From Sulfurimonas sp. HSL1-2 (GTDB taxonomy: Bacteria > Campylobacterota > Campylobacteria > Campylobacterales > Sulfurimonadaceae): a stretch of DNA of 64,000 bases. The position numbers were made by a program, and so were the translations under genes. The stretch spans positions 1,919,573 through 1,983,572 of the forward strand of contig NZ_CP147914.1 of assembly GCF_039645565.1 (NCBI RefSeq). Reading direction: 5' to 3'. The notes beneath the pieces were generated by a model. It did not search any database. It worked only from the letters and a program-made list of their open reading frames with translations, and was not told the DNA's origin. Positions 1 through 64,000 of this stretch are shown here, one piece after another (positions within the stretch are counted from its first letter, which is position 1; every line of letters starts with the position of its first letter).

Positions 1-701
1 CCCTCTTTCGCCCTCCCCTTGATGGTCCCTTTGAAGACCCCCTCTTCGCTGATGGCCGCCGCCAGGTGATTGAAAAAGCTCCCCGGCATTTCAGGGTCGT
101 AAAGCATGGTATGGGAGCTGCCGACAAGCTCTTCCTGGCTGTAGCCGCAGACGCGTGTCAGTTTCTCATTGGCATAGGTAATGATGCCCTGCGCATCCGT
201 TTTGGCGACGATGGCGCTTTCGTCGATGGCCCGGCGATACTCTTCAAGCAGTTTGACGTTGCGCTCGATCTCCCGCTCTTTCTGGTAGATCGTCTCGGTA
301 TAGCGTTTGAGCACCCCGGAGAAGTTGAGGTCGAAGACGTAGCTGATCTCGTCGTAGACCTCCTGCGAATTGACGCCGATCTCGTAGGAGACATCCACCA
401 TTGCACGGCGGAAGTGGCTGCAGAGCATAAAAAGTTCGTCGGAGGTGACTTCGTGGTCTTTGAGGTATTCGAGCAGTTCCGCCATGACCGGGCAGTCGCC
501 GATCTGCATCTCACCGCGGATGACCATCTCGAAATAGTCGTAGACCCCCGAGGCGTACTGGCGGATAAAAAAGTCGGTTTCGATCCCGTGGCGCCGCAGC
601 ACCGACCCGGCCGCCTCGTAGGAGACCCAGCGCTGCAGAATGGTCGCCTTGGCCTCCTTGAAACGGTCAATAACCCGTTGAAGCTGCGGAACGGACGGCA
701 T
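1..701 (-). CDS. PAS-domain sensor protein, 3' part cut by window edge
   Basis: Reading leftward from an ATG at 701 gives an open frame of at least 233 codons that runs off the window. A good ribosome site (CAGGAG, 6-7 bases upstream) fixes the start. Residues 1 to about 150 form an all-helical region without a membrane segment. From about residue 158 there is a PAS fold: AIVAKTDAQGIITYANEKL followed by VCGYSQEELVG. This is the usual layout of a soluble PAS/S-box sensor with an N-terminal helical sensing or dimerisation domain. The output module (histidine kinase, GGDEF or methyl-accepting) lies outside the window, so the class cannot be decided. It follows the deformylase-like gene on the same strand with a 64-base AT-rich gap, so it may have its own promoter. 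Confidence 0.75.
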   Translation of the reverse strand, partial: MPSVPQLQRVIDRFKEAKATILQRWVSYEAAGSVLRRHGIETDFFIRQYASGVYDYFEMVIRGEMQIGDCPVMAELLEYLKDHEVTSDELFMLCSHFRRAMVDVSYEIGVNSQEVYDEISYVFDLNFSGVLKRYTETIYQKEREIERNVKLLEEYRRAIDESAIVAKTDAQGIITYANEKLTRVCGYSQEELVGSSHTMLYDPEMPGSFFNHLAAAISEEGVFKGTIKGRAKE

Positions 702-765
702 GCGCTTCTCCTGCGATATTCAAATTAAAAAAATTGATTTTAGCACATCGTGGGAAACGGTTGGA

Positions 766-1590
766 TCAGGGGGCCACCCAGGCAACGACGCCGAGGCCGA
801 GCAGCGCCAGCTGCCCCAGGGCGATCGCGGAGGTCCCGATGATGTTGCCCGTCTGGCAGCTGGTACACTGCTTGTACTTTTTCGCCTCGTACTCGGCATA
901 GAAAAAGTAGGCGATGATCAGCACGAAAATGAGGGCCAGAGCCCCAAGGTCCGCGAGGGCAACGCTCCGCACTGTCGTTTCTTCGAGCATGAAAGGTGCA
1001 AGGAAACTGAGCAGGACGCCCAGCATCACCAGACGGTAGGCCTTCTTGATATAGTCGCGTACGAAGACCGTCGGACAGCTGCCGCTCTTTTCGCCGGGCA
1101 TCCGGCTCTCTTTGACGAGGCCGTGTTCGAGGTAGGCGTCGATCTGCGCCTTGACCGCGCGCGGGACCCGGTCGACGAAAGTACTGCCGAAAGCGTAGTC
1201 GAGCTGGTGCTGGAAGGTGCGCGCCAGCGCCCCCTCCACGTCGCGCGAATGCATCTGCCCCGTTTCATCTTCGTAGATGACCGTCAGGGAGGTGTAGCGC
1301 TCCACTTCCGCCGTAAAGTCGTAATAGGTCGAACGTTCCACCGCAGCCGCCCTGCCCTGCTCTTTGAGGAAGCGGGCGTTGATGTAGGGGGTGTATTTCC
1401 CCTCCTCTTTAAGGACGATGACGTTGTACTGGATGCCGATCTGGATCGCAGAGAGCGCGTCGAGGCCGTTGGCCTCCATCGTGTCGGTCATATCTGCGAT
1501 AATGTCTTTGAGGGTCTCATTGAAAAAACGGACATTACCGGAAATAAGACGTATGCGCGGGTCGGGGTATTTAAGCAGTGGCTGGATCAT
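766..1590 (-). CDS. Membrane-anchored peptide deformylase-like protein, active site degenerate
   Basis: 274 residues. Residues 1-150 follow the peptide deformylase fold (opening QPLLKYPDPRIR, then ANGLDALSAIQIG, QHQLDYAFG and FVDRV). Family deformylases carry G-L-A-A-P-Q, E-G-C-L-S and H-E-x-x-H. Here Gln50 is kept, but no Cys occurs before residue 172 (the metal Cys is lost), and HExxH reads H128-Q129-L-D-Y132, so the catalytic Glu and one metal His are gone. Residues from about 185 to 274 add a hydrophobic tail with two or three membrane segments and a CTSC pair (242-245). True deformylases are soluble, so this is probably a pseudo-enzyme at the membrane. It lies 52 bases after the microprotein gene. 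There is no clear ribosome site and a hairpin lies in between, so membership of the SQR operon is uncertain. Confidence 0.75.
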   Translation of the reverse strand: MIQPLLKYPDPRIRLISGNVRFFNETLKDIIADMTDTMEANGLDALSAIQIGIQYNVIVLKEEGKYTPYINARFLKEQGRAAAVERSTYYDFTAEVERYTSLTVIYEDETGQMHSRDVEGALARTFQHQLDYAFGSTFVDRVPRAVKAQIDAYLEHGLVKESRMPGEKSGSCPTVFVRDYIKKAYRLVMLGVLLSFLAPFMLEETTVRSVALADLGALALIFVLIIAYFFYAEYEAKKYKQCTSCQTGNIIGTSAIALGQLALLGLGVVAWVAP

Positions 1591-1621
1591 TGATGGATTC
1601 TTTAAAGGAGGTCAATTCGTA

Positions 1622-1637
1622 ACGGCCCGGAGGCCGT
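1622..1637 (-). other. Hairpin with UNCG-type tetraloop after the microprotein gene
   Basis: On the minus strand ACGGCC-TCCG-GGCCGT forms a 6-bp stem closed by C(UCCG)G, a stable tetraloop class. It lies a few bases after the stop of the 54-codon gene. No T tract follows, so it is either a weak terminator or a 3' end/processing structure. Confidence 0.5.
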
Positions 1638-1642
1638 GAAGG

Positions 1643-1807
1643 TTATCCGTGGCTTTTACGGACGACGATGATCATCTTGATGTTGATGATCACAAAACGG
1701 ATGAACTGCCAGATTTTACACGTACGCATCATCCGGGCAAAACGGCCCGGGATCATCGAGGTGTTAAACTTGTCATTCAGTGCGAAATTCACTTCTTCTT
1801 GTCTCAT
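1643..1807 (-). CDS. 54-residue basic microprotein downstream of SQR
   Basis: A short frame begins 17 bases after the SQR stop and has one of the best ribosome sites in the window (AGGAGGAGATAAAT then ATG). The product begins MRQEEVNFALNDKFNTSMIP, then has an Arg/Lys-rich stretch, and ends with a hydrophobic, amphipathic helix (about residues 34-50, FIRFVIINIKMIIVV) and RKSHG. It has one Cys (30) and no recognised domain. Positive charge next to a hydrophobic helix suggests a peripheral or single-span membrane peptide. Co-transcription with SQR is inferred from spacing and the strong ribosome site. Function unknown. It could be a small SQR accessory or anchor, or simply a hitch-hiking small gene. 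Confidence 0.65.
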   Translation of the reverse strand: MRQEEVNFALNDKFNTSMIPGRFARMMRTCKIWQFIRFVIINIKMIIVVRKSHG

Positions 1808-1824
1808 ATTTATCTCCTCCTTTC

Positions 1825-3294
1825 TTATTCCGGAATCAGCGTCCAGCCCGGCTTGAGCTTCGCTTTGTAGATAAAGAGGTAGTGCAGGATGTGCTTGATC
1901 CAGTGTCCTGCCAGACCGATCTCACCGAAGGTGTAGTCCGTATCGCGGCCCGTACCCGGGTATTTGTCGAAGTCCGGAACAACCGGGTAAACCGTCATCG
2001 CGGCCGCCTGACCGTCGAGCCAGCCTTTACCGGCGGAGGCGACACAGGCCGCACCCATCTCTGCCATGGAAGCTTCATGCAGGTGTGCATTCTCGCCGTT
2101 CTTGATCAGGTCAACAACAGAGTGCGCAACAGCCTTGCCCATGATACCTGAAGGCATACCTGTCCGCGGCGGTGTCGGGTTGATCACCGTGCCGTTGGGC
2201 GATTTCATCGGTTTGGAGATGATATGCGGCGGTGCGAACGCGATACCTGCGGCGAACATGTTCTTGTACGTCGGGTTCTGGTAGGTACGCGGCCAGTCGC
2301 TCGCTTTCCACTCTTCGTACGGCTTCGGCGTGTAATCCGCGTCGACTTTCATAAAGCCGTTCGGTGCGAAGACCGTATCGGTGATCTCTTCGCCCGCTTT
2401 GTTGTAGGCTTTGAGACCGACACCTGCAAACGGCGGGATCAGCATCGCGAAGTCGAAATTCTCTTCGCCGGTGGAACCGTCAAGCAGTTCGTAACCGACT
2501 TTGCCTTTTTCAACGTTGTTGACGTGTGCACCGATCACGTAATCGACGCCGCGCTCGGCAAAGAGGGACTCGGTAAAGATACGGGAGCTGACGACGTAGC
2601 CGCCGACTTTCATATGCAGACCGCCCATACCGAAGTCACCCAGGAAGGATTCGTTGGAGATCCACTTGATCTCGACATTGTCGCGGATGCCCGCTTTGCG
2701 CGCTTCGTGTTCGATGTTGAAGATGTACTCGAACGCCGCACCCTGGCAGGTACACATACCGTGGCCGGTCCCGACGAGGATCTTCTGCTTTTCACCCGCT
2801 TTCGCTTTTTCGAAGACCTTGTTCAGCTCTTCGCTCGCATGGACGGCGTGGTCGGCGGTACAGACGGAAACGGTATGCGTACCGATCTCGCTGCCTTCGC
2901 CAAGCCCCGGAGTCGCACCGAAGTTCAGTTTCGGACCCGTGGCGTTGATCAGATAGTCAAAAGTGACATCTTCATTCTCACCGGCTTTGTCCTGCGCCGT
3001 GTATTCGATCGTCACGAACGGCTTGTCGGAATTCGCATCCCCCTCCGGATTGATCGAAACCGCTTTCGCCTGTTTATAGGTAATACCCGCTTTCGCGTAA
3101 ACCGGTGCCAGATCGAAAGTGACATCTTCTTTTGTCATTTCGCCGACGCCGACCCAGATGTTCGACGGAATCCAGTTCCACTTTGAATTCGGTGTCACTA
3201 CGACGACTTCATGCTCTTTACCCAGCCACTTTGCGGCGAATGTTGCCGCCGTATGACCGGCAACACCGCCGCCGAGTACGACTAATCTTGCCAT
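1825..3294 (-). CDS. sqr: Sulfide:quinone oxidoreductase (FAD-dependent)
   Basis: 489 residues. It oxidises sulfide to sulfur or polysulfide and passes electrons to the quinone pool, as a monotopic membrane flavoprotein. The N-terminus is a Rossmann FAD site (VVLGGGVAGH, residues 5-14). Candidate redox cysteines are C145, the C181-T-C183 pair and C417. A conserved-looking TPPRTGMPSG segment (374-383) precedes an amphipathic C-terminal region (GHWIKHILHYLFIY) that fits membrane attachment. No signal peptide, unlike the second SQR at 5456. The start at 3294 is chosen because AAGGAGTAAGC lies just upstream; an in-frame start 7 codons earlier lacks a ribosome site. It heads a leftward unit with the microprotein. 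I judge it one of the longer SQR types (III, IV or VI) but cannot fix which. Confidence 0.88.
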   Translation of the reverse strand: MARLVVLGGGVAGHTAATFAAKWLGKEHEVVVVTPNSKWNWIPSNIWVGVGEMTKEDVTFDLAPVYAKAGITYKQAKAVSINPEGDANSDKPFVTIEYTAQDKAGENEDVTFDYLINATGPKLNFGATPGLGEGSEIGTHTVSVCTADHAVHASEELNKVFEKAKAGEKQKILVGTGHGMCTCQGAAFEYIFNIEHEARKAGIRDNVEIKWISNESFLGDFGMGGLHMKVGGYVVSSRIFTESLFAERGVDYVIGAHVNNVEKGKVGYELLDGSTGEENFDFAMLIPPFAGVGLKAYNKAGEEITDTVFAPNGFMKVDADYTPKPYEEWKASDWPRTYQNPTYKNMFAAGIAFAPPHIISKPMKSPNGTVINPTPPRTGMPSGIMGKAVAHSVVDLIKNGENAHLHEASMAEMGAACVASAGKGWLDGQAAAMTVYPVVPDFDKYPGTGRDTDYTFGEIGLAGHWIKHILHYLFIYKAKLKPGWTLIPE

Positions 3295-3398
3295 GCTTAC
3301 TCCTTCTCTTATCATCGCATAAACTCACGAAGATTTTAGTGCAAAAAAATACATTCATAACAATTCTACGACCCTGGAGTCACAAAATTATCACTTTG

Positions 3399-3418
3399 AT
3401 AAGTTCTGCTTAACTTAT
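3399..3418. promoter_or_regulatory. Perfect dyad between divergent sulfide genes
   Basis: ATAAGTT-N6-AACTTAT is a perfect 7+7 inverted repeat in the AT-rich 281-base gap between SQR (leftward) and the exported Cys protein (rightward). Size and symmetry suit a dimeric regulator controlling one or both arms. No T tract follows on either side. Which regulator binds is unknown. Confidence 0.45.
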
Positions 3419-3493
3419 TCTCCAACATGTTTCATAAATTTACATTTAATCTTTAAGGAAAATGACGAAGAAATTACTAAAATAACCATTGAT

Positions 3494-3499
3494 TATAAT
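3494..3499 (+). promoter_or_regulatory. -10 box for the rightward sulfide arm
   Basis: A consensus TATAAT lies within very AT-rich sequence, which predicts a leader of about 70 bases before the ATG at 3576. No convincing -35 is visible, which is usual for vegetative promoters in this phylum. Confidence 0.45.
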
Positions 3500-3575
3500 T
3501 ATTCTAATTTTATCTTATTTTAATTTTGACGTTAGTACTATTCATTTTCATCAATTTCATCGTCAAAGGACAAAA

Positions 3576-3911
3576 ATGACAACTTTCGGAAAACTCACAA
3601 CCTCCGCACTGCTGGGCCTTGGGCTCCTCACAAGCTCCCTCTACGCCGATGCCGACAAAGGTCAGCGCCTCTATCAGAAGAAGCTCAAAACGACCTGCGG
3701 GATGACCGGTGCCGTCTTCGCGGCGAAACATACGCAGATGGAGTGGGAAGAAGCCAAAGAGAGCGGCACCCTCGCCGAAATGATGACCGAGGCGTGTCCC
3801 GAAGGCAAAAGCTTCTTTGAAAGCGACAAGTTCAAAAGCAAATTTGAAGAGCACCTTTACGACTTCGTCCACGACTTCGCCAGCGACAGCGGAAACATCC
3901 CTTCTTGCTGA
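3576..3911 (+). CDS. Small exported Cys protein, cytochrome-c-like but without haem motif
   Basis: 111 residues. A Sec signal peptide (hydrophobic ALLGLGLLTSS, cleavage near LYA/DAD) is followed by DKGQRLYQKKLKTTCGM. That looks like the start of a class I cytochrome c, but CxxCH is absent. Instead there is a single Cys after KKLKTT, GAVFAAKH, another Cys in TEACPEG, and a C-terminal Cys after ASDSGNIP. So three Cys and a conserved-looking His remain in the periplasm. I recall similar short proteins annotated as cytochrome C in sulfur-oxidising Campylobacterota. Start at 3576 (AAAGGACAAAA before ATG). A hairpin follows, so it is at least partly a separate transcript from the porin. A role as a sulfur-chain carrier or thiol protein is inference. 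Confidence 0.7.
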   Translation: MTTFGKLTTSALLGLGLLTSSLYADADKGQRLYQKKLKTTCGMTGAVFAAKHTQMEWEEAKESGTLAEMMTEACPEGKSFFESDKFKSKFEEHLYDFVHDFASDSGNIPSC

Positions 3912-3932
3912 CCGCATCACAACTTCACTAGG

Positions 3933-3954
3933 GGGGCCACGCCTTTTCGGCCCC
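3933..3954 (+). terminator. Probable terminator or attenuator before the porin
   Basis: GGGGCC and GGCCCC form a 6-bp GC stem around a 10-base loop, followed by GCTTCTTT. The T-rich tail is imperfect, so partial read-through into the porin is likely. Confidence 0.5.
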
Positions 3955-3994
3955 GCTTCTTTACAACCGATTCCCCTTACCCTAAAGGATTATT

Positions 3995-5392
3995 ATGCGA
4001 AAAACCCTCCTTTCGACTGCCGTGTTGAGTCTGTTCGCCGGCGCGCTTGCCGCCGACGATGCATCGATGCAGGCGGAGATCGACGCGCTGATGCAAAAAG
4101 TGCAGAAACTCGAACAACAGCAGAAGCGCACCAACAAGAAACTGAGCCAGGTCAATGCGCAGAGCGCCAACGACAACGTCAAGTTCGGGCTCGACTTCAG
4201 AAATGCCGTCGATGTCATCGATTACCGGAACAATGACGCCGACACCTATGCGACCAACCCTTCGCTGCTCACCAGCCGCCTCTACCTGACCATGGGTGCG
4301 GCACCGACGGAGGGTCTGACCTTCCAGGGCAAACTCGCCGTCTACTCCACCTGGGGCAGCCACCTTTACGTGACCGACCCCGCACTCAAAGACTGGGCGG
4401 CCAGTTCCAAGGCCTCCGACACCGTCATGCGCATCAAGGAGGCCTATTTCGTCTACTCCGACGAACTCGGCGGACAGCCGGTCAGCGTCTCGGTCGGCCG
4501 GCGCCCCTCCACCAACGGGTTCCTCGCCAACTACCGGGAAAACGAAACCGACCCCGGCTCCCCCCTCGCACACATCACCAATATGGAAGTCAACGGCGCC
4601 ATGGTCCGTCTCGACTGGAGCCGCTTCCTGGACGGTGCCTATACCAAGTTCGTGTGCGGCCGCGCTCACAGCGGGGAGATGCAGGACGTCTACGGCGACG
4701 TCTCGGGTGCACGCATGCCCTACGCTCTGAGCGGCGGTGACGTCAATACGACGCTCGAAGACACCAGCGTCGACTTCTTTGTCATGCCGGGGAACGCCTA
4801 TGATGACGGGCAGTACCAGGTGATGTACCAGTGGGCGCATATCTTCAACACCAAAGGGATGAAACTCGACGGGAACATCCCCAAAGCGGCATCCGGGTCA
4901 GCCGACCTCTTCTCCGTCGGTCTGAAAGTAAGCGGGATCGGCGAGGAGATCAGCGATTTCCTGGATGAGACGACCCTCTTCGTCTCCGGTGCCTATACGC
5001 ACTACGACGCCAAAAACGGTTACACGCTCCTCGGTTCCGCCGACGGCGGGAGCCGCAGCGGCAGCTCCGTCTGGGCCGGGATCATTATCCCGGATATGCT
5101 CACCGACAGCGGCAGACTCGGCTTTGAGTATAACCACGGTTCAAAATACTGGACGCCGATGAACTGGGCGGAAGATACGGCAATAGGTTCCAAGCTCGCC
5201 GTACGCGGGAACGCCTATGAAGCGTACTGGAACTTCGACCTCTTCGGCGTCAAATACCTGCCGTCGCAGATCCGCTACACCTACGTCCAGCACGACTATA
5301 CCCCCAACATCAACTGTGCCGGCTGGGTGGCCCCTGTGAAAACGGACATCACGGCGACCGACCTTCGGCTGGCCGTCACGTACCGATACTGA
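3995..5392 (+). CDS. Outer-membrane porin, DUF3373-like
   Basis: 465 residues. Signal peptide (LLSTAVLSLFAGALA, cleavage before ADDA), then a short coiled coil (EIDALMQKVQKLEQQQKR, residues about 28-45) that usually trimerises or binds the cell wall. The rest is alternating beta strands that end in Tyr (VTYRY), as expected for an outer-membrane barrel. Family resemblance is to the DUF3373 porins common in sulfur-oxidising Campylobacterota. The start has AAAGGATTATT before ATG. It sits between an exported Cys protein and the Tat-exported SQR, so a job in letting sulfur compounds in or out is plausible, but the substrate cannot be read from sequence. Confidence 0.75.
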   Translation: MRKTLLSTAVLSLFAGALAADDASMQAEIDALMQKVQKLEQQQKRTNKKLSQVNAQSANDNVKFGLDFRNAVDVIDYRNNDADTYATNPSLLTSRLYLTMGAAPTEGLTFQGKLAVYSTWGSHLYVTDPALKDWAASSKASDTVMRIKEAYFVYSDELGGQPVSVSVGRRPSTNGFLANYRENETDPGSPLAHITNMEVNGAMVRLDWSRFLDGAYTKFVCGRAHSGEMQDVYGDVSGARMPYALSGGDVNTTLEDTSVDFFVMPGNAYDDGQYQVMYQWAHIFNTKGMKLDGNIPKAASGSADLFSVGLKVSGIGEEISDFLDETTLFVSGAYTHYDAKNGYTLLGSADGGSRSGSSVWAGIIIPDMLTDSGRLGFEYNHGSKYWTPMNWAEDTAIGSKLAVRGNAYEAYWNFDLFGVKYLPSQIRYTYVQHDYTPNINCAGWVAPVKTDITATDLRLAVTYRY

Positions 5393-5455
5393 CGATACCG
5401 TCAAAACGACCTCCCTGCCGTTTCGCACGGTACGGGAACCTAAGGAGTGGAATAA

Positions 5456-6898
5456 ATGCATATGAAAAAACGATTTGAATCCCCGGAGACACAAACGCCT
5501 TCGGTCAACCTCTCGCGCCGCGAGGCGCTCAAACTGATGGGGATCTCCCCCATTGCCGCCGGAGTCCTTGCCGGCAGCGGCAGCAGCAGCTTCACCGAAG
5601 CCCGGGCCTCGGAGGCCAAGGGCAAGATCGTCATCGTCGGCGGGGGTGCGGGCGGTATCATGGCGATGGCGCGCCTGCACCGCGCCCTCTCCGATCCGGA
5701 CATTACCCTGATCGCCCCGAACGAAAAGCACCTCTACCAGCCCGGGCAGGTCTTTATGGCCGCGGGCGAATACACCTTCGATGACATCGTCAAAGAGAAC
5801 CGGGAGTTTATCCCCGAAGACGTCAACTGGATCAAGGACGAGGTCAAGACTTTCGACCCGGACAACAACAGGGTCATTACCCGCGCCGGCGAGGAGGTTG
5901 CCTACGACTACCTTGTCGTTGCAACGGGCCTGCAGTACCATTACGAATGGATCGAGGGACTGAGTGCCGACATGATCGGCCAAAACGGCATCTCCAGCGT
6001 CTACCTGAACGACCCCGAAAAGGGGACGGCCGACGGCGGCTCCATCACCTGGGAGTGGTTCAACGATCTCAAATCCGCGGCGAAAACAGGGAATCCGAAG
6101 GTCATCTGTACCCAGCCGGGGACACCGATCAAATGCGGCGGTGCCCCGCAGAAGATCCTCTACCTCAGCGACGACTTCCTCAAACGCGACGGTCTCAGCG
6201 CGGAGTTCACCTTCGCGACGACGAGCGGCAGCCTCTTCGGCGTACCGGAAGTGAACAAGACCCTCGTCGAAGAGGTGCAGCCGCGCTACGGCAACATCAC
6301 CAACAAGTTCGGCCACAACCTCGTCGCCGTCGATGCGGCGAAGAAAATCGCGACCTTCGAACACAAGTACGAAGTCCAGGGCGACTACGACGAGGACCTC
6401 GAAGAGTACGATATGATCACCAAGGTCGACCGCGTGGAGATGCCGTACGACTTCCTCCATGTCGTCCCGCCGATGAGCGCGCCGGACGCCGTCGCCTCCT
6501 CGCCGCTGGGGTGGCAGAAGGGCTCCGCCAAAGGGTGGCTCGAAGTGGACCGCTACACCCTGCAGCATCTGCGCTACCCCAATGTCTTCGGTATCGGGGA
6601 CGTCTGCGGGATCCCGCTGGGCAAAACGGGGGGAAGTGCCCGCCACCACGGACCGATCATGGTCGCCAACCTGCTGGCGCAGATGGAAGGCAAGGCATTG
6701 AAGGAGAAGTTCGACGGTTATACCGTCTGTCCCCTCAAAACGCAGTATGGTAAAATCATCCTGGCCGAGTTCGACTACGACGGTGCCGCGCCCTCCTTCC
6801 CGCTCGCCGTCGGCGAAGCGCGCTGGGCGTGGTGGGCCTTTGACCTGTACATGCTCAAACCGATGTACTGGTACCTGATGATGCGGGGGTTGATGTAG
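5456..6898 (+). CDS. sqr: Tat-exported sulfide:quinone reductase / flavocytochrome-c-like flavoprotein
   Basis: 480 residues. A twin-arginine signal is clear (L-S-R-R-E-A-L-K-L-M-G, residues 19-29, then a hydrophobic stretch to about 40), so the folded flavoprotein is exported. The FAD site is IVGGGAGG (60-67). Cysteines: C218, C227 (in IKCGGAPQK), C384 (GDVCGIPLGKTGG) and C425. C227 and C384 match positions used for sulfide chemistry in this family. The C-terminus is aromatic and amphipathic (RWAWWAFDLYMLKPMYWYL), as in membrane-associated SQR. It differs strongly from the SQR at 1825, so the two are separate types, not recent duplicates. The start has AAGGAGTGGAATAA before ATG; a second ATG lies two codons on. 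Flavocytochrome c sulfide dehydrogenase subunit is the alternative; no cytochrome partner is adjacent. Confidence 0.85.
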   Translation: MHMKKRFESPETQTPSVNLSRREALKLMGISPIAAGVLAGSGSSSFTEARASEAKGKIVIVGGGAGGIMAMARLHRALSDPDITLIAPNEKHLYQPGQVFMAAGEYTFDDIVKENREFIPEDVNWIKDEVKTFDPDNNRVITRAGEEVAYDYLVVATGLQYHYEWIEGLSADMIGQNGISSVYLNDPEKGTADGGSITWEWFNDLKSAAKTGNPKVICTQPGTPIKCGGAPQKILYLSDDFLKRDGLSAEFTFATTSGSLFGVPEVNKTLVEEVQPRYGNITNKFGHNLVAVDAAKKIATFEHKYEVQGDYDEDLEEYDMITKVDRVEMPYDFLHVVPPMSAPDAVASSPLGWQKGSAKGWLEVDRYTLQHLRYPNVFGIGDVCGIPLGKTGGSARHHGPIMVANLLAQMEGKALKEKFDGYTVCPLKTQYGKIILAEFDYDGAAPSFPLAVGEARWAWWAFDLYMLKPMYWYLMMRGLM

Positions 6899-6901
6899 AA
6901 A

Positions 6902-7135
6902 ATGCGGAAATACGTGATAAAAGAGGGGGTGATCTTCCTGCTTCTTCTGATCACACTGTCACTGCTGCTGCACCCGGACCTGCTGGGCGATCCGGCTTCG
7001 CGCCTGTCGCAGATGCTGGGAAGGGAGAATTACTTTCACCCCCTCCTCTACACGCTGCCGGTCTATCTGACCGTGCTCCTTTTCCGCGGCATCATGCGCC
7101 TCTTCCGGCACCTCATCCGCCGGAACGAAGCGTAG
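6902..7135 (+). CDS. 77-residue two-helix membrane protein after the exported SQR
   Basis: Starts 3 bases after the SQR stop, so it is almost certainly translated from the same message. Two hydrophobic helices (about residues 10-27, IFLLLLITLSLLLH, and 49-66, LYTLPVYLTVLLFRG) are joined by a polar loop, and an Arg-rich C-terminus (RLFRHLIRRNEA) would stay in the cytoplasm. No known domain. The pairing suggests a membrane docking or quinone-side partner for the periplasmic SQR; that is inference. A convergent pepN lies 11 bases beyond. Confidence 0.65.
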   Translation: MRKYVIKEGVIFLLLLITLSLLLHPDLLGDPASRLSQMLGRENYFHPLLYTLPVYLTVLLFRGIMRLFRHLIRRNEA

Positions 7136-7146
7136 GACGGCTGCGC

Positions 7147-9759
7147 TTATCCCGCCAGAATCTTTCCGACGATCTCGTAAACGTTTTTCGAAATGCCCCG
7201 GTGCGCCTGTACCTTCTCCAGCGCGTCGCGCATCTGCGCCCGGCTGTGCGGGTTCAGGCGGTTGTAGGTCTTGTACGCGCCCGCCAGCCCCGCCGCGATC
7301 ATCGGGTTGATCGCATCGAGGGCGATGATCTGCTCGGCGACGAAGGCGTAGCCGCTGCCGTCATAAGCGTGGAAATGGTAAGGGTTGCGGGCGAAACTTC
7401 CGATCAGCGCGCGTACAAGGTTCGGGACTTTGATGTTGAAGACCGCATCCTCCATCGCCGCACGCACGTTTGAAAGCGTATCGGGCTGCGGGGAGGAGGC
7501 AATGACGCTGAAATACTTCGTCATCACCAGCATATCCGTGCTGTAGCGTGCATAGAAGTCGCGCATCGGCGCTTCGGCCGCTGCCGGCGCCCCGTGGTGC
7601 AGCATCTGCAACGCAGCCAGGCGGTCCGTCATCGTCCGGCTCTCTTCGTACTGGGCCAGGGCGGCAGCGATGCTTTCGGCATCCTGCTGCGCCATCAGGT
7701 AGCCCAGCAGCCGGTTCTTGAGCGCGCGGGCGCCGATGCTCTCCGCCTCGAGCCCGACGTGCTCGGCACGGTGGAGCCCCTCGTAAAGACGGCGCATCGT
7801 GGCCTCACAGGCCACGGCGATCTCGCGCTTCAGGGCATCGGAGGCTTCGAGAATGGCATGCACATCGACACTCTGCTGTGCCTGCATCAGCATCGTCACC
7901 GTCGGCAGGGAGAGCAGCTGCGCCTTGAACTGCAGGTCGAGGGATTCGTCTTCGAGAATATGGCTGAAACTCTGCAGGAACTGGGGGCTGACCGCTTCCC
8001 CGCGCATCATCGCCTCGAGCGTCGAACGCGCAAAGGACTGGGCCGCTTCGTACCGCACAAACCCGTCACTGTCATAGCGCATCAGGCTCATCACGTCCGC
8101 CTGCGGGTACTCCATGACGACCGGCGCACCGAAATGGCGGTTGAGCGAGAGCGTGGGTTCGGAAGCCAGCCCGCCGAAGGTGAAACTCTCCTCTTCGCGG
8201 GTCACCAGCAAGATACCGCGCTCGAGCAGCGGCTGTGCCGCCGTGTCGCCCTCAAGCTGCAGCGGGAGCTCCTCCCCGCCGTGCCCCAGCAGTGCAAGAC
8301 GTAGCGGCATGCAGTAGGGCTGCTGCTTCCGGCCGTCCACCGCGTCTGGGACGATCTGTTCCAGTTTCAGCGTCAGCCTTCCCGTTGCCGCATCATAGGA
8401 GTGCTCCGCGCAGAGCGAGGGAGTACGCTCCTGGGAGTACCACAGCGCGAACTGCGTCAGGTCGATCGGGCTGTACTGCTGCATCGCCCAGAGGAAGTCC
8501 TCCGTCCGCACCGCCTGGCCGTCGAAAGTCTCGAAATAGAGGTCCATGGCGGCGCGCCACGCCTTCTCCCCCAGAATCGTGTTGAGCATACGGATCACTT
8601 CCGAGCCCTTTTCGTAGACCGTCGCCGTATAGAAGTTGTTGATCTCGATGTACTGTTCGGGCTTGATGGGGTGCGCGGTCGGGCCCGCATCCTCGGGGAA
8701 CTGCCGCTCGCGCAGCATGTCGACGTCCCGGATGCGCTGGACAACCTCGGACTGCATGTCGGCGCTGAAGCTCTGGTCGCGGAAGACGGTGAGCCCCTCT
8801 TTGAGGGTCAGCTGGAACCAGTCGCGGCAGGTGATGCGGTTCCCCGTCCAGTTGTGGAAATACTCGTGCGCGATGACGCTCTCGATCCCCAGGAAGTCGG
8901 CATCCGTTGCCGTCTCCTCGTCGGCCAGAACATAGTGGGAGTTGAAGACATTGAGCCCCTTGTTCTCCATCGCCCCCATGTTGAAGCTGTCTACGGCGAC
9001 GATGTTATAGACGGAAAGATCGTAGCTGCGGCCGTAAGTCTCCTCGTCCCAGCGCATCGACGCCTTGAGCGAACGCATGGCGTGGTCGGCGCGGCTTTCG
9101 TTGCCCTTGTCTACATAGATGTTCAATGCCACCGTGTTCCCCTCCGCCGTCGTAAAGGAGTCGCTGATGTGTCCCAGGTCTCCAGCGACCAGCGCAAAGA
9201 GGTAGGAGGGTTTCGGGAAGGGGTCGTGCCAGAGGGCGTAGTGGCGGCCGTCGGGGAAACTCCCCTCCTCTTCGAGGTTCCCGTTGCTCAGCAGTACCGG
9301 GCAGCTCGCCTGCTCCGCGATCACCTTGACGGTAAAGACGCTCATGTTGTCGGGGCGGTCGATAAAGTAGGTGATCCGGCGGAAGCCGTGCGGCTCGCAC
9401 TGGGTACAGTAGATGCCGCCCGAGCGGTAGAGCCCCTCCAGGGCCGTATTCTGGTCCGGGTAGATCTTCGTGACGACCTGGACCGTCGCTTCCGCACCCG
9501 GGTCGAAGATCGTCAGTGCCTCCGCATCACGCGAATAGGCTTCGTCGGGGATCTTGACGTCGTCGACCTTGACGCAAAGCAGTTTCAGATCATCGCCGTC
9601 AAGGAGCAGCGGGACCGGAACGTCGCCGCGGCGCTTCACCGTCATGCGGTTGATGACCAGCGTATGCTCTTCGAAAATCTCGAACGTCAGCTCTGCCGTC
9701 AGGATCTGGTATGCCGGGGCTTCATACTCTTTCAGATAAATCGTTTTGGGTTGGGACAT
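7147..9759 (-). CDS. pepN: Aminopeptidase N (M1 zinc metallopeptidase)
   Basis: 870 residues, the usual length of bacterial PepN. It removes N-terminal residues from peptides in the cytoplasm. The exopeptidase signature GAMEN is at 262-266. The zinc site is H298-E-Y-F-H302 with the third ligand E321 (KEGLT), 18 residues after the second His as the family requires. The C-terminal helical domain (from about 540) is complete. The start at MSQPKTIYLK (9759) is chosen because it matches family N-termini; the longer frame to 9921 reads across the intergenic promoter region. It stands alone, convergent with the sulfide arm and divergent from the EAL-HDOD gene. Confidence 0.95.
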   Translation of the reverse strand: MSQPKTIYLKEYEAPAYQILTAELTFEIFEEHTLVINRMTVKRRGDVPVPLLLDGDDLKLLCVKVDDVKIPDEAYSRDAEALTIFDPGAEATVQVVTKIYPDQNTALEGLYRSGGIYCTQCEPHGFRRITYFIDRPDNMSVFTVKVIAEQASCPVLLSNGNLEEEGSFPDGRHYALWHDPFPKPSYLFALVAGDLGHISDSFTTAEGNTVALNIYVDKGNESRADHAMRSLKASMRWDEETYGRSYDLSVYNIVAVDSFNMGAMENKGLNVFNSHYVLADEETATDADFLGIESVIAHEYFHNWTGNRITCRDWFQLTLKEGLTVFRDQSFSADMQSEVVQRIRDVDMLRERQFPEDAGPTAHPIKPEQYIEINNFYTATVYEKGSEVIRMLNTILGEKAWRAAMDLYFETFDGQAVRTEDFLWAMQQYSPIDLTQFALWYSQERTPSLCAEHSYDAATGRLTLKLEQIVPDAVDGRKQQPYCMPLRLALLGHGGEELPLQLEGDTAAQPLLERGILLVTREEESFTFGGLASEPTLSLNRHFGAPVVMEYPQADVMSLMRYDSDGFVRYEAAQSFARSTLEAMMRGEAVSPQFLQSFSHILEDESLDLQFKAQLLSLPTVTMLMQAQQSVDVHAILEASDALKREIAVACEATMRRLYEGLHRAEHVGLEAESIGARALKNRLLGYLMAQQDAESIAAALAQYEESRTMTDRLAALQMLHHGAPAAAEAPMRDFYARYSTDMLVMTKYFSVIASSPQPDTLSNVRAAMEDAVFNIKVPNLVRALIGSFARNPYHFHAYDGSGYAFVAEQIIALDAINPMIAAGLAGAYKTYNRLNPHSRAQMRDALEKVQAHRGISKNVYEIVGKILAG

Positions 9760-9896
9760 GCTTTTTCCGTTTCTCGTAAATAGGCTGTGCAATAGTAACG
9801 TAGGCAGACCTGAACCCCATTTAAGAACATTAACTTCCATTTTGGGGTAAGATAAGAACACCCACAGGAATAAATAGTGAATGGGAGTTCTTGAGA

Positions 9897-11105
9897 ATGA
9901 AAACGACACACACTTTTGCACGGCAGCCTATCGTAGATGCAGAGAAGAACACCTTCGGCTATGAGTTTTTTTACCGCAACAGCATCGGCGAAAGCGGCTT
10001 CGAGAATGCGCGGGCCGCGACCGCCGCGCTGCTCGTGGCGCTGCTCAACCAGATCGGTCTGCAAAAAGCCGCCGAAAACCGCTACCTTTTTATCAACATC
10101 GATTCATCGGTCCTTTTGACGGATCTCCTGCTCGCGGTGCCGCCAAGGTCCTTTGTCTTTTCCCTCCCCGCCGATGCACAGCTCGGCACACGCGAGGGCG
10201 AAGTCCTCAAGAAGCTGCATGAGAGCGGCTACCGCTTCGCCCTCGAGAATGTCGATACACAGAAAGGGCTGACCGGCGTGTATGACGCGCTGCTCCCCTA
10301 TATCGATTACATCAAGATCGATGCCAGCGCCACCGACAACGACCTGCTGCCGGCGATCGTCGAGCGTTTCAAAGGCAAACAGCTCATTGCCGAGCGTATC
10401 GAGATCGACGAGGTCCTCGAGGCCTACAAGGAGAAAGGCTTCCGGTACTTTCAGGGCTTCGCCTGCGGCGCCCCCGTCCTGATGGAGTACAACCGTGTCG
10501 ACCCCAAACACATGGGGGTCGTAAAGATCTACAATATGCTCCTCGACGGCACGCCCATGGAACAGATTGCGCGGGAGATGCGCCACCACAACGAGCTCTC
10601 CATGCAGCTGCTGCAGTACCTGCACTCCTTCTCGCTCGACAACCCCTTCCCAAACCGTTCGATGGAAGAGATCATTATCAAGATGGGTGCGGAGCGTCTC
10701 AAGCACTGGCTCTCGCTGATCATCTTCGCCAAAAGCGGCCAGGCGATCCGGGAGGACAAAAGCCCCCTCTCCAGTCTGATGGAACAGCGCATCGACCTGA
10801 TGCACTGCACCATTACCTGCCTGCAGAGCGAAGATGAACAGCTCTTTGAAAGGGCGCGCCTGATGGCCCTGATCTCCCTGATGGAGCCGGTCCTCGGCCT
10901 GCCGCTCAAGGCAGCACTCAACGGCCTCCCCGTCGAAGACAGTATCGAGGACGCCCTTGTGCTGCATTCGGGGCGTCTGGGGAAGATCTTCGGCCTGACG
11001 CAGGCCCTGGAAAAAGAGGACAACGACCTCATCCGGCTGCTGATGGACGAGCTGGGACTTGAGCCTGAGGTGCTCCCGACGCTGAAAAACATGATCAAGA
11101 TGTAA
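9897..11105 (+). CDS. EAL-HDOD signalling protein, catalytically degenerate
   Basis: 402 residues. The N-terminal half is an EAL-type fold of the YuxH class (FARQPIVDAEKNTFGYEFFYR). Some landmark residues are kept (E23, N68, K140 in YIKIDAS, E167 in IAERIE, Q186 in FQGF), but the DDFGTG loop reads FALENVD and the middle metal Glu is missing, so c-di-GMP cleavage is unlikely. The C-terminal half is an HDOD domain (from about 200), a helical module for signalling contacts. ATG at 9897 has GGGAG 9 bases upstream; an in-frame TTG at 9891 is the alternative. The stop abuts the thpR start, so the two are translationally coupled. Confidence 0.85.
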   Translation: MKTTHTFARQPIVDAEKNTFGYEFFYRNSIGESGFENARAATAALLVALLNQIGLQKAAENRYLFINIDSSVLLTDLLLAVPPRSFVFSLPADAQLGTREGEVLKKLHESGYRFALENVDTQKGLTGVYDALLPYIDYIKIDASATDNDLLPAIVERFKGKQLIAERIEIDEVLEAYKEKGFRYFQGFACGAPVLMEYNRVDPKHMGVVKIYNMLLDGTPMEQIAREMRHHNELSMQLLQYLHSFSLDNPFPNRSMEEIIIKMGAERLKHWLSLIIFAKSGQAIREDKSPLSSLMEQRIDLMHCTITCLQSEDEQLFERARLMALISLMEPVLGLPLKAALNGLPVEDSIEDALVLHSGRLGKIFGLTQALEKEDNDLIRLLMDELGLEPEVLPTLKNMIKM

Positions 11106-11597
11106 ATGCGCCTTTTCCTCGCCCAGACGGCGACGCTGTTTGACTACACCGGCATCCGGGACGCATTCGCCCCCTGTATAGAGGGGCGCTGGCGCCCGGA
11201 AGCCTCCCTGCACGCCACGCTGCTCTTCCTCGGAGATCGCTTTTCCCCCGAACAGGTCATCGAAACCGTCCGCAATTGTGATCTTTCCCTGTCAAATGCT
11301 TATATCAAAGGCATCGACCGCTTTGCGCACAACCGTATCCTCTACGCCGCGAGCGATCACCCCACCCTGGTGGCGGGGCATCATCTGCTGAGCCATGCCT
11401 TTGCAATGACACCCCACCGCCGCTACGTTCCCCACGTCACGCTGATGCGCTACAAGAAGATTGACATTGGCTGTTTTGAAGGGGAGAAGATGAACACCGA
11501 AGCGGTGGTCGCGGGGAAACTGGAAGGAAATCTGAAACTGATGCGCAGTACGCTCACCCCCTCAGGCGCCGTTTACGACACCCTCCATCAGTTCTGA
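11106..11597 (+). CDS. thpR: RNA 2',3'-cyclic phosphodiesterase (LigT/2H family)
   Basis: 163 residues. The 2H phosphoesterase family is marked by two H-x-T motifs: H36-A-T38 (LHATLLFLG) and H110-V-T112 (PHVTLMR). These act on 2',3'-cyclic phosphates at RNA ends or on linear 2'-5' linked oligonucleotides. The ATG is the first base after the upstream stop, with no own ribosome site, so it depends on coupling to the EAL-HDOD gene. Its 3' end overlaps the convergent pepP gene by 10 bases. Confidence 0.85.
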   Translation: MRLFLAQTATLFDYTGIRDAFAPCIEGRWRPEASLHATLLFLGDRFSPEQVIETVRNCDLSLSNAYIKGIDRFAHNRILYAASDHPTLVAGHHLLSHAFAMTPHRRYVPHVTLMRYKKIDIGCFEGEKMNTEAVVAGKLEGNLKLMRSTLTPSGAVYDTLHQF

Positions 11598-12895
11598 GCG
11601 CAGCGCGCCTCGATCGCCTCGACCGACTTCGCCACGGCCGCGCTGAGGTTCTCGTGCCCGCGCTCCGTCACGAGGATGTCGTCTTCGATCCGGATCCCGA
11701 TGCCGCGGTACCGTTCGGGCAACGATGTATCGGAAGCGGGAAGGTAGAGCCCCGGCTCGATGGTGAGCACCATCCCGGGGGCCAGGACGATTTCATTGCC
11801 CTCTTCGTCAAAATAGGGGGCCTGGTCGTGGACATCGATTCCCATCCAGTGGCCGATGCCGTGGGGGAAGTACTTTTTATGCGCCTTCGCCTCGATCAGC
11901 GCATCGACCTCCCCTTTCAAAATGCCGAGCTTCACCATCTTTTCGCAGAGCATCCATTCGGCGTTTTTCTGGAGTTCGCTTTTAAAGATCCCCGGCCCGA
12001 TCTGGGCGATGACGGCGAGCTGGACATCCAGGACCGCTTCATAGACCTCCTTCTGGGCCTCGGTGAAACGGCCGTTGACGGGGAAGGTACGGGTAATGTC
12101 GGTCGCATAGTGGCGGTATTCGCACCCCGCGTCGATGAGAACCAGGTCCCCGTCGCCCAGCGGCGCATCGTTTTTGATGTAGTGCAGGGTATTGGCATGG
12201 TCCCCGCCGGCAATGATCGTCGTGTAGGCGTCGCTGTAGGCACCGTTCTTCGTGAACATGTACTCATACTCCGCCTGCAGTGCGTACTCCATCATCCCCG
12301 GCGTACAGACCGCCATGGCGTGGTGGTGCGCCGCCGCCGTGATCTCCAGCCCCGCGCGGATCGTCGCGATCTCCTCCTCGCTCTTGAGCAGCCGCATCTG
12401 CCGCACCATCTGCGTGAGGTCGACCAGCTGTGTCACGGGCCGTTTCGTCTCGCGTTTGTGGCGCAGTTTGTCCGCCGCATCCCTCGCCGTTTCGAAGCGC
12501 TCGTCCGACCCGAAAATATCGCCGTAGAGGCGCGGCAGGTTCTGCATCAGTTCCGGCAGTTTCTCTTCGAACGCCTCGACGGAATAGACCTCGTCGACGT
12601 CAAACCGCGCCTTCGCCGCATCGACGCCGGTGCGTTTCCCCGTCCACAGCTCCATCTCCTCGACCTTCGGCTGCACAAAGAGCACACTCTTATTGGCGTC
12701 GCTGCCCCGGACCAGGACGAGGGCGGCATTGTCCTCTTCAAAACCGGTCAGGTAGAAGAAATCGCTGTTCTGGCGATAGGGGTACTCCGTGTCGTTGGAA
12801 CGGGTCTTCAGCGTCGCCGTTCCCAGCACGGCGATCCCCTCTTCCATCTTCGACAACAGGCGGTCCCGCCTCTGTTTATAGGTCATTTCGTTCAT
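11588..12895 (-). CDS. pepP: Xaa-Pro aminopeptidase P (M24B)
   Basis: 435 residues. It removes an N-terminal residue ahead of proline. Creatinase-like N-domain, then the pita-bread metallopeptidase domain with the five metal ligands visible in order: Asp in LVLIDAGCEY, Asp in YATDITRTFP, His in FPHGIGHWMG, Glu in LTIEPGLYLP and Glu in GIRIEDDIL. The start at 12895 (MNEMTYKQRRDRL) matches the family; earlier codons overlap the promoter. No ribosome site is present. Instead TACAAT ends 6 bases before the ATG, so the message is probably leaderless. Divergent from serS. Confidence 0.92.
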   Translation of the reverse strand: MNEMTYKQRRDRLLSKMEEGIAVLGTATLKTRSNDTEYPYRQNSDFFYLTGFEEDNAALVLVRGSDANKSVLFVQPKVEEMELWTGKRTGVDAAKARFDVDEVYSVEAFEEKLPELMQNLPRLYGDIFGSDERFETARDAADKLRHKRETKRPVTQLVDLTQMVRQMRLLKSEEEIATIRAGLEITAAAHHHAMAVCTPGMMEYALQAEYEYMFTKNGAYSDAYTTIIAGGDHANTLHYIKNDAPLGDGDLVLIDAGCEYRHYATDITRTFPVNGRFTEAQKEVYEAVLDVQLAVIAQIGPGIFKSELQKNAEWMLCEKMVKLGILKGEVDALIEAKAHKKYFPHGIGHWMGIDVHDQAPYFDEEGNEIVLAPGMVLTIEPGLYLPASDTSLPERYRGIGIRIEDDILVTERGHENLSAAVAKSVEAIEARCAQN

Positions 12896-12901
12896 GCCGT
12901 A

Positions 12902-12907
12902 ATTGTA
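12902..12907 (-). promoter_or_regulatory. -10 box of pepP, 6 bases before the start codon
   Basis: On the minus strand TACAAT-TACGGC-ATG. Transcription usually begins about 6-7 bases after a -10 box, which would place +1 at the ATG (leaderless mRNA). TTGTGC sits 18 bases upstream as a possible -35. Confidence 0.55.
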
Positions 12908-12918
12908 GCCCGTTTCGC

Positions 12919-12924
12919 TATAAT
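12919..12924 (+). promoter_or_regulatory. -10 box of serS
   Basis: Consensus TATAAT in GCTATAATTGCAC, about 75 bases before the serS ATG. It lies just outside the pepP -10 box on the opposite strand, so the two promoters overlap and may exclude each other. Confidence 0.55.
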
Positions 12925-12999
12925 TGCACAACTTTTACGGCGTAAAAAGCGGGCAACCGCCCCGCTGCCGCCCAGACAATCCACTTACCAGGGACCCAG

Positions 13000-14244
13000 A
13001 TGATCGACCTCAAACTGCTTCAGAAAGATTTTGAAAACGTCAGTGCCGCACTGATGCGCAAAAAGGTCAGCCCGGAGCTGATCGACGAACTCAAAGCGCG
13101 CAATGAAGCCCTCAAAACGGCCAAGGCGGCGTTCGAGGAGGTTCAGGCGGCCCAGAACGAAATGAGCCGCCTTTTCCCACAGTACAAGAAAGAGGGCAAG
13201 GATGTCAGCGAGCTGAAGGCAAAGCTCGATGCGAACAAAGCCCGCATCGGCGAACTCCAGGAGGCGCAGCGCGACGCGGAGGCGGCCCTGGATGCGCTTG
13301 CGATGGGGATCCCGAACATGCCGGATGCCGACGTACCGGACGGTGCGGACGAGAACGACAACGTCGAGATCGCCAAAGTCCTCGAACCGCGCAGTTTTGC
13401 CTTCACCCCGAAAGAGCACTGGGAGCTGGCCGAAACCAACGGCTGGATCGACTTCGAGCGCGGCGTCAAGGTCGCCCACAGCCGTTTTGCCGTGATGAAC
13501 GACATGGGTGCGCGCCTGGAACGCGCCCTGATCAACTTCATGCTCGACTTCAACCGTGAACGCGGTTTTACGGAGATGAGTGTCCCCGAACTCGTCAACA
13601 GCCGCGCCCTCGAGGGGACGGGCCAGTTGCCGAAATTCGAGGAAGACCTCTATAAAACCGAAGGCGAAGACCTCTACCTCGTCCCGACGGCGGAGGTGCC
13701 GCTGACGAACCTCTTCCAGGACGAGATCATCCCCGAAGAGGCCCTGCCCGTCAAAATGACCGGCCATACGGCCTGTTTCCGCAAAGAAGCGGGTTCCGCG
13801 GGGCGCGACACCCGCGGCATCATCCGTCAGCACCAGTTTAGAAAGGTCGAGCTCGTCAGCATCACCAAGGCCGACGACAGCGACCGCGTCTTCGACGAGA
13901 TGGTTGCCTGCGCCTCCGACCTGCTCAAGGCCCTCGAACTCCCCCACCGCCTCGTCACCCTCTGTACCGGCGACCTCGGCTTCGGCGCGGCAAAGACGAT
14001 CGACCTCGAAGTGTGGCTGCCGGGACAGAACACCTACCGCGAGATCAGCTCCGTCTCCAACACCCGCGACTTCCAGGCCCGCCGGGCGAAGATCCGCTAC
14101 AAAGAGGGAAAGAAGAACGTCCTCGCCCACACCCTCAACGGCTCCTCACTCGCCGTCGGCCGCACGATGGTCGCCATCATGGAGAACTTCCAGAACGAAG
14201 ACGGCTCCATCGAGATCCCCCAGGTCCTGCACAAGTACCTCTGA
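13000..14244 (+). CDS. serS: Seryl-tRNA synthetase
   Basis: 414 residues. Charges tRNA-Ser (and tRNA-Sec). The N-terminal arm is the long antiparallel coiled coil (about residues 25-100) that grips the tRNA long variable arm. The class II catalytic core follows, with motif 2 ([15 protein letters not shown]) and motif 3 ([17 protein letters not shown]). Length is normal. CAGGGACCCAG precedes the ATG. Expressed from its own promoter, divergent from pepP. Confidence 0.96.
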
Positions 14245-14269
14245 TCAGGCACAGTCCGCGCTGAAGCTT

Positions 14270-16534
14270 CTAGGGTTTAGGGGCCATCTTGATGGTGCCA
14301 GAGCCCACTTCCGTCCAATAGAGATTGACGTCATCTACGACAAGACTGTTTGGCCAAGATTCAAAATAGTCTAGATTTTCGTACAGGACCGTCGATATCC
14401 CGCCGGTTTTCGGGATCGATCCAAGCATCGATCCACGCAACGTTAGATCAATCCAGAAGAGGTGGGTGTCGTCTACAGCCAGGATTCTCCATGCCGCACT
14501 GTCCAGCAAAACCAACTCCGAGATACTCCCGCCGCTTACCGGTACTTTCCTGATCTTGCCCGTATCATTCTCTGGAAAAAAGACATCCGTCCCATCCGTC
14601 GTGAAATCTGATAAAAACGAGAGTCCCCCGGCCACGGTCTCCGTTGCACCGCCTAAAACCGATACTCTGGATATCGTGTCGTAATGCGCTATCCAGTAGA
14701 CATAACCTCCAACCGTCATGAGGGGGCCTGAAGGACCTACCAATGTATTAGAGAGCTCCACGACCGGTCCGCCGCTGCTGGCAACCATTGCGATACGGGT
14801 AAAAGGGCCATCTTCAATCCAATAGATATTCGTCCCGTCCGTATCAATATCGAAAATGGCGAAATCCGCTTCTGCAACATTGGTAATCTTCCCACCCGCT
14901 TTGGGCAGCTTCTTGATCATCCATCTGTCTGCAATATAGATAAAAGCATCGTCGACCGCGATCGGCATTGTTCCAGTGATAATCCCGCTAATGATCGGCG
15001 AGATCTCTCCGCCGCCCAAAGGCATCATCTCAATCCTGCCGAACCCTTCTATGCTCCCGACCGGTCCGCCTTCGATCCAGTACATATCTGTTCCGTTGAT
15101 CACAACGGACTGCGGCGCGTTTACGCCGTCGATCAGCGTCGTGACGGCCCCGCCGGACACGGAGATTTTTTTAATACGCCCCGTCTGCCCGTGGGCACAA
15201 CATACCGTTTCGACCCAAAAAAGTTCCGTTCCCTCCACTCTGATGTCTACCGGTGATGCCAACCCGCCAGCCAAGGAAACGACCGCCCCGCCGCTTTTGG
15301 GGATCAGATTGATGGAATCCGCATCAATCCAGTAGACGTTCGTACTGTCCGTGGCCAGTTTTCTCGGGAGTGCGGGGAGAATCCCGACCTCGCCAACACT
15401 TGCTGTATTCAAATCCACTTTAAGCAGACGGGCCGTACCCGGATATGGATATTGCACTTCTGCCACGAAGAGTTCTGCACCGTCCACGACGATATCACCG
15501 ACAAAGGCGTTATAGCCGCTATTGCCGTCAAGTACCGTCGTCACTTCACCGCCTCCAAGAGGCATTTTCCTGATGATACCCGCACTCGGGAAAAACGATT
15601 CAAGCCAATAGAGGGAAATGCCGTCACTTGCCATGCTCACGATGGGAGTCATGGTGCTGTACAGCACGCTTTCCTCTCCGCCCGCCTTGGCAACGCGTCG
15701 GATTGTGTACGTATTCGGTGAGAAGGTCGATTGAATCCAGTAAAGGTAGGTCGTATCGGCAATGATGTCGTTGACGCCTCCGGCACAATTCTCGCCGCTG
15801 GCGATGATGACAGACGTATTCCCGTCCAGGCTTGATCGGACGAGGGTTTTGCCGAGCCCATCCCCCGTACAGCTGCTTGAGGGCACCGCACCTGCCCCGA
15901 TCCAGTAAAGCTCTTGATCGCTGACGATCATCGATTCCGGGTCACCGAACGCTTTGACGACATCCGAAAGATTCTGATCCGGTAGGGTGATTTTTCTTAC
16001 CGGTGCACTGCTTTTATCCGACCAGTAAAGCGTATTGGCATTGACCGTCAACGACGTGGGGAAAGGGACAGCCGTCGCCAGCGTTGTCGTATCAGTGACC
16101 GTATTGTTGGTATCTTGATACAAAATAAAGTTACCGCTGTCACCGGCACAAAGCCCCGCCGTTATCGTGTACTCTCCGCTGATAACGTTACCGGAGAGGA
16201 TCCCACTGATCTGCATTCCGTCTGCGCCGGAGACTGCCGATAGCGTCACCGTGTTTCCTGATACCATTCCGCTGATCAACGCCGTTGCCAAACAGGGGGA
16301 GTTTGTCACATTGATCTCCCCGGTAAGGGTTGAGCCCTCTTGATCCACTTCCAGCGTAAGGGTTCCCTCGTACTCTGTGACGCTGCTGTACCATATCCCT
16401 GACCACGCTCCGCTCACGTCGGCGGCCGGGACCGTACCGGAGGAGCCGCCGCCACCCCCACACCCGGCTATCGTCAGCAGTGCCGCAATGACCACGAGAA
16501 GAAAAGACCGAAAAATCTTGTGACGACCGAACAT
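14270..16534 (-). CDS. Lipoprotein with 14 YW-type repeats (two 7-bladed propellers?)
   Basis: 754 residues. Signal peptide with lipobox LTIAGC, then a Gly linker. Residues about 30-130 are a small beta domain (VSGAWSGIW to SGNFILYQ). From about 150 I count 14 units of the form (L/V/I)-x-W-I-(E/D) preceded by a D-G-T turn, for example LYWSDK, LYWIQST, VYWIDAD, LFWVET, MYWIEG, IYWIED, VYWIAH, LFWIDL and LYWTEV. 14 units suit two seven-bladed propellers. It is probably anchored to the outer membrane and binds a ligand; no catalytic residues are recognisable. The start at 16534 has AAGGAGCCATC upstream. Its lines look lower in GC than its neighbours, so acquisition by transfer is possible. Confidence 0.75.
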   Translation of the reverse strand: MFGRHKIFRSFLLVVIAALLTIAGCGGGGGSSGTVPAADVSGAWSGIWYSSVTEYEGTLTLEVDQEGSTLTGEINVTNSPCLATALISGMVSGNTVTLSAVSGADGMQISGILSGNVISGEYTITAGLCAGDSGNFILYQDTNNTVTDTTTLATAVPFPTSLTVNANTLYWSDKSSAPVRKITLPDQNLSDVVKAFGDPESMIVSDQELYWIGAGAVPSSSCTGDGLGKTLVRSSLDGNTSVIIASGENCAGGVNDIIADTTYLYWIQSTFSPNTYTIRRVAKAGGEESVLYSTMTPIVSMASDGISLYWLESFFPSAGIIRKMPLGGGEVTTVLDGNSGYNAFVGDIVVDGAELFVAEVQYPYPGTARLLKVDLNTASVGEVGILPALPRKLATDSTNVYWIDADSINLIPKSGGAVVSLAGGLASPVDIRVEGTELFWVETVCCAHGQTGRIKKISVSGGAVTTLIDGVNAPQSVVINGTDMYWIEGGPVGSIEGFGRIEMMPLGGGEISPIISGIITGTMPIAVDDAFIYIADRWMIKKLPKAGGKITNVAEADFAIFDIDTDGTNIYWIEDGPFTRIAMVASSGGPVVELSNTLVGPSGPLMTVGGYVYWIAHYDTISRVSVLGGATETVAGGLSFLSDFTTDGTDVFFPENDTGKIRKVPVSGGSISELVLLDSAAWRILAVDDTHLFWIDLTLRGSMLGSIPKTGGISTVLYENLDYFESWPNSLVVDDVNLYWTEVGSGTIKMAPKP

Positions 16535-16639
16535 GATGGCTCCTTGCTTTGGATACCCGAATAAACAAGTATACACCAAAGTAAAAGCGGGGAGCCAAAC
16601 TGTGCAAGTGGAAAGCGAGGATGAAAAAGGCGGGATGCC

Positions 16640-17929
16640 TCAGCCCAAAGCCTCTTTTTTACGGTAAAACATCCAGCTCTGAACCACCCCCCGGAACAGG
16701 AAGAAAAGCATAAAATTGATCCACAGCGCATAGGTAAAATCCGTCCCCCTCGTCAGGTAAAAAAGCGCGAGGAAGAGCGCGGTCGAGTAGAGAATCGCGT
16801 TGCGCAGCGCGCGCGCCGCCGTCATCCCGATGAAGACACCGTCCCAGATGAAGGCGGCGAAGCTCAGCAGCGGTATGGCGACCACGTAGGGCATGAAGGG
16901 GAGCGTCGCATCGATAATGGATTGCTGATCCGTGTAGAGGTGCAGGATCGCCTCGCCGAAGAGGCCGTAAAAGAGCATATAGAGCAGGCTGAAACCGACG
17001 CCCCAGGCGAAGAGGTAGCGGATCACCCGGTGAAAATCTTCCCACGCTCCGGCCCCGTAATAACGGCCGACGAGCGACTCCGCCGCGTTGGCAAAGCCGT
17101 CGAGACTGTAGGAGAACCAGACGACGAACTGCAGCAGCAGGATCATCACTGTCAGGGTCTGCTCACTCTCTTTGGCCGCCTGCGAATAGAAAAAGGCAAA
17201 GACGAAGGTCAGTGCCGTCGTGCGGATGAAGATATCCTTGTTGACGTGCAGGAAACGCCCCAGTTCACTGCGCTGCAGCATCGCCGAGAGATTATAGGGG
17301 TGCAGACGCTCTTTGTATTTCAGCAGAAATGCCAGCGCGAGAAACAGCCCGGCGTACTGGGCGATGAGCGTGCCGTACGCCGCCCCCTCGATTCCCCAGC
17401 CCAGCTCCATGACGAAGTAGTAGCTGAACACGATATTGACGAGATTGATGCAGAGGGTGACCGCGAGCGGGATCACGGCATTCTGCATGCCGAAGTACCA
17501 CCCCGTCAGTGCATAGAGCATCAAGACCGCCGGCGCCGTCCAGATACGCAGCTCGAAGTAACGCATCGCCTCGTCGGTATACCCCGCCCCGACATTCATC
17601 AACTCGAAAGCCGTAGAGGCCAGAGGCCCCCGGAACAGCAGCAGCAGTCCCGCAAACAGCAGCGTCACGAGCAGAGCGCGGTAGAGCGTCAGGGAGATAC
17701 CACGCACATCGTGCGCCCCGAAAGCCTGTGCCGTCATGCCCGTCGTTCCCATCCGCAGGAAATTGAGCGAACCGTAGAGGAAGACGAAGATCATGCTCAC
17801 CAGTCCCAGCGCGGCCAGCTCAGCACTCCCCTGGTGCCCCATCAGCATCGTATCGACCGCCGAGACCAGCGGGACGGAAATATTGCTGACGATATTCGGG
17901 ATCGCAAGGGCGAGGATCTTTTTATTCAT
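16640..17929 (-). CDS. MATE-family multidrug exporter (DinF-like)
   Basis: 429 residues with about 12 membrane helices in two six-helix halves. The N-terminal helix has the MATE pattern LALAIPNIVSNISVPLVSAVD, and helix 2-3 has GMTAQAFGA. MATE proteins exchange Na+ or H+ for cationic drugs or metabolites. No substrate can be assigned. No ribosome site precedes the ATG; a TATAAT lies 8 bases upstream, so the mRNA is nearly leaderless. Confidence 0.88.
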   Translation of the reverse strand: MNKKILALAIPNIVSNISVPLVSAVDTMLMGHQGSAELAALGLVSMIFVFLYGSLNFLRMGTTGMTAQAFGAHDVRGISLTLYRALLVTLLFAGLLLLFRGPLASTAFELMNVGAGYTDEAMRYFELRIWTAPAVLMLYALTGWYFGMQNAVIPLAVTLCINLVNIVFSYYFVMELGWGIEGAAYGTLIAQYAGLFLALAFLLKYKERLHPYNLSAMLQRSELGRFLHVNKDIFIRTTALTFVFAFFYSQAAKESEQTLTVMILLLQFVVWFSYSLDGFANAAESLVGRYYGAGAWEDFHRVIRYLFAWGVGFSLLYMLFYGLFGEAILHLYTDQQSIIDATLPFMPYVVAIPLLSFAAFIWDGVFIGMTAARALRNAILYSTALFLALFYLTRGTDFTYALWINFMLFFLFRGVVQSWMFYRKKEALG

Positions 17930-17937
17930 TGCGGCGC

Positions 17938-17943
17938 ATTATA
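17938..17943 (-). promoter_or_regulatory. -10 box of the MATE gene, 8 bases before the start codon
   Basis: Minus strand reads TATAAT-GCGCCGCA-ATG. A start site 6-7 bases after the box leaves a leader of 0-2 bases. Confidence 0.55.
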
Positions 17944-18160
17944 GTGTAAAAGGTTCCCATGCGCGATCCTCTGCCCAGAACGCTTATCCATTTTCGCAGA
18001 TTCTCCCCCTCCTTTTAGGGGTGCCGGAACGCCCTCTACCCCCTGAAAAAGCCCTGTTTCAGGCGGCCGGAATTTTCCGGTTGCAAACGCCGAAAAAAAG
18101 AGTATGATTCCGAAAATATCACCGCTCCCGACCTTTGGGCGGGGGAAAAGCAGGCCGTGT

Positions 18161-18838
18161 ATGCCCACACGTCACTACCGCAAACTCTTCAGCGAACTCC
18201 GGCGCAGCCGCCTGCTCAAACTGCAGGCCGCCGTCCTCTTCGTGACGACCTTCATCGACTGGGTACTGATGCCGTTTCTGACGAAACTCGAAGGGACGCA
18301 CCTGCCCGTTTTCATGATCAGTCTTTATATGCTCCTGGGCGCATCTGACGGTTTCGTACAGCCGTTTTTCAAGCACGTCCGGATTCACAACATCTACCTC
18401 TCCGTCATCCTCCTCGACCTGCTGCAGATTTTCGTCTATGCGCTGGTGCAGGTCGACATCGTCCTCTTTACCTACGTGATGCTCAGCATCTTCACGCTCC
18501 AGGCGATCACCTTTGAGATCTCGCGGGTCCATACCATCGACTTTATGAAGGAGGCGATCGATCTAAAAGACTACCTGATGCTGCGCTCCCTGATCATCTC
18601 CGCCGCCATTATCGCGGGCAGCCTCAGCTCTATGATCCTTGACGCGCTCGGGGTTTCCCTTGCCGCCATCCTCAGCGGCCTTGCGCTGCTCGGGCTTTTT
18701 GCCGTCGTCATCGAATACCGGCTCTACCGCAAATTCAGGAAGGTGCTGCAGGAGGGGGATACCTACATTGTCAGGCAGACCGGTACCCTCGATAAAAAAG
18801 TCTCGGTGTTCCACGACGACCCCGAAGCGTCTCAGTAA
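18161..18838 (+). CDS. Six-helix membrane protein of unknown function
   Basis: 225 residues from the ATG at 18161 (MPTRHYRKLF). A longer frame from 18104 exists, but neither start has a strong ribosome site. About six hydrophobic segments follow (for example VLFVTTFIDWVLMPFL, IYLSVILLDLLQIFVYALV, IISAAIIAGSLSSMILDALG and LAAILSGLALLGLFAVV), then a cytoplasmic tail of about 45 residues. It has the look of half a transporter of the MFS type but lacks a family signature. It ends 51 bases before mgtE and may be transcribed with it. Confidence 0.6.
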   Translation: MPTRHYRKLFSELRRSRLLKLQAAVLFVTTFIDWVLMPFLTKLEGTHLPVFMISLYMLLGASDGFVQPFFKHVRIHNIYLSVILLDLLQIFVYALVQVDIVLFTYVMLSIFTLQAITFEISRVHTIDFMKEAIDLKDYLMLRSLIISAAIIAGSLSSMILDALGVSLAAILSGLALLGLFAVVIEYRLYRKFRKVLQEGDTYIVRQTGTLDKKVSVFHDDPEASQ

Positions 18839-18889
18839 GATTTTTGCACCGCGCCGATAGGCTATAGAAAGAACTCCAAAGGAGAGTGT

Positions 18890-20251
18890 ATGCCCGCCCC
18901 GATCCCGGATCTGATTGCATCCCTGGAAACGCAGATCGCGTGTTATGAAGACGGACGGGAGGCCGACGTCCACCCCTACGATATCGCCGAGCTGCTGCTG
19001 CAGCTGCGCAGTGAAGACGAAGCCTCCTACCTTGTCCTCCTGTCGCGCCTGCCCGAGACCCTGCAGGCACAGGTCCTCGTCGAACTGCCGAAGCCGTGCC
19101 ACGAGGAGGTGATCGAACACTTTACGCCCGAAGAGATCGCCGACCTCACCAATACCCTCGACACCGACGATGCCGCCGAGCTGATCCGCAGTATCGAGGA
19201 GGTGGACGAAACTGTCGCCGGCGAAGTGCTCCAGAACCTGCCCGCTTCCGACCGCGAAACCCTGGAGACGCTAATCGCCTATGACTGGGAAGAGGCGGGG
19301 GCCTACATGCAGACCGAGCTCTTCTCGGCCTACATCGACGAACAGATCGGCGACTCCGTCCGGAGGCTCAAGCGCCTCAAGGCGGCCAAGGAGCTCGACA
19401 ACGTCTTCCAGGTCTACGTCATCGATCGCAACCGGACCTTCCTCGGTTCCATCCCGCTGGAGGATCTCATCCTCCTCGGCCCACAGGTTTCATACGAAAC
19501 GCTGGTAGCCGAAGGCGTCAACCGCGTTGCCGTCCGGGCGACCGACGACATCAAAACCATCGTCGATATCGCCGAGAATTACGACATGAACGTCGTACCG
19601 GTCGTCGATGCCCGCGGACGGCTGCTGGGGCGTATCACCTCTGACGATATCTACGACATCATCGAGGAGCGTGCGACCGGGCAGCTCTACAACCTCGCCG
19701 GGGTCAGCGACACCGCGGAGCAGGAGGAGAGCCTGCTGCGCATCGGAAAGACCCGGGCCGTCTGGCTCGGGATCAACCTCGTCACCGCCGTTGCTGCTTC
19801 CGCAGTCATCGGTCTGTTCGATGCAACGATCCAGTCTCTGGTCGCCCTGGCCGTGCTCATGCCCATCGTCGCCTCCATGGGCGGCAACGCCGGAACGCAG
19901 ACGCTGACCGTCACCGTACGGCAGATGGCCCTGGGAGACATCAGCGGCGGGGATGCCCGCGCGACCGTGCTTAAAGAGGTCTACCTCGCCCTGATGAACG
20001 GGCTGCTCTTTGCCGCCGTCATCGGGGTCGTCGCCTGGATCTGGTTTTCGATGCCTATGCTCGGCGCCGTCATCGCCGCTTCGATGGTCATCAACCTATT
20101 CTCGGCAGGTTTTTTCGGTGCTCTTATCCCCCTGCTGCTGCAGAAAATGCAGATCGATCCCGCCGTCGGTTCCTCCGTCCTGCTGACGACGGTCACGGAC
20201 ATCGTCGGCTTCTTCAGTTTCCTGGGGTTGGCGAGCCTGATTCTGCTCTGA
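18890..20251 (+). CDS. mgtE: Magnesium transporter MgtE
   Basis: 453 residues, the usual MgtE length. Domains in order: the acidic helical N domain (residues about 5-135), two CBS domains (about 136-260, with VIDRNRTFLGSIPLEDLIL and VVDARGRLLGRITSDDIYD), a plug helix, and a five-helix pore (about 285-453) with the conserved PIVASMGGNAGTQTL loop and a C-terminal helix ending FLGLASLILL. Cytoplasmic Mg2+ held between N and CBS domains closes the channel when Mg2+ is plentiful. AAAGGAGAGTGT precedes the ATG. Confidence 0.94.
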   Translation: MPAPIPDLIASLETQIACYEDGREADVHPYDIAELLLQLRSEDEASYLVLLSRLPETLQAQVLVELPKPCHEEVIEHFTPEEIADLTNTLDTDDAAELIRSIEEVDETVAGEVLQNLPASDRETLETLIAYDWEEAGAYMQTELFSAYIDEQIGDSVRRLKRLKAAKELDNVFQVYVIDRNRTFLGSIPLEDLILLGPQVSYETLVAEGVNRVAVRATDDIKTIVDIAENYDMNVVPVVDARGRLLGRITSDDIYDIIEERATGQLYNLAGVSDTAEQEESLLRIGKTRAVWLGINLVTAVAASAVIGLFDATIQSLVALAVLMPIVASMGGNAGTQTLTVTVRQMALGDISGGDARATVLKEVYLALMNGLLFAAVIGVVAWIWFSMPMLGAVIAASMVINLFSAGFFGALIPLLLQKMQIDPAVGSSVLLTTVTDIVGFFSFLGLASLILL

Positions 20252-20271
20252 AAAACGCTGTTTGAGGGAAG

Positions 20272-21018
20272 TTACTTCTTATGGCGGCGGCGGTAGCGGC
20301 GCAGCAGGGTATAACGCTGGTAGAAAAACCAGGTAGCGCGCAGCGGGCCGTAAAGGATATAGAGGGTGAAAAAGAGGGCTACGCCCTCGATGGGATAGAG
20401 GAAGATCAGCGACGCCGTCACGAGCAGACCCACCAGGACCCGTTTGACGTGCATGGCATGCATATCGATCTTTTTGAAACTGGGATAACGGATATTGCTG
20501 ACCATCAGCAGCGCCGTCACCAGCGCACCGACGAGGATGATCCAACCGTAGGTGGCATGGCCGCCGTATTTCGTAAAGAGCAGCACCAGCACGGCCGCAA
20601 ACGTCGCCGCAGTGGGAATAGGCACCCCGATGAAGACCGAAGGTTCCGACTGGACGGTCATCACGTTGAAACGGGCCAGTCGGATCGCACCGAAAATGAC
20701 AAAGAGCGCACTGACAAGCACCCCGAAACGCCCGTACTCATGCCCTGCATAAAGGTAGATGAGCATCGCAGGGGCCGCGCCGAACGCGATGATATCGGCC
20801 AGGGAGTCGAACTCGACGCCGAAACGGCTGCAGGTGTTGGTCAGACGGGCGACGCGGCCGTCAAGCCCGTCAAAGATCAGGGAGAGCAGGATCATCCACG
20901 CGGCGAAACCGAAGCGCCCCTGCGTCGCAGCGATCATACTGTAGACACCGGCGAAGACGCTTGCGGCGGTAAAGAGGTTCGGGAGCAGAAAAGCGAGCGA
21001 GCGCGACGGCGTTGCCAT
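20272..21018 (-). CDS. pssA: CDP-diacylglycerol-serine O-phosphatidyltransferase
   Basis: 248 residues, membrane-embedded. Makes phosphatidylserine from CDP-diacylglycerol and serine. The CDP-alcohol phosphotransferase signature is complete: D-G-x2-G/A-R, spacer, G-x3-D-x3-D, seen as DGLDGRVARL then FGVEFDSLAD. About eight hydrophobic segments. Last gene of a seven-gene leftward run, 3 bases after the decarboxylase-like gene, the same order I recall from C. jejuni. Confidence 0.92.
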   Translation of the reverse strand: MATPSRSLAFLLPNLFTAASVFAGVYSMIAATQGRFGFAAWMILLSLIFDGLDGRVARLTNTCSRFGVEFDSLADIIAFGAAPAMLIYLYAGHEYGRFGVLVSALFVIFGAIRLARFNVMTVQSEPSVFIGVPIPTAATFAAVLVLLFTKYGGHATYGWIILVGALVTALLMVSNIRYPSFKKIDMHAMHVKRVLVGLLVTASLIFLYPIEGVALFFTLYILYGPLRATWFFYQRYTLLRRYRRRHKK

Positions 21019-21021
21019 GGA

Positions 21022-21654
21022 TTACCTCATATACCCCAGCAGGGTCTGGGTCGCGTAGACCCTTTCACCCGGGTTGACGGCGACCCGTGTCGAGGCCGGC
21101 AGCGTGAGACGTGTCACCCCGTGGGTCAGTACCCCGTAGCGTTCGCCCCGCATGCGGCGCTTCCCGGGAAGCGTCGTGTCGATCAGAAGTGAGAAGGGGG
21201 TGAGCGTCAGCATATGCGTCAGGCGGACGCTCCGCCCCTCTTCGTCCTCAAACACGAGGGCCCCCCGTTCGTTGAGCGTATCAAAAAGTGCAGAGCGGCG
21301 CGGCAACCGCGTCCCCCGGATCACCGTCTCGAAAGCGGAAACGCCCTCCACAAATGGTACCGTCAGCAGGGCGGCATCGAACCAGCCCGTTTCGATCTCG
21401 ACGAGAACACTACCGTCGGAAAGGGTGTCAATCGCCGTCACTCTTCCGTCGCAGGGCGCGGTCACGCTCCCCTTTTCAAAATAGGCCGCCGTGCGGGCGG
21501 GTTTGCGGTACTTCCACAATAATGCACCTGCCAAGGCCAGGAAAAACCATGCCGCCAGATCCCAATCGAAAAAGGCGCAAACCAAAGCTGCCGCTGCGGC
21601 AATGCCTAACGGCCGCCACCCCTCTTTGACGATGAGATCTGACAAGGCGTTCAT
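21022..21654 (-). CDS. Phosphatidylserine decarboxylase-related protein lacking the pyruvoyl serine
   Basis: 210 residues. Two N-terminal membrane helices (15-48), then a Psd-type beta domain (VTAPCDGRVTAID at 64-76). In true short Psd enzymes a G-S bond near the C-terminus (GxIRFGSRVDVYLP type) is self-cleaved and Ser becomes the pyruvoyl cofactor. Here the aligned stretch is G170-E-R-Y-G-V-L-T-H-G179-V180-T181, so the Ser is Val. The usual NVHxNR segment also lacks its His. Self-processing and decarboxylation therefore look impossible. I recall the same gene, annotated as decarboxylase-related, beside pssA in Campylobacter. ATG overlaps the ftsH stop by 4 bases. A scaffold or regulator of PssA is one possibility. 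Confidence 0.8.
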   Translation of the reverse strand: MNALSDLIVKEGWRPLGIAAAAALVCAFFDWDLAAWFFLALAGALLWKYRKPARTAAYFEKGSVTAPCDGRVTAIDTLSDGSVLVEIETGWFDAALLTVPFVEGVSAFETVIRGTRLPRRSALFDTLNERGALVFEDEEGRSVRLTHMLTLTPFSLLIDTTLPGKRRMRGERYGVLTHGVTRLTLPASTRVAVNPGERVYATQTLLGYMR

Positions 21655-23636
21655 GACCGCTCCGTTCCGTCCTCTTGCATCGCAGTGGCCTGCGACATGT
21701 CTTCCGAGACTTCACGGTTGGCTTCGGCCGCCGCCGATTCGTCCAGCAGCGTCTCCATCCCGTTGTCCGTCTCGAAGCCACGGATAATCTCGCGGACTTC
21801 GGCCCCGCTGATGTTCTCGCGCTTATACAGCAGGGCGACCATATCCTCGATCGCCCCGCGGTATGTCTCCAGGCGCGTTTTGACGTCGACGTAGTGCTCT
21901 GCGAGCGTCTGCTTGATAAAGGTATCCATATCCTGGGCCATCTTTTCGCTGTATTCGCGCCCCTGGGTCATCCCCCCACCGAGGAAAGTGCTGCGCTGGC
22001 GCTCAAGGACCATCAGGCCGGCAACGTCACTCATACCGTACATCTGCACCATCGCCTTGATGATGTCGGTCGCACGCTCCAGGTCGTTACTCGCGCCCGT
22101 CGAGATCTCGCCGATGAAGACCTCCTCCGCCGCCCGGCCGCCCAGCAGGACGTCGACTTCGGCCAGCAGCTCGTGCTTCTGCGCCAGGTACTTGTTCTCT
22201 TCGGGCGTGTTCAGCGTATAGCCGAGCGCCGCAAGACCGCGCGGGACGATGGAGACCTTGGAGACCTTCTTCGCCCCCTTCGTCGTCTCCGCCAGCAGGG
22301 CATGGCCGCTTTCGTGGTAGGCGACGATACGCTTCTCTTTTTCGTCAATGCGGCGGCTCTTCTTCGCGAGACCGGCAATGGCACGCTCGACCGATTCGCG
22401 GATGTCACGCTGTTTCACGCTCTTCTGGCTCTTGCGTCCCGCGAGCAGCGCCGCTTCGTTGATGATGTTCGCAAGGTCGGCCCCCGCCAGCCCCGCGGTC
22501 AGGCGGGCGATCTCCTCGAGATCGACATCCTCGTCGATCTTGATCCCCTTGACGTGGACTTTCAGGATCGCGATACGCCCCTCGTAATCGGGCTTGTCGA
22601 CGAGGACCTGACGGTCGAAACGGCCCGGGCGCAGGAGTGCGGGGTCGAGGATCTCCGGGCGGTTTGTCGCAGCCAGGATGATGATCGGCGTATCGGTACT
22701 GAACCCGTCCATCTCGGCGAGCAGCTGGTTGAGGGTCTGTTCCCGTTCGTCGTTGCCGCCCATCATGCCGCCTGCGGCACGGCTCTTACCGATGGCATCG
22801 ATCTCATCGATAAAGATGATGGAAGGAGCATCCTTCTTCGCCTGTTCGAACAGGTCACGGACACGCGCGGCCCCGACCCCAACGAACATCTCGATAAAGC
22901 TTGAACCCGAGACGGAGAAGAACGGAACGTCCGCTTCGCCCGCAACGGCCTTCGCCAAAAGGGTTTTACCCGTTCCCGGGCTACCGACGAGCAGGACCCC
23001 TTTGGGGATCTTGGCGCCGAGTTCGACGTAGCGCTCCGGGTAACGGAGAAAGTCGACGATCTCGTGGACCTCCTCTTTGGCCTCTTCCGCCCCGGCGACG
23101 TCGTCAAACTTCGTCTTCGGTTTTTCGGAGTTGACAAGCTTCTTGGCATTGCCCATCCCCAGGATACCGCCGCCCATGTTCTTCTGCATGCGGCCCGCCA
23201 TGAACATCCAGATGGCGATGATGATCAGAAACGGCAGCAGCCATCCGAACATCTCCGTGAACCAGTTGGACTCGGAGAAGCCGCTGTAGTCGATCTTCTC
23301 TTTGTCCAGCAGCGGTACGAGGGTATCGTCGTTGGCGACCTTGCGTGCCGTATAGGTGATCTTCTGGCCGTTCTGCTCGCCCAGCGCCCGGATATAGGAC
23401 TGGCCGATTGCCACTTTGGAGATGCTGTGGCTCTCGATAAGGCCTTTGAGCTCGGAGTAGCTGACCTCCTGCGTCTTGCTGACGCTCTGGCCCATCACAC
23501 CGTTGCCGCCCTGCTCGCCGATGAGGGCTTTGAAGATCAGGATAACGACGACCGAGAAGATCGCGAAGGTGATCAGGGGGTTCTGGTTAAAAAAGTTCTT
23601 GTTATTGTTCTCTTGATTATTGTCTTGTTGCGCCAT
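21651..23636 (-). CDS. ftsH: ATP-dependent zinc metalloprotease FtsH
   Basis: 661 residues. Membrane-anchored AAA+ protease that degrades misfolded membrane proteins and short-lived regulators. Helix 1 is about residues 20-40, a periplasmic domain follows to about 130, and helix 2 is about 131-148. AAA domain: Walker A GSPGTGKT (218-225), Walker [12 protein letters not shown], and SRH with [20 protein letters not shown]. Zinc site HESGH (441-445). The tail after about 630 is acidic and variable. It sits between prmA and the Psd-like gene in a conserved order. Confidence 0.97.
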
Positions 23637-23640
23637 AAAA

Positions 23641-24474
23641 TCATTGTCCTTTTGGTGTCACGACCAGGGTGACCCATTCCTCTTTTGCGATTCGCTCCGC
23701 GACATCCATATCCGCGTAAGCCTCCACAATTTTAGCTTCATATTTATCCAATATGCCTGAAAGAATCAGCCTGCCGCCCGGCCGCAACAGCTTTTTCAGC
23801 TCGTCGGCGATAAAGACCAGGACGTCCGCGACGATATTGGCGATGACGACATCGTACGTCGCCGTTGCCTGGGCCGCGGAGCCCTCCCAGATATGCCGAA
23901 GGTCGACATCGTTGAGCTCGCAGTTCTCCAGGGTGTTGGCGACCGAAACCGGGTCCGTGTCGCAGGCGTCGACCGTGGCGCCGAGTTTACAGGCGGCGAT
24001 GGAGAGGATGCCGCTGCCGCAGCCGACATCAATGACGTCGTCGCCCGGCTCGACAAAGCGGCCGACCGCTTCAAGGCAGGTCGCCGTCGTGGGGTGGTGC
24101 CCCGTGCCGAACGCCAGGGCCGGGTCAATGGCGATGTTGATGCGCTCGGGGTTCGGATCGCTCCAGGTCGGGTGGACGTAAAAAGGCTCCACGTCGACCG
24201 GGGTGACGCTCTCCTGGTAGGCGCGCACCCAGTCCTCGGTCCGTTTCTTCTCCAGGGTCATCTCTAGGTCGATGCTGCTTCCCAGCGCTTTCTGCAGCGC
24301 TTCGGCAAACTGCTCCAGCCCCCACTGCATGGTGGAGAGGTCGTCCTCGCTGCGGACGACAAAGCCCGCGTCGGTCTCTTCGAAACCGACCGGCAGGGTA
24401 TCGGCCAGGAAATCGGCGAAGAGCTCGCGGTGAGACGAGGGGTTGACGGTCAGTTCGTAGTAGATCTCATCCAT
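23641..24474 (-). CDS. prmA: Ribosomal protein L11 methyltransferase
   Basis: 277 residues. Trimethylates ribosomal protein L11 using S-adenosylmethionine. N-terminal substrate-binding domain, then a Rossmann methyltransferase with motif [19 protein letters not shown], upstream [14 protein letters not shown], and motif [12 protein letters not shown]. Its start overlaps the end of hisA by 8 bases, so the two are translationally coupled although unrelated in pathway. Confidence 0.94.
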
Positions 24475-25183
24475 TTCCGTACACCTTGAGTACCTCTTCG
24501 AGGTCGATCGTCCCTTCGTAGAAGGCCTTTCCGATAATGACGCCGGCGACTTCGTCCGTCACGGCCAGCGCCGCCAGGTCGCTGTCGTCGCGGACCCCGC
24601 CGCTGGCGATCGTCGGGATGCCCGAAGCGCGGGCGATATCGAGGGTAAAGTCGACATTGACGCCGCTGAGCGTCCCGTCGCGGCCGACGTCGGTACAGAT
24701 GATCGCTTCGACACCCGCATCGGCGAAGGCCTTGGCCAGGTCCGTCGCTTTCATCTCGCTCACTTCGCCCCACCCTTCGACGGCGACGTAGCCGTCAATG
24801 GCGTCGATCCCGACGACGACGGGGTATTTGGCCGCCATTGCCTTGACGAATGCCGGGTCCTTGACGGCGATGGAACCGAGAATGACGCGGTCGATGCCCA
24901 GGTCGAGGTAACGTTTGATCGTCGCCTCGTCGCGGATCCCGCCGCCGAGTTCCAGCTTGACGCTGCAGTTCTGGCGGATCTTCTCGATCTGTTCCAGGTT
25001 CTTCGGTTCCCCGGCGAAGGCGCCGTTGAGGTCCACGAGGTGGACCCATTCGGCCCCCAGCTCCTCGAAACGCTTGACAAGTTCCCAGGGCTGGGAGGAG
25101 TACACTTTCGCACTCTCCATCAGCCCCTTGGTGAGGCGGACCGCCTCGCCGTCTTTCAGGTCAATTGCGGGTAAAATCGTCAT
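24467..25183 (-). CDS. hisA: Phosphoribosylformimino-AICAR-phosphate isomerase
   Basis: 238 residues. Fourth step of histidine synthesis, an Amadori rearrangement of ProFAR to PRFAR. TIM barrel with the two catalytic aspartates in AIDLKDG and [11 protein letters not shown], and phosphate loops GGGIRDE and ASGGVRDD. The start is taken at 25183 ([12 protein letters not shown]) because it matches family N-termini and has GAGGAAG upstream; a GTG 5 codons earlier is unlikely. The ribosome site includes the hisH stop codon. Confidence 0.95.
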
Positions 25184-25194
25184 TCTATGCTTCC

Positions 25195-25806
25195 TCACAG
25201 GTTGATAAAGTTTTTCAGGATCTGCAGCCCGTTCTTGTGGCTCTTCTCCGGGTGGGGCTGGATGCCCATCACATTCTCATGCGCCACGGCGCTGGTGAAG
25301 CGGTAGCCGTACTCCGTCTCCCCGATGATATCGGCATCTTCGCCGGCCACCGCGTGGAAGGAGTGGACGAAATAGAGGTAGTGCGCCTCGTCCAGGCCCG
25401 CAAAAAGGGGGTGATCCTTCGTAAACATGCGGTTCCATCCCATATGCGGCACCTTCAGCGGGTGGTCGAACTTCGCCGTGTCGAACGCGACGACTTTCCC
25501 GCTGATCAGCCCCAGGCCCGGGTTCGGTCCGAACTCCTCGCTGCTCTCAAACAACAGCTGCATGCCGAGGCAGATACCGAGCATCGGCTTGCCGCTGCGT
25601 GCATAAGCTTTCAGGGCCTCGTCCATACCCCGCTCGCGCAGGTGCTCCATCGCGTCCCCGAACGCGCCGACCCCCGGGAGGATGAGCCGGTCGTACCCGG
25701 CGAGTTTCTCCGGGTCACTTTCAACGGCAACCGTCTCCCCCAGCAGCGTGAAAGCGTTTTTCACACTGGCCAGGTTCCCCATGTTGTAGTCACAGATTCC
25801 TATCAT
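25195..25806 (-). CDS. hisH: Imidazole glycerol phosphate synthase glutaminase subunit
   Basis: 203 residues. Class I glutamine amidotransferase that feeds ammonia to HisF. Catalytic Cys79 in [14 protein letters not shown]; the His and Glu are in GIQPHPEKS near the C-terminus. HisF, its obligate partner, is not in this window. The ATG overlaps the upstream PDC gene stop (ATGA), so translation is coupled. Confidence 0.95.
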
Positions 25807-26714
25807 TCTTCAACCGCTCTTTTCGTAAATTTGATATAGAGTGCCAGCGCCACCAGCAGCATCGAGACCCCGCCGATAATATAGATGGCATTAACCAGCA
25901 TGGCAGGCTCTGTCATCGCGAACTTGAAGACGAGCATCAATGCCTCAATGGAGAGGGCGATGATGATGGAGCCGAGGAAACGCACCATCGTTTTATGCGG
26001 GTCCGATGCCCCGTTGTCCTGCCTGTGGCGCCCCAGGACCTCCTCCTCGAAGAGGGTCTTGACGAGGTCGAATATGGCCAGGGCCAGCGTCAGGAGGATC
26101 GTCGACTCGAAAACCTCCTTGATCTCGATATTGCGGACATCCAGCCCAAAGTGCAGGAAGGTCGTCACTCCCTTGATAAAGAGCAGCAGTGCCACCATGG
26201 CCAGCATCACGGTAAACGCCGCGTAGCCATAGCGGAAAAGACGCCCGTAGAAGGAGTGCAGCGCCATCGGGTGCGCAATCTGCAGCACCGCGTCCATCGG
26301 CATGTCGAGGCAGGCGACGTAGAGCATCTCCCCCTTTTCATCAAAGATCGGCTGCGATGCCGTGATGGTAAGGTCCTGCGTGATCAGCGAAGGGTACGGG
26401 TCGGTGATGGTACAGCGCTTCTCCCGCGCCGCCCTGTAGTAGTAGGCGCGGTCGGAGCGGATACGCCCGTAATCCTCGTCGAGCTGTTTGTTGCCCGGCA
26501 GGAAGGTCGGGGTGACCTGCACCCCCTTCTGGTCCAGCAGGTAGATTCCCTCTGCATCCCGCAGATCGCCCATGATCTTCTGCATACGCGCCATGATCGC
26601 TTCGGGGGTGATCGACGGCAGACGGTTGGGCAGGTTCTTGGAGAAGAGGTAGCAAAAGTAGGCCCGCGCTTTCGTGCGGATCTCGGAAAAGTTCTGTATG
26701 TCGCGTGCGACCAT
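25803..26714 (-). CDS. PDC/Cache-type sensor with four C-terminal membrane helices, no output domain
   Basis: 303 residues. Residues about 30-160 look like a PDC/Cache sensing fold (EGIYLLDQKGVQVTPTF, then YYYRAAREKRCTITDPYPS and ITASQPIFDEKGEMLYVACL). Four hydrophobic helices follow (about 172-195, 210-235, 252-272 and 277-297), and the tail ends KFTKRAVEE. No histidine kinase, GGDEF, HAMP or methyl-accepting region is present. There is no N-terminal membrane helix, so the sensing domain may face the cytoplasm, unusual for PDC domains. The membrane part weakly recalls PsiE-type proteins. It leads a tight seven-gene run to pssA and has its own TATAAT and a GAGGA ribosome site. Confidence 0.7.
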   Translation of the reverse strand: MVARDIQNFSEIRTKARAYFCYLFSKNLPNRLPSITPEAIMARMQKIMGDLRDAEGIYLLDQKGVQVTPTFLPGNKQLDEDYGRIRSDRAYYYRAAREKRCTITDPYPSLITQDLTITASQPIFDEKGEMLYVACLDMPMDAVLQIAHPMALHSFYGRLFRYGYAAFTVMLAMVALLLFIKGVTTFLHFGLDVRNIEIKEVFESTILLTLALAIFDLVKTLFEEEVLGRHRQDNGASDPHKTMVRFLGSIIIALSIEALMLVFKFAMTEPAMLVNAIYIIGGVSMLLVALALYIKFTKRAVEE

Positions 26715-26745
26715 GGCAGTCCCGTCCTCATTTTAGTAGTATGGG

Positions 26746-26751
26746 ATTATA
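26746..26751 (-). promoter_or_regulatory. -10 box of the PDC-hisHA-prmA-ftsH-pssA run
   Basis: Minus-strand TATAAT 31 bases before the PDC ATG, predicting a leader of about 25 bases. No other clear promoter was seen before the downstream genes, whose spacing ranges from 8-base overlaps to gaps of about a dozen bases. Confidence 0.5.
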
Positions 26752-26807
26752 CCTCACCCCCGATGGCAAAGCGCTAAAGCAGCCGCGGCGCCTCAAGGGT
26801 TTGTCGC

Positions 26808-26813
26808 TATAAT
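26808..26813 (+). promoter_or_regulatory. -10 box of waaC, 6 bases before the start codon
   Basis: GCTATAAT-AGCGCC-ATG. The expected +1 is the A of the ATG, and no ribosome site exists, so a leaderless message is likely. Confidence 0.6.
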
Positions 26814-26819
26814 AGCGCC

Positions 26820-27806
26820 ATGAATATAGCGCGCATCGCCATCGTCCGCCTCAGTGCCCTGGGTGACATCATCAACAGTGCCGTCGTCCTGCAGTTCATC
26901 CGCCGGCACCATCCCGAAGCCCGCATCGACTGGATCACGGAGGCCCAGTTCACCCCCATGCTGCAGGGGCATCCCGAACTCGCTACCGTCCACGGCATCC
27001 CGCTCAAGCAGCTCAAACGCGAAAAACGCTTCGGCCTGCTGCGCGACACGGTCCGCGATCTGCGCGCCCTCGGCCCCTATGACGTCATTATCGACATGCA
27101 GGGGCTGCTCAAATCGGCCCTCGTCGCCCGCCTGCTCGGCCCGAACGTCCACGGTTTTGATGCCGCATCGGCCCGGGAGGGCGCGGCCGCGCTCTTCTAC
27201 CGCACCAAAAGCCGTATCCCCTACGAGGCCAACATTATCCGCCGCAACTGCGACATCGTCGCGGAGGCGCTCGGTTTCACCGTCAGCGATGCGGAGCTGC
27301 TCGCCAAAGCCCCGGCACTGCCGGTCGGCCCGCGTCCGGGTTTTCTTGACGATGCACCGTACATCGCCGTCGTCGTCGGGGCGTCCTGGCCGTCAAAATG
27401 CTACCCGCCGGCCCAGCTGGCCGCCGTCTGCGATGCCCTTCCCCTGCCCTGCATCCTCGTCTGGGGCTCAGAGGGCGAACACATGGACGCCGAGGAGATC
27501 GCAGCAGAGAGCCCCAACGCCCGTGTCGCCCCGAAAATCGGTCTGCCCGCACTGCGCGACCTCATCGGCCACGCGGCGCTGACCGTCGGCGGGGATACGG
27601 GACCGACGCACCTCGCCTGGGCATTGAACCGTCCCTCCGTCGTCCTCTACGGCCCGACGACCCCCCGGATGATGTTCGAAACACCGCAGAATGTCGCTCT
27701 CGAATCGGACTCCGTCGTCGACATCCTCCGTATCGACAAGACCGACATGAGCATCGGGACGATTCCCCCCGAGTCAGTCATCCAGAAAGCGAAAGAGCTG
27801 CTATGA
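26820..27806 (+). CDS. waaC: Lipopolysaccharide heptosyltransferase I
   Basis: 328 residues. Glycosyltransferase family 9 enzyme that adds the first heptose to Kdo in the LPS inner core, at the inner face of the cytoplasmic membrane. N-terminal pattern IAIVRLSALGDIINSAVVLQ, and a C-terminal donor site with VGGDTGPTHLAWALNRPSVVLYG. Length is normal. No ribosome site. The stop overlaps the next start (ATGA), giving a waaC-lpxL envelope pair. Confidence 0.92.
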   Translation: MNIARIAIVRLSALGDIINSAVVLQFIRRHHPEARIDWITEAQFTPMLQGHPELATVHGIPLKQLKREKRFGLLRDTVRDLRALGPYDVIIDMQGLLKSALVARLLGPNVHGFDAASAREGAAALFYRTKSRIPYEANIIRRNCDIVAEALGFTVSDAELLAKAPALPVGPRPGFLDDAPYIAVVVGASWPSKCYPPAQLAAVCDALPLPCILVWGSEGEHMDAEEIAAESPNARVAPKIGLPALRDLIGHAALTVGGDTGPTHLAWALNRPSVVLYGPTTPRMMFETPQNVALESDSVVDILRIDKTDMSIGTIPPESVIQKAKELL

Positions 27807-28690
27807 TCCTCTACTACCTCTACCGTGCCCTCGAGTCTCTCCTGATGCTCCTGCCCTACCCCCTTCGCAAAGCCTTCTTTACCGGCCTTGCCTCGCTCGC
27901 CTATCTGGTCGACCGTCAGCACCGCGCCGTTATCCGGCGCAACCTTGAAATCGCCTTCGGGGAAACCCTCGACGAAGCCGAGGCGGAAACGATCGCGCGT
28001 TACTGCTACCGCAACCTGCTGCTGAACTTCCTGCAGGTTATTGAAAACCGCCGCATGACCCCGGAGCGGCAGCGCGAACTGGTCACGTTTGCCAACCGCG
28101 ACATCGTCGACCGCGCCCGCGCGGAGGGGCGCCCCGTCATCTTTGTCTCCGGGCATTTCGGCAACTGGGAGCTCGGCGCGACGGCGATCGCATCGCAGAT
28201 CATGCCTACCGTCAGCATCCACAAACAGCTCAACAACCCCTACTTCGACCGCTACCTGCTCGAATCGCGTTCACGCCTGCAAATGCACATGGCGGAGAAA
28301 CACGGTGCCGTGAAACACCTGACCCGGGCGCTGAAAAAAGGGGAGGCGGTCTCGCTGATGATCGACCAGAACATCCGGCCGCGCGAGAGTATCTTTGTCG
28401 ATTTCTTCGGCACGCAGGTCACCCAGACCTCCGCGCCCGCCTTCCTGGCGCGCAAGTACAACGCGGCGGTGATCCCCGTCTTTATCCACACCGACGATGA
28501 AAAACACTATACGGTCCGTTTCGAGGAGGAGGTCCCCGTACCGCATACGGAGAACGCCGAAGAGGATGTCCGCATCGCGACGCAGCGCCAGTCCGATGTG
28601 ATGGAGTGGATTATCCGCGAAGAGCCGAAGTTCTGGTTCTGGTGCCACCGCCGCTGGAAAGGCGGGAGCAAGGGGATCTACGAGGCGTAG
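27803..28690 (+). CDS. lpxL: Lipid A late acyltransferase (LpxL/HtrB family)
   Basis: 295 residues. Adds a secondary acyl chain to Kdo-lipid A. One N-terminal hydrophobic anchor (YRALESLLMLLPYPLR), the catalytic H-x4-E motif in SGHFGNWELGA, and the C-terminal WFWCHRRWKGG typical of the family. Start at 27803 shares ATGA with the waaC stop; a much longer open frame upstream is only the waaC shadow. The same waaC-acyltransferase pairing is known in Campylobacter. Convergent with lgt, 3 bases apart. Confidence 0.92.
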   Translation: MILYYLYRALESLLMLLPYPLRKAFFTGLASLAYLVDRQHRAVIRRNLEIAFGETLDEAEAETIARYCYRNLLLNFLQVIENRRMTPERQRELVTFANRDIVDRARAEGRPVIFVSGHFGNWELGATAIASQIMPTVSIHKQLNNPYFDRYLLESRSRLQMHMAEKHGAVKHLTRALKKGEAVSLMIDQNIRPRESIFVDFFGTQVTQTSAPAFLARKYNAAVIPVFIHTDDEKHYTVRFEEEVPVPHTENAEEDVRIATQRQSDVMEWIIREEPKFWFWCHRRWKGGSKGIYEA

Positions 28691-28693
28691 TCC

Positions 28694-29521
28694 CTAACGG
28701 CCGCGCCGTTTTTTCGCCCCGGCATAAAAGAGCGGCCAGAGCAGAACGGCCGCCGCCATCATCAGCGAACTCAGCAGCTGCCCCATCGTCATCCAGCCGC
28801 AGCAGATAAAGCCCAACTGCGGATCCGGCGCACGCCAGAACTCCGCCGTAAAACGCATCGCACCGTAGGCAAATCCGTACAGCAGGATCAGCTCCCCCCG
28901 GAAACGGCGGTGGTTGCGGTAGAGCCAGATGACGGCGAAGACGACGATCCCTTCCAGTACGGCCTCGTAGAGCTGCGACGGGTGGCGCAAAGCGCCGCCC
29001 ACGTAGATGCCCCAGGGCACATCGGTCACCCGGCCGATAAGCTCCTGGTTAAGAAAGTTGCCGATCCGCCCGAAGACATAGCCGATGGGGACGGCCACCG
29101 CGACGATATCCATCAGCTGGCCGAAATGAATGTGATGGCGCTTGCTGAAGAGGGCCGAAGCGATGAAGAAGCCGATCACCGCCCCGTGGTAGCTCATCCC
29201 TCTGATGCCGACGAATTCACCGTTTTTAAATGGGTTGAAGATCTGCCATGGATGCGTCAGGTAATAGGCCGTGTCGGGATCGTAGAAGAGAATGTATCCC
29301 AGCCGCGCCCCGAGGATGACGCCGATCTCGACCCAGATAAAGTAGTTGTCCAGTGTCAGCGTGTCGACGGGGACCCTGTCACGGCGCACGTACCATTTCG
29401 CCCCGTAGAGTGCGGCGAGGAGTGCCAGCACGTACATCATCCCGTACCAGTGTACCGGCAGGCCGAAAAAGGAAAAGGCGACGGGATTGAAATGTTCGTA
29501 GATGTGGTTCCAGTACTCCAT
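28694..29521 (-). CDS. lgt: Prolipoprotein diacylglyceryl transferase
   Basis: 275 residues, seven membrane helices. Transfers diacylglycerol from phosphatidylglycerol to the lipobox Cys of prolipoproteins, the first maturation step for lipoproteins such as those at 14270 and 43009. The Lgt signature is present as [18 protein letters not shown], and [10 protein letters not shown] carries the conserved His and Gly. The start at 29521 has GAAAGAG upstream. Confidence 0.95.
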
Positions 29522-29565
29522 GGCGGCTCTTTCAGTGAATTGGACGCAAGTATAGCCTAGAAAAT

Positions 29566-30144
29566 TTACAGGTAATAACTCAGCGAGGTCTTTCCGAACT
29601 TCTTGCGTTTTTGCAGACTATAAGCGCCGATAGCATCGGGAAGCTCCAGCCCGCTCATGTGCTCTATCGTGATCAGACGGACCGACTCCCGGGGCAGTTT
29701 CGCGATCAGGTTGAGCATCTTGTCGTAGATATCCTCATGCCCCTCCCGGATGGAGAAGGGGGGATCGATGAAGAAGTAGGCCGGTTCGCCGAGCTGCTTA
29801 AGGCGCGCAAGCGTCTGCCCTATCGTCTCAAAGGTGTCGCCGGCGATCACCTCGCAGGCAGAGGGATCGGTCTGGGCGATATTGCCACGTAGCACCTTCA
29901 GGGCCTCACGGTCGCGTTCCATGAAAAGGATGCGTTTCGCCCCCCGGCTCAGTGCCTCGAGCCCGATGGAACCGCTGCCCGAGAAGAGTTCGACGAGAAC
30001 GCTGTCCATGATCTCGAACTGCAGGGTATTGAAGTAGGACTCCAGGACGATCCCCTTCGAGCTGCGCGTCGTCGTTTTGGAGGGCAGTTTCAGCAGTTTC
30101 CCTTTGTATTTCCCTGCCACGATCTTTTTTGTCAGCGGTTTCAT
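29566..30144 (-). CDS. rsmD: 16S rRNA guanine-966 N2 methyltransferase, RsmD family
   Basis: 192 residues. Rossmann methyltransferase with SAM motif [19 protein letters not shown] and catalytic FIDPPFS (DPPF form of the NPPY motif). N-terminal [14 protein letters not shown] matches RsmD, which modifies the 30S subunit. Start overlaps the exonuclease stop (ATGA). Confidence 0.88.
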
Positions 30145-30863
30145 CCTCGCACCTCGTTCATGTAATATTCAATGCTGTAGCGCAGATCTTCGTCAAGATC
30201 GCTCAGGCTGCGGAGCATCCACTCCAGGTAGGCCGGGTCGCGGCGGGCGATGTCCTCGATGAACTTGCCCCCGTACTTGCCGAAAGTAAGCTTGTGGACC
30301 AGCGCCTGCTCCGTCGTCAGCGTCATCAGCCGCTCGCGGTCGGCCATCGCTTCGAGGTAGCGGTGCAGCAGCATCGTGTGCAGGGCATCGCTCAGCGCAT
30401 GATGGGCACAGAGCGGGATGCCAAGCTCGTCGGCAAGGGCGTGTTCACTTTGGTAAAGCCGCAGTTCGTAGCGCAGGTACTGCAACGAGAAGTGGGCGAT
30501 CTCGCTGCCGAGCAGGTGCTTGACGCATTTGAGCGTGTCAATCATCCCGCCCTGCCAGGTAATCCCCTCTTTGGCAAGCATGTCCAGGTCAAACGCCAGG
30601 TTGTGGCCGACGAGGAGCGTCTCGGGGGTATTGAGCGCTTCAAGCCGTTTTGCCGCCGCCGTCGCATCGAACTCCGGCGCGTCGGCGAGCATCTCGTTGG
30701 TCAGGTGGTGGACCGCCATCGCCTCCGGGGGCACCTTTTTCGGGGGCCGTACAAGGTCGTAGAGCGTCTCGTACCTGCCCCCCTCCTCAAGGATCATCCC
30801 CACCGAACAGATGCGGTCTTTTTTTTCGACACCGGTCGTCTCCACGTCAAGGTAACAGAGCAT
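30141..30863 (-). CDS. DEDDh 3'-5' exonuclease (DNA polymerase III epsilon-like)
   Basis: 240 residues. Exonuclease fold with motif I Y-L-D6-V-E8-T-T-G, motif II GHNLAFDLDML, and motif III with catalytic His in HHALSDALH. Such stand-alone domains proofread or trim DNA or RNA. No BRCT or helicase domain is attached. The start at 30863 overlaps the upstream stop by one base (TGATG); a TTG one codon earlier is possible. Part of a three-gene unit with rsmD and a gene of unknown function. Confidence 0.85.
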   Translation of the reverse strand: MLCYLDVETTGVEKKDRICSVGMILEEGGRYETLYDLVRPPKKVPPEAMAVHHLTNEMLADAPEFDATAAAKRLEALNTPETLLVGHNLAFDLDMLAKEGITWQGGMIDTLKCVKHLLGSEIAHFSLQYLRYELRLYQSEHALADELGIPLCAHHALSDALHTMLLHRYLEAMADRERLMTLTTEQALVHKLTFGKYGGKFIEDIARRDPAYLEWMLRSLSDLDEDLRYSIEYYMNEVRG

Positions 30864-31279
30864 CAAAACCGTTGCAGGAGGGTGTGGTAGTGTTCAAGGG
30901 TCCGGAAACTCTTCTCGAAGCGCCAGCGCAGCACGAAAGCGACGACGGCATCACGCAGGGAGGGTTCGAGCTTTTCGGCACGTCCGAAATAGGCGAGCGA
31001 ACTGTTCTTGTTCCTGACTTTCGCCTCACGGTCGTAGGTGATGGCGATAATCTGGACGTATTTGCCCTCGTGCGGATGCCCCAACGTATCGTCGGCAAGG
31101 GAGATCCCGGCAAGATTCATCGCCTTGAATTCGAAAAGATCCGCGAATTCGGGTACCTTTTCGTCAACGCCGAGGTCATGGTAGAGGGATTCGAGCGCGG
31201 CCATGTTCTCCTTGCGCGCGACTTCGTAGCTGGAAATCTTGGCTGTCAGGTTTTTCAGACGATCGAGTGCCGTTGACAC
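30863..31279 (-). CDS. Conserved-looking protein of unknown function, 138 aa
   Basis: Starts with GTG (MSTALDRLKNLTAKISSYEV) behind a strong GGAAAGGAGCGGGGC site. Soluble, no signal peptide, no Cys. N-terminal helical region with coiled-coil character (residues 1-60), then a mixed region (GKYVQIIAITYDREAKV) and a basic helical C-terminus (ALRDAVVAFVLRWRFEKS-like). No domain recognised. First gene of the exonuclease-rsmD unit, so a nucleic-acid role is possible but only by context. Confidence 0.65.
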   Translation of the reverse strand: MSTALDRLKNLTAKISSYEVARKENMAALESLYHDLGVDEKVPEFADLFEFKAMNLAGISLADDTLGHPHEGKYVQIIAITYDREAKVRNKNSSLAYFGRAEKLEPSLRDAVVAFVLRWRFEKSFRTLEHYHTLLQRF

Positions 31280-31373
31280 GCCCCGCTCCTTTCCGCTGTC
31301 CCGGCCCTGTCAATCCAAGCTACCGGCAAACGCATTATCATAGCAGTTTAACCAACCGTGCTTTATAATCAGC

Positions 31374-31379
31374 AAAAAC
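31374..31379 (+). promoter_or_regulatory. -10 box of murA
   Basis: TATAAT in GCTTTATAATCAGC, about 27 bases before the murA ATG, giving a leader of about 20 bases that contains the GTGAGGTGAT ribosome site. Confidence 0.5.
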
Positions 31380-31406
31380 TTTGGCGCGATGCGCCTGTGA
31401 GGTGAT

Positions 31407-32669
31407 ATGGATTATTTCAAGATCAACGGACCAAAAACCCTGAACGGCTCTGTTGCCGTCTCCGGCGCCAAGAATGCCGCCCTGCCGCTGATCGCCATGA
31501 CGATCCTTGCCAAGAACCCTGTCACGATCACGAACCTGCCCCACGTCGTCGACATCAAGACCCTGCTGAAACTGCTGACGAACCTCGGCGCGGCATTTGA
31601 ACTCGACGGCAACCGCGTCACCATCGACACCCGCCCGGTCAACCACACGATGGCAACCTACGACATCGTCAAGACCATGCGGGCATCCATCCTCGTCCTG
31701 GGTCCGCTGCTCGCACGTTTCGGCCACTGCGAGGTCTCTCTGCCGGGCGGCTGTGCCATCGGGCAGCGCCCGATCGACCTCCATCTCAAGGCACTTGAAC
31801 ACATGGGCGCGGAGATCACCATCCACGCCGGTTACGTCCGCGCCGAAGCACCCAACGGCCTCAAAGGGGCCCATATCCTCTTCGACAAGATCACCGTTAC
31901 CGGCACGGCCAATGTCGTGATGGCCGCGGCGCTGGCAAAAGGGAAAACGACAATCACGAACGCCGCGCGCGAACCCGAAGTCGTCCAGCTCTGCGAACTC
32001 CTCCGCGATGCCGGGGTGGCGATCAGGGGAGTCGGCAGCTCCGAACTCGTCATCGAAGGCACCGGGGGTGAGCTCGTCGATATTGCCTCCTTCGCCGTCA
32101 TCCCCGACCGGATCGAAGCGGGCACCTACCTCTGTGCCGCGGCCATTTCGCGCTCGCCGCTGACCCTGACCAACGTCCGCCCCGACCACCTCGAAGCGGT
32201 CCTGGGCAAACTCGAAGAGATGGGCGTAGGGATCGAAACGACGGAGAACACGATCACCGTCCACCCCGTCCAGTCCCTTAAACCTGTTGACATCACGACC
32301 ATGGAGTACCCGGCTTTCCCGACGGATATGCAGGCGCAGTTCCTTGCCCTCTGTACCCAGGCGGAAGGGACCTCAACCGTCGAAGAGCGCCTCTTCGAAA
32401 ACCGCTTTATGCACGTCAGCGAACTGCAGCGCCTCGGCGCCGACATCACCCTGAAGGGCAATACCGCCACCGTCAAAGGTCCCTCCCCCCTCTTCGGGGC
32501 GGACGTCATGGCCACAGACCTGCGGGCCTCAAGCGCCCTCGTACTGGCGGCACTCGTCGCCGAAGGGGAGACGAACATCCACCGTATCTACCACCTCGAC
32601 CGCGGCTATGAGGCGCTCGAAGAGAAATTCAGTCTGATCGGTGCGGACATCGCCCGCCTGAAAGAGTAA
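31407..32669 (+). CDS. murA: UDP-N-acetylglucosamine 1-carboxyvinyltransferase
   Basis: 420 residues. First committed step of peptidoglycan synthesis, enolpyruvyl transfer from PEP to UDP-GlcNAc. K22-N23 ([10 protein letters not shown]) and catalytic Cys116 in [12 protein letters not shown] are present, so the enzyme should be sensitive to fosfomycin as most MurA are. Two EPSP-synthase-type domains, normal length. Single gene, convergent with hspR. Confidence 0.96.
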
Positions 32670-32691
32670 GTCGGGAAGAAAAAGGAAGGGA

Positions 32692-33069
32692 TCACTTCTC
32701 TTCGAAGATGATCATTTCGTAGATGCTTTTTTTCGTGACCAGCGCCTTCTCGGGCGGTACGCTGGTACTCTGTCTCGCCCTGGCCAGCTGATGGCGCAGC
32801 TCGGCGATCTCCTGCTCCATCGTATCGATCTGTTCCTTGAGGCGCAGCGCCACGTCGACCCCGGCGAGGTTGACGCCCATCTCACGGGTGAGGCGGAGGA
32901 TCAGCTTGATGCGGTCGATGTCGCGCTGGGAGTAGAGACGAATCCGGCCGTCCGAACGCGAAGGGGTGATAAGGTTCTCGCGTTCATACTGGCGCAGGGT
33001 CTGCGGATGGATGTCGAGGATCTTCGACACGATGCTGATCAGGTAGACCGGTTCGTCGTAGGTGTGCAT
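32692..33069 (-). CDS. hspR: MerR-family heat-shock repressor HspR
   Basis: 125 residues. MerR winged helix-turn-helix at 9-75 (ISIVSKILDIHPQTLRQYER with LITPSRSDGRIRLYSQRDID), then a coiled coil (about 80-105) for dimerisation. HspR represses chaperone genes by binding HAIR palindromes and is titrated by DnaK on heat shock. It follows cbpA by 3 bases with its own AAGGAGTAAGCC site. A near-consensus HAIR element lies upstream of cbpA (34031-34051), so the pair is probably autoregulated. Confidence 0.92.
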   Translation of the reverse strand: MHTYDEPVYLISIVSKILDIHPQTLRQYERENLITPSRSDGRIRLYSQRDIDRIKLILRLTREMGVNLAGVDVALRLKEQIDTMEQEIAELRHQLARARQSTSVPPEKALVTKKSIYEMIIFEEK

Positions 33070-33072
33070 GGC

Positions 33073-33978
33073 TTACTCCTTCGGTAATTGCGCTTTCATC
33101 GCCTCGACCAGGGAGGGTTCGAGGCCGTCCACATTCGGCAGGATGATGTTCGCAACGAGGTAGAGATCCCCGCGCACATTGCTTTTGCGGTTCATGACCC
33201 CCATCTCTTTTACCCGAAAACGCTGGCCGTTTTTCGTATTCTGCGGCACCTTGAGGGTGATCTCCTTCTCCAGCGTCTTGACGGTCACCTTGTCGCCGAA
33301 AAGCGCCGCGTAGAGCGGCACGTCAAAAGTTTTGATCAACGTATCGCCGTCACGCTCGTACTCCGGGGTGGATGCGATGTTGATCTTGAGGTAGAGGTCG
33401 CCGACGCTGCCTCCCTGCTTGCGCCCTTTGCCACGGACGCGGAGTTTCTCGCCCGACTTGATCCCCGCCGGGATCTTGATGTCGAAACTCTCCCCCTCTA
33501 CGTTTACCTGGTGCTTGCCGCCGAGGATGGCCGTCTGGAACGGGACGGTGATGGAGCTCTCCAGGTCGAGATTGACCGGCTGCTGGTAACCGCCGCCCCC
33601 GAAACCGCCAAAGCCTCCAAAGCCGCCACCCCCGCCGAAACCGCCTGCACCGCCGCCGAAGCCTCCAAAACCGCCCCCGCCGCCGAACATCTGGCGCAGG
33701 ATTTCATCGAGGTCGACGTTGCCGCCCTGCGAACGCGCGAAATCCTGGAAATTCTGACCGCCGAACATCTGGTCTCCGAAACGGTCGTACTGTGCTTTTT
33801 TCTCTTTATCGCTCAGAACCTCGTACGCGGCATTGATCTCTTTGAACTTCTCCTCCGCTTCGGGAGACTTGTTCACATCCGGATGGTACTGGCGCGCCAT
33901 TTTCCGGTAGGCTTTTTTGATTTCCGATTCGGTCGCGTTTTCATTGACGCCAAGGGTTTCATAAAGGCTTTTACTCAT
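33073..33978 (-). CDS. cbpA: DnaJ-family co-chaperone, CbpA type
   Basis: 301 residues. J domain with HPD at 32-34 ([10 protein letters not shown]), a Gly/Phe-rich linker (about 98-131, built from GGFGG units), then the two C-terminal peptide-binding beta domains. The CxxCxGxG zinc fingers of classic DnaJ are absent, which makes it a CbpA-type (class B) protein. Stimulates DnaK ATPase. First gene of the cbpA-hspR unit, under an HspR-type operator. Confidence 0.92.
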
Positions 33979-34016
33979 AGACAGTTACCTAATACTATAT
34001 TTTCTTTTTAAGAGGG

Positions 34017-34046
34017 AGTATAGCATATAAGTTGAGTCGAAGTCAA
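34017..34046 (-). promoter_or_regulatory. cbpA-hspR promoter
   Basis: TTGACT (34041-34046) and TATACT (34017-34022) on the minus strand with an 18-base spacer. The -35 lies inside the HAIR element. The predicted start is near 34010, about 30 bases before the cbpA ATG. Confidence 0.6.
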
Positions 34047-34051
34047 TCAAG
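34031..34051 (-). promoter_or_regulatory. HAIR-like operator for HspR
   Basis: Minus strand reads CTTGATT-N7-ACTCAAC against the HAIR consensus CTTGAGT-N7-ACTCAAG, 12 of 14 positions matching with the right spacing. It overlaps the -35 of the cbpA promoter, the expected position for repression. Confidence 0.8.
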
Positions 34052-34093
34052 GTTGTTTTTTTGCACTTTATGAAACTTTTAAGTTTACGGTAG

Positions 34094-34099
34094 TATAAT
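34094..34099 (+). promoter_or_regulatory. -10 box of tRNA-Pro
   Basis: TATAAT ends 9 bases before the tRNA 5' end, so the transcript begins almost at the mature end. No -35 at usual spacing. Confidence 0.5.
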
Positions 34100-34108
34100 T
34101 TCGGCCCT

Positions 34109-34185
34109 CGGGGTGTGGCGCAGACTGGTAGCGTGCTTCGTTCGGGACGAAGAGGCCGCAGGTTCGAATCCTGTCACCCCGACCA
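34109..34185 (+). tRNA. tRNA-Pro, anticodon CGG
   Basis: 77 bases with encoded CCA. Acceptor stem CGGGGTG/CACCCCG is 7 perfect pairs; D stem GCGC/GCGT; anticodon stem CTTCG/CGAAG around the loop TTCGGGA, which gives anticodon CGG with G37; T arm GCAGG-TTCGAAT-CCTGT. It reads CCG, a common Pro codon in a GC-rich genome. No tRNA neighbours; it stands alone between cbpA and purH. Confidence 0.95.
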
Positions 34186-34385
34186 TCGAGAGACTTTCTT
34201 CCTACAACATTTCCAAAAAAATTCCATCAAAACAACACCAATAAATCAAGCGTTTTTACGTACTCAATACAACGTATAACACTCCACCCTCTTGTCAATT
34301 CGGATACGGTCATCAGCGTGTCAGCCGGAATACAGCGGCATGGCATGTCCCGAAAGCGGCAGCCCTTTATCCTTTTTTCTTCCCG

Positions 34386-34425
34386 GTTCCCCTTCTTTTT
34401 TGGATAAGCAAAAAAGAAGGGGAAC
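34386..34425. repeat. Perfect 16-bp inverted repeat, 8-base loop
   Basis: GTTCCCCTTCTTTTTT, loop GGATAAGC, then the exact complement ending GGGGAAC. Purine strand and pyrimidine strand are segregated. It could act as a bidirectional terminator, since T or A tracts form part of the stem, or be a remnant of a small mobile repeat. Confidence 0.7.
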
Positions 34426-34479
34426 AAAAATATCTGCCTAAATAAATGCGTTACGTGTAAAGTATAGAAAGTAATATAT

Positions 34480-34493
34480 GCGGCCGGAGCCGC
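34480..34493 (-). terminator. Hairpin with UNCG-type loop after purH
   Basis: Minus-strand GCGGC-TCCG-GCCGC lies 8 bases after the purH stop, followed by ATATATTACTTTC rather than a clean T run. Same C(UCCG)G loop as at 1622-1637. Confidence 0.45.
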
Positions 34494-34500
34494 AGAGGGT

Positions 34501-36036
34501 TTAGTGGAGGAAGTGGCGTACGCCCGTGAAGTAGAGCGCCATTCCGTATTCGTCTGCCGCGGCGATGACTTCGTCGTCGCGGATGGAGCCGCCCGGTTCG
34601 ATAACCGTCTTGACCCCCGCGGCCGCTGCCGCGTCGATGGAGTCGCGGAACGGGAAGAAGGCTTCGGATGCCAGCGCGGCACCGGCAACGTCCAGCCCCA
34701 TTGCCTCGGCTTTTTTCAGTGCACACTGCGACGCATCGACGCGAGACGTCATCCCCATGCCGACGGCGACCATTGCCGCGTCTTTGACGTAGACGACACA
34801 GTTCGACTTGGTCAGCGAAGCGACTTTCCACGCGATCTCCGCATCTTTCATCGCCGCGGCATCCGCGCTCAGCTTGCTTTTAAGCTCGGCATTCTTGATC
34901 TCGTCGTCGGCCACCTTGTCGGCATCCTGGAAGACGAAGCCGCCGTCAATGTGTTTGAAGTCGCTCGCGTCATTCGCGAGGAGGATCTTGTCGCTGCCGT
35001 ATTCGAAGAGCTTGATGCGCTTCTTCGCTTCGAACACCGCCTGCGCTTCCGGCGTGATACGGCCGGCGATGATCACTTCGAGGAAGATCTCGTTCATCTT
35101 CTCCGCCAGCGCCTTGTCGACGACACCGTTGACGGCGACAACGCCGCCGAAGGCGGAAACCGGGTCGCACTTGAGCGCTTCGGTATAGGCGTCAAGCAGG
35201 CTGTCGCGGATGGCAAAGCCGCACGGGTTGCCGTGCTTGACGATACAGACGGCATTTTCGTCGCCGAACGCCGCCGCGATCTTGACCGCTCCGCTGATAT
35301 CGGTGAGGTTGTTAAAGCTCGCTTCGCCTTTGAGGGTCGTGAAGTGTTTGCTGAAGTGGTCTTCGAACTCGTACAGCGCCCCTTTCTGGTGCGGGTTCTC
35401 GCCGTAACGCGTGTTCATCACTTTCTGGCCGACGACGAACTGCTTCGCGCCCATACCGTCGTTGAAACGCTTGTTCATATAGTTGGCGATCATGCTGTCG
35501 TAGGCCGCCGTGTGCTCATAGGCCTTGATCATCAGGCTGCGGCGGAATTCGACGCTGTTCTCGTCGTTCTCGATGGCACCCAGGACCAGTGAGTAGTCGG
35601 AGGGATCGGTGACGATCATGACGCTGTCAAAGTTTTTCGCGGCGGAGCGGACCATCGCCGGCCCCCCGATATCGATGTTCTCGATGATCTCCTCGAAATC
35701 GTCCGTACGCTCGATGGTCGCCTTGAAAGGGTAGAGGTTGACACAGACGAGGTCGATAGGCTCGACGCCCAGCTCCGCAGCCTGGTCCAGGTGCGACTGC
35801 TTGTCGCGGCGGTGCAGGATGCCGCCGTGGATATAGGGGTTGAGGGTTTTAACGCGCCCCTCGAAACATTCGGGGAACTTGGTGACCTCATCAATCTCGA
35901 TCGCCGCGATACCGGCCTCTTTCAGCATTTTGAACGTGCCGCCCGTCGAGATGATCTCGTAGCCGTGCTTCACCAGTGACGCCGCGAATTCAACGATATT
36001 GCTCTTATCGCTGACGCTCAGCAGTGCTCTTTTCAT
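34501..36036 (-). CDS. purH: Bifunctional AICAR transformylase/IMP cyclohydrolase
   Basis: 511 residues. Last two steps of purine synthesis: formylation of AICAR and ring closure to IMP. N-terminal MGS-type cyclohydrolase domain (1 to about 195, [24 protein letters not shown]), then the transformylase domain with KHGNPCGFA and the C-terminal DAFFPF-like [13 protein letters not shown]. The start at 36036 ([11 protein letters not shown]) matches the family; the 11-codon longer frame has no support. Single gene. Confidence 0.96.
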
Positions 36037-36125
36037 TCCGTTTCGCCTTTTTCCGGGCATACCGCCCATGTATTTCGTTGATGGAATTTTAACAGAGGGG
36101 CGGTTAGGATTGGATCAAACGCGGA

Positions 36126-37115
36126 TCATCCCTGGTATTTTTGGCGTATCTCCAGGAACTTCCAGAGGTTGTCGACAAAGAGCTCGACAAGCCTGGGATC
36201 GAAATGCCTGCCGCTCTCTTCGGTCATGTAGGCGAGCGCTTTGTTCACCTGCCACTCCTCTTTGTAGCTGCGCTTGCTCACCAGGACGTCGAAGACATCC
36301 GTCACGGCGACAATACGGCCGAAGATATGGATATCTTCCCCCTTCAGCCCTTTCGGGTAACCGCTCCCGTCGAATTTTTCATGATGCTGGGCCGCAATCG
36401 TCGCCGCGGCGCGAAGTACGGGCCTGTCGGTACGGCTGAGGATATGTGCCCCCCACTGGGTATGGTTCTGTACCATTTCACGCTCTTTCGTATCGAGCGG
36501 GAAAGGTTTGTTAAGGATCCGCTCCGGCACGACCACGTTGCCGATATCGTGCATGGCCGATGCCATCTTCAGCATCGACACCGCTTCCCGCCGGAGCCCG
36601 CAGAGCTCGCCGAGCAGCGCACTGTATTCCGATACCCGCTTGAGGTGTGCCTTGTCTTTCGAACGGAGTTCGCCGACGTACGCCAGTGTATACACGAGAT
36701 CTTCCTGCGTCTGGTCCTCCTGCCGTTCGCGGTGCTTCTGCAGTTCCAGGTGTGTCCGGACCCGTGCATAGAGCTCCGCGCTGTTGAAGGGTTTGTTGAT
36801 ACAGTCCACACCGCCGGCTTCAAAACTGCGCCTGATCTCCTGCTCCCCCGGGATGGTTCCGGTGAAAATGACGGGAATCTTCTGCGTCAGTGCTTCGGAT
36901 TTGAGCCGCTTGCAGATCGCGTAGCCATCCATGGTTTTTGCCGTTGCGTCGAGCAGGATAAGGTCGATTTTGAGCGCTGAAGCTATGGCCATAACCGAAG
37001 CTTCATTTTTTGCCCCCAGAACGCTGCACCCCTCTTTCTCGAAAATTTCCCTCACCGTGACGACATGCATCGGTGTCTCGTCCACGACCATAATTTTTGC
37101 CGGAAATATATTCAT
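36126..37115 (-). CDS. Response regulator with HD-GYP c-di-GMP phosphodiesterase
   Basis: 329 residues. Receiver domain (5-122) with phospho-acceptor Asp in LILLDATAKTMDGYA and Lys in NKPF, though the acidic pocket reads VVDE. A short helix linker leads to an HD-GYP domain (about 140-320) with HDIGN, and HHEKFDGSGYPKGLKGEDI, whose GYP triad and metal residues look complete. Such proteins hydrolyse c-di-GMP when phosphorylated. No kinase gene is adjacent. ATG at 37115 follows AAAAGAG; an in-frame GTG two codons earlier is possible. Confidence 0.9.
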   Translation of the reverse strand: MNIFPAKIMVVDETPMHVVTVREIFEKEGCSVLGAKNEASVMAIASALKIDLILLDATAKTMDGYAICKRLKSEALTQKIPVIFTGTIPGEQEIRRSFEAGGVDCINKPFNSAELYARVRTHLELQKHRERQEDQTQEDLVYTLAYVGELRSKDKAHLKRVSEYSALLGELCGLRREAVSMLKMASAMHDIGNVVVPERILNKPFPLDTKEREMVQNHTQWGAHILSRTDRPVLRAAATIAAQHHEKFDGSGYPKGLKGEDIHIFGRIVAVTDVFDVLVSKRSYKEEWQVNKALAYMTEESGRHFDPRLVELFVDNLWKFLEIRQKYQG

Positions 37116-37204
37116 AATCACTCTTTTTTAAACAAATATCAATATCATATCTCCAATGTGTTAATTATTTATAAAAGTTTTTGTTTATTTAAATGTTTAT
37201 CACT

Positions 37205-37218
37205 TTTTTCCGGAAAAA
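37205..37218. promoter_or_regulatory. 14-bp palindrome upstream of the metal-uptake cluster
   Basis: TTTTTCCGGAAAAA is a perfect palindrome centred about 26 bases before the -10 box, around the -35 of the HCPVC gene. The position fits an operator; it does not match the usual Fur or Zur boxes. Confidence 0.4.
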
Positions 37219-37237
37219 GAGCGTCCAGGTGGTTCGC

Positions 37238-37243
37238 TATAAT
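37238..37243 (+). promoter_or_regulatory. -10 box of the metal cluster, 5 bases before the start codon
   Basis: GCTATAAT-GCCGC-ATG, almost the same arrangement as waaC. Leaderless transcript expected. Confidence 0.55.
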
Positions 37244-37248
37244 GCCGC

Positions 37249-37512
37249 ATGCGAACCAGACGCCTGCTGCTCTTGTTACTGTTTCTCGTCGCCCTCAGCG
37301 GCGAAGCACTGCACACCCTCAGCGCGCACCATGACGGGAGTCACTGTCCCGTCTGTACCGTTGCCGCCCACGCTGCAGCACCCGATGTCGTCACACCTTT
37401 CGAACCGTTCATCCTCTTTCACGACGCTGCAGAACCCGGCCCTGTTGAACACTCCTACAGCGGTCTTGCGCTCCATTTCGTCCCGGCCCGTGCCCCTCCC
37501 TTCTTCGTTTAA
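37249..37512 (+). CDS. 87-residue exported peptide with HCPVC motif
   Basis: Basic N-terminus (MRTRR), a hydrophobic signal segment (LLLLLLFLVALSGEAL), then HTLSAHHDGSHCPVCTV: a cluster of His and a C-x-x-C pair able to bind metal. The C-terminal half is Pro-rich and adds two more His. It recalls the DUF2946 class of small exported metal-related proteins. It opens a cluster with a His-rich outer-membrane protein and ZnuA/ZnuB. No ribosome site; the -10 box sits 5 bases upstream. A metal-delivery or sensing role is inferred from context. Chance that the frame is non-coding is low because signal, motif and context agree. Confidence 0.65.
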   Translation: MRTRRLLLLLLFLVALSGEALHTLSAHHDGSHCPVCTVAAHAAAPDVVTPFEPFILFHDAAEPGPVEHSYSGLALHFVPARAPPFFV

Positions 37513-37590
37513 TCCCTGAAAAAACATCCATACTATTTTGCACCCATCCCAAATCCAACCCGGGTGCCCTGATGAAACGGAGTCTATTTG

Positions 37591-38880
37591 ATGAAAAAAA
37601 CCCTTATTGCCATTCCACTGCTTTGCACGCTGCTCTTCGCAGATGCCGCCACGATTCTCCCTGTCGAAAAGCGCACCTTCGAGCAGTCCAAATTTATCCC
37701 GGACATCTCGCTGATCCTCGATGCCTCCTACGTCACCCGTAACAAGAAAGACGACGAGATCGCCCACTACGAGATCCCCGGGGTCGCCCACGGAATCATA
37801 GGCGCCCATGCCCACGGCGAGCACTCCCACGCCACCTACAACGCCGCCAACGGCTTCAACCTCAACTACGGCGAACTGGTACTTTCCAGCTCCGTCGACC
37901 CCTACTTCACCCTTGACGGCACCTTCCACTTCAGTGAGAACGGCGTCGAGATCGAAGAGGCCTACTTCACCTCGACCGCCCTCCCCTACGGCCTGCGTCT
38001 GCGCGGCGGAAAACTGCTCTCAAACTTCGGCCGCATCAACTCCCAGCACCACCACTACTGGGACTTCGGGGACATGCCGCTCGTCTACCAGGCCTTCCTC
38101 GGCGATCACGGCATCAATGAGAAGGGGGTCCAGCTGCAGTGGGTCGCCCCGACGGAGACCTACCTGATGTTCGGGGGCGAGGTGCTCCAGGGCGAGAACG
38201 AGATGATGTTCGGCACCGCCAGCATCGCCGATCCGACCGCGACCGACCCCGACGCCGCCCCTCTGGCCGAATCGGCCGACGCGCCCGCCCTCTTTGTCGC
38301 CTATGCGAAAACCGCCGTTGATATCGGCGAGACGACCGTCATGCCCGGCATCTCCTACGCACGCGGCACCTCGCGGCTTGACCACTTCGAGGACGAGGCG
38401 CCCCACGCCTTTTCCGGCATGAGTTCGCTCTACGGTGCCGACCTGACCGTCAAGCACTACTTCGACTCCTACAGCTTCCTGACGTGGCAGAGCGAATGGA
38501 TGATGCGAGACATGAAGGGCACCCAGTACGCACTTGATACGAACACGACTACGCTCGGATCAGCCTCCCTGCGCAAAGAGCAGGCCGGTTACTACACCCA
38601 GCTCGTCTACGCCTACAACATGAACTGGCGCGCCGGCGTCCGTTACGACAGTATCTACCAGAACGACGTCACGAAGAACGGCGCCGTCCAGGAGATGGAA
38701 GACGGATTTGACCGTATCAGCGCCATGGTGGAGTACCACCCCAGCGAGTTCAGCCGCTTCCGTCTTCAGTATAATCACAATACGGCCCTCTACAACGAGG
38801 ACGGCGAACGCCAGAGCGTCGATACGATCATGCTGCAGGCCAATATCGCCATCGGGGCGCATGCGGCCCACGACTTCTGA
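37591..38880 (+). CDS. His-rich outer-membrane barrel protein of the metal-uptake cluster
   Basis: 429 residues. Signal peptide (LIAIPLLCTLLFADA), then beta strands throughout. A His cluster at 59-80 (six His, including GAHAHGEHSHA) and a second at NSQHHHYWDFG suggest metal capture at the surface or in the periplasmic mouth. No TonB box or plug domain is seen, and 429 residues is too short for a typical TonB receptor, so it is better viewed as a porin-like protein. It ends GAHAAHDF with the terminal Phe of outer-membrane proteins. The start at 37591 has CGGAG 8 bases upstream. Directly followed by znuA. Confidence 0.72.
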   Translation: MKKTLIAIPLLCTLLFADAATILPVEKRTFEQSKFIPDISLILDASYVTRNKKDDEIAHYEIPGVAHGIIGAHAHGEHSHATYNAANGFNLNYGELVLSSSVDPYFTLDGTFHFSENGVEIEEAYFTSTALPYGLRLRGGKLLSNFGRINSQHHHYWDFGDMPLVYQAFLGDHGINEKGVQLQWVAPTETYLMFGGEVLQGENEMMFGTASIADPTATDPDAAPLAESADAPALFVAYAKTAVDIGETTVMPGISYARGTSRLDHFEDEAPHAFSGMSSLYGADLTVKHYFDSYSFLTWQSEWMMRDMKGTQYALDTNTTTLGSASLRKEQAGYYTQLVYAYNMNWRAGVRYDSIYQNDVTKNGAVQEMEDGFDRISAMVEYHPSEFSRFRLQYNHNTALYNEDGERQSVDTIMLQANIAIGAHAAHDF

Positions 38881-38892
38881 TCCGTCATACAA

Positions 38893-38967
38893 CCGCGGCT
38901 GCCGCGGTAGCGGTACCGGCTTTCCCGCTGTGGGAAGCCGCACGCCCCTGTCACCGATGACGGGGCG
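38893..38967 (+). other. Three successive hairpins between the outer-membrane gene and znuA
   Basis: CCGCGG-CTG-CCGCGG (38893-38907), GGCTTTCCC...GGGAAGCC (38918-38939) and CGCCCC-T-GTC-ACCGAT-GAC-GGGGCG (38943-38967). None ends in a T run. They could stop ribosomes or exonucleases and lower or raise znuAB expression relative to the upstream gene. Confidence 0.5.
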
Positions 38968-38990
38968 CAATCACAATCAATGAGTGCACC

Positions 38991-39872
38991 ATGAAAAAAC
39001 TGCTTTTTTACCTTCTCCTGCCGGCCGCACTGTCCGCACACCTGAACATCGCCGTCAGCTACCCCTACATCGGGGCACTGACGAAGGCTGTCGGCGGTGA
39101 CCACGTCACGACCGTCGTGCTGGCCAAGGGCAACTGGGACCCCCACTTCGTTGTTCCCCGCCCTTCGCTGATCGCCAAGATGCGCCGGGCCGATGCGCTT
39201 ATCATGAACGGCGGCCAGCTGGAAATCGGCTGGCTCCCGCCGCTGATCCGCCGCGGCAACAATCCCAAGGTCAACCCCTCCGCGCCGACCTTTCTGAACC
39301 TGGCGCAGGGCATCGAGCTTATCAACAAACCGAGTGAGGTCGACCGGGCAAACGGGGATATCCACCCGGCCGGCAATCCCCATTTCCACCTCGATCCGAA
39401 CAATATCCCGCTTCTGGCCAAGAGGATCGCGGATTTTCTGGCATCGATCGACGCGGAACACAAAAGCATTTATGAAAACAATCTTGCGGATTTCACGCTG
39501 AAATGGGGGAAAAACCTCGAGCGCTGGGCACAGGTCATGGCACCGAAAAAAGGGATGAAGGTCGTGCAGTTCCACGACAACCTCGCCTACTTCAACAAGG
39601 CCTACGGTTTAGAGAACATCGCCACGATCGAACCGCTGCCGGGGATCCCGCCCTCCCCGCGCCACACCCTCGAAGTCATCGAGCTGATCCGCGCCGAACA
39701 CCCCTGCTGCATCCTGCATGACGTCTATCACTCGACGAAAACGGCCGAATACATCCGCGACAAGACCGGGATCAAGATCGTTTTGATGCCGCATGACCTC
39801 GGCGCGCTGGAGTCCGTCGACACCCTGAGCGCCCTGTTCGACCATCTGACGGAGGCCGTGACGCATGATTGA
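38991..39872 (+). CDS. znuA: Metal ABC transporter substrate-binding protein (zinc type)
   Basis: 293 residues. Signal peptide (LLFYLLLPAALSA), then a cluster A-I binding protein. Candidate metal ligands are H52 (WDPHFV), H131 or H133 (NPHFHLDP) and H195 (QFHDNLAYF), a three-His pattern that favours zinc over manganese. The long acidic His loop of some ZnuA proteins is absent. Overlaps the permease gene by 8 bases. Preceded by three hairpins. Confidence 0.85.
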   Translation: MKKLLFYLLLPAALSAHLNIAVSYPYIGALTKAVGGDHVTTVVLAKGNWDPHFVVPRPSLIAKMRRADALIMNGGQLEIGWLPPLIRRGNNPKVNPSAPTFLNLAQGIELINKPSEVDRANGDIHPAGNPHFHLDPNNIPLLAKRIADFLASIDAEHKSIYENNLADFTLKWGKNLERWAQVMAPKKGMKVVQFHDNLAYFNKAYGLENIATIEPLPGIPPSPRHTLEVIELIRAEHPCCILHDVYHSTKTAEYIRDKTGIKIVLMPHDLGALESVDTLSALFDHLTEAVTHD

Positions 39873-40608
39873 GATCTTTCTGCCCCCGCTGCTGCTCGTC
39901 TTCGTGCTCGTCATGATCCACGCCTGGTTCGGCAAAGGGGTGCTCGAGCGCGGCATCATCTTCACCGATCTCGCTATCGCCCAGTTCGCGGCGCTGGGCA
40001 GCGCCGTCAGCCTCGGCTTTTTCCACGGGGAGTATCTCTATGTGCTCACCCTCGGGAGCGCCCTGTTCAGTGCCGTGCTCATCGCCTATGCATCGCACAG
40101 GAACCTACACCTGGAGGCCTTTATCGGGATTCTTTACGTGCTGGGGGCCAGCGGGGTCATGATGGTCCTGGCCAACTCCGCCGAGGGGATGGAACACTTC
40201 AAAGCGCTGCTGGCGAGCGACATCCTTTTCACGCCGATGGAGCACGTGCTCTACAGCAGCGGCGTCTATGCCCTGCTGGGGCTCCTGATCTGGCAGCTCT
40301 ACCCGCGCCTGACAGGCTTCATGCAGGAGCTGCTGTTCTTTGTCATGCTCGCCGTCACCGTCACCTCGTCGGTACAGCTTGCCGGCGTGCTCGTCGTCTT
40401 TACCCTGCTGATCGCACCGGTCTTCATGGCCTCCATGCAGAAGCGTTTCCCGCCGCTGCGCTTTGCCTTCGTCTTCGGCTGGTCCTTCAGCGCCGCGGCG
40501 ATCGCCGCCTCCTACACGTTCGACCTGCCGACCGGGTACACCATTGTCTTTCTCGGTGCCCTCAGCGTACTGCTCGGTACCCTGATGCTCAGCCGTACGA
40601 AAGCCTGA
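39865..40608 (+). CDS. znuB: Metal ABC transporter permease (ZnuB family)
   Basis: 247 residues, about eight membrane helices. The start overlaps znuA, so the two are coupled. Family features: a conserved cytoplasmic coupling stretch with ASGVMMVLANSAEG and VQLAGVLVVFTLLIAPVF. The ATPase (znuC) that must complete the transporter is not next to it; the following gene is on the other strand. Confidence 0.85.
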   Translation: MIEIFLPPLLLVFVLVMIHAWFGKGVLERGIIFTDLAIAQFAALGSAVSLGFFHGEYLYVLTLGSALFSAVLIAYASHRNLHLEAFIGILYVLGASGVMMVLANSAEGMEHFKALLASDILFTPMEHVLYSSGVYALLGLLIWQLYPRLTGFMQELLFFVMLAVTVTSSVQLAGVLVVFTLLIAPVFMASMQKRFPPLRFAFVFGWSFSAAAIAASYTFDLPTGYTIVFLGALSVLLGTLMLSRTKA

Positions 40609-40609
40609 A

Positions 40610-40795
40610 CTACTCGTCGAGGTTGTTCTTGTCCCAGCAGGCATCGACCTGACGGTCGATCGCCAGGTCGGCGCTGGTCTGTTCGTTCACGTCACCGATA
40701 ATATCCCAGGTGCTGATCGCCATAAAGGCAAAGGCCGCGATCATGGCCGCCGTGACGACGTAGATATTCATATATTCTTTGTTGAAAAGTTTCAC
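40610..40795 (-). CDS. 61-residue single-helix membrane protein
   Basis: GTG start chosen because AAAGGAG lies just upstream. One hydrophobic helix (about residues 11-28, IYVVTAAMIAAFAFMAIS) near the N-terminus, then an acidic tail of about 33 residues with one Cys (ACWDKNNLDE). No family recognised. Tail to tail with znuB, 1 base apart. The longer frame from 40825 has no ribosome site. Confidence 0.55.
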   Translation of the reverse strand: MKLFNKEYMNIYVVTAAMIAAFAFMAISTWDIIGDVNEQTSADLAIDRQVDACWDKNNLDE

Positions 40796-40898
40796 AGGAC
40801 TCCTTTCCACTCCAATTGCCTCCATTTTATAGCATAAGGGTTAATAATATGAAAAGCCGTGATGGAAGGCCACTTCTTTTAGGCTTATCTAAGGCAGG

Positions 40899-40904
40899 TA
40901 TAAT
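40899..40904 (+). promoter_or_regulatory. -10 box of yqeY
   Basis: TATAAT in AGGTATAATGTCGCC, giving a leader of about 20 bases that holds the AAAAGGAAATCC ribosome site. Confidence 0.5.
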
Positions 40905-40931
40905 GTCGCCATTAAAAGCAAAAGGAAATCC

Positions 40932-41375
40932 ATGAGCCTGAGAGAACAGATCAACAACGATATCAAAGAGGCGATGAAAGCCAAGGACGTCGAACGCCGC
41001 GACGCGCTCAGACTCCTCAGCAGCGCCATGAAACAGGTCGAAGTGGACGAACGCAAAGAGCTCAGCGACGACGACGTCATCGCCATCATCCAGAAGCAGA
41101 TCAAACAGCGCAACGACGCCGCAGGCCAGTACAAAGCGGCGGGCCGCGACGAACTCTATGACAAAGAGATGGCGGAAATCGCCGTTTTCGAAGTTTACCT
41201 GCCGGCACAGCTCGATGATGCCGAACTCGAAAGCGCCCTCAAAGCGATTATCGCACAGACCGGTGCAGCATCCATGAAGGACATGGGCAAGGTCATGGGG
41301 ATGGCCGGCAAAGAACTCGCCGGCCAGGCCGACGGCAAACGCATCAGCGAGTGCGTCAAAAAGCTCCTTTCATAA
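40932..41375 (+). CDS. yqeY: GatB/YqeY domain protein
   Basis: 147 residues. Helical YqeY fold: opening SLREQINNDIKEAMKAKD, then RRDALRLLSSAMKQVEVDERK, and a C-terminal helical domain related to the tail of GatB (KDMGKVMGMAGKELAGQADG). Full GatB uses this tail to hold tRNA; the stand-alone protein is common but its job is not settled. Ends in a good terminator. Confidence 0.9.
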   Translation: MSLREQINNDIKEAMKAKDVERRDALRLLSSAMKQVEVDERKELSDDDVIAIIQKQIKQRNDAAGQYKAAGRDELYDKEMAEIAVFEVYLPAQLDDAELESALKAIIAQTGAASMKDMGKVMGMAGKELAGQADGKRISECVKKLLS

Positions 41376-41389
41376 ATCTCTACCCCTTT

Positions 41390-41411
41390 GACCTTTCCTT
41401 CAAGAAAGGTC
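41390..41411 (+). terminator. Rho-independent terminator of yqeY
   Basis: GACCTTTC-CTTCAA-GAAAGGTC is a perfect 8-bp stem followed by TTTCCCCATTTTTT. Confidence 0.75.
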
Positions 41412-41442
41412 TTTCCCCATTTTTTCCATACTATCCGCTAAA

Positions 41443-42156
41443 ATGTATACTAATAACTTAGCTAGGTGCATAAAATTGAAACGAATGCGTGAACTCATTG
41501 AGAGGGTTAAGGTTACTTACCCTGACGATTCATTTTTTAACGATCTCGATGAAGTTTTTGAATTGTCATCACAGGCCAGCTCACACTATCAAGCCTATGA
41601 ACTAGCATTTTCATATTTGGACCCAGCTTCATGGCAGATTCTCTCCCAAAAAGCCATGGAACATTTCAAAGATCATCGTGAGGGTCAATTAAAGCAGGGA
41701 TTTTTCAATCAACTCAATGAGGCATTCGCCTATCAATTCCTAGTCCAGTGCGGTTATGAAAATGTAAGAGTTCTAAATGAAAATGGAAATACCCGCCCTG
41801 ACCTTACATATGATGCTGCCGGTATAAAACGATATTGTGAAGTTAAGACCATTGGCCTATCCGACGATGAGATTAAACGTTATGAAACAGGAGAAGCTTT
41901 TGACGGTACTGTATATATGGAACTGTCGGACGGTTTTTTGAGACAGCTCAATGATGATTTAGTACGTGCACATGAGCAAATTACTAGTCAGGGAAGTCAT
42001 GGTCTAGTATTCGTAATAGTCAATTTTGACGATTTCACACTTACTTATTACGAGCAATATCATAAGCAAATTACAGAATTTTTGGCTCACCACAAAGTCC
42101 CAGAAGTCTATATAAAAGTTGGACTACTCAGTAAGCATGAAATTTATAAAAAATAA
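41443..42156 (+). CDS. Orphan PD-(D/E)XK nuclease-like protein in AT-rich island
   Basis: 237 residues. Central motif TRPDLTYD...RYCEVKTIG (about residues 124-146) is the PD-(D/E)XK core: Asp, then E-V-K after a beta strand. A preceding Glu in FFNQLNEAFAYQFL fits the extra N-terminal acidic residue. The lines I counted are near 40% GC against about 58% around, so recent transfer is likely. No methylase, specificity subunit or toxin-antitoxin partner lies next to it. The N-terminus is uncertain: ATG at 41443 has no ribosome site, TTG at 41476 has AGGTG at a good distance, and ATG at 41485 is also in frame. It may be a solitary restriction-type or defence nuclease, or a decayed remnant. Confidence 0.7.
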   Translation: MYTNNLARCIKLKRMRELIERVKVTYPDDSFFNDLDEVFELSSQASSHYQAYELAFSYLDPASWQILSQKAMEHFKDHREGQLKQGFFNQLNEAFAYQFLVQCGYENVRVLNENGNTRPDLTYDAAGIKRYCEVKTIGLSDDEIKRYETGEAFDGTVYMELSDGFLRQLNDDLVRAHEQITSQGSHGLVFVIVNFDDFTLTYYEQYHKQITEFLAHHKVPEVYIKVGLLSKHEIYKK

Positions 42157-42170
42157 GTAGTAGATGGTTG

Positions 42171-42185
42171 CCGGGCAAAGCCCGG
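42171..42185. repeat. REP-like palindrome at the island edge
   Basis: CCGGGC-AAA-GCCCGG within TTGCCGGGCAAAGCCCGGAA, followed by TGACGAGG. Such extragenic GC palindromes with a TGACG flank recur in many genomes. Only one copy was seen in this window. It may also end transcription of the nuclease gene. Confidence 0.5.
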
Positions 42186-42208
42186 AATGACGAGGTAAGA
42201 AAAACCGC

Positions 42209-43009
42209 TTATTTCGGGCAGCCCTCGCCCGTTTTGAGGCAGCGCAGCGCGCTTTCTACGTCGTCCTGGCGCATCAGTGACTCACCGACAAGAAAGGCAT
42301 CCACACCCGCTTTGCCGAGATCTTCGAGCTGGCCGTGCTCGTAGATGCCGCTCTCGGCGACGATGATCTTGTTATTCGGGATAAGCGGGATAAGCTTGTA
42401 GCTCAGCTCCATATCCATCTCAAAGGTCTCCAGGTTGCGGTGGTTGATGCCGATGATGTCCGCCCCGGCGAAGATCGCCTTGGTGAGGTCCGTCTTGTCA
42501 TGGATCTCGACCAGGGCCTCCATCCCGAGATGGCGGGTGTAGTCGAGCAGCTCCTTGAGCTCTTTGCGCGAGAGCGCCTTGGCGATGAGCAGGACGAAAT
42601 CCGCGCCGTAGACGAGGGCTTCGACCAGCTGGTACTTGCTGACGATGAAGTCCTTCCGCAGGAGCGGGATGCTTGCGTAGCGGCGGATCTCCGCGAGGTA
42701 GTCCAGACTCCCCTGGAAATAGTGCGGTTCGGTGAGGATGGAGATGGCGTTCGCACCCCCGCGCTCATAGGCCTGCGCAATGGCGACCGGGTCGAAGTCT
42801 TCACGGATCACGCCTTTTGACGGGCTCGCTTTTTTCACTTCGGAGATGATGCGGTACGGTTCTTCCTCCGTCGCTTTGAGGTGCGGGATGACCGGGCGCG
42901 GTGCACGGGCGTTGAAGGCAAGGGAGCGCCCCAGCCAATCCATGCTGTACTCCTTTTCGCGGCGGGCGAGGTCCTCTTTGGTCTTCGCGATAATCTCATC
43001 CAGAATCAT
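42209..43009 (-). CDS. trpC: Indole-3-glycerol phosphate synthase
   Basis: 266 residues. Ring closure of CdRP to indole-3-glycerol phosphate in tryptophan synthesis. TIM barrel with [44 protein letters not shown] and VAESGI. Complete. It is isolated from other trp genes; instead its ATG overlaps the TPR lipoprotein stop by one base. AAGGAAAGTA precedes the ATG. Confidence 0.95.
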
Positions 43010-44301
43010 TACTTTCCTTGTGTTGTTTTACGTTGGCGTTTCAAGCACTCGGCAATGGCTTTGACATGCTTTTCGAGTTCGGGGTCCGTCTCGCCGCCCA
43101 TCGCTTTGAGCGCTTTTTTCATCGTTGCGTCGGCTTCGCTGCAGCGGCCGAGTTTGTAGTACCCCCAGGCGAGCGAATCGAGGTAGAAGGGCGATGCGGG
43201 TTCCTGCTGCAACGCCGCCTTGACATAGCCGATCCCCGCTTCCGGGTCAACGTCGTTGTCGATCAGCAGGTAGCCCAGGTAGTTGAGCATCAGGGCGTCT
43301 TTTTCGCTTTTGACGGCCGTCTTCAGCTTCTCGACGGTCTCGGCCACCAGTTTCGGATCGCGTTTGTCCTCCGCCCCTTCAAAGGCGAAAATCGCACTCT
43401 GCCCCAGGTAGTTCGCATCGCCGTTCTCCTTGTAGAGGCTTTCGGCCAGTTCGGAAGCCGCGGCGTACTCCTTGGCATTGATATAGAGCTTGAGCAGCAG
43501 GGCATCGTCCGTATGATGCTGTTCAAGGAAGTGTTTCAACGGAACCATGTCGTTTTGGTAGCTGTAGATGCGGACGATGGCATCGGCCACGTCTTTGGAG
43601 GGGTAGTTGCTGTAAAGGCGCAGGTAGGTGCCCAGCATCCCCTCGATATTGTTCTGCTCGCTGTAAAGCCCCGCCAGCCGTTTGCAGATGCGTTCGGAGC
43701 AGCCGTTGAGGCGGATATGCGTCTCGAGCTGGGCGATGGCATCCTTCTGGCGGTCGAGGTTGACGTAAAGGATGACGGCCATCCGGTCGAGGACCATCTC
43801 ATCGTAATCGATGTCGTAGGCACTCTCCAGGTAGCGCAGCGCCGTATTGTACTGCTTCTGCTGGGCGTAGATCTCGGAGACGCCGATATAGTCCTGCTTT
43901 GCCTTCGTTTGTTCCAAGAGTGCCAGGGCGGCAACTTCGGCTGCCTTCATCTCCCCTTTGCCGATCAGGGCGCGGATACGGTAGCGCTCCACCTGGGCAT
44001 CAAATCCCTCCCGTTCCCGAAACGATGCGGTATTTTCCAGCACGTCGTCGTACTGTTTGGCATGCAGCAGGTTTTCAAAGAAGTGGTCACGGTAGGGAAT
44101 GCGCGGCGCTTTCTCGTACAGGACCGCGTAAAGCTGCGCCGCCGTCGCGTACTGCCCGTGCGCCTCCGCGTCAAGGGCAAAGAGGGTGTAGGCGTCCTCT
44201 TCGTCGAACGCCTTCGTCTGCGGCGAGAGCGTCGGCTCTTTCAGGCTGCAGCCGGTGAGGATCAGCAGCAGGGTTCCGGTCAGAAGGGCAGACTTAAACA
44301 T
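43009..44301 (-). CDS. TPR-repeat lipoprotein
   Basis: 430 residues. Lipobox LLILTGC puts the acylated Cys at 18. The mature part is a chain of tetratricopeptide helices, e.g. [19 protein letters not shown] and [20 protein letters not shown]. These make a protein-binding solenoid, as in outer-membrane assembly or cell-wall complexes. The partner is unknown. The start at 44301 is chosen for the signal peptide; the longer frame overlaps ykgJ and is Arg/Ser-rich shadow. Overlaps ykgJ by 8 bases and trpC by 1. Confidence 0.85.
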
Positions 44302-44665
44302 CGACGATCCCCGGGCACTCCCGCTTGAGTTCATCGACGCGGGTCTTGTAATACTCCCAGAAGGGGAAGGTACGGCACTGGAGGGGGCGGGCCGTGTAGA
44401 CGCCGCAGCCGTTCGTTTCTCGGTCGAAAAAGATGCAGTCGTGCGACATGCCGACGATCTTCTCTTTGAGCGAGAACTTGTAGCCCCGTTTTTCGAGGTA
44501 GGTACGGCGGAAGTCCGCCTCCTCCATCGCCAGCGCACCCGCCAGTGCCCGGATCTCGTCGGGGGAGACGAAGATATTGCCGCTTTCGCCGGTGCAGCAG
44601 CGCCCGCCGCACCCGGCGCAGGCGGAAGGGTCGAACGCGTAGGGGTAGCCGTCTTCTTTTATCAT
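44294..44665 (-). CDS. YkgJ-family cysteine cluster protein
   Basis: 123 residues. The family's metal-binding cluster is present: CAGCGGRCC near the N-terminus, then HDCIFF, GCGVYTARPLQCRTFPF and a late Cys. These bind zinc or an iron-sulfur cluster; function is not settled. The start at 44665 overlaps the upstream stop (ATGA); an ATG three codons earlier is possible. Between trmN and the TPR lipoprotein gene. Confidence 0.85.
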   Translation of the reverse strand: MIKEDGYPYAFDPSACAGCGGRCCTGESGNIFVSPDEIRALAGALAMEEADFRRTYLEKRGYKFSLKEKIVGMSHDCIFFDRETNGCGVYTARPLQCRTFPFWEYYKTRVDELKRECPGIVDV

Positions 44666-45357
44666 AGGGTGCATTTTATACTGTGCGTCCTTGCATCGCG
44701 GTAGACCTGCAGGCTCTTGGCGGAAAACTCATCTTCGTCAAAGGCGAAAATCGGTGGCCGGACGCGCATGAGCGAACGGGAGTTTTTCCGGGCGTGCAGC
44801 ATCACCAGGGTCGCGTTGCGATCCGGTTTCGAATGAACGAATTGTACATCAACCACTCTTAATTTGGCGCGTTCGCAGGCGGCACAGAGGTGGGCGAACT
44901 GCTGGGGATCGTAGCAGAGCATCAGGTGCCCCTGCGCCTGCAGGAGCTTCGCGGCATGGGAGATAAATGCGTCGATGGGAAGGTGCAGGTTGTAGCGCGC
45001 CGTGTGCACCATTTCGTTCTCCGAGCGCGACGCCCCCTCGTGATAGAAGGGGGGATTGGAGACGATGTAGTCGAACCCCTCGGGGTCCTTGAACGCGAGA
45101 AAATCCGTGTGATGGACCCGGTAGTCGATCCCGTTCACTTCCGCGTTCTTCGAGGCGTACTGCACGAAAGCGTCCTGCTTCTCCACCGCCTCAAGCCGCA
45201 CTTTCGGATGGTCGCGTGCCACCAGCAGCCCGACGACACCGCAGCCGGCCCCCACGTCGAGCATGCGGCCCCGCGGCGTGAAAGAGGAGATGAAGTCGTA
45301 CAGGAAGATCGAGTCACTGTTGTAGCAGTACCCCTCCTGCGGCTGGTAAAGCAGCAT
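44662..45357 (-). CDS. trmN: tRNA1(Val) adenine-37 N6 methyltransferase-like
   Basis: 231 residues. SAM-dependent N6-adenine methyltransferase: N-terminal QPQEGYCYNSDSIFLYDFI, motif I MLDVGAGCGVVGLLVA, catalytic VSNPPFY. This layout matches YfiC/TrmN6 enzymes, which modify A37 of tRNA-Val1. AAAAGGCGTTCG precedes the ATG. First gene of the trmN-ykgJ-TPR-trpC run. Substrate is by family only. Confidence 0.82.
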   Translation of the reverse strand: MLLYQPQEGYCYNSDSIFLYDFISSFTPRGRMLDVGAGCGVVGLLVARDHPKVRLEAVEKQDAFVQYASKNAEVNGIDYRVHHTDFLAFKDPEGFDYIVSNPPFYHEGASRSENEMVHTARYNLHLPIDAFISHAAKLLQAQGHLMLCYDPQQFAHLCAACERAKLRVVDVQFVHSKPDRNATLVMLHARKNSRSLMRVRPPIFAFDEDEFSAKSLQVYRDARTHSIKCTL

Positions 45358-45429
45358 CGAACGCCTTTTGATTTATAATTCCGTCATTATACAGTGCCGC
45401 GGCGTTCTCGCCCAAAAGAAAGGATTCGC

Positions 45430-46152
45430 ATGATCATCATCCCCGCCCGTCTGGCTTCGACCCGCTTCCCGCAAAAAGTCCTGGCGGATATCGGCGGCCT
45501 TCCGATGGTCGTCCGTACGGCACGGCAGGTGGCCCACCTCGACAACGTCGTCGTCGCCGCGGACGACGAAAGCATCATCGAGGTCTGCAGAGCCCACGAT
45601 GTGAAGGCGATGCTCACCTCGACGACACATAAAAGCGGGACCGACCGCATCAACGAATGTGCGCAGCTGCTCGACATCCCCGACGACGAACTCGTCATCA
45701 ACATCCAGGCCGACGAGCCCTTTATCGAGCCGGAGGTCCTCACCCTGCTGATCGACCGCCTTAATGCCCTCAAGGCGGAGGGGCGCACTTTTGTCATGGG
45801 GAGCTGCTACAACGCCGTCAACGCGGAAGCCGCCGACGACCCGAACCTCGTCAAGGTCGTCGTGAACGCGAAGCACGACGCCATCTACTTCTCCCGCTCC
45901 AAGATCCCCTACAACCGCGGCGGCGGGGCGACCTACTTCGGCCATATCGGCATCTACGGCTTTACCAAGAAGAGCCTGCACGACTTCTGCGCCCTCGACG
46001 ACGCCCCCGTCGAAGATATCGAAAAGCTCGAACAGCTCCGCGCGATTCATCACGGGCTGCCCATCAGCATGGTCAAGGTCGCCAGCACCGGTTTCGGCAT
46101 CGACACGCCGGAGGACCTGGCACGGGCCAAAGAGATCTTCGGAGTCCAGTAA
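45430..46152 (+). CDS. kdsB: 3-deoxy-manno-octulosonate cytidylyltransferase
   Basis: 240 residues. Makes CMP-Kdo for the LPS inner core, upstream of waaC in the same pathway. Nucleotidyltransferase N-terminus IIIPARLASTRFPQKVLADI, then VVAADDE and INIQADEPFI. Start at 45430 with AAAGGATTCGC upstream; a longer frame from 45394 is not supported. Divergent from trmN. Confidence 0.95.
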   Translation: MIIIPARLASTRFPQKVLADIGGLPMVVRTARQVAHLDNVVVAADDESIIEVCRAHDVKAMLTSTTHKSGTDRINECAQLLDIPDDELVINIQADEPFIEPEVLTLLIDRLNALKAEGRTFVMGSCYNAVNAEAADDPNLVKVVVNAKHDAIYFSRSKIPYNRGGGATYFGHIGIYGFTKKSLHDFCALDDAPVEDIEKLEQLRAIHHGLPISMVKVASTGFGIDTPEDLARAKEIFGVQ

Positions 46153-46278
46153 AGCGGGATCCGTTACGGATCAAATGCACAGCGGCATCTTCGTATGAAT
46201 GCCGGCTTACGCGACAGGCTGATACGATTGATGGATCGATCAAACAGATTTAAAAGTGATATGGGTATTTAAAGGGAA

Positions 46279-46306
46279 GAAAAAGCGCTTCCGGCAGAGG
46301 CCGGAA
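46279..46306 (-). terminator. Rho-independent terminator of rpsO
   Basis: Minus strand TTCCGGC-CTCT-GCCGGAA, then GCGCTTTTTC. It lies 14 bases after the rpsO stop. Confidence 0.7.
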
Positions 46307-46319
46307 ACATAGAAGAAAC

Positions 46320-46595
46320 TTAGATGTTGTCGCGGATACCGAGATCGGCAACAAGTTTGTCGTATGCAGGGCGGTTTGTGCGTTTGAAGTAACGCATCAG
46401 ACGGCGGCGCTGACCGACGAGTTTGAGCAGACCCAGGCGTGACGCGTGGTCTTTCTTGAAAGTTTTGAGGTGTTCAGTCAGTTCAGCAATACGTGTGCTG
46501 AGCAGTGCGATCTGCACTTCTGAAGAACCGGTGTCGTTTTCGTTACGTCCGAATTTTTTAACAATCTCTTGTTTTTTCGCCGCATCCAAAGCCAT
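46320..46595 (-). CDS. rpsO: 30S ribosomal protein S15
   Basis: 91 residues. Binds the central domain of 16S rRNA early in 30S assembly. Full family pattern, e.g. [37 protein letters not shown] and [22 protein letters not shown] precedes the ATG. Single gene with its own terminator. Confidence 0.97.
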
Positions 46596-46820
46596 GATAG
46601 CCTCCTGAGGGTATAATAAATTTTTCGTTCACAATCGAACAAGGGCGAAATTATAGCGAATGTTTCCTGTTTTGGCAATCCTCACGGGCGACTCGAAGAC
46701 GTTTTTTGCTAAACCCCTCCTCTATAGTCGATTTTTTTGAGCTACGCTTTAGAGTAATCGGATATAATTTCTCTTAATTAAATCAGATCTCGTGTACCTT
46801 TGGGATCGGAAAGTGACACC

Positions 46821-47225
46821 ATGCTCATTACCCGTGCCAGCGAATACGCCCTGCTCTCGCTCATCGTCCTGGCCAAAGCCGAGAAGCCCCTCGACGCCGA
46901 CACCCTCTCCCGGGATCTCGACATTTCCAAGAGCTTTCTCGCGAAGATCCTGCAGTCGATGGCACGCAACGGCATCCTCAACTCCTTCAAGGGTGCCAAC
47001 GGCGGATTTGCTCTTGCGAAGGATATGCACGACATCACCATCAGGGACATCACCTGCGCCGCCGAGGGGAAAAATCCCTCCGTCTTCGACTGCTCCAAGT
47101 CCCAGAAAGACTGCCCCTCCGACAAGGCGTCCACCTGCCAGATCTGGCCTGTCGTCAACCGGCTTCAGGGCAAGATCGACACCTTCTTGGAGGGATTGAC
47201 CCTCGCCGACCTGATCGAACAGTAA
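46821..47225 (+). CDS. Rrf2-family Fe-S regulator
   Basis: 134 residues. Winged helix N-terminus typical of Rrf2 (MLITRASEYALLSLIVLA, then LDISKSFLAKILQSMARNG and GANGGFAL). Three cysteines at 91, 98 and 106 (plus C79) would hold a [2Fe-2S] or [4Fe-4S] cluster, so it may sense iron-sulfur status, NO or redox. Spacing does not decide among IscR, NsrR and RirA types. The start at 46821 has GGAAAG upstream; a TATAAT lies about 55 bases before it. Only 17 bases separate it from the DHH gene. Confidence 0.88.
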   Translation: MLITRASEYALLSLIVLAKAEKPLDADTLSRDLDISKSFLAKILQSMARNGILNSFKGANGGFALAKDMHDITIRDITCAAEGKNPSVFDCSKSQKDCPSDKASTCQIWPVVNRLQGKIDTFLEGLTLADLIEQ

Positions 47226-47242
47226 CCAATAGAAAGGCCATT

Positions 47243-48310
47243 GTGACCATTTACCACCTCTCCCATATCGACCTCGACGGCTACAGCTGCCAGCTTGTCA
47301 TGCAGCATACGCCCCATACCATGCATTTTTACAACGCCAACTACGGCGAAGAGGTCCCCGAACGCCTGCGGCAGATCGTCGAGGCGCTTGAACACGAACG
47401 CGAAGCGATGATCCTCGTCACCGACCTGAACCTGACCCCCGACGAGTCCCGCTGGCTCGACGGCGAAGTCAAACGGTTCAACGAAACAGGCAAAAAGATC
47501 ACCCTGCAGCTGCTCGACCACCACGGCAGCGGCAAGGAGAGCGCGGCGCGCTACGGCTGGTACCTCCTCGATACCGACCGCAGTGCCACGAAGATCACCT
47601 ATGAATTCGCCAAAGAACAGGGGTGGCTGCAGGAGGAGCCTGCGTGGATGGAGGCTTATGTCGCCGTCGTCAACGCCGTCGACCTCTGGCTGCAGCATGA
47701 AGCGGAGAACTTCGAATACGGCAAGGTGCTCATGCGACTCGTCAGCGAGACCCGCGAACTGGGCCGGACCCTCTTCGCCGAACAGGACCGCGCCTACAAG
47801 CTGAGCCTGCTCACGGAAGCCGCCGCGATGATCGATCTGCCTGACGCGCCGATCGTGCTGGACGAGAAAATTCACCTGATGAAAAAAGGGTTTTTCCGCG
47901 AAGAGGAGAACAACACCCTTGACAACCTGGTGACGAAGTACATCGTCTCCCTGATGGGGGCGAAGCGCAAAGAGATGACGATCTACTACAAAGGGTACCG
48001 CGGCTTTTTAAGCTATGCCGTCGGCAACACCTCCATCATCGGCAACGGCTTCCTCGTCACCTACCCCGAATATGACTTCATTGTCGACATCAGTCCCCGC
48101 GGGACGATGAGCCTGCGCGCCAACAACCAGGTCGACGTCTCCCTCATCGCCAAGGAGTGGGCGGGCGGCGGCGGACACCCCAACGCCTCCGGGGGCCGTA
48201 TCCAGGGCTTCAAAGAGCAGTTCCGCTACGACAAGGTCAAAGCGCAGATCGAATCACTGATCGCCAAGCGCGAATCCGTCTCCGGAAAACTGCCGCAAAA
48301 AAGCGAATAG
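47243..48310 (+). CDS. DHH-family phosphoesterase
   Basis: 355 residues from a GTG with AAAGGCCATT upstream. DHH domain with SHIDLDGYSCQ (metal Asp pair), VTDLNL and LLDHHGSGK, and a C-terminal DHHA1 domain with GGGGHPNASGGRI for substrate binding. Members cleave short oligonucleotides (nanoRNase/NrnA), c-di-AMP breakdown products or other phosphoesters. The low similarity to known subfamilies by eye prevents a firm choice. Co-directional with and close to the Rrf2 gene. Confidence 0.85.
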   Translation: MTIYHLSHIDLDGYSCQLVMQHTPHTMHFYNANYGEEVPERLRQIVEALEHEREAMILVTDLNLTPDESRWLDGEVKRFNETGKKITLQLLDHHGSGKESAARYGWYLLDTDRSATKITYEFAKEQGWLQEEPAWMEAYVAVVNAVDLWLQHEAENFEYGKVLMRLVSETRELGRTLFAEQDRAYKLSLLTEAAAMIDLPDAPIVLDEKIHLMKKGFFREEENNTLDNLVTKYIVSLMGAKRKEMTIYYKGYRGFLSYAVGNTSIIGNGFLVTYPEYDFIVDISPRGTMSLRANNQVDVSLIAKEWAGGGGHPNASGGRIQGFKEQFRYDKVKAQIESLIAKRESVSGKLPQKSE

Positions 48311-48314
48311 GCCC

Positions 48315-49721
48315 CTAGCGGTTTTTCGCGAAATAGCGTTCCACACCCTCCGCCAGGCCCCTGGCAAAATAATCCTGATACGTATTGCTGTGAATCCGCA
48401 CCGCCTCTTTGGGGTGGGTAATAAAGCCGATTTCGACGAGGACCGCCGGCATCTGTGCGCCGACCAGGACCCAGAACGGGCCTTCTCTGACCCCCGCGTC
48501 CTTCACCTCTTTGTAGCGGGCCCGCAGCGACGAAAGCACGCTTGACTGCAGGTCGATCGCCAGTTTGTGCGACGCGACGATCTTTTCGGAGTTGAGGACG
48601 TTCAGGAAGGTGCTCTTGCCGTAAAAGTCCATATCCTCGACTTCCGCCTTGTTCTCCAGGGCCGCGGCGTTCGTCGCCCGCTTGGAACGCGACGGGGAGA
48701 GAAAGTAGGTCTCGATGCCGTACGCTTTGTGCGCCTTGCTTTTGGGCACGGCATTGGCGTGCAGGGAGATGAAAAGATCCGCTTTCTTCTTGTTGGCGTA
48801 GCCCGTACGGTTGCGCAGTTTGATGAACTTGTCGTTGCTGCGGGTCATGTAGACGGTGTAGCCGCGTTCGCGCAGGCGTGAGGCCGTCTTCGCCGCCAGG
48901 GAGAGGACGATCTCTTTTTCCTTGTAACGGTTGTGCCCGACGGCCCCGCCGTCTTTGCCCCCGTGGCCCGGGTCGATCACGATCACCCGCTCTTTGTTGC
49001 GGGCCTGGCCCGGGCTTGCCACGGGCACGCGCTTTGGCGACGTCACTCCGGAGAGCCCGGCACGTACCGTCAGCGTCTTCTCCGCTTTTGCAAAGCGCAC
49101 CGGCAGCGCCTTGGAACTTTCCAGGACCAGGCGGATGGTCTGCGGTTTGTACTGTGTCAGGCTGATGCGCTTGAGGTCGCGGTGCGTCAGCGTATGGGAC
49201 TCGTCCAGCACCGCATGGATATCAAGGACGTAGCGGTAGCCGTGCTTCCCGCTCTTTTTCAGCTTGAAGAAGTTGACATCTTTGTTCGAAAGCGTCTTTT
49301 CGAAACGGAACACCAGGTTGCCGTGGTCCCATTCGACCTCTTCCAGCCGGTTCTGCCCCTTCACGCTCGGCGTTTTCACCTTTGGCATTTCAGCCGCAGG
49401 TTCCGGCGCTGCCGCCGGGGCAGGCGCGGCTTTGGGTTCCGGCGCGGGCAGGGTCTTGAGCTTTCTGCTGTAGTCGCTGACGTCGATATGCAGCGCGCTG
49501 CCGCTCGCGACGATCCCTTCGAGCGCACGGCGTTTCTTGGCCGTGTCGCCTTCGATCGTTGCGTCCATATAGGCAGCTTTAAAGGTATCGTACGCCTGGA
49601 AGATTTCGGACTGTTTTTTGGAGTGGAGCGCGGCTTCCGCCTCGGAGACGGTCATCGCGTTGAGGGACGTACCAAGCAGTACGGCAGCGGTGGCGATCAG
49701 GCAGAGCCGCTTCAGCGTCAT
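48315..49721 (-). CDS. N-acetylmuramoyl-L-alanine amidase (AmiC type)
   Basis: 468 residues. Signal peptide, helical region (25-95), a Pro/Ala linker, an AMIN domain (about 118-230) that targets septal cell wall, and an amidase_3 catalytic domain (about 253-465) with zinc ligands in DPGHGGKDGG, SLHANA and LVEIGF. It cleaves the peptide stem from MurNAc to separate daughter cells. Last gene of the pyrH-rpoZ-spoT-tyrS operon, an order I recall from C. jejuni. Confidence 0.93.
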   Translation of the reverse strand: MTLKRLCLIATAAVLLGTSLNAMTVSEAEAALHSKKQSEIFQAYDTFKAAYMDATIEGDTAKKRRALEGIVASGSALHIDVSDYSRKLKTLPAPEPKAAPAPAAAPEPAAEMPKVKTPSVKGQNRLEEVEWDHGNLVFRFEKTLSNKDVNFFKLKKSGKHGYRYVLDIHAVLDESHTLTHRDLKRISLTQYKPQTIRLVLESSKALPVRFAKAEKTLTVRAGLSGVTSPKRVPVASPGQARNKERVIVIDPGHGGKDGGAVGHNRYKEKEIVLSLAAKTASRLRERGYTVYMTRSNDKFIKLRNRTGYANKKKADLFISLHANAVPKSKAHKAYGIETYFLSPSRSKRATNAAALENKAEVEDMDFYGKSTFLNVLNSEKIVASHKLAIDLQSSVLSSLRARYKEVKDAGVREGPFWVLVGAQMPAVLVEIGFITHPKEAVRIHSNTYQDYFARGLAEGVERYFAKNR

Positions 49722-49727
49722 CAGGGC

Positions 49728-50819
49728 CTATTCGCCTTCGGTCAGCTTCTTCATCAGGTCGGCCACGCTGATGAGCTCGTTGATCCGGTAGCCGTTCGTG
49801 CCGGAGAAGAAGAGGCCAAGCTCGATATTCCCCTCGTAGGCATCGCTGAGGCGGTCGGCGATACAGAAGCCCACCGCTTTCGCCTCGACCCCGCGTTCGC
49901 AGGGCGCGACGCAGTTCGAGATACACTTGATCGCCGGCCCCGTGCGGGTCTCGATCAGGCTGCTCAGGTTCGTACGCACTCCGCGGGCGGGGTAGCCGAC
50001 CGGGGACTTCATGAGGTGGATATCCTCCTCTTTTGCTTCGAGCAGAACCTTTTTGAAGTTCGGATGAGCGTCGCATTCGTAGGTACCGATAAAACGGGTA
50101 CCCATCTGTACCCCGGCAGCACCCAGTTCCATCATCTCCTCAATGTCCTTCTTGTCCCAGATGCCGCCGGCGGCAATAACCGGGATATCGCCCCAGGCCG
50201 CCGCCTCCTCGACGACAGGCTTGACAAGGTTCTCGAGCTGGTGCTCCTCCATGGAACACTGTTCATAGGTAAAGCCCTGGTGCCCGCCGCTTTTGGGCCC
50301 TTCGAGGATCACGGCATCCGGCAGGCGGTTGTAACGCTTTTCCCAGCGTTTGCAGATGATCTTGAGCGCTTTGGGCGAGGAAACGATCGGCACCAGGGCA
50401 ACGTCGGGATACCCCTCTGTGAACTCCGGCATGTTCGTCGGCAGTCCCGCCCCGGTGATGATGATGTCGATTCCCGCTTCGCAGGCATCGCGCACGACAC
50501 GGCCGTAGTCGTTGATGGCGTAGAGGACGTTTGCCGCCAGCGGGGCGTCGCCGCAGATCTTGCGTGCGTTGTTGACGATGGCGGTCAGCCCCTCTTTGGA
50601 GTAGAAATTCTCCACGTCCAGCGGGCGGCCGGAGACCAGTTTGTGCGCATGCTCTTTCTGCTCGTAGTAGCCGGTCCCGACGGCGCTGATGACACCGAGT
50701 CCGCCCTCTTTGGAGACGGTCCCGGCCAGGCGGTCCCAGCTGATGCCGACGCCCATCCCGCCCTGAACGATCGGTTTTTCAAGCGTGTATTTACCGATTT
50801 TCAGCGGTTTGAAACTCAT
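49728..50819 (-). CDS. Nitronate monooxygenase / FabK-like FMN enzyme
   Basis: 363 residues. TIM-barrel FMN protein: KPIVQGGMGVGIS, GAGLPTNMPE, GGHQGF, IPVIAAGGIW and GVQMGTRF. Family members oxidise alkyl nitronates or act as enoyl-ACP reductase; sequence alone does not decide. A Cys-containing insertion (CISNCVAPCERG, about 300-312) is odd and could bind metal or an Fe-S cluster. The ATG abuts the tyrS stop, so it is coupled. Confidence 0.85.
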   Translation of the reverse strand: MSFKPLKIGKYTLEKPIVQGGMGVGISWDRLAGTVSKEGGLGVISAVGTGYYEQKEHAHKLVSGRPLDVENFYSKEGLTAIVNNARKICGDAPLAANVLYAINDYGRVVRDACEAGIDIIITGAGLPTNMPEFTEGYPDVALVPIVSSPKALKIICKRWEKRYNRLPDAVILEGPKSGGHQGFTYEQCSMEEHQLENLVKPVVEEAAAWGDIPVIAAGGIWDKKDIEEMMELGAAGVQMGTRFIGTYECDAHPNFKKVLLEAKEEDIHLMKSPVGYPARGVRTNLSSLIETRTGPAIKCISNCVAPCERGVEAKAVGFCIADRLSDAYEGNIELGLFFSGTNGYRINELISVADLMKKLTEGE

Positions 50820-52022
50820 CTATTTCACCTTTACGCGGGCAAACTTGCGTTTGCCCACCTGAAGGATGTACTCGCCCGCTTCCAGCTGAAGCTGTTCGTC
50901 ATCCACTTTTTCTTGATCCATTTTAACGGCTCCTTGCTTAAGGTCGCGACGGGCCTGCGATGTAGATGCTTCAAGGCCGCAATCCTGCAAGGCTTTGGCG
51001 ATCCATACCGGGCCGTCAAGCTCGAATTCGGGCATGTCGCTCGGCAGTTCGCTCTTGGCATGGACCCGGTCGAACTCCGCCTTCGCCGCTTCGGCGTCAG
51101 CAGCGCTGTGGAAGCGCTCTACGATCTCCATAGCCAGCGCCTCTTTGACCTTTTTCGGGTGGGCTGCGCCCTGCTCGACGTCCGCTTTGAGCCGGGCGAT
51201 CTCGGCAAGGCTCTTGTGGCTGAGCAGCTCGTAGTAGCGCCACATCAGCTCGTCCGAGATACTGAGTACCTTCCCGAACATCTCTCCCGGCGCTTCGGCC
51301 ACACCGATGTAGTTGTTGAGGCTCTTGCTCATCTTCTGAACGCCGTCGAGGCCTTCGAGAATAGGCATCATCAGGACCGCCTGCTCCTTGCCCTTCTCGT
51401 AGGCGCGCTGCAGGTGGCGCCCCATGAGGAGGTTGAACTTCTGGTCCGTTCCCCCGATCTCGATGTCGCTGTCGAGGTGGACGCTGTCAAAGCCCTGGAG
51501 CAGCGGGTAGATGAACTCGCTGATGGAGATGGGCGTACCGCCCTTGTAGCGCTTCTCGAAATCGTCGCGCTCCAGCATTCGTGCGACGTTCATCAGGGTC
51601 GTGAGCTCGAGCATCCCCGCCGCACCGATAGGGTTGATCCAGTCGGCGTTGAAGAGAACGTCCGTTTTTTCCGGATCGAGGATCTTGAAGACCTGCTCTT
51701 TGTAACTTTTGGCATTTTCCGCGATCTGCTCGGGCAGCAGCTTCTTGCGCGTCTCGCTTTTGCCGGTCGGGTCACCGATCTGTGCCGTGAAGTCACCGAT
51801 GATGAACTGCACGCGTCCGCCGATGCGCTGGAAAGCGGCCAGCTTGTTGAGCAGGACCGTATGGCCCAGGTGCAGGTCCGGCGCCGTCGGGTCGAACCCG
51901 GCTTTGACGCTGAAGGTTTTCCCCTCGTCGAGGGCCCCTTTTACCAGCGCCTCGATACGCGCTTCGTCGATGATTTCGGCCGTACCGCGGCGGATTTCAG
52001 CCAATGCTTCTGTTACTGTCAT
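50820..52022 (-). CDS. tyrS: Tyrosyl-tRNA synthetase
   Basis: 400 residues. Class I synthetase with HLGH (HIGH motif) in [16 protein letters not shown] in [10 protein letters not shown], and a C-terminal S4 RNA-binding domain ([12 protein letters not shown]). Start at 52022, between spoT and the FMN enzyme. Length and motifs are those of the TyrS-type 2 group. Confidence 0.96.
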
Positions 52023-52038
52023 TCTTTCCCTTCACCTC

Positions 52039-54195
52039 TCACACGGAGCGATACGCATCGTCCGTTCGAATAAACTGTATGATATGAATTTTTTGTTCAA
52101 TTTTAGCGCGGAGGCGGTTAATATCCGCTTCCGAACTCTGGAACTCCAGCTCGCACAGCTGCTGGTGTTCCTGCCGCTCTTTGCCCAGTTCGATGCTGAC
52201 GATCTCCGCCCCCAGCTTCGCCAGGAAGGTGAGGAAATCCGCCAGCGCCCCCTTGGCGTTGTGCATGCTGACGATCATGTGGTAGTGGAAGATGCTCTCC
52301 TGCTTCCAGCGCACGAAAAGCATCGGCTCCTCATCCTCGATCAGCGTTGCGGCGTGCTGGCACATCTTGTGGTGGATATGTGCCTTGCCGTTGCTGACGA
52401 AACCGACGATCTCATCCCCGGCCTTGGGGTGGCAGCAGAAATCGAAAACGACGTCGGAGATCGTGTGGTTCGAGAAGAGCTCGATCGAACCGAACCGGTA
52501 GAGCTTGAGCTTGAAGCGATGCGTCGCCAGGAAGGCACCGAACTTCTTGTGCGAACGCAGGGCCTTGAGGTAGTGGTGCAGCACCTCTCTGAGATAGTCG
52601 ACGTCCCGGGCGATCATCCAGGCATTCTGCAGACGGTTGTGTTCGCGCAGCCACTCCCGGATACGGGTCACGTTGAGCTGCATGACACCGCGCATGATCA
52701 GCAGGCCGCTCCGGCTGTCGATGTCGCGGATGCGGTGGCGGCAGTTGATGCGGATATGCTGTTTCGCCCGGGAGGTCTTGACGGCATCCATCCAGCTGCA
52801 GCGCAGCTGCTTCTCCTCACTGGTCATGATCCGAACGATGTCGCCGTTATGCAACTCGGCCAGCAGGCTCTTGCTCTCTTTGTTCACGAGGCACGATTCG
52901 GCACGGTCGCCGATCTCGGTATGGACGGCATAGGCGAAGTCGAGCGCCGTTGCCCCGCGCGGGAGCGTATAGGGTTTCCCTTTGGGGGAGAAGACGCTGA
53001 TATCCTCGCTGTAGAGGTCGGTTTTCGCCAGCTCGTAGAAGTCCTCGATCGACTCCTCCTGGTACTGGAGGTTCTGCAGCCAGTCGAGGTTGATGTTGTT
53101 GCCGCCGCTCTTGTACTTCCAGTGGGCCGCGACCCCCAGCTCCGCCGTCTTGTGCATCTCGAAGGTACGGATCTGCACCTCGATGATGGAGGTGTCGTCG
53201 AACACCGTCGTATGCAGGGTCTGGTAGCCGTTCTCCTTCGGGATCGCGATGTAGTCCTTGAAACGCGAGGTGAGCGGCTGGAAATGCAGGTGCACGAGCC
53301 CGAGCACGCTGTAGCACTGGGTCGGGTCGTTCACGAGCACCCTGATGGCCAGCAGGTCCAGGACCTCGTCGATGCTGATCCCCTTGCGCTGCATTTTGAG
53401 GTAGATGGAGTAGTCGTGCTTGATCCGGCTGAGGATCTCGTAGCTGCCGGGCATGATCCCGTGGCGTTCCATCAGCTTGGCGATCTTCTGGCGGAAGCCG
53501 TTGAGGCGCAGTTCGATGTCGTGGTAGTTCGTCTTCAGGTAGTCGTCGATACGCTGCTTCTCATCCGAAAAGACGTAGGAGAAACTCAGGTCCTCGAGGA
53601 AGTTCTTGATATAGGAGATACCGAGGCGGTGGGCGATCGGTGCGTAGACGACCAGGGTCTCCTCGGCGATACGGCGCTGTTTGGCCGGCGGCAGCGAGTC
53701 GAGGGTCAGCATATTGTGCAGCCGGTCGCAGAGCTTGACGACCAGGACGCGGATATCCTTGATGGAGGCGAGCAGCATCTTTCTAAACGTCAGCGCCGAG
53801 ACGACAAGCTTTTCGTCCGAGTGCGAGGGGATGAGCTCCTTGTCACGGATCAGGTCGATCTTGGTCAGCCCGTGCACCAGATGGGCCACGTCGGAGCCGT
53901 AGCGCATCTCCACGATCTCAATGGTATTGGGCGTATCCTCGACGACGTCGTGCAGGAGCGCGGCGATGACCATGGCGCGGTCCCCGGTGATGGAAGCTAC
54001 CAGCGCAGAAACGAGGATGGGGTGGACGACGTAGGGTTCGCCGCTCTTGCGCGTCTGGTGCGCATGGGCGTCTTTGGAAAAAAGCAGCGCATCTTCGATC
54101 AGTTCGTCAAAGGCGATGTTTTCGTGCAGCAGCGCCGTCGCACTTTCAATATCCCGTATGGAACGGATCTGGTTGATATCAAAATTGTTTGCCAT
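52039..54195 (-). CDS. spoT: Bifunctional (p)ppGpp synthetase/hydrolase
   Basis: 718 residues. The only RelA/SpoT protein seen. N-terminal HD hydrolase domain with ALLHDVVEDT, RelA-type synthetase domain with the substrate loop FKDYIAIPKENGYQTLHT, TGS domain (ISVFSPKGKPYTLPRGATAL) and C-terminal ACT domain. Controls the stringent response. In Campylobacterota one SpoT usually does both reactions. Operon with rpoZ upstream, as in many bacteria. Confidence 0.95.
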   Translation of the reverse strand: MANNFDINQIRSIRDIESATALLHENIAFDELIEDALLFSKDAHAHQTRKSGEPYVVHPILVSALVASITGDRAMVIAALLHDVVEDTPNTIEIVEMRYGSDVAHLVHGLTKIDLIRDKELIPSHSDEKLVVSALTFRKMLLASIKDIRVLVVKLCDRLHNMLTLDSLPPAKQRRIAEETLVVYAPIAHRLGISYIKNFLEDLSFSYVFSDEKQRIDDYLKTNYHDIELRLNGFRQKIAKLMERHGIMPGSYEILSRIKHDYSIYLKMQRKGISIDEVLDLLAIRVLVNDPTQCYSVLGLVHLHFQPLTSRFKDYIAIPKENGYQTLHTTVFDDTSIIEVQIRTFEMHKTAELGVAAHWKYKSGGNNINLDWLQNLQYQEESIEDFYELAKTDLYSEDISVFSPKGKPYTLPRGATALDFAYAVHTEIGDRAESCLVNKESKSLLAELHNGDIVRIMTSEEKQLRCSWMDAVKTSRAKQHIRINCRHRIRDIDSRSGLLIMRGVMQLNVTRIREWLREHNRLQNAWMIARDVDYLREVLHHYLKALRSHKKFGAFLATHRFKLKLYRFGSIELFSNHTISDVVFDFCCHPKAGDEIVGFVSNGKAHIHHKMCQHAATLIEDEEPMLFVRWKQESIFHYHMIVSMHNAKGALADFLTFLAKLGAEIVSIELGKERQEHQQLCELEFQSSEADINRLRAKIEQKIHIIQFIRTDDAYRSV

Positions 54196-54248
54196 GGCTG
54201 CTCTTTGCGGTCAGATGTAGGAGCGCCCGGCGGGCGCGGGAGGGAGGG

Positions 54249-54473
54249 TCAGGCTTTGGGCTTGAAGCCCTTGATAAGGACGAGGCCTTCTGCGATCTCC
54301 ATCAGTGCGAGGTCAGTCGATTTGGTAGTTTTGAGGTCAAGGTTGAGCTTGCTCTGGGCACCGTTTTCGAGCTCTTTCGCGCGCTGTGCAACGGCAATGG
54401 CAAGCTGGTAGCGGTCGATGCCGGCCGTGCTGAGGGCCTTGGCGGTAATCTCTTCAAGACGGAGGTTTGTCAT
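54249..54473 (-). CDS. rpoZ: RNA polymerase omega subunit
   Basis: 74 residues. Helps fold beta-prime and in many bacteria forms part of the ppGpp site. Family N-terminus RLEEITAKALSTAGIDRYQLA and AQRAKELENGA. AAAGGAAAACACC precedes the ATG. Sits between pyrH and spoT, linking polymerase and ppGpp in one transcript. Confidence 0.93.
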   Translation of the reverse strand: MTNLRLEEITAKALSTAGIDRYQLAIAVAQRAKELENGAQSKLNLDLKTTKSTDLALMEIAEGLVLIKGFKPKA

Positions 54474-54496
54474 GGTGTTTTCCTTTGGTAAATTTC

Positions 54497-55228
<732 letters not shown>

Positions 55229-55375
55229 TTACACCAACGACGCCAGAAGCGCGTAAAAAGTGTCTTTATAAAATCCCGCAATTATATTTTAAAGTCGCTT
55301 TAAAGAAGCTTTAAGAAAAGAAAATCCCCGGCGTGTGGGGGAAAGAAAGTTTCAATCGGAAGCAGCGTATTCGCG

Positions 55376-56367
55376 CTAAAACCAGAGCTCGTCGCCCTGG
55401 CGGAGCAGATCGACGTAGTTGGCCCGCTCCAGGGCCGAAGGGTTGGGAGCCTTGGCATAGCTGATCGCCCCGCGCATCTGGTCGAACGATTCGTACTCGT
55501 GCTCGGTCATCCAGCGCTCCGCGGCCTCGAGCATCACAGCGGCATGGGCTTCCCCCCGTTCGTAGAAGACCGTCGCGGCGGCCACCGTGCTCGCCCCGGC
55601 CATCACGGCCTTGACGATATCGGTTCCCTCCGTCACCCCGCCCCCGGTGCAGAACTGCAGCCCGCTCTGGCCGTAGCAGACCGCCACGGCGCGCAGGGCC
55701 GCCGCGAAATCGGCCGGGGAACTTTTGTAGAGTTTTCGGCTCCACTCCAGCGCTTCGAGGTCGATGTCGCTGTGGTAGAAACGGTTGAAGAGTACGGCCG
55801 CCGCCGCACCGGCCTCCTCCGCCGCCTTGAGGAAATGGGGCAGCGCGGTAAACGCGGGGGCCAGTTTGACGGCGAACGGCAGGGTCGTCTCCTTCCGGAC
55901 CGCGGCGATCGCCCCCAGGTAGTGCGCCTCGATCTGGTCGGGGGCGATCCATGCCCTGTCGGCGGGGTAGTAGAGGTTCAGCTCCAGCGCCGCCGCGCCC
56001 GCCTCCTCGAGCATTTTGGCGTACCGGGTCCACCCACCGCTGCTTACCCCGTTGAGGCTGGCGATCACGGGGATCTCCAATGCGGATTTCAGGGCGCGCA
56101 GACGGTTGACGTAGTTCTCGGTCTCGTAATTCTCGAACTGTCCCTCGGGGAAGAAGTCAAGCGCTTCGGAGAAGGCGTTTTTGCCGTGAAAGAGCATATG
56201 GTCGATCTCGTGCAGCTCCGCATTGATCTGCTCCTCGAAAAGCGAATGCATGACGACCGCGGAGACGCCGTGCTCTTCCAGGGCGCGGCAGCGGTCGGTA
56301 TGCAGGCTCATCGGCGAAGCCGAGACGATGAGGGGGTTTTTCAGTTCCAGGCCGAGATAGTTGACAC

Positions 56368-56371
<4 letters not shown>
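55376..56371 (-). CDS. Dihydroorotate dehydrogenase-like protein paired with PFOR
   Basis: 331 residues. FMN-type TIM barrel: LKNPLIVSASPMS, SLNGVSSGGW, ELNLYYPADR, AVKLAPAFT and FCTGGGVTEGTDIVKAVMAGAS. The usual catalytic Cys/Ser loop of true dihydroorotate dehydrogenases is not obvious, so pyrimidine synthesis is unlikely. Such proteins are repeatedly found beside pyruvate:ferredoxin oxidoreductase. The start at 56371 overlaps the oxidoreductase stop (ATGA); an ATG two codons upstream (56377) is also possible. An electron-transfer partner role is inference. Confidence 0.78.
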
Positions 56372-59937
<3,566 letters not shown>

Positions 59938-60167
59938 CTCTTGGCTCCTTTGGTCTTGCATCGGCATGATCCCGCTGCGGAGAAAAGCCGTCTGTTCCCG
60001 CTGTACGCGTCCACGCCAGCCTTGCGACGGTACTGCAAGAAACTTTCTACCCGTCGGTCATCGCCCATTGTACTGCGATGCGCTAAAAAGTCAAATTAAT
60101 TAAAACGGAATGAAACCGAAGAGAGATATTCGGGGGGATAAACCCCCGCAAAACACGCCGCTGCGCG

Positions 60168-61127
60168 TCAGTCGATCAGGTTGATGGACGACAGCAGTTC
60201 GCTGTCGATCGTGTAGGTGTGGGAGACGACTTCGTCGATCTCCATGAGTCCGTAAGAACCGTCGCGGTAATAGACGACTTTGTTGGCGTCTCGGGAGTGC
60301 AGCAGGTGGTCGATGGCATGGATAACGAACTCAAAGGCCATCAGCCTGTCGGTGACCGTCGGGTTCCCCCCGCGCTGGATATGCCCCAGAATGCTCACCC
60401 TGGTCTCCAGGCCTATCGTCGACTCCAGCCACTCGGCGATCTCGGCGGTCTTGCCCGTTCCCTCGGCCACGACGGCCAGAACATAGCCGCGTCCCCCGGC
60501 CACCTCTTCAAGCAGCTGTTTCTCCGCCACTTTGATATTGAAATCGGCCTCGGGGATGATACAGATCTCGGCCCCGCTGGCCAGGGCGGAAACGACAGCA
60601 AGGTAGCCGCACTCCCTACCCATGACCTCGACGACGAAGGCGCGGTCGAACGTCGACGCGGTATCGCGGATCTTGTCCAGGGCGTCGCGGATGACGTTGA
60701 GCGCCGTATCGACGCCCAGGCAGTAGTCCGTGCCGTAGATATCGTTGTCAATCGTTGTCGGAATGCCGACAAAGTTCAGCGGGAACTCCTCGCTGAAACG
60801 CTGCATGGCACGGAAAGAGCCGTCCCCGCCGAGCACGACGAGCCCCGTGATGTCATACTTTTTGAGGTTCTCGAAGGCCTGCTTGCGGTATTCATACTCG
60901 AAAAAACGCTTGGAACGGGACGAGCGGATAATGGAGCCGCCCCGGTGCAGGATCCCTGCAACGTCTTTATGGGAGGCTTCGGTAATCTCGCCGTCGATCA
61001 TCCCCTCCAGGCCGTGGTGGATGAAGTAGTGCTTCTCCCCCCGCTTGAAAGCGTAATCGACAAACTTCTTGATCGCGGGGTTCATCCCGGGCGCATCACC
61101 GCCCGAACACATGATGGCCAGTGCCAT
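60168..61127 (-). CDS. pfkA: ATP-dependent 6-phosphofructokinase
   Basis: 319 residues. Phosphorylates fructose 6-phosphate. GGDAPGMNPAIKKFVDYA, LVVLGGDGSFRAMQRF, TIDNDIYGTDYCLGVDTAL and EVMGRECGYLA match group A enzymes; the Gly in GGDGS favours ATP over pyrophosphate. AAAAGGAGCGCAC precedes the ATG. Many Campylobacterota lack this enzyme, so glycolysis may be complete here. First neighbour of the P-loop gene and gapA, same strand. Confidence 0.92.
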   Translation of the reverse strand: MALAIMCSGGDAPGMNPAIKKFVDYAFKRGEKHYFIHHGLEGMIDGEITEASHKDVAGILHRGGSIIRSSRSKRFFEYEYRKQAFENLKKYDITGLVVLGGDGSFRAMQRFSEEFPLNFVGIPTTIDNDIYGTDYCLGVDTALNVIRDALDKIRDTASTFDRAFVVEVMGRECGYLAVVSALASGAEICIIPEADFNIKVAEKQLLEEVAGGRGYVLAVVAEGTGKTAEIAEWLESTIGLETRVSILGHIQRGGNPTVTDRLMAFEFVIHAIDHLLHSRDANKVVYYRDGSYGLMEIDEVVSHTYTIDSELLSSINLID

Positions 61128-61139
61128 GTGCGCTCCTTT

Positions 61140-61859
61140 TTATTCGTCGATGGTGACGACGTCGCTCCGGATATCGTTGAACAGCAAGGTCTTGTGGTTC
61201 ATGCGGCGCTGATAGAAAAACTGGTTCCGCTTCATATTCTTCAGTTCGGACGTGTTGTAGTAGTTCGCATTGGAACAGCGGCCGAGAAAGAGAAACGTAA
61301 AGAGCAGTTTGAGCTGGGCATTCTCGAAGATCTCATGCGGCTGCGTCAGGAAGGTCAGCCCGTATTTTTTCATGTTGATCATGTTGAAAATATAGAGGAG
61401 GAAGTCTTCGAACTTCGTATAAAAACCGCCCAGCTGCGCGATCTCATGGAAAAAATAATAGTAGTTTTCCAGCAGTTCCTGCTTGGAGATCGTCTGCGAG
61501 AGCCGGCTTTTGACGTCACGCTTGTTGGAGAAGTAGCTCGGGTTTACCGCAAGGTAGATGTGTTTGCGCGCCTTGATCGCCTCGTCGAAGGCCGCGTCGA
61601 AGGCATCGCTCTCTTCAAACTGCATGTAGTAAAAGTGCTCGTCTTTGTAACGCGCCTCGACCTCATCGGATGTGGGGTCCGAAAAGTCCATGTAGAGCGT
61701 CGGGATGCCGCTGGCAATGACAAACTCGCGGATCTTGGACGCGAGGTTCGTCTTGCCCGCCCCCTCTTCGCCGAGGATCAGCGTATTTTTATCGAGGAGA
61801 TCCTCGGAGAGCTTGAGGGCGGCAATGCTGCTGTTGCAGTGACCGATAATGCTTTTCAT
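61140..61859 (-). CDS. P-loop ATPase-like protein between pfkA and gapA
   Basis: 239 residues. Walker A G30-E-E-G-A-G-K36-T37 in LILGEEGAGKTNLA; a hydrophobic strand ending in Asp (TLYMDFSDP, about 53-61) may be Walker B. The C-terminal half is rich in aromatic residues and basic near the end. No known family recognised beyond the HerA/DUF87-like AAA superfamily look. It starts 9 bases after the gapA stop and ends 12 bases before pfkA, so all three genes may share a message. A regulatory role in central carbon metabolism is a guess from position. Confidence 0.7.
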   Translation of the reverse strand: MKSIIGHCNSSIAALKLSEDLLDKNTLILGEEGAGKTNLASKIREFVIASGIPTLYMDFSDPTSDEVEARYKDEHFYYMQFEESDAFDAAFDEAIKARKHIYLAVNPSYFSNKRDVKSRLSQTISKQELLENYYYFFHEIAQLGGFYTKFEDFLLYIFNMINMKKYGLTFLTQPHEIFENAQLKLLFTFLFLGRCSNANYYNTSELKNMKRNQFFYQRRMNHKTLLFNDIRSDVVTIDE

Positions 61860-61868
61860 CCGCGTGCC

Positions 61869-62864
61869 TCAGTGTTCCCCGACGAACTTCGCCATGTCCA
61901 TCAGACGCTCGGTATAACCCCACTCGTTGTCGTACCATGCCAGTACCTTGACGACCGTACCGTCGATGACGCTGAGCATGTCCGGGACGAAGGTACAGCT
62001 GTAGGAGGAGCCGACGAAGTCGCTGGAGACGCGTTTGTCGTGATCGATCTCGACACGGCCCGCGTATTCGCCCGCCGCAGCGGCTTCAAAGGCGGCAATG
62101 ACCTCCTCTTTGGTCGTCGCTTTTTTCAGGTTGACCGTCAGGTCGACGACGGAGACGTCTGTCGTCGGAACACGCATGGCGTAGCCGTTGAGCTTGCCCT
62201 GGAGGTGCGGCATAACGAGGCCGATCGCCTTGGCGGCACCTGTTGTCGTCGGGATCATATTCACCGCCGCCGCGCGGGCACGGCGCATATCCTTGCTGTG
62301 CTTGACGTCGAGCAGGTTCTGGTCGTTCGTATAGGAGTGGATCGTCGTCATCAGACCGTTTTCGATCCCGAAGGTGTCATCGAGGATCTTCGTTACCGGC
62401 GCCAGCGCGTTGGTCGTACAGCTGGCGTTGGAGATGACCGCTTCGCCCTTGTAGCTGTCGGTGTTGATGCCGATGACATAGGTCGGGGTGTCATCCTTGG
62501 CCGGCGCGGACATGACGACCTTTCTGACGCTTCCTTTGAGGTGTTTTTTCGCCGTTTCCGTCGTCAGGAAGACGCCCGTACACTCGACGACGACTTCGGC
62601 GCCGGCTTTGCTGAAGTCCAAAGATTCGGGATCACGCTCACTGAACATCATGACCGGCTTGCCGCCGACTTCGATCGTATTTTCGTCGATGACCTTCGTA
62701 TCGATGCCGGCGTGCACAGAATCATATTTGAGCAGGTACTCCAGCATATCGGGTTTGGCGGTCGTATTGATCGCCACCAGTTCCATGTCATCACGCTGTG
62801 CCGCGATCTTGATCGCGATAAGCCCGATGCGTCCCGTTCCGTTAACCGCCACTTTGATTGCCAT
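61869..62864 (-). CDS. gapA: Glyceraldehyde-3-phosphate dehydrogenase, type I
   Basis: 331 residues. NAD-binding N-terminus IKVAVNGTGRIGLIAIKIA, catalytic Cys in ISNASCTTNALAPV, and the SKD-type loop area. Works in glycolysis or gluconeogenesis. The Asp/Leu pattern around the NAD pocket was not resolved, so NAD or NADP use is open. Start at 62864 (MAIKVAVNG), AGGA upstream; ATG two codons earlier also possible. Confidence 0.95.
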   Translation of the reverse strand: MAIKVAVNGTGRIGLIAIKIAAQRDDMELVAINTTAKPDMLEYLLKYDSVHAGIDTKVIDENTIEVGGKPVMMFSERDPESLDFSKAGAEVVVECTGVFLTTETAKKHLKGSVRKVVMSAPAKDDTPTYVIGINTDSYKGEAVISNASCTTNALAPVTKILDDTFGIENGLMTTIHSYTNDQNLLDVKHSKDMRRARAAAVNMIPTTTGAAKAIGLVMPHLQGKLNGYAMRVPTTDVSVVDLTVNLKKATTKEEVIAAFEAAAAGEYAGRVEIDHDKRVSSDFVGSSYSCTFVPDMLSVIDGTVVKVLAWYDNEWGYTERLMDMAKFVGEH

Positions 62865-62896
62865 AGTCATTTCCTCGCAAAATGTTTAATATCGCC

Positions 62897-62902
62897 ATTA
62901 TA
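62897..62902 (-). promoter_or_regulatory. -10 box of gapA
   Basis: Minus-strand TATAAT in TACTATAATGGCG, predicting a leader of about 25-30 bases with GCGAGGAAATG as the ribosome region. Confidence 0.5.
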
Positions 62903-62948
62903 GTAAAAATGGTTTATAGAAAAGGTTACAGCGCTGCACAAAATCCGC

Positions 62949-64000
62949 TCACGGCGCGGTGACGTCTTTCATGACGGGAGTGCCGTCACCGACTTCAAAA
63001 CGCTTGATCGTCGTAACGGATGCCGACGTTTCACGGATCGTCGCAACGGCCCGGAAGGAGACCGTCACCCGCTCCGTACTGACTTCGGCAACCGCATAAC
63101 CGTGCTGGTGGGAGTTGAAATAGCCGATATGCGGATTGGGAATACGCATCGCCTCCTCTACCCCTTCCGGCTCCATCTGTTCGACCAGCGGCTGCAGCAG
63201 TGCGCTGAGCGTACTGTCACCCGATACGCTGCTGGCAAGCCCCAGTCCCAGCTCATAAAGGTTCGACGAGGTGACGGAGGTCCCGACAAATTCCGGTGCG
63301 ACGATTTCTGCCAACGGATTGTTGAAGTCTTTGGTCAGATGCCCGGTAATATAACTGTGAATATCCCCCGTCAGTGCAACAAAATTCTGCAGCGTCCCTT
63401 CGGCCTTGTAGGTGGCGACGGCATCGATAATCTCCTGCCGCTCCGCCTGGAATCCGTCCCACTGGTCCAGGTTGAAATAGCTCTCAAGCAGCCCGGCTAT
63501 GCCGGTGAGTTTCATCTGCATCAACGTCACCTCGTTCCCCCAGAAAACCCAGCGTCTCCCCGAACGGCGTACCGTATCGAGGAACCAGCGCTTCTGTTCG
63601 CTGCCGAGCATCGTCCGTCCCGGGTCGGTAATGCCATCGCACCCCGGGGTCACATAGCGTTCGCCGTACTCCCCTTCCCCGCAGGGGTGGGCTGAGCGGT
63701 AAAGCCGCTGGTCCGTCAGTACAAGTTCCATCAATTCTCCGAAACGAAACGTGCGGTAGATACGGATGTTGAACGGTGTGGGGCTCTGCGCATCGTACCA
63801 GACGTCGACGGGCTGGTTGGCAAACCAGGCGAGGTTTGCCGCAAGTCGAAGGTTGAACAGCCCTTCGGCGTTCCCGTCGGCCGTATAGTTGTGGTCGGGA
63901 GCATGGTCACCGTCGTAGCAATCGTTGGCGAATTCGTGGTCATCCCAGATCGTGATAAACGTAAAACGTTCGTGGACCCGCTGCAGTTTCTCGTCGCTGC
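62949..64000 (-). CDS. PhoD-like alkaline phosphatase, 5' part outside the window
   Basis: At least 350 residues, open at the window edge. The visible part begins before the metal motif IWDDHEFANDC, then ELVLTDQRLYRS, WVFWGNEVTLMQM, NFVALTGDIHSYI and a C-terminal domain with HQHGYAVAEVS. These are PhoD (PF09423) landmarks; such enzymes are Tat-exported phosphomono- or diesterases that use Fe and Ca. The signal peptide and first motifs would be upstream and cannot be seen. Leftward, ends 85 bases after the gapA start, no visible terminator between. Confidence 0.88.
   Translation of the reverse strand, partial: SDEKLQRVHERFTFITIWDDHEFANDCYDGDHAPDHNYTADGNAEGLFNLRLAANLAWFANQPVDVWYDAQSPTPFNIRIYRTFRFGELMELVLTDQRLYRSAHPCGEGEYGERYVTPGCDGITDPGRTMLGSEQKRWFLDTVRRSGRRWVFWGNEVTLMQMKLTGIAGLLESYFNLDQWDGFQAERQEIIDAVATYKAEGTLQNFVALTGDIHSYITGHLTKDFNNPLAEIVAPEFVGTSVTSSNLYELGLGLASSVSGDSTLSALLQPLVEQMEPEGVEEAMRIPNPHIGYFNSHQHGYAVAEVSTERVTVSFRAVATIRETSASVTTIKRFEVGDGTPVMKDVTAP

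Follow-up and report, generated by a model that had tools for sequence, protein, structure and literature searches.

A probable PD-(D/E)XK nuclease gene between yqeY and trpC of Sulfurimonas sp. HSL1-2, with relatives in cassette-like and phage settings

Introduction

The stretch of 64,000 nucleotides from Sulfurimonas sp. HSL1-2 analysed here (the window) carries, between yqeY and trpC, a short AT-rich gene with a nuclease-like motif. This locus raises the question of what the gene encodes, how it came to occupy this interval, and why a nuclease would be kept there as a solitary gene. The gene is read here as encoding a solitary PD-(D/E)XK endonuclease that was acquired recently, belongs to a family not yet registered and protects its carrier against phages or foreign DNA, an interpretation that we consider, by a little, probable. 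The evidence is presented below from the gene itself outwards, to its neighbours, its site in the genus and its relatives elsewhere.

The gene and its flanking elements

The open reading frame list gives a frame from 41443 to 42156 on the + strand, 237 aa long if its ATG is used. A TTG at 41476 seems to be the better start, and the resulting 226-aa product was taken because the aligned relatives begin at this position (MRRM, MKHF), DNA similarity sets in at 41474-41482 in three of four relatives (L003, L004 and L007; later in L002), an AGGTG lies 7 nt 5' of the TTG, and the end of the promoter-like site (41451) falls 3' of the ATG. The extension ahead of the TTG is probably not translated (Table 1). 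The gene has a GC content of 38.0% (GC3 31.3%) against 58.5% in the window, and when 700-base segments were taken at 100-base steps the lowest-GC one fell on it, in keeping with the AT-rich character remarked on in the sequence-only reading.

The hairpin with a T-tract 3' of yqeY folds far beyond its shuffled versions (Table 1). It is the probable yqeY terminator, as had been suggested, although it was missing from the output of the simple terminator scan. The palindrome between the nuclease gene and trpC had been called REP-like. The palindrome was borne out by its folding and probably forms an RNA hairpin where two genes converge, but its REP-like nature was not: its 16-mer has one exact copy genome-wide plus one with one mismatch, the reversed control pattern also gave 1, and three congeners gave 2, 0 and 1. 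It is not repeated in the genome and was rejected as a REP element.

Table 1. Features of the nuclease locus and its surroundings (window coordinates)
Feature	Position	Strand	Remarks
yqeY, left flank	40932..41375	+	Pfam PF09424 1.8e-52; 93.7% nt identity to G006
Hairpin, 8-bp stem, plus T-tract	41390..41426 (hairpin part 41390-41411)	+	fold z -4.49
Promoter-like TTTCCA-17-TATACT	41423..41451	+	9/12 matches; count of such sites at chance level
In-frame extension 5' of TTG, from ATG	41443..41475	+	absent in aligned relatives; pLDDT <50 at residues 1-10
GCTAGGT	41461..41467	+	8 nt before TTG; one mismatch from GTTRRRY
Nuclease gene, solitary, PD-(D/E)XK type (probable)	41476..42156	+	TTG start, 226 aa
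Glu93 codon (237-aa numbering), helix acidic residue	41719..41721	+	Glu/Asp in 6/6 family members
Asp120 codon of PD motif	41800..41802	+	invariant 6/6
Cys132-Glu133-Val134-Lys135 codons (CEVK)	41836..41847	+	invariant 6/6
GC-rich palindrome CCGGGCAAAGCCCGG	42171..42185	.	fold z -2.86; single copy in window
trpC, right flank	42209..43009	-	Pfam IGPS 9.9e-88; 96.3% nt identity to G006
Methyltransferase, TrmN-like	44662-45357	-	about 2.5 kb from nuclease; Pfam/NCBIfam

Conserved motif and predicted fold of the protein

In the alignment of six family members, residues N81, P108-D109, C121-E122-V123-K124 and F184-D185-D186 (trimmed numbering) are invariant, and position 82 is always Glu or Asp. 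The D...EVK core picked out earlier is thus present, as PD (119-120) and CEVK (132-135), and the catalytic-type D...(D/E)xK motif is kept across all six sequences. Between the Pelomonas and Undibacterium genes described below, dN/dS is 0.23, which points to a maintained function under purifying selection.

Two structures were predicted; both used one set of five close sequences, led by a different sequence each time, and gave pLDDT 78.0 and 76.3 and pTM 0.81 and 0.77. In the predicted fold, a helical N-terminal part precedes a core of the order helix-strand-strand-strand-helix-strand, which has acidic residues at strands 2 and 3. A core of this order is the topology of the PD-(D/E)XK superfamily. 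The structural matches listed, at Z 4.4 to 7.0, include CdiA-CT, Hachiman, McrBC, SduA, Can2, HindIII, XisH, YaeQ and Hjc, with MspJI, AgeI, MunI and BspD6I entries also among them, and a family absent from the VIA-align lists is not thereby excluded. The best superfamily match was CdiA-CT (Z 7.0, and 6.9). All Z values were below 8, and unrelated acetyl-CoA carboxylase domains reached 6.5 and 7.6; since the superfamily matches are tied with or below these, the fold assignment is based on the motif and on where this lies within the predicted core, and not on Z. On those two grounds, the protein probably belongs to the PD-(D/E)XK superfamily.

The family appears in none of the libraries that were searched. 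For the six family proteins, Pfam, NCBIfam, PHROGs and PADLOC returned sub-threshold rows or none, and none of P0001 to P0006 matched a PADLOC family. Sub-threshold NAGLU, ROXA and glutaredoxin rows, as well as PHROGs rows at E 0.019 to 0.23, were discarded as noise. Neither among PDB entries nor among viral models did Foldseek give a match at E <= 0.001, and a PDB profile search with the family returned nothing. A single-sequence PDB match to the "Cake" repeat series (about 21 residues, best E 3.9e-4) was put down to chance, as no stretch passed alone. We know of no paper on this nuclease family.

Neighbouring genes and the matter of a partner methylase

Ten ORFs between 33 and 48 kb and the two next upstream (twelve in all) were scanned with Pfam, and two more ORFs with NCBIfam. 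The scanned neighbours are housekeeping genes or have no match. Among the twelve, Pfam found no cognate DNA methylase adjoining the nuclease and no helicase score.

One methyltransferase gene deserves consideration (Table 1). Its product scores 26.6 bits on Eco57I against a cut-off of 25.3, but is better described as MTS (1.5e-19), and its best NCBIfam row, below cut-off, is the tRNA methylase TrmN. It occupies the same place, at 92.8-95.3% identity, in all three single-contig congeners, which lack the nuclease. Its conservation there means that it did not arrive with the nuclease gene, and it was rejected as a partner; the same conservation makes it probably a housekeeping RNA methylase. The earlier statement that there is no partner methylase therefore stands for the twelve neighbours.

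These data bear on the possibility that the gene encodes a type II restriction enzyme, decayed or orphaned by the loss of its methylase, which the host survives because the sites are rare or are shielded by a different methylase, or because the enzyme is weak. The presence of HindIII, AgeI, MunI and BspD6I among the structural matches is consistent with it, as is a methyltransferase just over the Eco57I cut-off some 2.5 kb away. That methyltransferase is nevertheless kept by the three single-contig congeners without the nuclease; moreover, a reading by eye of ORF lists around the relatives showed no DNA methylase next to them, and yet the frame is under purifying selection. An orphan type II enzyme is accordingly unlikely, and a solitary nuclease that acts without a dedicated methylase remains the preferred reading.

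The yqeY-trpC interval in the genus

Similarity to congener G006 ends at the yqeY stop codon and restarts at the trpC stop codon. The trpC gene was found in all eight genomes of the genus, host included. In the three single-contig congeners (G004, G006 and G007) the gap between yqeY and trpC is filled by a YitT-family gene with a GC content of 58.7-60.0% (L015:600-1448, L016:561-1403 and L017:564-1412). A search of the genus found yitT in 3/8 genomes and not in that of the window. The nuclease gene thus stands in place of yitT, with no empty site, and the change reads as a gene swap at a genus-variable gap. The sequence-only reading had the gene inserted between yqeY and trpC; the location was right, whereas insertion into an empty site is ruled out by comparison with the three single-contig congeners, since yitT occupies the interval there.

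The gap 3' of trpC varies across the genus, being occupied by yitT, by VOC-type and AraC-like frames, by another frame or by the nuclease. The VOC-type and AraC-like frames (named by eye) adjoin trpC in draft G003, and the other, different frame lies beside trpC in draft G001 (L018 and L019 being the loci of these two drafts). A contig end truncates the trpC match in G002 and G005, and the gap lies outside what was seen.

The nuclease itself was found in none of the seven congeners sampled, three of which (G001, G003 and G005) are drafts, 76-89% complete. The opposite picture, the same gene at the same place with normal GC in all relatives, had been named as the one that would speak against acquisition, and it is not what the genus presents.

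Distribution and acquisition

Relatives of the protein are rare. Matches were found in 2/60 genomes of the nearest sample, in 2/298 of an order-level sample and in 3/397 of the phylum-level sample. The last count became 2/397, namely the window's genome and G020 (44% identity), after one false match was dropped: in G414 (L006:1420-1920, E 4.3e-4) the match lay within a coiled coil resembling ATP synthase b (named by eye).

Further afield, 27 stretches in the genome_contigs collection matched a pattern, and three of them encode relatives, each with 55% identity: those of Pelomonas sp. Root1217, Undibacterium baiyunense and U. macrobrachii. Samples centred on these genomes gave 1/300 for the order of U. 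baiyunense and 1/399 for the family of Pelomonas, the centre genome itself each time. At the level of the class 2/369 genomes matched, of which the second, G1330, encodes a distant relative (E 9.2e-24). Viral contigs contributed two loci, identical over the 800 bases compared, which encode a phage relative with 55% identity to the window protein; a viral scan with P0004 gave nothing. Plasmid and phage record collections gave no match (P0001 against both, P0004 against plasmids, P0005 against phages).

Horizontal acquisition of the nuclease gene is well supported by these comparisons, because the gene was matched in 0/7 sampled congeners and in 2/397 genomes, its GC content is 20 points below that of the window, and its relatives include Burkholderiales and phage genes at 55% identity.

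Cassette-like units in Burkholderiales

Over 769 alignment columns, the DNA of the Pelomonas gene is 86% identical to that of its Undibacterium counterpart, while their loci are unlike, with GC contents of 66.8% and 45.2%, respectively, and different neighbours. In the two Undibacterium species the whole 16.7-kb region is common, with 94.9% identity, so that it represents one acquisition. The homology between the Pelomonas and Undibacterium loci starts 8 nt before GTTAGGC, itself 7 nt before the ATG, and stops 12 nt past GCCTAAC. Integron attC core sites have the form GTTRRRY and the complementary RYYYAAC. In Pelomonas the pair is exact and perfectly complementary (GTTAGGC/GCCTAAC); in Undibacterium GTTAGGC is paired with GTCTGAC, which departs from the consensus at one position.

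As a control, ORFs of at least 100 aa flanked by both exact core sites were counted. They numbered 5/36 at the U. baiyunense integron locus, 1/34 at the U. macrobrachii integron locus, 1/40 at the Pelomonas locus (the nuclease relative; 1/55 in the overlapping L041) and 0/166 in the window. The Undibacterium nuclease loci (1/16, 1/17 and 1/16) were left out, as other motifs, GTTAAAT and GTTTAAC, were involved. Folding of the putative attC sites as single bottom strands, against shuffles and with DNA energies, gave z -1.14 and -0.58, which is unsupportive, with no known attC as a yardstick. Both Undibacterium genomes encode an integron integrase that scores over cut-off, located on contigs other than that of the nuclease. 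Pelomonas and the window's genome gave only below-cut-off integrase matches, and weak matches of this kind occurred in 14/14 control genomes. The Burkholderiales copies are lone and outside arrays, and from their bounding core sites we read them as integron-cassette-like units outside arrays.

At the window copy no attC was found, the best candidates having one mismatch upstream (GCTAGGT) and two downstream, and no flanking direct repeat or target-site duplication stood out. The GCTAGGT precedes the start by about the same offset as GTTAGGC does in the Burkholderiales genes. This is not significant alone, because at 14 in 1024 per position a one-mismatch GTTRRRY match will often turn up by chance somewhere within 30 nt, and the motif is a possible core-site vestige.

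The settings described so far also speak to two other roles. The gene could encode a recombination or other DNA-processing nuclease (Hjc-, XisH- or YaeQ-like) that serves mobile elements and not defence, in line with XisH-type matches at Z 6.1 and 5.5, then 6.5, Hjc matches at 4.4 to 5.0, and YaeQ rows. These Z values are, however, tied with those of unrelated folds, and in the ORF lists read the gene is alone on chromosomes or forms a cassette-like unit, away from recombination genes; we find this role improbable. That the gene is selfish, a homing endonuclease standing free or something similar, and spreads by cutting its own target site, has only a slight chance of being the right reading: Foldseek lists the homing enzyme I-Ssp6803I at rank 15 (prob 0.89, E 0.29) and the phage copy is intergenic, in the tail region, but the neighbours at the different sites share nothing evident, the window copy replaces another gene, and the Burkholderiales homology is bounded by cassette core sites.

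Phage, HigBA and Mrr settings

Three further settings were seen, in one instance each. On the phage contigs the gene order is endolysin, tail terminator, tail completion (S-like), nuclease and baseplate (V-like), continuing past the V-like gene with a baseplate wedge (W-like) gene, a tail protein (I-like) gene and a tail fibre gene. As judged from this gene order, the phage copy sits at the orf30 position of P2 in a P2-like phage. The P2 orf30 locus is described as one of three loci with horizontally acquired genes (PMC3091744), so the phage relative, between its S-like and V-like genes, resembles the accessory (moron) genes of P2-like phages at that locus. The P2 defence hotspot that was tested lies between gpA and gpQ, as described in PMC9122126, which is elsewhere than the locus of the phage relative.

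In G020, from the family of the host, the nuclease gene starts 14 nt after the HigA gene of a HigB-HigA pair. The GC contents differ (45.2% for the pair and 29.5% for the nuclease), and the two may therefore have come separately. The pair (L002:2178-2841) scores on the PADLOC models PD-Lambda-2_A (8.4e-38) and, for its first part, PD-Lambda-2_B (4.5e-48). PD-lambda-2 is described as including a third gene (PMC9519451), and in G020 a third gene likewise comes after the HigB-HigA pair. In contrast to that system, the G020 HigA is 128 aa long and covers positions 3-121 of 402 of PD-Lambda-2_B, the peptidase part being missing, and the third gene matches no PADLOC model; membership of the locus in PD-lambda-2 was not accepted for these reasons.

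The G020 arrangement could indicate a toxin-like or addiction nuclease acting in abortive infection, as third partner of HigBA in G020 and as an orphan elsewhere, which the third gene of PD-lambda-2 and CdiA-CT among the top structural matches (Z 7.0 and 6.9) would suit; given the truncated HigA, the nuclease without a PADLOC match and the single instance, no HigBA having been seen beside other copies, the likelihood of this is small.

In G1330 a protein with an Mrr_cat domain (1.1e-05, over cut-off) is encoded upstream of the distant relative on the same strand. This protein has 337 aa (L046:2448-3461) and weak PADLOC scores for PDC-S02 and LmuA. A kinship between the distant relative and the adjoining Mrr-type protein was considered and dropped (hhalign probability 0.5%, E 0.12).

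Proposed function

We infer DNA cleavage and a defence role for the solitary PD-(D/E)XK nuclease. The N-terminal helical part would bind DNA, and a metal site formed by E93, D120, E133 and K135 would cut it. As no partner methylase was seen, the enzyme probably either acts on modified DNA, in the style of type IV enzymes, or has to be switched on by infection or by a DNA structure. A nuclease that is carried by mobile elements for the benefit of the host would most likely be anti-phage or anti-plasmid. Protection against phages or plasmids would be the carriers' benefit and would explain carriage by mobile elements.

The invariant motif, the Glu/Asp position of the helix, the FDD motif, the predicted core, the nuclease entries among the structural matches, the foreign GC content, the lack of a match in the seven congeners, the mobile settings, the HigBA and Mrr_cat neighbours, the dN/dS of 0.23 and the anti-phage genes described from integrons argue for this function. 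Against it count the lack of any defence-model match, Z values below 8, the unsupportive attC folding, the lone copies, the window copy without an attC, the possibly separate arrival of HigBA and nuclease in G020 and the single-instance settings. The sequence-only reading had spoken of a defence or mobile-element nuclease; the second half agrees with the cassette-like units and the phage accessory gene, while defence is suggested by the setting.

A broader reading is that the gene belongs to an unnamed family of one-gene, methylase-free anti-phage nucleases that moves as a self-contained unit among integron cassettes, the orf30 site of a P2-like phage and chromosomal gaps, has crossed between the phylum of the host and the Burkholderiales, and is represented in the window by what may be a cassette whose attC was lost. 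We put this forward tentatively, as a possibility somewhat short of an even chance. If the gene restricts phages, it would be a compact defence gene missed by the family libraries searched. In that case a single family would also tie together integrons and the P2 orf30 site, both carriers of short accessory genes. It could then be put to the test whether a cell can safely keep a solitary nuclease that has no methylase, and by what means a single gene continues to travel among dissimilar elements and phyla.

Relation to known systems

With other members of the PD-(D/E)XK superfamily, such as restriction enzymes, Hjc, HamA and McrC, the protein shares the PD...ExK motif, the acidic residue in the helix and the predicted topology. 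It differs from them in having no library match above chance and in its own conserved N-terminal helical part and FDD motif. The predicted fold is comparable to that of Hachiman HamA, with Z 5.3 and 6.1 for 8vx9 chain A, which we take to be HamA from its 259 residues. Hachiman needs the helicase HamB, whereas no helicase was scored among the twelve neighbours, and both Z values are below 8.

Integron cassettes with anti-phage genes have been reported (Darracq 2025, Kieffer 2025 and Getz 2025, as cited in the review PMC12409362). The same review describes a V. cholerae strain whose 179 cassettes include at least 16 that are anti-phage, 88 of the 179, with unknown function, having been expressed and tested. 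The Burkholderiales relatives resemble such cassettes in being a short single gene between attC core sites. They differ in being lone and not arrayed; in addition, the window copy has no recognisable attC, and an anti-phage activity is only presumed here. The literature search found no paper on a solitary restriction enzyme in integron cassettes.

An integrase locus and an integron were also observed. Congener G007 carries an integron integrase over the TIGR02249 cut-off (L040:9357-10331), with no attC nearby by pattern scan, which says no more than that the genus has been reached by an integrase of the integron type. In U. baiyunense, L038:10102-15000 is a small chromosomal integron; besides its integrase, it has attC sites of which at least three are clear.
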